DNA of 33,151 nucleotides from Ignavibacteriota bacterium (GTDB lineage: Bacteria > Bacteroidota > Ignavibacteria > UBA10030). The stretch spans positions 102,655 to 135,805 of the forward strand of contig PLMK01000065.1 in NCBI GenBank assembly GCA_003142475.1. The letters are read 5' to 3'. Each line of letters opens with the position of its first letter. The first letter of the stretch is position 1. The notes under the pieces are model-generated. The model was not told where the DNA came from and searched no databases. It saw only the letters and a program-made list of their open reading frames with translations. The position numbers and the translations under genes were made by a program. Below, piece by piece: positions 1-33,151 of the stretch.

Positions 1-1196
1 TCCATGCTGTTCTGGATAATCGGCTCAAGCACCTCCCAAATTACATATTCATTAATTGCCACCTCGGGCATCTTAGAGTCCAGTTGCAAATCAAACTTTG
101 TTGTTAGTCGATTATCCGATACCCTCTGAAAAATATTTTCTACAATGAATTTAATAACCTCATTCACATTCGTTTTAAACATCGGACCCCGAATAGTCTG
201 AATTGGTGGATCATACCATTTCATATCATAAATAACTCGAGCAACAAAACTAACATATTTGCCGATCCTGTTCTTGATTACGTCATTATTGTCCTCGGTC
301 AAATTCCGTAAATCCTCCTTAATAAATCCACCTATCTTTTCAGCTTTATGATGAGTATGATAAATCCGCTTGGTAAAGAGCATTTCTTTCTGGTGATTAA
401 TTTGTTCCGCCAAATGTTGTTTTTGTTCTTCAAACAATAGCCGCTGAACCTCATTCCGTTCTGCAAGCGTTCGGGTCGAGATATAATACATCGCGAACAA
501 TCCAACAATAATGAGAGCAGAATATACCAATGCTGTCTGATTGTAATTCTTTGACATCTCCTCAGTGAGGAACGTAAGATCGGGAGCTGTCTTCATATAG
601 ACCACCCCAACAAATTCTCCTCTCGGGACGAAGGGAATAAATACATGGAATATTTGGTCGTGTTCTACTATTGTATAAGATTGCTCGATTTTACGAAGCG
701 TATCTTGTACGGAACGGAATAACCTAACAGCTTCAGTGTGCATACTTTCTGAATTATGAATCCTATTAGCATTCCCGAAAAAATAGTCATACAGCTGTTT
801 ACCGTCATCAATGACATCAATCATATTTCCATGAGGGATGAGAATAGAAACACCCTGAACATTTTTATCTAATAATTGCTGACTAAAAATGATGTTAAAG
901 TCTTGAATGATTTTCCGCTCTTCACTTTCCGACAGCCGTTCTTTCGAACTTTTAGATTCTAAAAGCATTTCGATGGTTGTCGCCGTAAGATTCGCAATGC
1001 GTTCAGCAGCATCTTGCTGATACCATTGCTGAGATTTTACAAATGCTTTTTGGAGTGAATTCTGATTCATGAAAAGAACAATGAACTGGAAAGCAATTAA
1101 TACAATCGCAAGCACCGTAATGTGCCTGATCTCAAAGCGATACTTATGATATCTTTCACGTAAGCTTTGCGGATTATTTGGCTTTGCTTTTTTCAT
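1..1196 (-). CDS. Sensor histidine kinase, partial (C-terminus beyond left edge)
   Basis: I translated this gene directly; it is open from the ATG at 1196 to the window edge (398 codons). It shows a transmembrane helix at about residues 24-43, an extracytoplasmic sensor region of about 170 residues, a second helix at about 222-240, a coiled-coil-like linker rich in Glu and Gln (245-272), and a His-rich segment (H280, H282, H283 in RIYHTHHKAEKIGG) where the phospho-accepting H-box should be. The visible part ends in an N-box-like stretch (EVLEPIIQNSM, N396), so the window cuts inside the ATPase domain. No HAMP domain is evident. The start codon overlaps the stop of the solute-binding-protein gene as ATGA, implying translational coupling and that the binding protein feeds this kinase. 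The H-box assignment is by position rather than by a perfect motif. A response regulator may lie beyond the edge. Confidence 0.85.
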   Translation of the reverse strand, partial: MKKAKPNNPQSLRERYHKYRFEIRHITVLAIVLIAFQFIVLFMNQNSLQKAFVKSQQWYQQDAAERIANLTATTIEMLLESKSSKERLSESEERKIIQDFNIIFSQQLLDKNVQGVSILIPHGNMIDVIDDGKQLYDYFFGNANRIHNSESMHTEAVRLFRSVQDTLRKIEQSYTIVEHDQIFHVFIPFVPRGEFVGVVYMKTAPDLTFLTEEMSKNYNQTALVYSALIIVGLFAMYYISTRTLAERNEVQRLLFEEQKQHLAEQINHQKEMLFTKRIYHTHHKAEKIGGFIKEDLRNLTEDNNDVIKNRIGKYVSFVARVIYDMKWYDPPIQTIRGPMFKTNVNEVIKFIVENIFQRVSDNRLTTKFDLQLDSKMPEVAINEYVIWEVLEPIIQNSM

Positions 1197-2503
1197 TTGA
1201 TCAAAACTTCGTTAGAACGAATAAGTTCATCGCTTCGCGCCAGCGCTTGTTCGACGGAGATTTGTTGCTTAATGGCGAGGTGTGCAAAATGAGAAATAAT
1301 ATCTGAAACTCTGGTGTAATCAACAAGTGCAGGCCGATGAAATCCGTGTCGAAGCATTGTACGATAGAAAAATATGTCTGTATGTGTTTTTGCAAATGCT
1401 GTATCCTCATACACAGATTGAATTGCGGGTAAATATCCCATTCGTTCAAAAATCATTCGCTGTGTCGATTCACGTTGATAGAATTTAATGAACTCGATAG
1501 CCGCAGCTTTTTTTGTTGATGATTTTGAAATCATAAAATCCCAACCACCAAAGATCGAAGAAGAAGGTTTTCCTTTGAAATGCGGCATCGGAACTTTTAC
1601 AATGTATTTCAACTTTGCCGTATCTCTATATGCCGTGCGGAAATTCTGAACCAGATCTTCCCAGCTGCGGAGAAATACAGCATTATGATCGAGCATATAA
1701 GTGTTACATCGAAATTCGTCAAAATCGGTTACTTCCGGCGGTGTCGTTCCATCTTTGACAAAATTCACCATCATCTGAAGCGCATTCCTTGATGCCGGCA
1801 ATGTTACTTGAATGGTATTCGATTGAAGGAATTTCGGATCGTTTCCAACCGCAAGCTCAAGGTAATTACATATCAACCCCTCATAATCTTTTGCAGGGAA
1901 GAGATAGAATGGTTTATTCATATAGCCTAATCTCTCACGTAAATGCGCCATTTCTTCCCAGGTCATTGACTCCTGTAGACGCTTCTCGATAGCATCCGCA
2001 TCAGGCAACTTTCGAATTATATCCCGACGATAATATAAAAGACCTATATCAAGATACATCGGCATTGCTACAAGTGTTCCTTCAAATACACACGACTTTA
2101 AAGCATCTTTCAGTAACCGTTTTTTCTCATCGATTGAAAAGTAGGAATCCAGCGGCTCACTCCATTTCGCGAAACGCGGAACCCAAATAAGATCAACCGC
2201 AAAAATATCGAGTTTTTCACTCTTGCTGCGAAGTGAACGTGCAAGTAACTCTTTCCGTTCGTTCGTACTGAATTTTGAAAATGGCAAATTAACAGGAACG
2301 ACTTCAATCTTTCCTGCATATAGACGATTGAACTCGTCAATCGCCAGCTGATGTGAGAGAGAAATATTATCTGCATAATACAATTTAACAGGCTGATTTT
2401 TTTCTTCCTTATGGAATACACTAAAAAGTGTTGTAAGCCATCCTATACCAATAAATATTGGGATAATAAGGATTGCCAAAATAAGTAACTGTCTTTTATG
2501 CAT
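1193..2503 (-). CDS. Extracellular solute-binding protein (sugar-type family 1), likely sensory
   Basis: The 436-residue protein starts with a hydrophobic signal or anchor segment (about residues 6-30) without a lipobox. It then has the layout of ABC sugar-binding proteins: an early strand followed by an amphipathic helix (VKLYYADNISLSHQLAIDEF), the LDIFAVDLIWVPRFAKW segment typical of these proteins, and a late FGGWDFMISKSSTKKAAAIEF stretch where family members read 'GG..l.I...sk...aA..Fi.f'. A GGAAGAAG ribosome site lies 7 bases before the ATG. No ABC permease or ATPase gene is nearby; the only partner is the histidine kinase, whose ATG overlaps this stop codon. I infer that the protein presents a ligand, probably a sugar, to the kinase rather than serving transport. 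The ligand cannot be read from the sequence. Confidence 0.85.
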   Translation of the reverse strand: MHKRQLLILAILIIPIFIGIGWLTTLFSVFHKEEKNQPVKLYYADNISLSHQLAIDEFNRLYAGKIEVVPVNLPFSKFSTNERKELLARSLRSKSEKLDIFAVDLIWVPRFAKWSEPLDSYFSIDEKKRLLKDALKSCVFEGTLVAMPMYLDIGLLYYRRDIIRKLPDADAIEKRLQESMTWEEMAHLRERLGYMNKPFYLFPAKDYEGLICNYLELAVGNDPKFLQSNTIQVTLPASRNALQMMVNFVKDGTTPPEVTDFDEFRCNTYMLDHNAVFLRSWEDLVQNFRTAYRDTAKLKYIVKVPMPHFKGKPSSSIFGGWDFMISKSSTKKAAAIEFIKFYQRESTQRMIFERMGYLPAIQSVYEDTAFAKTHTDIFFYRTMLRHGFHRPALVDYTRVSDIISHFAHLAIKQQISVEQALARSDELIRSNEVLIK

Positions 2504-2758
2504 ACGATGACTTCTTCCAATTATGCTATTATTGGTAGCAATCTAAGATGCAATTAGGAGATTTACAAGTGTGTAGGGATTTTACAAATAGCTCACTATG
2601 AATAAAAATATTCGAGTAAGTTTGACCCTTTTGGATATTTACAAAATTTAGGATTTCTGAATGTCCATGCAAGCAATAATAAAGGTTCATATCCAAATTA
2701 TTGTTGTTCCCGAGCTGCGCTATCAAGATGTAAATATAAACTCAACCTTTGCATGATT
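2504..2758. other. Upstream region of the solute-binding-protein gene, no gene seen
   Basis: AT-rich stretch before the minus-strand solute-binding-protein gene. A weak open frame on the minus strand (2726-2529) starts with TTG, has an odd composition and no ribosome site, so I do not call it. The promoter of the sensor pair is expected here, but I cannot point to convincing promoter boxes. Confidence 0.5.
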
Positions 2759-3037
2759 TCAATTTTTAAAGTACTCGATAGGACATTCCCGCTGGTATTC
2801 AACCGGCTGTATTTTTTTCATTTCGTATGCATCTCTTGGCACAAATATTATTTTCAGCTTATTGAAGCACGGTAATATTCTTATACATGCCAATGGAGTC
2901 GATTTGTTCTGCGTAAAATCCCCAAGGTGTTAGCCGGCAGGACGATCAAATTCACTTCCCCAAGGAGGAGAAATGATATTCATAGGCAGCGTCGAGTCAG
3001 AAGAAAATAATTTTAGCCAAGTTGATCTACCCCTCAT
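2759..3037 (-). pseudogene. Possible decayed small gene, protein-like in three successive frames
   Basis: Downstream of the Rid-like gene the minus strand carries three adjoining open stretches that each read like protein but sit in different frames. The first is 3037-2930, from an ATG overlapping the Rid stop and containing ISPPWGSEFDRPAG. The second is about 2933-2859, containing TPWGFYAEQIDSIG. The third is 2860-2759, containing KLKIIFVPRDAYEMKK and ending PIEYFKN-stop. Two single-base-type frame changes would join them into roughly 90 residues. I do not recognise the family. Short open stretches in this base composition can occur by chance, so this is a suggestion only. Confidence 0.3.
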
Positions 3038-4223
3038 CTTTCTCAATAATAAATGCGGCATCGATTTCAAATAATAATTCATCTCTGCAAACATCTGCTA
3101 CCACATTGACAGAAGGGGCGTTTGAAATACCAACCTGTTCCATGATCTTCTGATAGATAGAGAAATCCTGCCGGCGTTTTAAAAATACCGTAGCCTCACA
3201 TATATCCTGCAGCTTCGCCCCTTCCGGAGCGATTAAATCCGAGACGACATTAAATGTTTGTTGCATCTGCTGAGCAGGGTCACCGATAAAAACGCTCTTT
3301 CCGTCTTCATCGATGGACGCTGTACCGGAAACAAATATCAATTTACTCTCGGCGTCTTCAATAACTACTGCACGTGAAAATGCAGATCCATACCGAAACG
3401 GCGAACGCTGCTTCGTGCTATAAATAGGCCGAACTTTTATGGAACTTGTCGGTGAACGATGCACAGCAAAGAGGTCCATTGTTGCAGCGCGTCCGAATGG
3501 ATTTTTCCCCTCAATACCCGTGCTCGCTGGAAGATATATCTGTTCCGCAGGCATTTGAGTGTCTGCATTGCCGATAAATCCATATTCCGAGTAACAATGA
3601 TTTCTTACAACATTGAAATCATCGTACCAATCAAGAATATCTGAAATATAAATCCATGTTCTCACCACATCTTGATATGTAGATCCTTGAGCGTGAAGAA
3701 GTCTTTCTGCTTGACGAAACATTGCTTCTGATTGAACTTTTCTATTTGACTGTTCTGCACCGTTTGCAGTACCGCCGTCAATACTCTGGAGCACATAAAA
3801 CGTTGAGCCATTAATATTCCATGCTCGTCCTTTGGGAATTCCATCATCGATAATTGTCCGGATAGTTGTTCCTGATGCAGGTTTCAAAGCTCTCATCTGA
3901 AAACCGGCGATAGAATTCTCAAAGCAAGATTCCCCTTCCACAAAAGTGACAGGTGTATTTACTTGTATCTGATGCTTACCCAATGCGCGCATTCGGGCTT
4001 TTTGGATTTGCTGATGAAGTTCCACTTTGGTGAAGCATCGTTCATGAATAATCTGGCTCGAAGAAGCAGTCAAGATATCGGCTATTTTGCTATAAATTTC
4101 CTCGGTTGTTTTTTCCGGATCTGCATCTCTTTCGGTGATTGAAACGCTGAGAAACAACTGATTATGCAATGATGTAATATAAAGTTTGTACGTAGGGTAT
4201 AACTCGAAAGAACGTTGAATCAT
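3027..4223 (-). CDS. Two-domain Rid (YjgF/YER057c)-fold protein, chorismatase-like architecture
   Basis: This 398-residue cytoplasmic-looking protein has a poorly conserved N-terminal region (1-125), a first Rid-like domain (about 130-255, with DVVRTWIYISDI and YDDFNVVRNHCY) and a second, better conserved Rid domain (about 278-394, with FVSGTASI, GDPAQQMQQTFNVVSDLI and a final LFEIDAAF). Tandem Rid-fold domains, the LPASTGI stretch between them and SGTASI in the second are also features of chorismatases such as FkbO and XanB2, but I would not claim that activity. The arginine that canonical RidA uses to bind the imine substrate (P-A-R-S) appears as NAPS (368-371), so ordinary RidA enamine/imine deamination is doubtful. 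The ATG sits one base after the stop of the beta-propeller gene with no strong ribosome site, so it is probably translated by coupling. It is the last gene of a three-gene unit. Confidence 0.8.
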   Translation of the reverse strand: MIQRSFELYPTYKLYITSLHNQLFLSVSITERDADPEKTTEEIYSKIADILTASSSQIIHERCFTKVELHQQIQKARMRALGKHQIQVNTPVTFVEGESCFENSIAGFQMRALKPASGTTIRTIIDDGIPKGRAWNINGSTFYVLQSIDGGTANGAEQSNRKVQSEAMFRQAERLLHAQGSTYQDVVRTWIYISDILDWYDDFNVVRNHCYSEYGFIGNADTQMPAEQIYLPASTGIEGKNPFGRAATMDLFAVHRSPTSSIKVRPIYSTKQRSPFRYGSAFSRAVVIEDAESKLIFVSGTASIDEDGKSVFIGDPAQQMQQTFNVVSDLIAPEGAKLQDICEATVFLKRRQDFSIYQKIMEQVGISNAPSVNVVADVCRDELLFEIDAAFIIEKDEG

Positions 4224-4224
4224 C

Positions 4225-5826
4225 TCATTTGCTCGTTTTGCGGTTTATCGTATTATTTTTTTTCAATTGATCATCGAGGATAACAGGTTTTGACTTATTC
4301 TCATTTCTATTTGAGAGGACATTCGTATCCAATTTCGCAGTCAAAGCATCCTCTTTGGAGAAAGCTGCATCTGCCAGAGTTTGCGGATTCATGCGAACGG
4401 GTTCTTTGACGAATTCCGGAACATTATAGACTTCTAAACAGGTTTTGTAAAATAAAGGATTCTCCTGCGGCAGGACAAACGGTTTTGATGCTTTCCCCAG
4501 CGAATCAATATGGCTGAAATATGGTCTTGTGAATAAACCATCATCTCGTTTACTCGAAAACACAATCCACCGACCGTTGCTTGACCAGGAATGAAACGAA
4601 TCAGTCCGATCACTGTTCACTTCTAACTTTTTCCATTTACCACTTGTTACATCTAATAAATACAAATCGGCGCTTGGAAGATAGATCGGAAACTGGCTGT
4701 ATTTCGCTGCCGTGAAAAGAACAAAACGGCCATCTGGTGAAACCCTTGGTTCGGTAATACTTAATCCTAATTCTGTAGAAGATATGACCGTTTCGAGTTT
4801 TCCCCATGTGTGATTCACTGGATCGTACGCAATCCGCATCAAATCGTATTTGATTCTATCGATTGCTACATCATTGGGTTTAACAAGATTTTCAAATGTC
4901 TCTATTTTAGGTGCGCTGCAAAAATAAAGGGATTTGCCATCAGGTGACCATGCAGGCCAAATTTCCATACGGTCAGGGCTGGAAATCGCCGGTGTGGTCG
5001 TGATGGTGTTCGTCGGAATATCATATAGAATAATGTCAGAATACTGATCCAGCACATCGCGGCATTCACCCGTTTGGTGGAAAAGAAGATGCAACTTGCT
5101 GACAGAGAATGCGATCAAATTTCCGGATGGGTGCCAAGCTGGATAAGCAGCAGGCCCATTGAACTTGGTCTTCGTGTCGATTTTATGGACTTTGCCGTCC
5201 ACAACTAAAAGCATTGAAGTCCCGGGCGCACCACGCATATGGAGAAGCCATCGGTCTGTCCCGTTCTGCCAGAAATTATGACAATTCATGCAATTATTTG
5301 ATGTCAGCCGATTAAGAAGAATCGGCTTTTCGTTGAAGTTTTCAAGACATCGCTGAAAAATACCAATCTTCTTATATAAGTTGAACAGAGGACCAAATTT
5401 TCGGTACGCCAAATATCCATCCATAGAATCCTGTGCAATTCGATTCACCACCGAATCGAATTGGACCCATTGACCGCTCTGGTTTTTCATAAAAATATCC
5501 ATAATCAGTTGTTGCCCACGGTTCCCTGCGAGCAAGCGTTTCCAAGCCCCCAAAGGAATTTGGATATGACCAGAGCTGTTTTGAATCCGAATCGGATCCC
5601 CCTGTGTGGATCGAATCCGAACGAAATAATCCTGACCGGATTCCTTCACCGAAAAATTCAAAGGTGCAATGTTTGGAGGAATGAGGATTCCGGAATAATC
5701 GGGCTGGATGTTTGCGGATCGACCTGCGGATTGGATGTCCGGTCTCCCCTCCGGCGTTGAACAACCCGCGCACAGAATGAACAAAATCAAGTAAACGATT
5801 TCAGTAATTTTTTTATTGATATTCAT
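4225..5826 (-). CDS. Exported lipoprotein with CxxCH motif and TolB/PD40-like beta-propeller
   Basis: I place the start at 5826 (533 residues), 165 bases inside the longest frame: this ATG has GGAG upstream and opens a clean lipoprotein signal (MNINKK..., hydrophobic core, LCAGC, lipidated Cys22). The extra upstream residues would bury that signal. After a beta-rich region comes CMNCHNF (C179, C182, H183), a c-type heme attachment motif, then DRWLLHMRGAPGTSMLLV and four PD40-like blades at about 228-243, 290-304, 358-374 and 409-426 (for example WSPDGKSLYFCS, VSPDGRFVLFTA). TolB-like propellers bind proteins or glycans; the single CxxCH suggests a heme or another Cys/His site. It overlaps the DUF6057-like gene by 14 bases and is followed one base later by the Rid-like gene. 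From memory, similar propeller proteins sit beside DUF6057 proteins in other Bacteroidota. The substrate or partner is unknown. Confidence 0.8.
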   Translation of the reverse strand: MNINKKITEIVYLILFILCAGCSTPEGRPDIQSAGRSANIQPDYSGILIPPNIAPLNFSVKESGQDYFVRIRSTQGDPIRIQNSSGHIQIPLGAWKRLLAGNRGQQLIMDIFMKNQSGQWVQFDSVVNRIAQDSMDGYLAYRKFGPLFNLYKKIGIFQRCLENFNEKPILLNRLTSNNCMNCHNFWQNGTDRWLLHMRGAPGTSMLLVVDGKVHKIDTKTKFNGPAAYPAWHPSGNLIAFSVSKLHLLFHQTGECRDVLDQYSDIILYDIPTNTITTTPAISSPDRMEIWPAWSPDGKSLYFCSAPKIETFENLVKPNDVAIDRIKYDLMRIAYDPVNHTWGKLETVISSTELGLSITEPRVSPDGRFVLFTAAKYSQFPIYLPSADLYLLDVTSGKWKKLEVNSDRTDSFHSWSSNGRWIVFSSKRDDGLFTRPYFSHIDSLGKASKPFVLPQENPLFYKTCLEVYNVPEFVKEPVRMNPQTLADAAFSKEDALTAKLDTNVLSNRNENKSKPVILDDQLKKNNTINRKTSK

Positions 5827-7675
5827 TTTGCTTCTCCGGCTGCCGCGGGGGGGTTTTGACAAACATGAGATAATACCAATAGGTGTCGCCGAACCACGCC
5901 TGCAATTCCTGATTTGCACCGCCTCTGTCCCCATTATGCTTGACAAGAATTTTCCGGTACGCCACAAAATGTTCGAAGGTGATTGGGTCAATCCATTCTT
6001 TTAATTTGTTCACATCGAATGTTGGAGTCATAGATGCCATGACGAGTAATGCTTCCTGAACATGATGTGGAATTTTTGTATAATTCAAAGCCTTAAAATC
6101 CTCAATGTGATTCCAGACCCCAATGAGGTTTGCATTCAACAGATGATAGGCAATCAAGTATTCAAACGCCATTTTGTTTTTAGGATTCCGTTTTACAAGC
6201 TGCTCCAATTCCAGAGAAGACATTTTATCGCCTGAAACTAAATCCTCGATGAGCATGCACGATTGTATGTACTTGCACGTGCTGTCCTGAGCAAATTCCG
6301 CCGGATTTTCATTGAGTCGAAGTAAATTCTCGGCAGTGTTGTCCTCGAAAGGAACCTTCTTAAGATTCAGAAAAAAATGGCTGGCGGCATTATTCTCACC
6401 CTTCACCGCATAAGCCATCCCTAGTCGTTTTAAAATGTCGGGAGTGGAACCCTTGTGTTCAAGGGCTTCATGCGCCCAGTGCAAAGATTCGTTGACGAGC
6501 CCCAATTTCCAGGTTATGTTGCTCGTTTCCTCAGGCCAGGCAGCACACCACGTTAGATTCATGAGAAGTCCAAGAGTACCTTTCGATTGAGGATAAGCGA
6601 ACATGCTGTCAAGAAGTTTTCCCGTCTGATATAGTGCGAGGTTGGATTGAGATAAGACGAGAGGTGTTTCGTTCGAACAATATTTAGTCAATTCGAGTAC
6701 ATCAGTCCAATGTTCCTCCCTCACAGCTCGATTGACTTGGAGAACAACCTTTTTTAAGTCGTTAGTGGATTCCTTCGCCAACAGGAAAGTTCCACTTAAT
6801 AAGAGGAGTGTTCCTGCTGCCCATTTCCAGATAAAGGCAAGTCTAACAAATTTTTGGAATGGTTTCCGAATTCCAGGTAATTTTGCGATCGAAACGATTA
6901 TTAGTGTTAGTAGAAAAAAAACAGGGAGACTGTATGCAATGATCCAGGATTCAATCGGAATCTCAAAAGTCAGGTTATGCAAATAAGCTTGTTTCAGAGT
7001 AATGAGAAAAACAGATATGGATGCCACGAAAGGTAGAATGGCAGAGAACAACAGAAGTAAAAGACCGCTTACAATCTTTCTCCTGAGAAAAAGATTCTCC
7101 AATCCGCAGAGAACGGCAAACATCAGGAAAGCACCACCAGTGATCCAATATAAAAAAACGGTGATAACTAAACCCATACCGATATGAATCACCGGTCGTT
7201 TCGGTGACCAACGAATGAATAAAACCAGAAATAATAAATTAATGATTATTGCTAATGTAGCGCTCAGATCAAAATCGTAATTGCTATAAATGACGAGTAG
7301 AAGGCCAGCCGGAATCAGATGGAATGTATGAACAGGACGATTTTCTATTAGGGTTTCTATCCATTTTCTCGTTAAGAATGCAACTGTCCAAAAACAAATA
7401 GTTAGAAATAAGGCGCTCAAAAAATCGGAAAACCAGAATTGCATCAAAAGGGCTGAAAGCCAATTGACTAATCCGCCTGGGATTTTTAAAAAATCATACA
7501 GAAAATCGATTCCTTTTAAGAAAACAGGTGGGTGCGTTTCGAGAATAAGAACGGGATGAATTCGAAGTAATAGGTAGAAGAAGCACGCTAGAAAAAAAAT
7601 GGCTTCTTGAATCCAAACACTTAAAGACGTAAAATTATTTTTTTTTTCAGCTCGGGACATTTTTTCACTTATCAT
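5813..7675 (-). CDS. DUF6057-like polytopic membrane protein with C-terminal TPR-like region
   Basis: A 620-residue protein. The first half (to about residue 305) is membrane-embedded, with roughly nine to ten hydrophobic helices beginning at QEAIFFLACFFYLLLRIHPV; the second half is a soluble helical region with TPR-like pairs (for example HWAHEALEHKGSTPDILKRLGMAYAVKGENNAASHFF). That layout, the length and the early HPPVFLKG segment fit what I remember of the uncharacterised DUF6057 family of Bacteroidota. Its ATG overlaps the end of an open frame belonging to the decayed recombinase, so its promoter lies within or just before that scar. The stop overlaps the start of the CxxCH-propeller lipoprotein by 14 bases, so the two are probably translated together and may form an inner-membrane / periplasm assembly. 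An alternative start is Met6. The function is unknown. Confidence 0.75.
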   Translation of the reverse strand: MISEKMSRAEKKNNFTSLSVWIQEAIFFLACFFYLLLRIHPVLILETHPPVFLKGIDFLYDFLKIPGGLVNWLSALLMQFWFSDFLSALFLTICFWTVAFLTRKWIETLIENRPVHTFHLIPAGLLLVIYSNYDFDLSATLAIIINLLFLVLFIRWSPKRPVIHIGMGLVITVFLYWITGGAFLMFAVLCGLENLFLRRKIVSGLLLLLFSAILPFVASISVFLITLKQAYLHNLTFEIPIESWIIAYSLPVFFLLTLIIVSIAKLPGIRKPFQKFVRLAFIWKWAAGTLLLLSGTFLLAKESTNDLKKVVLQVNRAVREEHWTDVLELTKYCSNETPLVLSQSNLALYQTGKLLDSMFAYPQSKGTLGLLMNLTWCAAWPEETSNITWKLGLVNESLHWAHEALEHKGSTPDILKRLGMAYAVKGENNAASHFFLNLKKVPFEDNTAENLLRLNENPAEFAQDSTCKYIQSCMLIEDLVSGDKMSSLELEQLVKRNPKNKMAFEYLIAYHLLNANLIGVWNHIEDFKALNYTKIPHHVQEALLVMASMTPTFDVNKLKEWIDPITFEHFVAYRKILVKHNGDRGGANQELQAWFGDTYWYYLMFVKTPPRQPEKQNEYQ

Positions 7676-8115
7676 AAATGATAAATAATTATTTGAAATA
7701 TACTATTTAATAGCAAGTTTTCAAAGAAGTGTTCCGACTTTGTTTCTTCTTGATCGGCGGGTCTTTGATATCTAAATGAATTCTCATCGATATACTCCCA
7801 CTTCTTGGTTACAATAAACATTGCGTGGAGCGTTCGACGTTCTGTGTTAAACGTGACCGACTTAACGTACTGCGAAGTATGCCCCTGCCATTGATCAGGC
7901 AGACGGGCATCAGTGGATCGGAGATTTCTGTTTCCTATAAATTTCAGAAACTTCTCTGTGTGGATTTTCTGCAAATATATGGTCCGCTCAGATTTTACTC
8001 CTTCTGCATAACGAAAATATTCATCTCGAAAGTGTGAAAAGCTACAATCTTTTTACTTGTATTAATAGAAGATTGTACATCCCTCGTGTAATTTTCCCTT
8101 ATATATCGTGGAGTA
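7672..8115 (-). pseudogene. Remnant of a tyrosine recombinase (phage-type integrase), N-terminal part only
   Basis: On the minus strand, 8040-7672 reads FRDEYFRYAEGVKSERTIY, then IHTEKFLKFIGNRNL, and later RTLHAMFIVTKKWEYIDENS followed by FRYQ. This is the signature of the SAM-like core-binding domain of Bacteroidota-type integrases (family pattern 'RTL.AMFN.A..W.YI..NPFR'). Upstream, in another frame, about 8115-8020 gives TRDVQSSINTSKKIVAFHTF, resembling the N-terminal arm ('..STKT.NKK.A...F..FE'). In-frame stops (at about 8064 and 8055) and the frame change show decay. The catalytic domain with its R-H-R-Y residues is missing: the frame ends at 7672, exactly where the DUF6057-like gene starts. 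No tRNA gene or att-like direct repeat was found beside it. Confidence 0.7.
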
Positions 8116-8256
8116 TTGTCCGGGCAATCCGCAGATCCGATGTCTTGGTAGACATTACATGCGTCTTGTGAAAAATGTTGCGACACGTTGGTGCATAACC
8201 ATTCATTGAATTCTTATGCCCGCATATCCGACCTACGACTTCAGTGTGCTTTCATT
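8116..8256. other. Spacer between the recombinase remnant and the permease gene
   Basis: Gene-free stretch following the permease stop codon (minus-strand direction). I saw no convincing hairpin terminator. Weakly protein-like minus-strand codons continue from the recombinase remnant (to about 8186), but I could not align them to any family. Confidence 0.4.
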
Positions 8257-9582
8257 TCATATTGAACTAACTTGAGCATCCGACCTGCTCAGTCTAGGCC
8301 ATGAATATCCATAGATCGCGATGAGCGCGAAGCAACCAAGAGGTATGAGGAAACTGACAGACATGTTATAAACGTCTCCGAGGTAACCCATGAGCTTCGG
8401 CATGATTGCCCCGCCAATGATGGCCATGACGATGAAACCCGATGCCTTTTTTGCCTGTACACCTAGGCCAGAGATACCAAGTGCGAAGATTGTCGGAAAC
8501 ATAATCGACATGAACAAAAAGCTCAGAAACACCGCCGCCACGGAAATCCAGCCGAGTTTCAGAACGACAATACCGCAAAGAAAGACATTCGCTATTGCAT
8601 AAGTACCAAGCACTCGATGCGCTTTCAATTTTCTCATGATTGCAGCCCCCGAAGCACGTCCAAGGAGAAAAAGCGGAAATCCGATTGTACCAAGCAAAAA
8701 GGTGGCTCCTTTCTCGTTCACAAAGAAAGCACCATCGCGTACAAAAGTACGGCCGTTAAAGAACCAACTCCCGGCTACTCCTTGCGAAATTGACGGCATT
8801 TCCTCAATCATATAATTGATGAAAAAACTAAAAATACCCGCTTGCGCAGCAACGTAGAAAAACTGCGCCGCGACCGCACCAGTAAAATGCGGATGCGACC
8901 AGATAGAACGTTTGACCGTGTTGTCTGTCGAATCGTTTAATTGATATTCATCCTCAGTATTCAGGTCGGGAACATTGGCGAAGTAGAATGCAACAGACAT
9001 CAAAAGAACGACGATCGCCACCACAAGGTACGGAATGTAAAGCTGGCCCTGAGCAACCTCTGCACCACTTGCAGAATAGAAGAACGCTCCGCCGATAATC
9101 GGGCCGAAGATCCAACCGACACCGTTAAAGGATTGCGCAAGATTGATGCGTGTCGCTGCGAAGTGCTTCGGACCTAGCACAGTTGTATAAGGATTAGCTA
9201 CAGTTTCAAGAACCGTCAACCCCATTGCGATGACACACACACCAAGTAGGAAAGCCCAGAATGCCGAAATATATGTAGCAGGAACGAACCAGAACCCACC
9301 TAGCGCTACAAGTAACAATCCCGAAATAATACCACTCTTATAACCGAGCTTGCGCGCCAGCCAGCTCGCTGGCATGGACATTAGAAGATAACCCAAATAG
9401 TGTGCGAATTGCACCCACGCCGATTGTGCTTTCGTCAGATGTAAAAGATCTTGAAAATGCTTATCCATCACATCAATCATTCCGTTACAAGTTCCCCACA
9501 GTAGGAATAATGTACTGACAAGCACAAACGTGAACACATGGTTTTTTCCATCTTCAGTCTTAAACATTTTGGATAGATCCAT
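8257..9582 (-). CDS. Major facilitator sugar permease, FucP/GluP-like
   Basis: This 441-residue protein has about twelve hydrophobic helices and no signal peptide. It carries hallmarks of the fucose / glucose-galactose : H+ symporter family: FLLWGTCNGMIDVMDKHF near the N-terminus (D37, equivalent to the functional Asp of FucP), YLLMSMPASWLARKLGYKSG in the first cytoplasmic loop, and MGLTVLETVANPY in the fourth helix (E126, equivalent to the functional Glu). Its likely role is proton-coupled import of a free monosaccharide across the inner membrane. Fucose is attractive because a GH95 fucosidase lies nearby, but galactose or glucose cannot be excluded, so I give no symbol. A GAGGA site lies 7 bases before the ATG. 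It follows the kinase-nucleotidyltransferase gene by 87 bases on the same strand, which suggests shared transcription for uptake followed by activation. Confidence 0.9.
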   Translation of the reverse strand: MDLSKMFKTEDGKNHVFTFVLVSTLFLLWGTCNGMIDVMDKHFQDLLHLTKAQSAWVQFAHYLGYLLMSMPASWLARKLGYKSGIISGLLLVALGGFWFVPATYISAFWAFLLGVCVIAMGLTVLETVANPYTTVLGPKHFAATRINLAQSFNGVGWIFGPIIGGAFFYSASGAEVAQGQLYIPYLVVAIVVLLMSVAFYFANVPDLNTEDEYQLNDSTDNTVKRSIWSHPHFTGAVAAQFFYVAAQAGIFSFFINYMIEEMPSISQGVAGSWFFNGRTFVRDGAFFVNEKGATFLLGTIGFPLFLLGRASGAAIMRKLKAHRVLGTYAIANVFLCGIVVLKLGWISVAAVFLSFLFMSIMFPTIFALGISGLGVQAKKASGFIVMAIIGGAIMPKLMGYLGDVYNMSVSFLIPLGCFALIAIYGYSWPRLSRSDAQVSSI

Positions 9583-9669
9583 TATTGTTTCCTCTGTTTG
9601 TAGATGACTCTTTCTTAGAATGTATTAATTGCAACGGAAAAGAATAGATACTCGATTGAAGAAGAAGTA

Positions 9670-10818
9670 TTATGGAGCTCTTCGACGTATTTTAATTTGT
9701 ATCGCACCTTTAATCGGTTTTTGTGAAACAAAAATAAGATATCCACCGCCTCCAGCCCCAGATAGTTTCCATCCGAACGCAGAGTTCTTATATTTGTTTA
9801 TCACTTGAAAGATATCATCATATATCATATTCGGAAACATCTTGATTTGTGCTTCAAACGACTTTCTGAAGAACTCACCAAATTTTTCCAGATCTTTTAC
9901 TAAAAGAGCATCCCAGGTTTTCTCTGCAGCGACGCGTAGCGCCTCCGCGTTTCCCTTGTTGATAAAAGTGTTTGCAAGAACATGATAATTATTCTCTCGC
10001 GGGCCCAGCATAATCAAATACAAATGTTCTTCAATCCAGGATAAAATGTTTTCATCATGTACCGCTGTGATCTTAACAGGCCAAAATTCTCCGGTATAAT
10101 CAATTTTATTTAAGCCTGGAAAGACAATCCCGATTGAATCTTGAGATCCCGCAATAATATTAGTTCCCGGTGGATTTTCATAACTGAACAACATTCTCGC
10201 AAGTTGTTCCCTATTCCCTGGCGGCACATCAGTGTGCCATATTTCTATTGCTTTTCTTCTGGTACTCGAAGCCATTCCACTTCTCTCATTAAACTCTATC
10301 GTTGGTTCTATGGAAATCGTTAAGACAGGGCCTGGTGCCAGTTTCCCAACAAATGGTTGATCAAGCCAACCACCCGCTAAATCGATTCTATAAGGCATCG
10401 TACATTCATTTCGTAACGCTGTGGTTGAACGAATCGGCATTCGTCCATGGGGAATCCTTTTTAAAACGACATATTCAATTCCCAGCTTCTTACTCAGTTC
10501 TTCTTTTGCAGGAGTATTTCCATCTTCATTCACGACAAAATAATGAGGCTTCACTTTCTCAATTTCTTTTATAAAATCCATAATACCAGAACCGGAGTTT
10601 ATATAACACTCTTTGACGCAGGCTAAGGCATCAATTATGTATTTTCGTTCATCTTGATTATTTATTGGATAACGCCCCTTCAAATTGAAGACGGTTTCGT
10701 CCGATCCAAGACCGACGTACACATCTCCATATTTTGCCGCTTCTTCGAAAAAAGCGATATGGCCACTGTGGAGCATATCAAAACACCCAGTCACAAATAC
10801 TTTCTTTCTTTCCGCCAT
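9670..10818 (-). CDS. Fusion of a HxGH nucleotidyltransferase and a compact GHMP-type sugar kinase
   Basis: Residues 1-135 form a cytidylyltransferase-like domain: VFVTGCFDMLHSGHIAFF with the nucleotide-binding H17-x-G-H20, GSDETV, and RSTTALR (130-136) in place of the usual ISST motif. Residues 140-382 form a GHMP kinase: PYRIDLAGGWLDQPFV (sugar-binding motif 1), SGMASST (180-186, a reduced ATP loop) and KLSGAGGGGYLIFV (351-364, motif 3). At about 240 residues the kinase is short for GHMP enzymes. Such a protein could phosphorylate a sugar at C1 and then attach a nucleotide, as Bacteroides Fkp does for fucose with unrelated domain types, or as HldE does for heptose. Substrate and nucleotide are inference. 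The ribosome site is odd: a strong AAGGAGGA (complement of 10834-10842) ends about 16 bases before the ATG, with no closer good candidate. Confidence 0.8.
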   Translation of the reverse strand: MAERKKVFVTGCFDMLHSGHIAFFEEAAKYGDVYVGLGSDETVFNLKGRYPINNQDERKYIIDALACVKECYINSGSGIMDFIKEIEKVKPHYFVVNEDGNTPAKEELSKKLGIEYVVLKRIPHGRMPIRSTTALRNECTMPYRIDLAGGWLDQPFVGKLAPGPVLTISIEPTIEFNERSGMASSTRRKAIEIWHTDVPPGNREQLARMLFSYENPPGTNIIAGSQDSIGIVFPGLNKIDYTGEFWPVKITAVHDENILSWIEEHLYLIMLGPRENNYHVLANTFINKGNAEALRVAAEKTWDALLVKDLEKFGEFFRKSFEAQIKMFPNMIYDDIFQVINKYKNSAFGWKLSGAGGGGYLIFVSQKPIKGAIQIKIRRRAP

Positions 10819-10957
10819 GGTCTATCTATGAATTCCTCCTTACCACCATTATAAATCTATATATAGAATACTAATTTCATCTCTTGCTAGTATTGCCTGT
10901 TTTCTACTTGAAAGTCACTCATGCCATTTTTTGATAGTTAATATTTCCCAGATCTCA
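10819..10957. other. Spacer between GH2 and kinase-nucleotidyltransferase genes
   Basis: A 139-base gap between two minus-strand genes. The minus strand reads TATAAT about 30 bases before the ribosome site, which could be a -10 box, but I see no matching -35. No clear terminator hairpin is present, so read-through from the GH2 gene is possible. Confidence 0.35.
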
Positions 10958-13864
10958 TTATTCCGGAATCGAAGGTCGAACTGTTGATTGCTGAGATCGA
11001 ATTCGAACGCTTGCAGGTTTGAGACCTTCTCCTGACACCTGCACATCAATCACACCGGGTGTTTTTGTCGCTTGAACAATGACCTGTGCCAATCCATTGA
11101 ACACTTTTCGTCGCCATCGATCAGCAGGTTTCATTGTTTGAATAATTCCGGGATCAGTGTTGAGATTATCATACTGAAATCTTTTTATCAGAGGTTTTCC
11201 GACGATAGCGAAGATATTTTCCCCTCTATGAAGAATGGAGGGATTCAGTGAATATTCTTGAACAGCATCATCCCGCTTGATCTTCCCGGTGATGCGTTGT
11301 CCATTAATGTAGATCGTTTGTTCTTCGCCCAAACTCTTGGGCCACAATGAAACGGTTGTTTGTTGGGACAGTGCAGGCAATGAAAATTCACCACGGATTA
11401 CTATGACACTTGTAGAATCTATGGATGGCGCTGAATATTCCCCTTTACCATTTATTAGCCATTTCCAATCTGCATCATTGTATTCAAGAGTTAATTCAGC
11501 ATATCGTTCTGCTAACGCTAAGGCTCGTACTTTCAGCTTGTCGATATTAACTTGTGCAATCTGCTCAATAAATCTCTCTGCTTCATGCGATGACGGATCA
11601 CCATTCCCGACACCAATAATTCTCCCATGACCTTGAAGAGAAAATATAACCTCATTTTGTGAAGTTGGAACAATTCTTCCCTGCGTATCCTCTACCTGAA
11701 CGGTTATAACAGACACATCTTCCATATTCGCTTGGATAATAGAACGGTCAGGCAGCAGAGCAAGTACCGCAGGTTCCCCAGTTGTTTCGATCTGCTCAGC
11801 GATCACCTTGCATCCATTAGTATATCCACAAGCCGCTAAAACACCAGATTCGTAAGGTACGGTCCATTCGAGGTGAGAATTCCTCAGCATAGTTTTTCGT
11901 CCTAAGGATTTCTTATTAAGAGAAAGTTCAACTTCATCACAATTGCTATATGCCCAGACGGCTATTGCTTGCTTTTCTTTTCCCTTCCAATTCCAATGAG
12001 GTGCTAGATGAAGAAGCGGTTTATCACCCCACCATGCCTGCAAATAGTAAAACATGTCTTTAGGAAACCCGCAGAGATCGACAATACCCGATTGCGAGGT
12101 CACTTGCGGCCAACCATAAGGACTGGCTTCACCCCGGTAATCAAACCCTGTCCAGAAGAATAGCCCGGAAAGAAATGGACGGGCAGCATAAAACTTTAAT
12201 CCTTCTTCTACTCCATGAGCTGGAGGTTTTCGGTCTATCGGTGCTAAGTGTGCACTCGATGAATCATCGAAATAGATGCCGCGCGTACTTCTCGATGTCG
12301 TTTCTTCTGTGCCCATACTCGGCTGCCCGGGATATTTTTCATGCTGCTGATCAATATTTCCGTTGAAAATGTAATTGAATCCCATGATCTCCTGCACGGT
12401 TGAAATACCATTCCCCCACCCGCCGCTATTCGCATAAGTTATTCTTCGCGTCGGATCGAGTCTCCGAACAAACTCTTGCATTGTCGAAGCAATTCGAGCA
12501 CCAGTGATATTTCCCTCAATAGCCCATTCTTCATTACCAATGGACCATGTGAAAACGCTGGGATGATTACGGTCACGCAGAATCAATCGTTTTAATAAAT
12601 CAAGATGTTCAGGAGTCGTCCCAAGCAAGCGGTTCTCATCAATAACCAGCATCCCCAGTCGATCACACACATCGAGCAATTCCGGTGTTGGTGGATTATG
12701 CGAACAGCGATATGCATTTGAACCCATCTCCTTCAACCGCCTGATGCGAAATTCCTGAAGTGCATCGGGAATGGCAATCCCCACACCGGCATGATCTTGG
12801 TGATTATTGGTCCCTTTAAGATAGATATGCTTGTCATTGAGGAAAAACCCTTCTTTGGCATCCAACCGCAGCGTACGAATACCAAAAGTTGTCTCGACTG
12901 AATCCACAATCGTCTTTCCCGATCGCACCGTCGTCACCACAGTATAGAGGTACGGTGATTCGATCGACCATAAATTTGGCTTTGTGAGATGGAGGACAGA
13001 AGAATATTCCCGCACATCTCCAGGGTTCATGAAAAGATGCTTGACTTCCTCCTTGAAGAGTGTTGTTTTATCTGCAGCGATAATTGTATGAGTAATTTCA
13101 AAGTTCTCAATGCTTACCGCTTCATTGCTGATCGTCGCGTGTACAGTAACATCAGCACTATTCTCTTGAACCTCCGAAAGAACAAAAATACCGGACGGTG
13201 CCACATGCAGCGGACTAGTTTTATTCAACCACACATGACGGTAGATTCCTGCACCTTCATAGAACCACCCTTCTTCCATTGTTGCATCAACCCGAACAGA
13301 AACAACATTTTCATCACCGTAGTTCAGATAGTCGGTAACGTCGTATTGAAATCCGTAGTACCCGCAATGTTCTTCGCCGAGATAGAAGCCATTCACCCAG
13401 ACACGTGAATCGCGAAAGACTCCATCGAACTGAATACTTATGCGTTTGCCAAGATCAGATTTTGGAATAGAGAATGTTTTCCGATACCAACCGATGGTCG
13501 ATACAGGATAATTTCTTCCGATCGCCTTATACCCATGGCTATAACTTGCGAGCGAATCAAAAGGTAATTCAACAGCCCAATCATGCGGTAGATTCAGTTT
13601 ACGCCACATGCGATCATCGAAATCCTTTGCTGCAGGTCCGTCTCCGTACCCCGACTTCGCGAAATAGGAGAAATATCCTGTCGCATGATTAAAATCTTTT
13701 TTTGTATCAGTTGCATGCCCTAGAGCAAAGCGCCAGCCAAAATCCATGAGGAGGTGCTCGCGTGTTCCGAGGTTTGTCGCCACATTGTCTATCGATTGAC
13801 TGATGAGCAATGAATTGAAAACACAGAGAAGTAATACAATAATCGAAACATGTATTTTCTTCAT
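10958..13864 (-). CDS. Exported glycoside hydrolase family 2, probable beta-galactosidase
   Basis: I start at the ATG at 13864 (968 residues; GAGGG ribosome site 8 bases upstream), which gives a normal signal peptide (MKKIHVSIIVLLLC). Domains in order: sugar-binding jelly roll (about 35-215, with WRKLNLPHDWAV and WYRKTFSIP), immunoglobulin-like domain (225-335), TIM barrel (335-610), a DUF4982-like region (about 635-700) and further beta domains to the end. The barrel carries TWSIGNEEW, giving acid/base E445, and GTEETTS, giving nucleophile E520; the latter sits where related GH2 enzymes read G-S-E-T-A-S. It would release terminal beta-linked galactose in the periplasm, for example from xyloglucan side chains after the fucosidase has acted. 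It is divergent from the CBM9-GH31-GH51-GH95 operon. GH2 members also include glucuronidases and mannosidases, so the substrate is moderately sure. Confidence 0.88.
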   Translation of the reverse strand: MKKIHVSIIVLLLCVFNSLLISQSIDNVATNLGTREHLLMDFGWRFALGHATDTKKDFNHATGYFSYFAKSGYGDGPAAKDFDDRMWRKLNLPHDWAVELPFDSLASYSHGYKAIGRNYPVSTIGWYRKTFSIPKSDLGKRISIQFDGVFRDSRVWVNGFYLGEEHCGYYGFQYDVTDYLNYGDENVVSVRVDATMEEGWFYEGAGIYRHVWLNKTSPLHVAPSGIFVLSEVQENSADVTVHATISNEAVSIENFEITHTIIAADKTTLFKEEVKHLFMNPGDVREYSSVLHLTKPNLWSIESPYLYTVVTTVRSGKTIVDSVETTFGIRTLRLDAKEGFFLNDKHIYLKGTNNHQDHAGVGIAIPDALQEFRIRRLKEMGSNAYRCSHNPPTPELLDVCDRLGMLVIDENRLLGTTPEHLDLLKRLILRDRNHPSVFTWSIGNEEWAIEGNITGARIASTMQEFVRRLDPTRRITYANSGGWGNGISTVQEIMGFNYIFNGNIDQQHEKYPGQPSMGTEETTSRSTRGIYFDDSSSAHLAPIDRKPPAHGVEEGLKFYAARPFLSGLFFWTGFDYRGEASPYGWPQVTSQSGIVDLCGFPKDMFYYLQAWWGDKPLLHLAPHWNWKGKEKQAIAVWAYSNCDEVELSLNKKSLGRKTMLRNSHLEWTVPYESGVLAACGYTNGCKVIAEQIETTGEPAVLALLPDRSIIQANMEDVSVITVQVEDTQGRIVPTSQNEVIFSLQGHGRIIGVGNGDPSSHEAERFIEQIAQVNIDKLKVRALALAERYAELTLEYNDADWKWLINGKGEYSAPSIDSTSVIVIRGEFSLPALSQQTTVSLWPKSLGEEQTIYINGQRITGKIKRDDAVQEYSLNPSILHRGENIFAIVGKPLIKRFQYDNLNTDPGIIQTMKPADRWRRKVFNGLAQVIVQATKTPGVIDVQVSGEGLKPASVRIRSQQSTVRPSIPE

Positions 13865-13888
13865 TTGTTTCCCTCGTGACAAAGATCG

Positions 13889-14044
13889 TTATTCAAAAAA
13901 CGACAGCAGTTCCATAAACCTGTATAGAGGTCCAAGTGTCTGGTCCATTATTTTTAATTTATTCTCTAAAAGAACCCGTTTAGAAAATTCACTACTTTCC
14001 GTAAGCTTAAAAGTGTTCCACATTCCAGCAAATTCTGATTGCAT
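13889..14044 (-). CDS. Possible 51-residue small ORF in the GH2 leader
   Basis: The minus-strand frame from ATG 14044 to TAA 13889 reads as plausible protein (MQSEFAGMWNTFKLTESSEF ... ENKLKIMDQTLGPLYRFMEL). It ends 24 bases before the GH2 start. The frame is open further upstream to a TGA at 14077-14075, and an adjacent frame (14148-13966) also looks partly coding (SCFGWHSDGSVDKCIDP), so this could be the 3' end of a decayed gene. No strong ribosome site is visible. I do not recognise a family. If the proposed minus-strand promoter near 14200 is real, this ORF lies in the mRNA leader of the GH2 gene. Confidence 0.3.
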   Translation of the reverse strand: MQSEFAGMWNTFKLTESSEFSKRVLLENKLKIMDQTLGPLYRFMELLSFFE

Positions 14045-14182
14045 AACGGATCGATACACTTGTCCACACTTCCATCAGAGTGCCACCCAAAGCAACTTCG
14101 ATTAATCCAAAGTAAAAAGTTATTCGAGTAGAAGAGTGAGGTAAACAACGATAAATTTACGGTTCCACAATCAACTTCTTTT

Positions 14183-14214
14183 ATTATTCATCATTTACTC
14201 TGGAAGTATGTCAA
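14183..14214 (-). promoter_or_regulatory. Candidate minus-strand promoter for the GH2 gene
   Basis: Read on the minus strand, a perfect TTGACA (14214-14209) is followed by AATAAT at 20 bases or ATGAAT at 17 bases. Neither pairing is ideal. The start point would lie about 310 bases before the GH2 ATG. Confidence 0.35.
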
Positions 14215-14252
14215 GTAAATCTAAAATCCGAAATTATATCGATTTTAAGTAT

Positions 14253-14281
14253 TTGACTTTTTGAATCTCAATTGATATTAT
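14253..14281 (+). promoter_or_regulatory. Sigma-70-type promoter of the CBM9-GH31-GH51-GH95 operon
   Basis: TTGACT (14253-14258), exactly 17 bases, then TATTAT (14276-14281): five of six matches to each consensus box with ideal spacing. Transcription would start near 14288, exactly where the tandem CAATCGTT repeats begin. Bacteroidia often use a different -33/-7 consensus, so the assignment depends on the lineage. Confidence 0.55.
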
Positions 14282-14287
14282 GTTTCT

Positions 14288-14310
14288 GCAATCGTTACCG
14301 CAATCGTTTG
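14288..14310. promoter_or_regulatory. Tandem LacI-type operator-like repeats at the predicted start point
   Basis: GCAATCGTTACC is followed directly by GCAATCGTTTG: two 12-base-spaced copies of GCAATCGTT. The second contains CAATCGTTTG, the exact reverse complement of CAAACGATTG at 22807-22816 upstream of the second GH2 gene. Central CG and flanking CAA/TTG are typical of LacI/CcpA-family operators. The position at about +1 to +23 of the proposed promoter suits repression. No LacI gene is in the window. Confidence 0.5.
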
Positions 14311-14627
14311 TATTTAATTAAATAAAGGACATTAATCAAGTAATATTTATAAATCCTTATAAAAAGGGAAGTTTGAATCCCATAAATTTTCCTTGTCGTT
14401 TTTCTATATCTTCATAGAAATATATATTATATAATGCCAAATATCGCTATTCAATTGTTTTTTCGCGTACTGATTTATAATCTCATTCTTAAAAGGAAGA
14501 TTACTCTCAATGATGATCAGCACAATTGATCTCGCTATCATCATTGGTTACTTTATTTAAGAAATTTCTTTATCACGCTTTTCCCATTTTAATAAAATAC
14601 AATCATCATTATAGGACCACCGAATCA

Positions 14628-15533
14628 ATGAGACCAATTCAATTTAACCATCTTCCCCTGATCATTATCGCGATTATTCCTTTAATGATTCAATTAACGT
14701 TATCTCAAACAGGCTCAACTCAACAAGATACGATTATTGCTCCAGATGTAGCCTCTGTTCCCCTGATTGACGGGCGAGGTGATGATTCCTGCTGGCAGAA
14801 TCTACCATGGCAAAGTATCGCCCAAGTTTGGATCCCTTATGGTGCAAAACTCGATTCCAATGATTATTCCGGACGATATAAGGTGGTATGGTCATCGAAA
14901 ACTAACCTTTTATATTTTCTTATAGAAGTAACAGACAGTATATTTGTAGACGGTTTTATTCCCGGCAAAACCGCCGATATCTACAACTACGATATTGTGG
15001 AAGTTTTTATTGATGAGGACAAATCCGGCGGCTTGCATGTATTTGACGGTACAGGCAGTGTTGGACGCGAGTGGGGCACCAATGCACAGAACGCTTTCGC
15101 TTATCACATTTATGCCGACTTCCCCAAAGAGGAAAAAGTCACAACGAAATGTTATGCATACGATTTAGGCGGAACAAGTTGGTCGGATGCAAAAAGCATG
15201 AACTATACTTCTCATCTTCCATCGTTTGCATTATGTAAAACAGGGCATAAGGCTGTTTGGGAGTTTTCATTAATCGTATACAACGACACCTACAAAGACA
15301 ATATGTCCCACAAAGAGAATGCTCGGCCGAAATTACAAGCTGGCAAAGTAATGGGTCTTTCTGTAGCGTATTGCGATAATGATCATCCAGAAAAGAATCC
15401 GAAAGTTCGAGATTATATGTTCGGCTCAGTCTGGGAACCAAGTCCGGGAAATTTCCATTGGATGAATGCAGATTATTTTGGAACCATACAATTGGTTGGC
15501 CCTATTCCGGCAGTGATTATTAACAAGAAATAA
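14628..15533 (+). CDS. Secreted CBM9-like carbohydrate-binding protein
   Basis: The start is placed at ATG 14628 (301 residues), which opens a signal peptide (MRPIQFNHLPLIIIAIIPLM) and has AGGA upstream; the longer frame only adds an unlikely leader. The mature part matches the CBM9 / DOMON-like fold: PLIDGRGDDSCWQNLPW at its start, YKVVWSSKTNLLYFLIEVTD, YDIVEVFIDEDKSGG, and VWEFSLIVYND near the end. Such domains bind the ends of glycan chains, or in family-9-like solo proteins hold a sugar for neighbouring enzymes. It is the first gene of the operon, 54 bases before the GH31 gene. No catalytic domain is present, so I infer a binding role in the periplasm or at the surface. Confidence 0.8.
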   Translation: MRPIQFNHLPLIIIAIIPLMIQLTLSQTGSTQQDTIIAPDVASVPLIDGRGDDSCWQNLPWQSIAQVWIPYGAKLDSNDYSGRYKVVWSSKTNLLYFLIEVTDSIFVDGFIPGKTADIYNYDIVEVFIDEDKSGGLHVFDGTGSVGREWGTNAQNAFAYHIYADFPKEEKVTTKCYAYDLGGTSWSDAKSMNYTSHLPSFALCKTGHKAVWEFSLIVYNDTYKDNMSHKENARPKLQAGKVMGLSVAYCDNDHPEKNPKVRDYMFGSVWEPSPGNFHWMNADYFGTIQLVGPIPAVIINKK

Positions 15534-15587
15534 AAAATATAACAATGGAAAAGAATGGGATATACAATTTGAGTGAAAGGAACTTAT

Positions 15588-18431
15588 ATGAATATAAAAC
15601 TTTGGCAAATGGCGATCATCTTTCCATATCTGCTCTCAGGTATTCTGCATTCTGAAAGTTTCCAGAAACAATCTGACGGAGTTCTCTTTGAACTTACTAA
15701 GCAAAAACCGACTGACCCGCAATGGTTGAAGATACAGGTGTGCAATGAGAATATTTTTCGCGTGATAGCAACGCCAGAAAAATCTTTCTCAAATCGACCA
15801 AGCTTGATGGTTGATAAAACAACTTGGGATCAGGTTCCCTTCATCGTGAAGGAACAAGGTGACTGGATTGAGATTGCCACCACTCAAACCAAAGTACGAG
15901 TTAATTCAAAAACTGGAATGATTGCCTTCTACGATCAAAACAATAATATCCTGCTCCAGGAAAAGTCCGGTTCGGGCAAGTTGATTACAGCCGCAGAAGT
16001 GGGCGGTGAACAAACGTATCATATCCAAAGCATTTTTGAATCCCCAAACGATGAAGCCTTTTATGGGCTCGGCGGTCACCAAAACGCCATTATGAATTAT
16101 AAAGGTCACGACGTTGATCTCTGGCAGCATAACATGGTGGAATCTGTTCCATTTCTGGTTTCGAGTAAAAACTATGGAATCCTTTGGGATAACAATTCCC
16201 ACACAAAATTTGGCGATATTCGGAATTTCGAATCTCTCTCCACACTCATGCTACGCAGCAAGGATGGCTCAGAAGTCGGATTGACGGCTGAATATTTCAA
16301 AGACACCGCATTGAGCACCCTTATTACTTCTCGCGCCGAACCGAGAATTGAACATGAATTCACAGATGTCAACGATGAATTCCCCTCAGGTTTTCAAAAA
16401 AACGTAACTGCTATTCGTTGGAGCGGCACTATTGAAAGTAAAGAGTCGGGCATTCACAAATTCAGACTCTATTGCAGTGGGTATACAAAATTATGGTTGG
16501 ATGGAAAGCTCGTGGTTGATTCGTGGAGGCAGAATTGGAATCCATGGATTCATCTCCCTCGTCTTGAAATGAAAGCAGGCAAGAAATACCAAATCAAAGT
16601 GGAGTGGATCCATTCCGGCGGCTATATCGGACTGAAATGTCTTACTCCAGAAAAAGGCGACATACAGAATACGATATCGCTCTATTCAGAAGTTGCCGAT
16701 CAAATCGATTACTATTTTGTGCACGGCGATAATCTCGATCAAGTTATTCATGGCTATCGCGTCATCACCGGCAAGGCGCCCATGATGCCCAAATGGGCAA
16801 TGGGACTCTGGCAATCACGCGAACATTATAATTCCCAGGATGATATTCTTTCTACTGTAAAAGAATTTCGTAAACGCCAGATTCCGCTCGATAATATTGT
16901 GCAGGATTGGTTCTACTGGAAAGAAGATTCCTGGGGTAGCCATGAGTTCGATTCCACACGATACCATGACCCAAAAGGAATGATCCAGACATTGCACAAC
17001 GATCTCCATACTCAAATCATGATTTCTGTTTGGCCAAAGTTTTATGTCGGTTTAAAAAATTATAATCTCTTCAATGAAAAGAGTTGGCTCTACAAACGGA
17101 ATGTTGAGCGTGGACAGAAAGATTGGGTTGGACCTGGCTACGTCTCGACATTCTACGATTCCTATAACGCGGATGCGCGAAAGTTATTTTGGAAACTCAT
17201 GAATGAAAAGCTTTTCAGTATCGGGATGGACGGTTGGTGGCTGGACTGCACGGAACCGGATATATGTTCCAACCTCTCGAGAACTGAAACGATCTTACGT
17301 CAAAGCCCGACAGCATTAGGTTCTGGATATCGGTATCTTAACGCATTTTCTCTTATGCATGCAAAAGGCGTCTATAAGGGTCAACGACAAACGAACGATC
17401 ATCAACGCGTCTTCATTCTCACCCGTTCTGCATTTTCTGGACAGCAGCGGTACTCTGCAACGACATGGAGTGGCGATATCGCATCACGATGGTATGATCT
17501 TAAAGCGCAGATTTCTTCCGGAATGAATTTTTGCCTCTCGGGAATTCCTTATTGGTCAATGGATATCGGCGGATTTTCCGTTGAGCCGCGGTATGAGAAA
17601 CCGACGGAAGCCGATCTCGACGAATGGCGCGAACTGAACACACGCTGGTTTCAGTTCGGCACTTTCGTTCCAATTTTTCGAGTTCATGGACAATTTCCAT
17701 TGCGCGAAGTGTACAACATCGCTCCAGTTAATCATCCTGCCTTTCAATCCATCGTAGCGTATGATAAATTACGTTATCGCTTGATGCCATATATTTATTC
17801 GCTCACCGGTATGGTGACACATCAAGACTACACAATAATGCGCGGGTTGGTAATGGATTTTGGGAATGATAAAAAAGTCCTCGACATTAATGATCAATTC
17901 ATGTTTGGCCCTGCTTTTCTAGTGAACCCTGTATCAGAATACAAATCGCGTTCGCGAGTTGTCTATCTTCCTTCCGGGAACAATTGGTATGAATTTAAGA
18001 CAGGAAAATCACTCGCTGGCGGTCAGACAATTAAGGCAGAAGCGCCATATTCTGAAATTCCGCTCTATATAAAAGCTGGTTCTATCATTCCTTGTGGTCC
18101 GGAGATTCAATACACATCTGAAAAACCAGCTGATCCGATTCGATTATTTGTCTATACGGGCTGCAACGGTTCTTTTACACTCTACGAAGATGAAAATGTC
18201 AATTATAACTATGAGAAAGGTAAGTTTTCGATTATCCCATTGAGTTACGACGAAAAGGAGCATACATTAAACATAGGAAAACGTCAAGGTGAATATCCAG
18301 GAATGTTGGAAACACGAACATTCGAGATTATATGGATCAATAGCAGCAAACCTTCTGGTCTTAATTTTCAATCGAAACCCGACGTTAGTATTCAATATAA
18401 CGGCAGCCAACAATCTATCAAGATGAACTAA
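15588..18431 (+). CDS. Glycoside hydrolase family 31 alpha-xylosidase with PA14 insert
   Basis: The start is ATG 15588 (947 residues), preceded by AAAGGAA and opening a signal peptide; the longer frame starts at a GTG inside the ribosome site. After the N-terminal beta domain ([11 protein letters not shown] is the usual GH31 entry motif) a PA14 domain is inserted at about 227-367 ([14 protein letters not shown] ... [12 protein letters not shown]), then the barrel resumes ([15 protein letters not shown]). The nucleophile is D553 in [10 protein letters not shown] and the acid/base D630 in [13 protein letters not shown]14 insert at this place is the architecture of the xyloglucan alpha-xylosidases of Bacteroides ovatus and Cellvibrio. 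It should remove non-reducing-end alpha-1,6-xylose from xyloglucan oligosaccharides. It is followed 13 bases later by the GH51 gene. Confidence 0.9.
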
Positions 18432-18444
18432 TTGGAGTACGATC

Positions 18445-20430
18445 ATGAAAATTTGGTCCATATTTACTCTTTGCATCTTTGCTCTTACAGCAGATGCACA
18501 AATCAAGCCGGCATCGATTATTATTGATGCTTCCAATTTGAGAATCAAAATCAATAAGAACATTTACGGTCAATTCTCAGAACATTTAGGCAATTGCATT
18601 TATGGTGGCATTTGGGTCGGAGAAAATTTAAAAATTCCCAATACAAATGGTATTCGCAATGATGTTGTTGCTGCGTTGAAGGAAATAAAAGTGCCAGTAC
18701 TGCGATGGCCCGGCGGTTGTTTTGCAGATGAATACCATTGGCAAAATGGCATCGGCCCTCGTGAGAAAAGGCCGTCAATGATCAACACCAACTGGGGCGG
18801 CGTGACAGAAGATAACAGTTTCGGTACACATGAATTTCTGGAATTATGCCGGCAGATTGGATGTGAACCATACTTCAGTGGTAATGTCGGCAGCGGAACC
18901 GTTCAAGAATTATCTCAGTGGGTCGAATATGTGAACTCAGACAACTCAAGTCCCATGACGGAGATCAGAAAAAAGAACGGCCGCGATCATTCATGGGGAG
19001 TGAAGTATTGGGGGATTGGAAATGAAAGCTGGGGATGCGGCGGCAATATGAGAGCGGAATTCTATGCAGATCAGGCAAGACGGTATGGAACATATATGCG
19101 CAATTATGGTACGAATAAAGTTTTCAAAATCGCCTGCGGCCCCAACGGCAGTGATTACAACTGGACTGAAACTATGATGAAAGAATCCGGCGGATTTATC
19201 AATGGGCTTTCACTTCATTACTATTCCTTCGCCAATCAAAAAACGAGCGCAGATTTTGACGAAGCAGGTTGGTTTAATATCATTCAAAGTACGTTGAAGA
19301 TGGAAGAGCTCATAACCAAGCATACCGCCATCATGGACAAGTACGATCATAACAAACGCGTAGCACTTATGGTGGACGAATGGGGTACGTGGTATGCCGT
19401 AGAACCTGGGACCAATCCTGGATTTTTATTCCAGCAAAATACAATGCGTGATGCCGTTGCGGCTGCCTGTAATCTCAATATTTTCAATAATCACTGCGAC
19501 CGTGTGCGGATGGCAAACATCGCACAGATGGTGAACGTTCTTCAAGCAATGATTCTGACAAACGAGGACAAGATGATTTTGACACCGACGTATTATGTGT
19601 TCGATATGTTTAAGGTTCATCAAAATGCATTGGCGGTAAAAACGACTATTGAATCTCCAGATTATATTTTGGGCAATCAAAAACTTCCCGCAATCAGTTC
19701 TTCCGCTTCGATAGACGATCAGGGTAAACTTCACATTACGATGTGCAATATTGATCCAAAATCATCACAACCAATCTTATGCAGTTTGAATAAATTCAAC
19801 GCTACTTCTGTTGCAGGACGAATTTTGACAGCAAAAGAAATGAATGCGCATAATTCGTTTTCAGATCCCAATGTCGTTTCACCCAAGACATTTTCTGACG
19901 CAAAGCTGAGCGCTCATCACATCAACCTCACTTTGCCGCCGATGTCGATCGTTGCGCTTGAACTTGAGGGATCCGTAGAATTACCGCCGGCAATCGAATT
20001 AAAGGAACCGAAATCCGGTGTGACTTGTAAATACTATGAAGGCCAATGGAGCTTTATTCCAATATTTGATTCATTAAAGGCAAAACGAACAGAAACTGCC
20101 GAACAATTTATCATCCCTCATAATAATTCCGGTGACAATTTTGCCGTTCAATATTCCGGATATATCAAAATTCTGAAAGATGGTTCTTACACCTTTTTCG
20201 CAAATTCAGATGACGGTGCAATAGTTACCGTCGACGGCGAACTTGTAGTCGACAATGACGGGCAGCATGCACCGCAGGAAGAATCCGGAACAATTGTTTT
20301 AAAAGCAGGTTTTCATCCAATTACTGTGGGATTTTTTCAAGCAGGGGGCGGAAAAGTTCTTGATGTGAGCATGGAGGGACCGGGAATGCAAAAACAAATT
20401 ATCAAAAAGGAAATGCTTTTCCATGAATAG
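18445..20430 (+). CDS. Glycoside hydrolase family 51 alpha-L-arabinofuranosidase with C-terminal PA14 domain
   Basis: 661 residues with a short signal peptide ([19 protein letters not shown]) and GGAG 7 bases before the ATG. The catalytic part (about 25-510) shows [20 protein letters not shown] and [15 protein letters not shown], both classic GH51 motifs, with acid/base E194 in [10 protein letters not shown] and nucleophile E312 in MVDEWGTWY. Residues about 525-660 form a PA14 domain (CKYYEGQW ... [21 protein letters not shown]), an uncommon addition to GH51. The enzyme would release terminal alpha-L-arabinofuranose; in a xyloglucan setting this means arabinosylated xylose side chains. Its stop overlaps the GH95 start by 8 bases, so these two are translationally linked. 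Confidence 0.92.
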
Positions 20431-22789
20431 AAACAAAATGTGCAACCAACGTCGACGAACAATCCTTTATTGCCCAATATTCTGTTCGCTTTTATTGATA
20501 ACACCGCTTCTTCCTCAAAACGCCCAGCCGAAAAATGCATCGGCTAATATTCTTTGGTATAAACAACCCGCTACTGAGTGGGTTGAAGCTCTCCCCATAG
20601 GGAACGGACGATTAGGAGGAATGATCTTCGGTAAAACAGATTATGAACGCATTCAACTGAACGAAGAGTCAATGTGGTCCGGAAGCCGCACCGTTACCGA
20701 TAAGCCGGATGCTTACAAATATCTTCCGGAAGTACGCCGATTGCTCTTTGAAGGAAAATATGCCGAAGCCCAAAAAATCGCAGAACACGATATGATGACC
20801 GAAGGCACATGGAATATGTACCAGTCGTTGGGAGATTTATATTTCAAGCTCGGTCATTCGGATACAATATCGGAATACCGGCGTGAATTGAATCTTGACG
20901 AAGCGATCGTACGGGTCACATACAATGTTGGAAAAGTAACGTACAAGAGAGAGTATTTTTCAAGTTCAGTTGATCAGGGTATTGTTATTCGCTTTACCTG
21001 TAACAAACCAGGCGGACTGAGTCTATCTGCGCGGCTTGCACGGGCAAAAGATGCACTCTTCAGTGCTTCCGGCAATACTCTTGTTATGAAAGGACAAGTC
21101 ACAGCGGGAGGTGTTGACGTCATTGGACTTAATCCTGGCGTGCATTACGAAACTCAATTATCAGCGATCAATCATGGCGGAACAATTTCAGTCAACAGTG
21201 ATAGCCTTGTTATAGCAAATGCTGATACGATTACCTTCTATCTCGTCGCAGCAACAAATTATTGGGGCAAAAATCCACATGTTGCTTGTGATCGCACGAT
21301 GAAAGATGTTGTCGGTAAGAGATTCGAAGAAATGAAAAAAGATCACATCAGAGAACACCAACGCCTTTTTCATAGAGTAAAATTTGATATAGGAACGAAC
21401 GCGAATGCCGAGTTGCCTACAGATGCACGATTGCGAAATTTTAAGAATAGCACGGATGATCCTCAATTGTCGAGTTTATATTTTCAATACGGCCGTTATC
21501 TTCTTATCTGCAGCTCGCGCCCAGGCGATCTTCCCGCCAACCTTCAAGGAATCTGGGCTGATGGACTTACGACGCCCTGGAATGCTGATTATCATATCAA
21601 CATTAATATTCAAATGAATTACTGGCCTGCTGAAGTTACCAACCTTGCCGAATGCCATCTTCCGTTCATTGCACTTGTAGACAGTCTTCGTCGAAACGGA
21701 AGAGCTACAGCAAAAAACATGTATAACAGCCGAGGCTTCGTTGCACACTACGATACTGATGTCTGGTACTGGACCACTTCTGAAGGGAAAGCAGAATGGG
21801 GCATGTGGCCGATGGGCGCTGCTTGGTGCTGCCAGCATTTGTGGGAACATTACGTCTATAGCGGTAATCGAAAATTTCTAGAATATGCTTACCCAATCTT
21901 AAAAGAAGCGTCAATGTTCTTTGTGGATTATCTCACTGAAGATCCAAAGACTGGATTCTTCGTTTCAGGGCCATCGAGTTCACCGGAGAATAAATTTATT
22001 ACGAAGAACGGTGATACATCCAATATCACGATGGGGCCAACGATGGATATGGAAATCATTTGGGATCTGTTGACCAATACCATGGAAGCTTCAAAAACAC
22101 TCGACATTGACGGAGAATTCAGAGATCAGATATTGAAGCTCCGCACACGTTTAAGTCCGCTGCGAATTGGTAGCGATGGACGATTAATGGAATGGTCCGA
22201 AGAATTCAAAGAAGCTGAACCGGGGCATCGTCATATTTCCCACCTCTTCGGATTGTATCCGGGCAAACAAATCACATTACGTCAGACTCCCGAATTAGCA
22301 CAAGCGGCTCGAAAAACCATCGATTACCGTCTTGCTCATGGCGGAGGCTATACAGGATGGAGCCGGGCATGGAATATCAATTACTTTGCACGGCTTGAAG
22401 ACGGCGAGAAAGCATACGAGAATCTGATTTATCTCCTTTCGAATTCTACATTGCCAAATCTCTTCAACAACGGCCCGCCTTTCCAGATCGATGGGAACTT
22501 TGGTGCAACAGCCGGCATTGCTGAAATGCTGCTGCAAAGTCATGCAGGTGAAATCAACCTCCTCCCTGCCCTTCCAAAAGCCTGGCCGTCAGGAAGCATC
22601 AAAGGTTTGCGGGCACGTGGCGGTTTCGAAGTGGACATTGAATGGAAACAAGGCAAGCTTATCAGAGCAACAATCAAGAACGTATCTGGTAGTAGTTGCA
22701 AAATACGTTATGGGGAAAAAACAAGAACACTTCATATGAATAGAGATGAATCAAAAGTATTAGATGAAAATCTTCAGGTTAACCCATGA
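20423..22789 (+). CDS. Glycoside hydrolase family 95, probable 1,2-alpha-L-fucosidase
   Basis: 788 residues with a signal peptide ([19 protein letters not shown]). The N-terminal domain has the strict GH95 opening [15 protein letters not shown] and [11 protein letters not shown]. The (alpha/alpha)6 barrel contains [19 protein letters not shown] with the catalytic asparagines, [10 protein letters not shown] with the acid E522, and [17 protein letters not shown] with D690. The histidine in DYHININ (H391) is the residue I recall favouring fucosidase; GH95 alpha-L-galactosidases carry threonine there. It would remove fucose from Fuc-alpha-1,2-Gal termini, for example the F side chain of xyloglucan, exposing galactose for the GH2 enzyme. 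It is the last gene of the operon. Confidence 0.9.
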
Positions 22790-22803
22790 AGCTTGATCGT
22801 ATC

Positions 22804-22819
22804 AAACAAACGATTGTTT
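22804..22819. promoter_or_regulatory. LacI-type palindromic operator upstream of the second GH2 gene
   Basis: AAACAAACGATTGTTT is a palindrome centred on CG with six of seven arm positions paired. Its core CAAACGATTG recurs inverted at 14301-14310 next to the operon promoter. It lies 15 bases after the GH95 stop and about 215 bases before the next gene, so it could control that gene or terminate co-transcription by roadblock. Confidence 0.5.
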
Positions 22820-23035
22820 AATGAATTGTAAGAGTGTTGAGACAAAGTGTAAAGAAATACGAAAAACTTCTTTGAACGTTACAAAACGAGCGATCTCTTA
22901 TTCTTGACGGACTTATTGCTTCCTTTTCAGATAAAAGCCTTCAATAATATTCCTTCAGGACAGAATATCTGTTGTTCAGAAAGTAAAATGAAAAATATTG
23001 CATTATATCATTCATAATTTTTGCGATCGGATAAT
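22820..23035. other. Upstream region of the second GH2 gene
   Basis: A gene-free stretch. TTGACG at 22904-22909 is the best -35 candidate but is followed only by a weak -10 (CAGATA at 18 bases). No terminator hairpin for the preceding operon was found. A nine-codon frame starting near 22989 is not credible. Confidence 0.4.
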
Positions 23036-25873
23036 ATGAAAACGAAAACCATGCTGGATAGATTATTTTTTGCTTTTTTCTTATTCCCTTCGGTTGTGTT
23101 GTCCCAAATAATTCCTGGAAGAAATACTCGGGAATTTATTGACCTCAGCGGACATTGGCAATTCTGCATGGATGAAAAAAATGTCGGAATACCGGAAAAA
23201 TGGTTCCAAAAGTCGTTTGCTGATTCTATAACACTTCCCGGAACACTTGATGAAAACCATAAAGGCCATGTAAACCATGATACTGTTGATGGACATCTGA
23301 ACCGAATTTACAAGTATTACGGGCCGGCTTGGTTTAAAAAAGAAGTGATCACTCCCGAATCATGGAATGGTAAGCATATTGAACTCATCATGGAACGGAC
23401 AAAGGTTTCCCATGTGTGGGTAGATACCACTTATTTGGGTGCCAACAATACTATTTTCAGTAAACAAGTATATAACCTCACCGGCAAAATTCAAACCGGA
23501 AAGCACAGCATAACCATTATGGTTGACAATACCGAGAAGATTGTGCCAGTCGCCGGTTCCCATGCGTATTCAGAGGACACACAAACCAACTGGAATGGAA
23601 TTATTGGACAATTTAATCTAGCGGCTTCAAATCCATTCAGGATAGAAACAGTAAAAATTTATCCTGACATTCATGAAAAGCTGGCGAGGGTTAAGATAAA
23701 AATTAGCAATCCGGAAGTTGCATGGAAAGAAGCAACCATTCGTTTGCAGGCTAAACCTTGGAATACGTCCGAGCAGCAATCTATTGCTGCAAAAACCTAT
23801 CCCATGAGTCTTGTGACTTCCGATACCACCGTGGAATTGATCTATCCGATAGGCGATAGCATGCAACTTTGGAGTGAATTCAGTCCAGTTCTATATGAAC
23901 TTTCGGTCACACTTCATAGCAGCGGGGAAATGCTCGACAATACAAACATCGATTTTGGTATGTGTGAATTTAAAACTAAGGGTACTCAGTTCGAAGTAAA
24001 CGATAAAATAACTTTTCTCAGAGGAAGGCATGATGCGTGTGTTTTTCCATTAACAGGATATCCGCCAATGAATCTCGCAGGTTGGATTCACATGTTCAGC
24101 ATTGTTAAATCGTACGGATTAAATCACGTTCGATTCCATAGCTGGTGCCCCCCTGAAGCTGCATTTAAGGCAGCAAGTATTTTAGGAATCTATATGCAGC
24201 CTGAACTTCCGATTTGGTGGTCGTTCAGAGGGAATGATTCTTCGCAAGTCGCATTTATGGTGAAAGAAGGAACCGGTATTCTGGACAACTACGGCAACCA
24301 ACCGTCTTTCGTCATGTTCGCAATGGGAAATGAGGTCTATCAGGACAGAACGTATATGAAAAGTCTGGTTGACACATTCAGAAAATATGACAATCGTCAT
24401 TTATATGCGCAGGGTTCAAACAATTTTGGTGGGAATCCTTCGCTAGCAAGTGGCGACGATTACTGGACAACATTCCGCACAGCCCTGGAAAATCAGGATT
24501 GCAGTTCAGATGTCCGTGCTTCAATTTCTTTTGTTGATTCGAAAGAAGGAGGTATTTTAAATACCCTTCGGCCCTCAACGATGTATACATATTCAAAAGC
24601 TATAGCCAATTCACCCATACCGGTTATCGGACATGAAATCGGCCAATATCAAATCTATCCCAACTTCAAGGAAATACTCAAGTATACCGGTATTTTGAAA
24701 CCATGGAATCTTGAACTCTATAAAAAACGATTAGAAGAAAAAGGGATGGGAGATCAGGCATACGACTTTTTTAAAGCTTCCGGAATATTATCTCTCAATT
24801 GTTATCGCGCTGACATCGAAACAGCGATGCGTACTCCCGGATTTGCCGGTTTCCAACTGCTCGATTTGCAGGATTATCCAGGCCAGGGTACAGCATTGGT
24901 AGGGATTCTTGATGCATTTATGGATAACAAAGGTCTCATTACTCCGGATGAATTCCGTCGGTTTTGCGGCGAGACAGTTATTCTCTTAGCCATGGATAAA
25001 TACTGCTGGACAAATAATGAATCGTTTAGAGGCAATATTGAGATAGCCAATTATGGCGACTCAGCGTTAACAAATAGAATCGTCAATTGGAGCATGGTCT
25101 CACATAATGGCGAACTGTTAAAAGCTGGCAGAATAACGAATAAAAATATTACTCAAGGGAACATTACTTCTATAGGATTTATCGAATGTGATTTAAATAA
25201 TGTTAAAAAGGCTGAAGAAGCGCTCATTAGGATCAATATTGAGGGAACAACCATTGGAACCTTTTATCATATATGGATATATCCCCCAGCTAAAAAAGTA
25301 AAAGTACCTCAGACTATTACAGTAGCAACGAAGCTTTCATCGAGAATGATGAAACAGTTAACTAGCGGAAAAAAGATTTTACTTTTTCCGGAATTTAAGT
25401 CTATAGAAAAAAAATCGGTGCCAGGAATGTTCATCCCAGAATTTTGGAACTATGCTATGTTCACAGATTTTGCAAAACAAAATAAAAGAGGATTTTCTCC
25501 AGGCACCATGGGTATCCTCACGCAGCCTCTTCTTCCTCTCTTTCATGATTTCCCGACAGAGTATTGTTCCAATTGGCAATGGTGGTCTATCATGAAAAAC
25601 AGCCGCCCGCTGATTCTTGATGAAACAAAAAAGAGTTACAGGCCGCTCGTCCAAATCATTGATAATATAAATCGTAATCATAAACTCGGACTCATTTTTG
25701 AATTGAAGGTTGGGAAGGGCAAATTGCTGGTATGTACATCGAACCTGCCTTCCATAATTGATAAGCCCGAGGCGTGTCAATTATATTCAAGTATATTGAC
25801 ATATATGAATTCACAGAAATTTAATCCTTCCGAAGAAATTTCTCCTGATGAATTAATGAAATTATTGTATTAA
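23036..25873 (+). CDS. Exported GH2-type glycosidase with C-terminal amidotransferase-like domain
   Basis: I start at ATG 23036 (945 residues; GGA about 5 bases upstream), opening a signal peptide (MLDRLFFAFFLFPSVVLSQ). Residues about 35-210 are a GH2 sugar-binding domain (IDLSGHWQFCMDE, SITLPGTLDENHKG, AWFKKEVITPESWNGK). A beta domain follows, then a TIM barrel whose VMFAMGNEVY gives acid/base E433 and VIGHEIGQYQ gives candidate nucleophile E534. The C-terminal ~180 residues (GILTQPLLPLFHDFPTEY, NWQWWSIMKNSRP, KVGKGKLLVCTSNLPS) resemble the non-catalytic amidotransferase-fold domain found at the end of some large Bacteroidota GH2 proteins. The substrate is not evident; beta-galactoside or beta-glucuronide are options. 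It has its own operator-like site, so it may be regulated together with the upstream operon. Confidence 0.78.
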   Translation: MKTKTMLDRLFFAFFLFPSVVLSQIIPGRNTREFIDLSGHWQFCMDEKNVGIPEKWFQKSFADSITLPGTLDENHKGHVNHDTVDGHLNRIYKYYGPAWFKKEVITPESWNGKHIELIMERTKVSHVWVDTTYLGANNTIFSKQVYNLTGKIQTGKHSITIMVDNTEKIVPVAGSHAYSEDTQTNWNGIIGQFNLAASNPFRIETVKIYPDIHEKLARVKIKISNPEVAWKEATIRLQAKPWNTSEQQSIAAKTYPMSLVTSDTTVELIYPIGDSMQLWSEFSPVLYELSVTLHSSGEMLDNTNIDFGMCEFKTKGTQFEVNDKITFLRGRHDACVFPLTGYPPMNLAGWIHMFSIVKSYGLNHVRFHSWCPPEAAFKAASILGIYMQPELPIWWSFRGNDSSQVAFMVKEGTGILDNYGNQPSFVMFAMGNEVYQDRTYMKSLVDTFRKYDNRHLYAQGSNNFGGNPSLASGDDYWTTFRTALENQDCSSDVRASISFVDSKEGGILNTLRPSTMYTYSKAIANSPIPVIGHEIGQYQIYPNFKEILKYTGILKPWNLELYKKRLEEKGMGDQAYDFFKASGILSLNCYRADIETAMRTPGFAGFQLLDLQDYPGQGTALVGILDAFMDNKGLITPDEFRRFCGETVILLAMDKYCWTNNESFRGNIEIANYGDSALTNRIVNWSMVSHNGELLKAGRITNKNITQGNITSIGFIECDLNNVKKAEEALIRINIEGTTIGTFYHIWIYPPAKKVKVPQTITVATKLSSRMMKQLTSGKKILLFPEFKSIEKKSVPGMFIPEFWNYAMFTDFAKQNKRGFSPGTMGILTQPLLPLFHDFPTEYCSNWQWWSIMKNSRPLILDETKKSYRPLVQIIDNINRNHKLGLIFELKVGKGKLLVCTSNLPSIIDKPEACQLYSSILTYMNSQKFNPSEEISPDELMKLLY

Positions 25874-26040
25874 GTGTAAAATTGACGATATAGATATTTT
25901 CATGAAAGGGTGAAAGATTTAGTGGAAGTGTGAATTTAATAGAATTCCAATTGTCAAATGAGATTGAGCACGTATAGATCCGTTAGTAAATCGAACATGG
26001 TACTAAACTCTATCCTCATTCAAGAACCAGATCTTTTACT

Positions 26041-26065
26041 CCGTGGCTTGTCACGGCGCATTTTT
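26041..26065 (+). terminator. Weak terminator-like hairpin after the second GH2 gene
   Basis: CCGTG, a 6-base loop (GCTTGT) and CACGG are followed after CGCA by five T residues. The stem is short and the gap to the T run is not ideal, and it lies about 170 bases after the stop codon, so this is a weak call. Confidence 0.3.
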
Positions 26066-26187
26066 CATAGAGGATGATAAAACAAGCTATCCTTGCTGAT
26101 TGAAGTAGCGAAAGTGTTTGTATCATAACAAAATCGGACTGAATTTCTTTCCATACTTCAGAATGAATTCATGATTGCAGTCGGTTC

Positions 26188-26225
26188 TCCCATCAATGTT
26201 TTAACTGATACTATCACTGATGGGA
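26188..26225. repeat. Perfect 8-base inverted repeat with 22-base loop
   Basis: TCCCATCA (26188-26195) and TGATGGGA (26218-26225) pair perfectly. It lies 86 bases upstream of the sigma-factor start and could be an operator or an mRNA stem-loop; the loop is too long and there is no T run for a terminator. Confidence 0.35.
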
Positions 26226-26311
26226 ATAATTATTCTCAAATTGCTAAATGAGCAGAAATCATTTATCTTACGCGCAAAAAATCTTGATGTTGCTTCAACA
26301 AGTGAACGCAC

Positions 26312-26905
26312 TTGATCTTCCTATTAAACATAATCACTAATTACTCAGCAAAACAAGATCGATTGACTGGAGAAGAAGAAAAACGGCTTTTCGAAAGAGC
26401 CCTTAAAGGTGATACCGCAGCGTTTGAAAAAATTTATCGATCATATGTGAAAGAACTCTGTTCATTTGCTGCTTATTATGTGAAGTCCTATAATGCGGCT
26501 GAAGACATTGTGCAGAATTTGTTTCTTCTCCTCTGGGAGCGCAAAGAAACTGTTCGCATCGATGGATCCTTTAAGACATATCTTTTTACTTCAGTACGTA
26601 ATCTTTCGTTAAATTTCTTGAAACATCAAACGATCGAACGAACAAGTTCAGGCACATACTCAATGCTGTTTTCTGTTCCCTCAGCTACGCCACACGAAAT
26701 TGTTGAACATCAGGAATTGGATGTCTTGATAACACAGGCATTGGAAAAAATACCTGAACGTTGCAGGATTGTTTTTATTTTAAGCCGATATTTCAATATG
26801 AAATACACAGAAATTGCAGAAATACTGGAAATATCTGTAAAAACCGTAGATGCTCATATGGTTCATGCAGTAAAAAGTCTCCGATCTCACCTCCGTTCCG
26901 AATAA
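26312..26905 (+). CDS. ECF-type RNA polymerase sigma factor
   Basis: Up to 197 residues. Region 2 is clear (AFEKIYRSYVKELCSFAAYY, then AAEDIVQNLFLLLWERKE and FKTYLFTSVRNLSLNFLK). Region 4 carries the helix-turn-helix YTEIAEILEISVKTVDAHM. The spacing and the LWE.KE motif are typical of the Bacteroidota sigma-70 / FecR / TonB-receptor signalling families. The start is uncertain: the frame contains no ATG between the in-frame TGA at 26303-26305 and the conserved domain, so the gene must start at TTG 26312 or at TTG 26363 (LTGEEEKRLFER). It is followed after 100 bases by its presumed anti-sigma factor. I infer that it directs transcription of the receptor and probably of the glycosidase genes. 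Confidence 0.9.
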   Translation: MIFLLNIITNYSAKQDRLTGEEEKRLFERALKGDTAAFEKIYRSYVKELCSFAAYYVKSYNAAEDIVQNLFLLLWERKETVRIDGSFKTYLFTSVRNLSLNFLKHQTIERTSSGTYSMLFSVPSATPHEIVEHQELDVLITQALEKIPERCRIVFILSRYFNMKYTEIAEILEISVKTVDAHMVHAVKSLRSHLRSE

Positions 26906-27005
26906 ATCTCAAGTTCTCAGTCATTTTCTATAGGGAATTCCGCCGACTCAGCTGTCTTATATATTATTGAGTCGACAATTCTATAATAATTAAAATGGGA
27001 ATCCT

Positions 27006-28118
27006 ATGAGCAAGAATACACAAACCCTTCACCTTTTTATCAGATACATTTTAAACGAAGCAACCTATGAAGAAAAACTGAAAATAGAACAATGGTTGAA
27101 GAAAGATGCTACTAATCAACAGCTCTTGCGATCATTGGAACAATTACTTCATGAATCACAACTCGATTTAACTCGATGGAATGAAGATGAACTTTGGAAT
27201 AAATTCGCAACCAAAGCGGGCATAGCGCTTTCTCAAGCTGAACCGCTTGATGAAGTCAAATTAAAATCAGACATGAACATTTTCTCGTGGCTGATTTTTT
27301 CAGTCATGCAATGGTGCTTTGGTACAAATAGATCATCATTTCAGTACGTCTTTCGGTTTGCAATAATCTTACTATTGATTCTAGGTGGTACATTTGGGAC
27401 AGCTGTTTATTTCAAGCAGCTCCAACAGAAAAGAGAGTTAGCATACCAGTCAACCTATCAGGAATATTATACGCAAAAGGGAGAGAGATCGACACTCTTG
27501 CTCAGTGACGGCACGAGTATCCATTTGAACTCTGCGACCAAGATTCGGTTCCCTGTACTATTTGCAAAAGAGAAACGCGAAATCTTTTTAGATGGGGAGG
27601 GATTTTTTGAAGTCGCTCACAATGAATCTTCTCCATTCATCGTACGCACTGCAAATGCAAATATACGTGTATTAGGAACAATTTTTAATGTCACTTCATA
27701 TTCAGAAGATGATAAGACACAAGTAGTTGTTTCCGAAGGGCAAGTTGCATTTGCAGGAACTCAACAACAAGATGTAGTATTGTTAAATCGTAATCAGATG
27801 AGCAGCGTCATTAAATGCGGCTATCCGACGACCGCGGAAGTAATTAGGACAGATAAATATTTAGCATGGTTGAAGAACCAGATGGTGTTTGAAAATGTAA
27901 CGTTAGCGGAAGTCATTAAGCAGCTCTCGCGAAAGTACGATGTGGTGTTTGAGGTTAATGATCCAAACTTATTGAATCGGCATATCGTTGCTACATATGG
28001 TAATGAGTCCTTATCTCAAATTATACGATCGCTTTCTTTTTCTCTCCGTTTTCAATATGAGCAACGTGGTAAAGTTGTGTCTTTGTATCGTCATCGAGAT
28101 TCCAAAGCACTCTACTAG
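27006..28118 (+). CDS. FecR-family transmembrane anti-sigma factor
   Basis: 370 residues: a cytoplasmic helical N-terminal part (1-115, with YEEKLKIEQWLKKDATNQQLL), one transmembrane helix (about 118-137, FAIILLLILGGTFGTAVYF) and a periplasmic FecR domain (GERSTLLLSDGTSIHLNSAT, EIFLDGEGFFEVAHNESSPF, IRVLGTIFNVTSY). A C-terminal DUF4974-like region follows (FENVTLAEVIKQLSRKYDV). This is the standard FecR layout: it holds the ECF sigma factor and receives the signal from the receptor's STN domain through the periplasm. It lies between the sigma factor and the receptor on the same strand; 111 bases separate it from the receptor gene. Confidence 0.93.
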   Translation: MSKNTQTLHLFIRYILNEATYEEKLKIEQWLKKDATNQQLLRSLEQLLHESQLDLTRWNEDELWNKFATKAGIALSQAEPLDEVKLKSDMNIFSWLIFSVMQWCFGTNRSSFQYVFRFAIILLLILGGTFGTAVYFKQLQQKRELAYQSTYQEYYTQKGERSTLLLSDGTSIHLNSATKIRFPVLFAKEKREIFLDGEGFFEVAHNESSPFIVRTANANIRVLGTIFNVTSYSEDDKTQVVVSEGQVAFAGTQQQDVVLLNRNQMSSVIKCGYPTTAEVIRTDKYLAWLKNQMVFENVTLAEVIKQLSRKYDVVFEVNDPNLLNRHIVATYGNESLSQIIRSLSFSLRFQYEQRGKVVSLYRHRDSKALY

Positions 28119-28229
28119 TATTAGACAGGATACGTCATTGTTATTTTGTCGCATAGAGCACAATAAAAAGAGATGATACAAAAAAGTTTATCGTGCATCA
28201 TTTAACTTTATCCATAAGGAGAATATGAT

Positions 28230-31200
28230 ATGAATTATTACTACAAGTTGTGGTTGATATCATTATTTATTGTTGTGCTATGTGGCAGACAAATACATGC
28301 TCAAGGGGGAACTCCTGAGCAATTGCAAGCAAGTACATCAAAAATGGTAGAAAAGCCTCTTCAGCCGAACTCCAATATAGTGTTAGGACCTATCTCAATC
28401 AGATTGGTCAATGAACCGTTGATTAGTGCTATAAAAAAAGTTGCTGAAATAGTTCGACTCAGGCCCGTGCTGGATTATGACTTAATTAAATCTGATAAAA
28501 AAATTAACCTGACACTTAATGTCACGACATTGCCTGAAGCACTTGATCAAATTCTCGAGGGAATCGATATCCAATATTCAATTACTGAAAGCGGCCTTCT
28601 TGTTTTTCGTCAGGATGAAAAACCACAATCTCAATCTGGCACACTCAACGGTGTTGTTACTGATGCTTCTAATAATGAGACACTGATTGGTGTCAACGTT
28701 GTTATTCAAGGGACATCCCTGGGAACTGCAACGAATATGAAAGGTGAATTTAGAATTGTTGGAATTCCGGCACGAGCTTTTAATATGAAAATCTCTTGCA
28801 TAGGATACGAACCACAGGTGTTAAAAATAGATTTTTCAGAAACGAAGGATATAACGACAAACATCCAATTGAAACCAGCTGTCTTGCGAGGTGAAGAAGT
28901 GTTGGTTACAGCCCAGGCAAGCGGTCAAAATGCAGCTATCAATCAGCAGTTGTCTTCTCAAAATATTTCGAATGTAGTTTCAGCTGCACGCATCCAGGCA
29001 CTTCCGGATGCAAACGCAGCGGAATCAATCGGAAGATTGCCGGGAGTTTCACTCATGAGATCCGGAGGTGAAGCTACACAAGTCGTGATCCGCGGGCTTG
29101 AACCCAAATACAATGTGATAACAATTGATGGGGTTGAGATAGCTTCAACAGGGTCTCCAACAAGCTCAGGTGATAGGAATACAATCAATGAAAGCGTAAA
29201 TAATAGGAGCACAGACTTAAGTATGATATCATCAACCATGCTGCGAGGCATTGAAGTTACCAAGACGGCAACACCAGATAAAGATGCAGCTGTTTTAGGA
29301 GGGACAGTGAACTTTGACATCAAAGAAGCAAAAGCATCATCAACTGGCGATCCTACGATTTTTCTCCTTGCCCAAGGAGGATACAACGATCTTTCAAATT
29401 TGTACAACGATTACAAATTTGTCGGGAGCGTAGAACAAAGATTCTTCGATGACAAATTTGGAGTATTTGCGCAAGCGATCGTTGAGAGAGTAAATCGCAC
29501 AGCCGATGGTTTGACTGTCAATTATTCTATTCCCAATAAAACACAATCTGACATAACAAAAATTGATAACATCGAGCCTGCTTATGATCAAAGGATGAGG
29601 CAACGATATGATGGTACCTTAGTCTTGGATTATCAAATGCCGGATGGAAGAATATCCCTTATGAATTTATTGAGCAATGGAAAGACCACTTCAGAAAAGT
29701 ACAGTCAATATTATGATGTGGGAGGTAACACCACAAAGTACTATACCACATCCGCACCAAACACATTGAATGTCATCACCAATCTTCTTCACTTTGAGAA
29801 AAGACTATTTACAATCAAAACGGATGTTAAGTTTTCTCATTCGTATTCAGAGAATATTTCACCGAACACGTGGGATATTGGCTTTACACAATATGGATCA
29901 AATACTGCCACCTTACCCTATAGCGACAGTCCGAATCAAATTGCCCGATTTGCATATAGTGGAACAAGATTTGACACATTGATGATCGATGATAACAGTT
30001 GGTCGCAAAGTTTTAGTAAACAGAGGGATCTCGCTGTATCAGTTGACTTAGAGAGAGGATTTGCCATTTCAGACCTTTTTTCAGCCACATTGAAGATTGG
30101 AGGAGCGTATAAGTATACTACCCGCTATTATAACTACGATAATGGTGGTGGTAGGTTGTTTGGATCTATTGCTATTCCTGTTCGCGCATTAATCCTCCAA
30201 AAATTCCTCTGGTTGATGCAAGCTCCGTACTACCTCAATGCTAATGCGCAAGAAGATTTTCCAATTACTGCCTTCTTAAACCAAAACTTTAGGTTCGGGA
30301 AATTTCTTAAGGGGGACTATGCTATGAACTGCGGGACAAATATTGGATTGTTGTCGCAGATAATGGACTTATCAAAAAATTATGGGAAAAGCTTGACAGG
30401 TTCCGCGAGTGGTGGTAGTAATCCTTTCATACCTGATGTTTATGGAAGTCTCGCTAACGATTATTCCGGAAATGAAAATAGAAGCGCTGGATACGTCATG
30501 GCCACAGTGAATATAGGCTCCCAAATAACTCTTGTACCAGGAATCCGCTATCAGGCGCTTCTGACATCATACAGGGCTAATCGTTTTTACAATGCAAGTG
30601 CCGCAAATCCCTATCCAGGTACGCTTTCTCATATAGACACAACGATTACTGAATATCACGGATATTGGTTACCGGATGCAAGCTTAAAGTGTGATCCTTT
30701 TCCATGGCTTAGTATTCGTGCTGCGTACACCAACACTCTTGCGTACCCGGATTATCGTGCCATAATACCAATCATCGACGTATTCAGCAATTCTGTAAAC
30801 TGGAACAATGTTGAATTAAAGCCGGCACGTTCCCAAAACTATGATTTCCAGATATCAATCTACAGTAATGAAATCGGGCTGCTGGCAGTCAGTCCTTTTT
30901 TAAAGCGGATTGATGATATGATATTCAGTCAATCATCTTACATAAGCGATCCGTCAAAATATCCAGGGCTTCCAAGCTATGTGAAAGCTTTTGCTTGCAC
31001 TACTTATATCAACAATCCGAACCGGGTTGACGTTTACGGTGTAGAAACCGAATGGCAAACGCATTTTTGGTATTTGCCGGCTCCATTGAATGGCTTAGTA
31101 TTGAATGTTAATTATACTCATATATTCTCTGGGGCAAAGTATCCATATACATATTACACAAATTCAGGCTTTCCCTTATATAAGTCTATATATGTTGATA

Positions 31201-31541
31201 CAAGCTATTCTGATCGACTTATAGACCAACCGAAAGACATAGTCAATCTTTCGGTCGGATATGATTATCATAGTTTCTCAATCTTGGTTTCCCTGATATC
31301 TCAAACAAATATCTTTAACAGTACGAATTTCTACAATTCATTGCGGTCAGACAAAGCTAAATATCTTAGATGGGATATCTCGGCAAAGCAAGGATTACCG
31401 TGGTTCGGTTTAGAAGCATTTTTTGATATCAATAACCTTAACAGCGAGGAAGATACCTATACGATTCGAGGTTCTGGTTTTCCAAATTCGATGTCCGATT
31501 ATGGGTTAACAGCTGATTTGGGTATTAGGTGGAAGCTATAA
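28230..31541 (+). CDS. TonB-dependent outer-membrane receptor with N-terminal STN signalling domain
   Basis: 1103 residues with a signal peptide (LWLISLFIVVLCGRQIHAQ) and AAGGAG upstream of the ATG. Order of parts: STN/secretin domain (about 50-130, ISIRLVNEPLISAIKKVAEI ... GLLVF), carboxypeptidase-like beta-sandwich (about 138-215, GVVTDASNNETLIGVNVVIQ), plug (about 240-365, with IGRLPGVSLMRSGGEATQVV and LRGIEVTKTATPDKDAAVLG), then the beta-barrel ending in the aromatic strand ADLGIRWKL. The plug wording (LPDANAAESIGRLPGV) is closer to the Caulobacter/Xanthomonas-type receptors than to classic SusC. The STN domain fits signalling to the adjacent FecR and sigma factor. It probably imports oligosaccharides released outside. 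No SusD follows; a beta-helix protein takes that place. Confidence 0.92.
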   Translation: MNYYYKLWLISLFIVVLCGRQIHAQGGTPEQLQASTSKMVEKPLQPNSNIVLGPISIRLVNEPLISAIKKVAEIVRLRPVLDYDLIKSDKKINLTLNVTTLPEALDQILEGIDIQYSITESGLLVFRQDEKPQSQSGTLNGVVTDASNNETLIGVNVVIQGTSLGTATNMKGEFRIVGIPARAFNMKISCIGYEPQVLKIDFSETKDITTNIQLKPAVLRGEEVLVTAQASGQNAAINQQLSSQNISNVVSAARIQALPDANAAESIGRLPGVSLMRSGGEATQVVIRGLEPKYNVITIDGVEIASTGSPTSSGDRNTINESVNNRSTDLSMISSTMLRGIEVTKTATPDKDAAVLGGTVNFDIKEAKASSTGDPTIFLLAQGGYNDLSNLYNDYKFVGSVEQRFFDDKFGVFAQAIVERVNRTADGLTVNYSIPNKTQSDITKIDNIEPAYDQRMRQRYDGTLVLDYQMPDGRISLMNLLSNGKTTSEKYSQYYDVGGNTTKYYTTSAPNTLNVITNLLHFEKRLFTIKTDVKFSHSYSENISPNTWDIGFTQYGSNTATLPYSDSPNQIARFAYSGTRFDTLMIDDNSWSQSFSKQRDLAVSVDLERGFAISDLFSATLKIGGAYKYTTRYYNYDNGGGRLFGSIAIPVRALILQKFLWLMQAPYYLNANAQEDFPITAFLNQNFRFGKFLKGDYAMNCGTNIGLLSQIMDLSKNYGKSLTGSASGGSNPFIPDVYGSLANDYSGNENRSAGYVMATVNIGSQITLVPGIRYQALLTSYRANRFYNASAANPYPGTLSHIDTTITEYHGYWLPDASLKCDPFPWLSIRAAYTNTLAYPDYRAIIPIIDVFSNSVNWNNVELKPARSQNYDFQISIYSNEIGLLAVSPFLKRIDDMIFSQSSYISDPSKYPGLPSYVKAFACTTYINNPNRVDVYGVETEWQTHFWYLPAPLNGLVLNVNYTHIFSGAKYPYTYYTNSGFPLYKSIYVDTSYSDRLIDQPKDIVNLSVGYDYHSFSILVSLISQTNIFNSTNFYNSLRSDKAKYLRWDISAKQGLPWFGLEAFFDINNLNSEEDTYTIRGSGFPNSMSDYGLTADLGIRWKL

Positions 31542-31718
31542 TAAGTAACTAATTACGTACAAAAAGAAAGGAAGATCAATATGTGAATGGCACGTAGTGG
31601 AATGCGATCTCTTTCGCGAAAGTTTGTCGCCAAACTGTGAAAGGTAATCAGTAGACAAATTATCAAATAGCAGGTTCGTTTAATTCAAAAATAAACTTCA
31701 ACTGAAAGGATGTTTATT
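31542..31718. other. Spacer between the TonB receptor and the beta-helix gene
   Basis: A 177-base gap holding the hairpin pair at 31611-31636 and the AAAGGA ribosome site of the next gene at 31705-31710. No gene seen. There is no T run after the hairpins, so continued transcription is likely. Confidence 0.5.
31611..31636. repeat. Adjacent palindromes in the receptor / beta-helix spacer
   Basis: CTTTCGCGAAAG (31611-31622) is a perfect 12-base palindrome. It overlaps a second stem-loop, AGTTTG-TCGC-CAAACT (31621-31636). The two structures share bases and cannot form fully together. They could stabilise or attenuate the mRNA between the two genes, or bind a protein. Confidence 0.45.
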
Positions 31719-33151
31719 ATGAAAACATTATTTACATCAATGCTCTTGATTGCTTTGGTGATGCTGGTGTTTGTGCCATCAAACTCATTTGCACAGGCCG
31801 CTGATAGTGTTGTAGTAGCAGCATTACCGCCGGGGAACCTCAACGCTATCATCAATAGTGACACGTTAGCAGGTGGAATAGCGCGTCACCCTAATCGTGT
31901 ATGGGTACTCAAACAGACTGGTACGGTGGACACAACATATTATCTTACTGCCACAATACGAGTAACTAACCTGAATCTGGTTGGAAAGACCAATCCAACA
32001 ACCGGACACCCTCCGGTGGTCGCGCCAATGATTCTCGATGACAACTCGTCGGTTGGGCAATTCATTACAATAACAGGTGCTAATACGATAAACTGTAAGA
32101 ACATATACTTCTTAGGAACACGACCTGATGAAGCAACCGTTACAGGTACTTGCATGACTACGGTTCACGATAGTTCAACATTCAGATTAGACCATTGTGT
32201 GTTCGAGAATTTTGGTAGTACTGGCACTCCCAATATACTCTATACACAAGGCGTGACATACCAAAAGTTATTTATCACGAACTGTCTATTCAGAAACAAC
32301 CAGGATGACACACCTCAAAACCCGGGTTTGTGTTGGATGGGTAACGCGCCAATTCCAATGGATACCGCGATATTCAAAAATAACACTTGGTTTATTAATG
32401 GAGGCGCCCTTATAGGAGGCAGTCCATACTGTGCGTATCAGCTGTTTGAGCACAATACTGTGTTCGGTCTGACGAAATCTGCGGTGTTCAGTCAGAAACA
32501 GATGTACAATGCATATATAAGAAATAACATCTTCTACAACGTGTTTTCCATGGGTATGGATTCCATGCATGTTTACACTTCATCGCTTTGGAATGCCAAT
32601 TATTATACTCCACCTGCGATTTTCACAGTGGTGGACACGATTATAAACCTCCTTCAGAATGTTGACTCGACAAAAACGGCTAAAGGGAAAGTCATACAAA
32701 TAAATAATAATGCTTATTTTTGGAACAGTAGGCTTGTATCTGCTTGGCCTGAGATGAGTACTATTACTAAAAGTCAGTCCCTTGGTCCAATTGTACAACC
32801 CCGGCTCTGTGCGTCAGTTACAGGTAATATTTGGTGGGACCGTACAAACTACCCTGGTGTAGCCGTTGCAAACAACGACAGCTTGGATCCGGGATTTAAC
32901 GCTGCGTTGGCGCAAGCTGCGACGGACAGTCTGATTGTTTTTGATAAACTAATCTGGCAAAACGGGACTAGTGGTGGTGTTCGGCCGTTTATATATCTCT
33001 CCGATCCTGTAAATATGTTTGCCGGTGTACCGGCAAATTGGGCAACTACTCAAGGCTACCCTGTGCGAGAGAATCTGCGTTACACGAATACGACACTTCA
33101 GACGAGGGGTACCGATGGACTGCCATTAGGTGACTTAAACTGGTTTCCGGA
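31719..33151 (+). CDS. Secreted right-handed beta-helix protein, partial (continues past right edge)
   Basis: Translated directly: the frame is open from ATG 31719 to the edge (477 codons), with AAAGGA upstream and a clear signal peptide (MKTLFTSMLLIALVMLVFVP, cleavage after FAQA). The mature protein shows the repeating turns of a parallel beta-helix: NCKNIYFLGT, LDHCVFENFG, ITNCLFRNNQ, FKNNTWFING, FEHNTVFGL and IRNNIFYNV at intervals of roughly 20-40 residues. Such folds occur in polysaccharide lyases and in surface glycan-binding proteins; I see no lyase catalytic motif in the visible part. Being directly downstream of the TonB receptor, it may serve as the surface glycan-capturing partner where SusD would normally be. 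The C-terminus, and any sorting domain, is outside the window. Confidence 0.8.
   Translation, partial: MKTLFTSMLLIALVMLVFVPSNSFAQAADSVVVAALPPGNLNAIINSDTLAGGIARHPNRVWVLKQTGTVDTTYYLTATIRVTNLNLVGKTNPTTGHPPVVAPMILDDNSSVGQFITITGANTINCKNIYFLGTRPDEATVTGTCMTTVHDSSTFRLDHCVFENFGSTGTPNILYTQGVTYQKLFITNCLFRNNQDDTPQNPGLCWMGNAPIPMDTAIFKNNTWFINGGALIGGSPYCAYQLFEHNTVFGLTKSAVFSQKQMYNAYIRNNIFYNVFSMGMDSMHVYTSSLWNANYYTPPAIFTVVDTIINLLQNVDSTKTAKGKVIQINNNAYFWNSRLVSAWPEMSTITKSQSLGPIVQPRLCASVTGNIWWDRTNYPGVAVANNDSLDPGFNAALAQAATDSLIVFDKLIWQNGTSGGVRPFIYLSDPVNMFAGVPANWATTQGYPVRENLRYTNTTLQTRGTDGLPLGDLNWFP

What the first reader, a model, noticed from the sequence alone, without database searches (positions are those of the whole stretch)
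3027..7675. Uncharacterised trio: DUF6057-like membrane protein, CxxCH beta-propeller lipoprotein, two-domain Rid-like protein
Three genes overlap or abut (14-base overlap, then a 1-base gap), so they are one translational unit. They combine a polytopic membrane protein with a TPR-like tail, a lipid-anchored propeller with a possible c-type heme site (C179, C182, H183), and a Rid-fold protein lacking the usual substrate arginine. Nothing in known Rid, TolB or cytochrome biology predicts this trio. A working idea is a membrane-anchored periplasmic sensor or redox module with a cytoplasmic metabolite-processing partner. My recollection that DUF6057 and such propellers are neighbours elsewhere points to a conserved system rather than chance.
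Basis: partly seen in the sequence, partly recalled or inferred. Interest (0 to 1): 0.65.

Follow-up and report, generated by a model that had tools for sequence, protein, structure and literature searches.

The report
Conserved DUF6057–CxxCH propeller gene pair
Two genes of unknown function, one for an inner-membrane protein and one for a lipid-anchored ring-shaped protein with a haem-type motif, travel together through several bacterial phyla, and here they are joined by a third gene that looks like an enzyme acting on chorismate.

Summary
In detail: three minus-strand genes overlap or abut (14-base overlap, then 1-base gap). The core is a pair. DUF6057 is predicted as a 9-TM, N-in protein with a periplasmic TPR domain; the lipoprotein is a TolB-type six-bladed propeller. 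Of 81 propeller genes fetched by propeller sequence, 71 have DUF6057 next to them on the same strand, in seven phyla. CxxCH is kept in 81 of 81, and in 55 of 55 of a second set. Partner distances correlate at r = 0.81 over 115 pairs. The third gene is optional (10 of 80 named loci, 5 of 50 others) but not random. It is not a Rid without its arginine: Arg, catalytic Glu and three Hyg5-type chorismatase residues are invariant in 15 of 15, though it scores below the curated chorismatase cut-off. Best reading: a periplasmic propeller–TPR complex with a haem-c or metal site, sometimes coupled to a chorismatase-like enzyme. Haem is likely, not shown: maturation genes are usually present, but the motif lies in a predicted propeller strand. 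No paper on DUF6057 was found.

The parts
5813..7675 (-). DUF6057 protein, 620 aa: predicted 9 TM helices (residues about 14-303), N-in, C-terminal periplasmic TPR domain
   Evidence: Pfam PF19529 315.6 bits; model pLDDT 90.8, pTM 0.89; TPR matches, best Z 11.3; loop charges, with the TM borders chosen by me from the model
5858..6763 (-). C-terminal helical/TPR domain of DUF6057 (about residues 305-606); most of the conserved columns lie here
   Evidence: Fold matches cover mainly 321-463; conserved columns such as W323, N345, A347, L348, F359, E403, P536, E541, A542
4225..5826 (-). PD40/TolB-type propeller lipoprotein, 533 aa
   Evidence: Pfam PD40 76.5 bits; model pLDDT 90.7; TolB Z 26.5, 3.1 A over 279 residues; lipobox Cys C22 in 55 of 56
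5278..5292 (-). CMNCH motif, residues 179-183 of the lipoprotein, in a predicted strand (179-185) that I read as the innermost strand of blade 1
   Evidence: CxxCH in 55 of 55 and 81 of 81 relatives that cover it; strand assignment
3027..4223 (-). Two-domain Rid-fold protein of chorismatase type, 398 aa, no evident signal peptide (by eye)
   Evidence: TIGR04444 62.2 bits, E 4.7e-17, cut-off 325; profile of 15 relatives matches 5ag3 at E 4.9e-41 and FkbO 4bps at E 2.6e-32
3066..3089 (-). C379-R380-...-E386 motif, equivalent to C327, R328, E334 of chain 5ag3 (Hyg5; E334 is the catalytic Glu)
   Evidence: Invariant in 15 of 15; alignment, residue numbers counted by me; role of Glu-334 from passages of PMC7170507

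Best explanation
The core is a two-gene envelope module. SHOWN: DUF6057 and the CxxCH propeller lipoprotein are inherited together as an adjacent pair in several phyla, and CxxCH is kept. PREDICTED: DUF6057 is an inner-membrane protein with nine TM helices and a TPR domain in the periplasm, and the propeller is TolB-like. INFERRED: the lipoprotein docks on the DUF6057 TPR domain; its CxxCH with the conserved arginines R142, R159 and R198 holds a cofactor, more likely than not a c-type haem; and the complex works as a periplasmic enzyme or sensor, often placed in loci for carbohydrate uptake and breakdown. In some lineages, including this window, the operon also carries a cytosolic chorismatase-type enzyme, expected to turn chorismate into a hydroxybenzoate plus pyruvate, which may supply a ligand or substrate to the module.
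For: Pairing: 69 of 81 propellers fetched by propeller sequence have DUF6057 adjacent on the same strand (56 upstream, 13 downstream), many with a 4-base overlap; two more appear when overlapping ORFs are kept, 71 of 81. Co-evolution: r = 0.81 over 115 pairs, maximum of 500 permutations 0.05; the best outside match is the same cassette for both partners in 12 of 22 cassettes from loci with several. A distant sister family carries the CxxCH propeller and TPR repeats on one chain. Haem: of genomes at least 90% complete in one Bacteroidia family, 29 of 31 with the propeller have PF01578, against 11 of 15 without; one more of the 31 has ResB at a contig end; 47 of 50 named propeller genomes have PF01578. 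Only 2 of the 31 have NrfA, so the machinery serves something else there. Third gene: Glu, Arg and the Hyg5-type G236, G300, C379 invariant in 15 of 15; genome co-occurrence with DUF6057 4 of 5 against 5 of 240 (class) and 5 of 6 against 4 of 389 (phylum).
Against: No haem was measured. CxxCH lies in a predicted beta strand, whereas classical cytochrome c has a helical turn there (recalled). No cytochrome family is among the 25 listed Pfam families for the propeller set. The maturation-gene contrast is weak (one-sided P 0.08, or 0.03 counting ResB), and G431, 99% complete with four strong propeller matches, shows neither PF01578 nor ResB. Four propeller-free genomes keep PF01578 without NrfA, so other clients exist. 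Docking on the TPR was not modelled. The carbohydrate context is partial and has no background rate: SusD directly upstream in 6 of 48, S9 peptidase directly downstream in 10 of 47. In L132 DUF6057 sits beside a sister-family propeller with its own TPR-like tail, which weakens the fusion argument. The third protein scores far below the TIGR04444 cut-off, and its link to the pair rests on a minority of loci.
Confidence: 0.45

Rival explanations
1. The conserved pair is real, but CxxCH is not a haem site: Cys, Cys and His on the inner strand of blade 1 bind another metal or serve as a structural or redox pair, and the propeller is a binding protein or metalloenzyme.
For: Motif in a predicted strand. 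Foldseek rows also include oligogalacturonate lyase propellers (3c5m; 3pe7 with manganese) and the surface lipoprotein BtuG1 (8ptd). G431 has propellers and no detected maturation genes. H232 (52 of 56) and H412 (54 of 56) are also well conserved.
Against: The strict CxxCH order without a substitution (55 of 55 and 81 of 81) is typical of haem c (recalled); maturation genes usually present.
Confidence: 0.35
2. DUF6057 is a GT-C-like membrane glycosyltransferase with a periplasmic TPR domain, and the propeller is its partner or acceptor.
For: Topology N-in, first periplasmic loop with short helices, periplasmic C-terminal domain. The first Foldseek row is chain I of a human OST-A/Sec61 translocon (8b6l, E 0.067) and the fifth is chain A of yeast OST (8agc, E 0.14), which I take to be STT3A and Stt3. 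Many cassettes lie near glycan genes.
Against: Those matches are not significant (TM 0.21). No conserved acid in the first periplasmic loop: best column 31 of 59 D/E. No GT-C Pfam family known to me is among the 25 listed of 55.
Confidence: 0.12
3. One reading: a membrane-anchored redox or sensor module with a cytoplasmic Rid partner that processes a metabolite such as an imine.
For: Pair and CxxCH conserved; the Rid-type arginine is present.
Against: The third protein's profile matches chorismatases best and over more of its length than single-domain Rid proteins; no conserved TM histidine in DUF6057.
Confidence: 0.08

Closest known systems
TolB (Tol-Pal system propeller)
   Same: Six-bladed PD40 propeller; best structural match, Z 26.5 over 279 residues
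   Different: TolB has no CxxCH and is not a lipoprotein (recalled); ours scores 47.3 bits against the TolB cut-off of 343.15
Chorismatases Hyg5 / FkbO / XanB2 (TIGR04444)
   Same: Two Rid-type domains; G173, G240, C327 and catalytic E334 of Hyg5 all kept (residue roles from passages of PMC7170507)
   Different: 62.2 bits for the window protein against the cut-off 325; in an operon with envelope proteins; activity unknown
Hydrazine synthase alpha subunit
   Same: Propeller plus c-type haem motif in one chain; structural match Z 22.8 over 295 residues (5c2v chain D; that it is the alpha subunit is recalled)
   Different: Its haems lie after the propeller, in middle and C-terminal domains (passages of PMC12758564); not among the 37 sequence matches of the propeller profile at E up to 1
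Propeller lipoproteins of Bacteroidota such as BtuG (8ptd) and XusB (recalled)
   Same: Lipid-anchored propellers near TonB-dependent or SusC-type genes
   Different: No CxxCH and no DUF6057 partner known to me (recalled); ours also occurs outside Bacteroidota
TMTC/PglL-type membrane transferases with TPR tails (recalled)
   Same: Polytopic membrane domain followed by periplasmic or lumenal TPRs
   Different: No conserved acid found in the first periplasmic loop of DUF6057

Membership tests
DUF6057 (PF19529) | Score above Pfam gathering cut-off over most of the model | tested here: met
   315.6 bits against 29.8, model positions 9-568 of 569
TolB equivalog (TIGR02800) | Curated cut-off | tested here: not met
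   47.3 bits against 343.15
TolB-type propeller fold | Structural similarity over most of the domain | tested here: met
   Z 26.5, 3.1 A, 279 residues; the first twelve rows are TolB entries, Z 25.4 to 26.5
c-type haem protein | CxxCH conserved across the family | tested here: met
   55 of 55 (one further row truncated) and 81 of 81
c-type haem protein | Exported | tested here: met
   N-terminal hydrophobic stretch and lipobox Cys: 22 of 22, 55 of 56; it is not among the 90% columns of the 56-row set. Export itself not measured
c-type haem protein | Host genome has cytochrome c maturation | tested here: inconclusive
   29 of 31 and 47 of 50 with PF01578, 11 of 15 in propeller-free genomes; G431 has propellers and none found
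c-type haem protein | Covalent haem | not testable with these tools
   Needs protein
Classical cytochrome c fold | Helical fold or Pfam cytochrome match | tested here: inconclusive
   No cytochrome family among the 25 listed of 53 for 56 members; motif in a strand
Chorismatase | Catalytic Glu (Hyg5 E334) | tested here: met
   E386 invariant, 15 of 15, with C379 and R380
Chorismatase CH-II (Hyg5 type) | Gly173, Gly240, Cys327 (Nat-hyg5 164, 231, 318) | tested here: met
   G236, G300, C379 invariant, 15 of 15; residues from passages of PMC7170507. Of eight further relatives without the pair, one (L245) has SSGNASF in place of SGTAS. CH-III was not compared
Chorismatase (TIGR04444) | Curated cut-off 325 bits | tested here: not met
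   62.2 bits for the window protein; all 15 relatives match at E up to 1, best 1.2e-46
Chorismatase N-domain (PF21168) | Gathering cut-off 27 bits | tested here: not met
   25.7 bits
Chorismatase | Turnover of chorismate | not testable with these tools
   Needs enzyme assay
RidA imine deaminase (TIGR00004) | Curated cut-off 106.25 bits | tested here: not met
   50.6 bits
GT-C glycosyltransferase | Conserved acid in the first periplasmic loop | tested here: not met
   Best D/E columns between residues 40 and 83: 31, 27 and 24 of 59
GT-C glycosyltransferase | GT-C membrane fold | tested here: inconclusive
   OST rows 1 and 5, E 0.067 and 0.14, TM 0.21; membrane domain not searched alone

The most novel reading that the evidence does not exclude
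A new class of c-type cytochrome: haem attached inside a blade of a TolB-type propeller lipoprotein, held on a nine-TM/TPR inner-membrane partner, spread over several phyla in up to several copies per genome, and in some lineages coupled to a dedicated chorismatase.
Probability: 0.3. Interest if true: 0.78.

Novelty: new variant of a known kind. Interest (0 to 1): 0.55.

Why it matters
A gene pair this conserved, multi-copy in some Bacteroidota and also present in planctomycetes, KSB1 and others, probably does something general in the envelope, and no paper in the held library was found under DUF6057 or PF19529. The CxxCH in a propeller strand makes a sharp bench question (haem or not). The coupled chorismatase-like gene would extend chorismatase chemistry, known to me mainly from natural-product clusters, to an envelope operon.

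Tried and rejected
Rejected: 'Rid lacking its arginine'. Rejected: chance neighbourhood. Not supported: DUF6057 as a cytochrome b-like partner (no conserved TM histidine) and as a GT-C enzyme (no conserved acid). Profile of DUF6057 against solved structures: best E 0.047. No viral relatives of DUF6057 at the sensitivity used. Hydrazine synthase was followed up because of its Z of 22.8; its haems lie after the propeller (passages only). Chorismate synthase directly upstream in two loci (L103, L112) was set aside: the two share a run of neighbours and look like relatives. A 'convergent' gene family beside DUF6057 (cluster 11) was set aside, as the propeller is really there in three such loci (see below). 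Rows missing from the VIA-align lists were not used as evidence of absence.

Counting limits. Set 1 (50 loci, 55 propellers over 400 bits) was picked by DUF6057, so its pairing rate is biased; set 2 (80 loci, 81 propellers) was picked by the propeller and is the one used. My gene calls keep the longest ORF, so they miss real genes: in set 1 the propeller beside DUF6057 was overlooked in L093, L097 and L098 (seen), and L100 has DUF6057 behind a small opposite ORF. For set 2 the cases without DUF6057 were rechecked with all ORFs. One contig is in both sets under two names (L107, L176), so the sets are not fully independent and its genome is in both. Hits under 400 bits (L085 fragment, L132, L156 second) were left out. 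Propeller presence in the 31 genomes was checked by loci or by search, absence in the 15. One search used 50 of the 80 named loci; completeness of those genomes is not told. Close relatives are counted singly, so the Fisher values overstate independence. No tree was built for the third gene. Neighbour tallies used 47 of 56 downstream genes (nine Rid-type genes dropped) and 48 of 63 upstream genes (short ORFs, the Rid of L040 and genes already in the downstream list dropped).
Full report
CHECK. On the minus strand three ORFs follow one another: DUF6057 7675-5813, lipoprotein 5826-4225 and a Rid-fold protein 4223-3027, with a 14-base overlap and a 1-base gap. The families are clear: PF19529 315.6 bits, PD40 76.5 bits, Ribonuc_L-PSP 69 bits in two stretches. 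The genome holds a second DUF6057-propeller pair without the third gene beside it, on contig C72, flanked by a gene with CE2/GDSL esterase domains and one with GH26 and epimerase domains.

DISTRIBUTION. DUF6057 is over its cut-off in 6 of 395 genomes sampled from the phylum, in 5 of 245 of the own class and in 45 of 61 of one other family of the phylum, often in several copies. Some of these hits are half-length relatives, such as L041:8124-9284.

PAIRING. In these 80 loci there are 81 propeller genes over 400 bits. DUF6057 is adjacent on the same strand for 69 (56 upstream, 13 downstream); 3 are first or last in the contig slice; 9 lacked one. Keeping overlapping ORFs recovered DUF6057 upstream in two more (L125, L154), so 71 of 81; of the remaining seven, L156 has one about 1 kb away on the same strand. 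In the DUF6057-selected set, 51 of 55 propellers have it upstream, 2 adjacent on the other strand and 2 none, one of those two because a small opposite ORF lies between (L100). The most common upstream spacing is a 4-base overlap. Distances of the two partners correlate at r = 0.81 over 115 pairs (maximum of 500 permutations 0.05); the nearest neighbour is the same pair for 62 of 115, and the best outside match is the same cassette for 12 of 22 cassettes in loci with several.

THE PROPELLER. CxxCH is present in 55 of 55 sequences that cover it in set 1 and in 81 of 81 in set 2 (one search found 80; the 81st lies late in a long ORF). In the 56-row alignment C179, C182, H183, R142 and R198 are invariant and R159 is in 55. 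The model (pLDDT 90.7, pTM 0.89) is TolB-like (Z 26.5 over 279 residues). Residues 179-185 are a strand; by its place in the order of strands I read it as the innermost strand of blade 1 (inference; no coordinates were available). A distant sister family has CxxCH in the matching place (L245, L247, L156, L132) with a repeat tail: TPRs by Pfam in L245 and L156, by eye in the other two.

HAEM OR NOT. Of genomes at least 90% complete in that family, 29 of 31 with the propeller have PF01578 over the cut-off, against 11 of 15 without (Fisher one-sided P = 0.08; 0.03 if G405, which has ResB at a contig end, is counted). Of 50 named propeller genomes 47 have it. NrfA is in 2 of the 31 but in 7 of the 15, so most propeller genomes keep the machinery without that common client. 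Against: G431 (99% complete, four strong propeller matches) shows neither PF01578 nor ResB, and four propeller-free genomes (G400, G401, G427, G449) keep PF01578 without NrfA, so other clients exist.

DUF6057. The model (pLDDT 90.8, pTM 0.89) has a helical membrane part and TPR repeats (best Z 11.3). Loop charges fit nine TM helices, N-in, TPR in the periplasm. No whole-model Foldseek match reaches E 0.001; rows 1 and 5 are OST chains that I take to be Stt3-type. No conserved acid in the first periplasmic loop and no conserved TM histidine. Pfam scans of 59 members give DUF6057 in all and weak hits, several of them TPR, in at most 4 (25 of 55 families listed).

THE THIRD GENE. Its profile finds chain 5ag3 (E 4.9e-41) and FkbO 4bps (E 2.6e-32) well above single-domain Rid proteins (best E 2.7e-16). 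Catalytic Glu-334 of Hyg5 and the CH-II residues Gly173, Gly240, Cys327 (from passages of PMC7170507, by its offset of 9; positions counted by me on 5ag3) correspond to E386, G236, G300, C379; all are invariant in 15 of 15. In the paper on Rid subfamilies (PMC4433059, passages) the key arginine is Arg105 (E. coli TdcF numbering); I take R380 as its counterpart. The gene is in 10 of 80 named loci: nine beside a propeller (one on the other strand; L174 without DUF6057) and L157 beside DUF6057; titles are KSB1, Planctomycetota, Lentisphaerae and Bacteroidota. It is in 5 of 50 loci of set 1: three beside the propeller, one beside DUF6057 (L040), one three genes away (L035). By genome: 4 of 5 DUF6057 genomes against 5 of 240 in the class; 5 of 6 against 4 of 389 in the phylum. 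Elsewhere it occurs near carbamoyltransferase genes (L246, L248) or the propeller-TPR sister (L245).

CONTEXT. Genes directly downstream include S9 peptidases (10 of 47) and several glycoside hydrolases; directly upstream SusD (6 of 48) and DUF4369 (5 of 48). Two clusters whose representatives are SusC-like and SusD-like lie within six genes in 17 and 13 loci of set 1. No background rate was computed.

LITERATURE. No paper in the held library contains DUF6057 or PF19529; CxxCH, beta-propeller, lipoprotein and Bacteroidetes together gave none; a looser search found 74 papers, of which I saw 12 listed, none on this pair by title or abstract start. Most subscription journals are not held.

VERDICT. 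The core is a pair; the third gene is a recurrent add-on and a chorismatase relative. Haem on the propeller is the key open question.

Noticed in passing
L245:2608-4716, L247 from 16514, L132:3924-6392, L156:6847-9681: Sister family: CxxCH propeller with a TPR tail on one chain; in L245 it is divergent to a chorismatase-like gene, in L132 beside DUF6057.
   Followed up: partly
   Followed up: partly
L041:8124-9284 and similar hits: A half-length DUF6057 relative of about 390 aa occurs, also in genomes without the propeller.
   Followed up: no
window 3-2503; L114:7638-10441: A solute-binding protein gene next to a second gene (histidine-kinase-like ATPase domain in L114) lies beside the cassette in two genomes of the genus.
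   Followed up: partly
L081:10423-11076 and cluster 5: Small proteins (DUF4369 in L081) sit beside the pair in several loci; in L035 the order is Rid-type gene, such a small gene, DUF6057-type ORF, propeller.
   Followed up: partly
L246, L248: Chorismatase-like genes without DUF6057 nearby lie close to carbamoyltransferase genes, as in a biosynthetic cluster.
   Followed up: partly
L128:7272-8435: A ChaN-type haem-binding protein (PF04187) lies two genes from a DUF6057-propeller-chorismatase-like cassette in a planctomycete.
   Followed up: no
window 8257-31541: By eye the rest of the window looks like a glycan-use locus (MFS transporter, large hydrolase-like ORFs, sigma factor, anti-sigma and TonB receptor-like ORFs); families not scanned here.
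   Followed up: no
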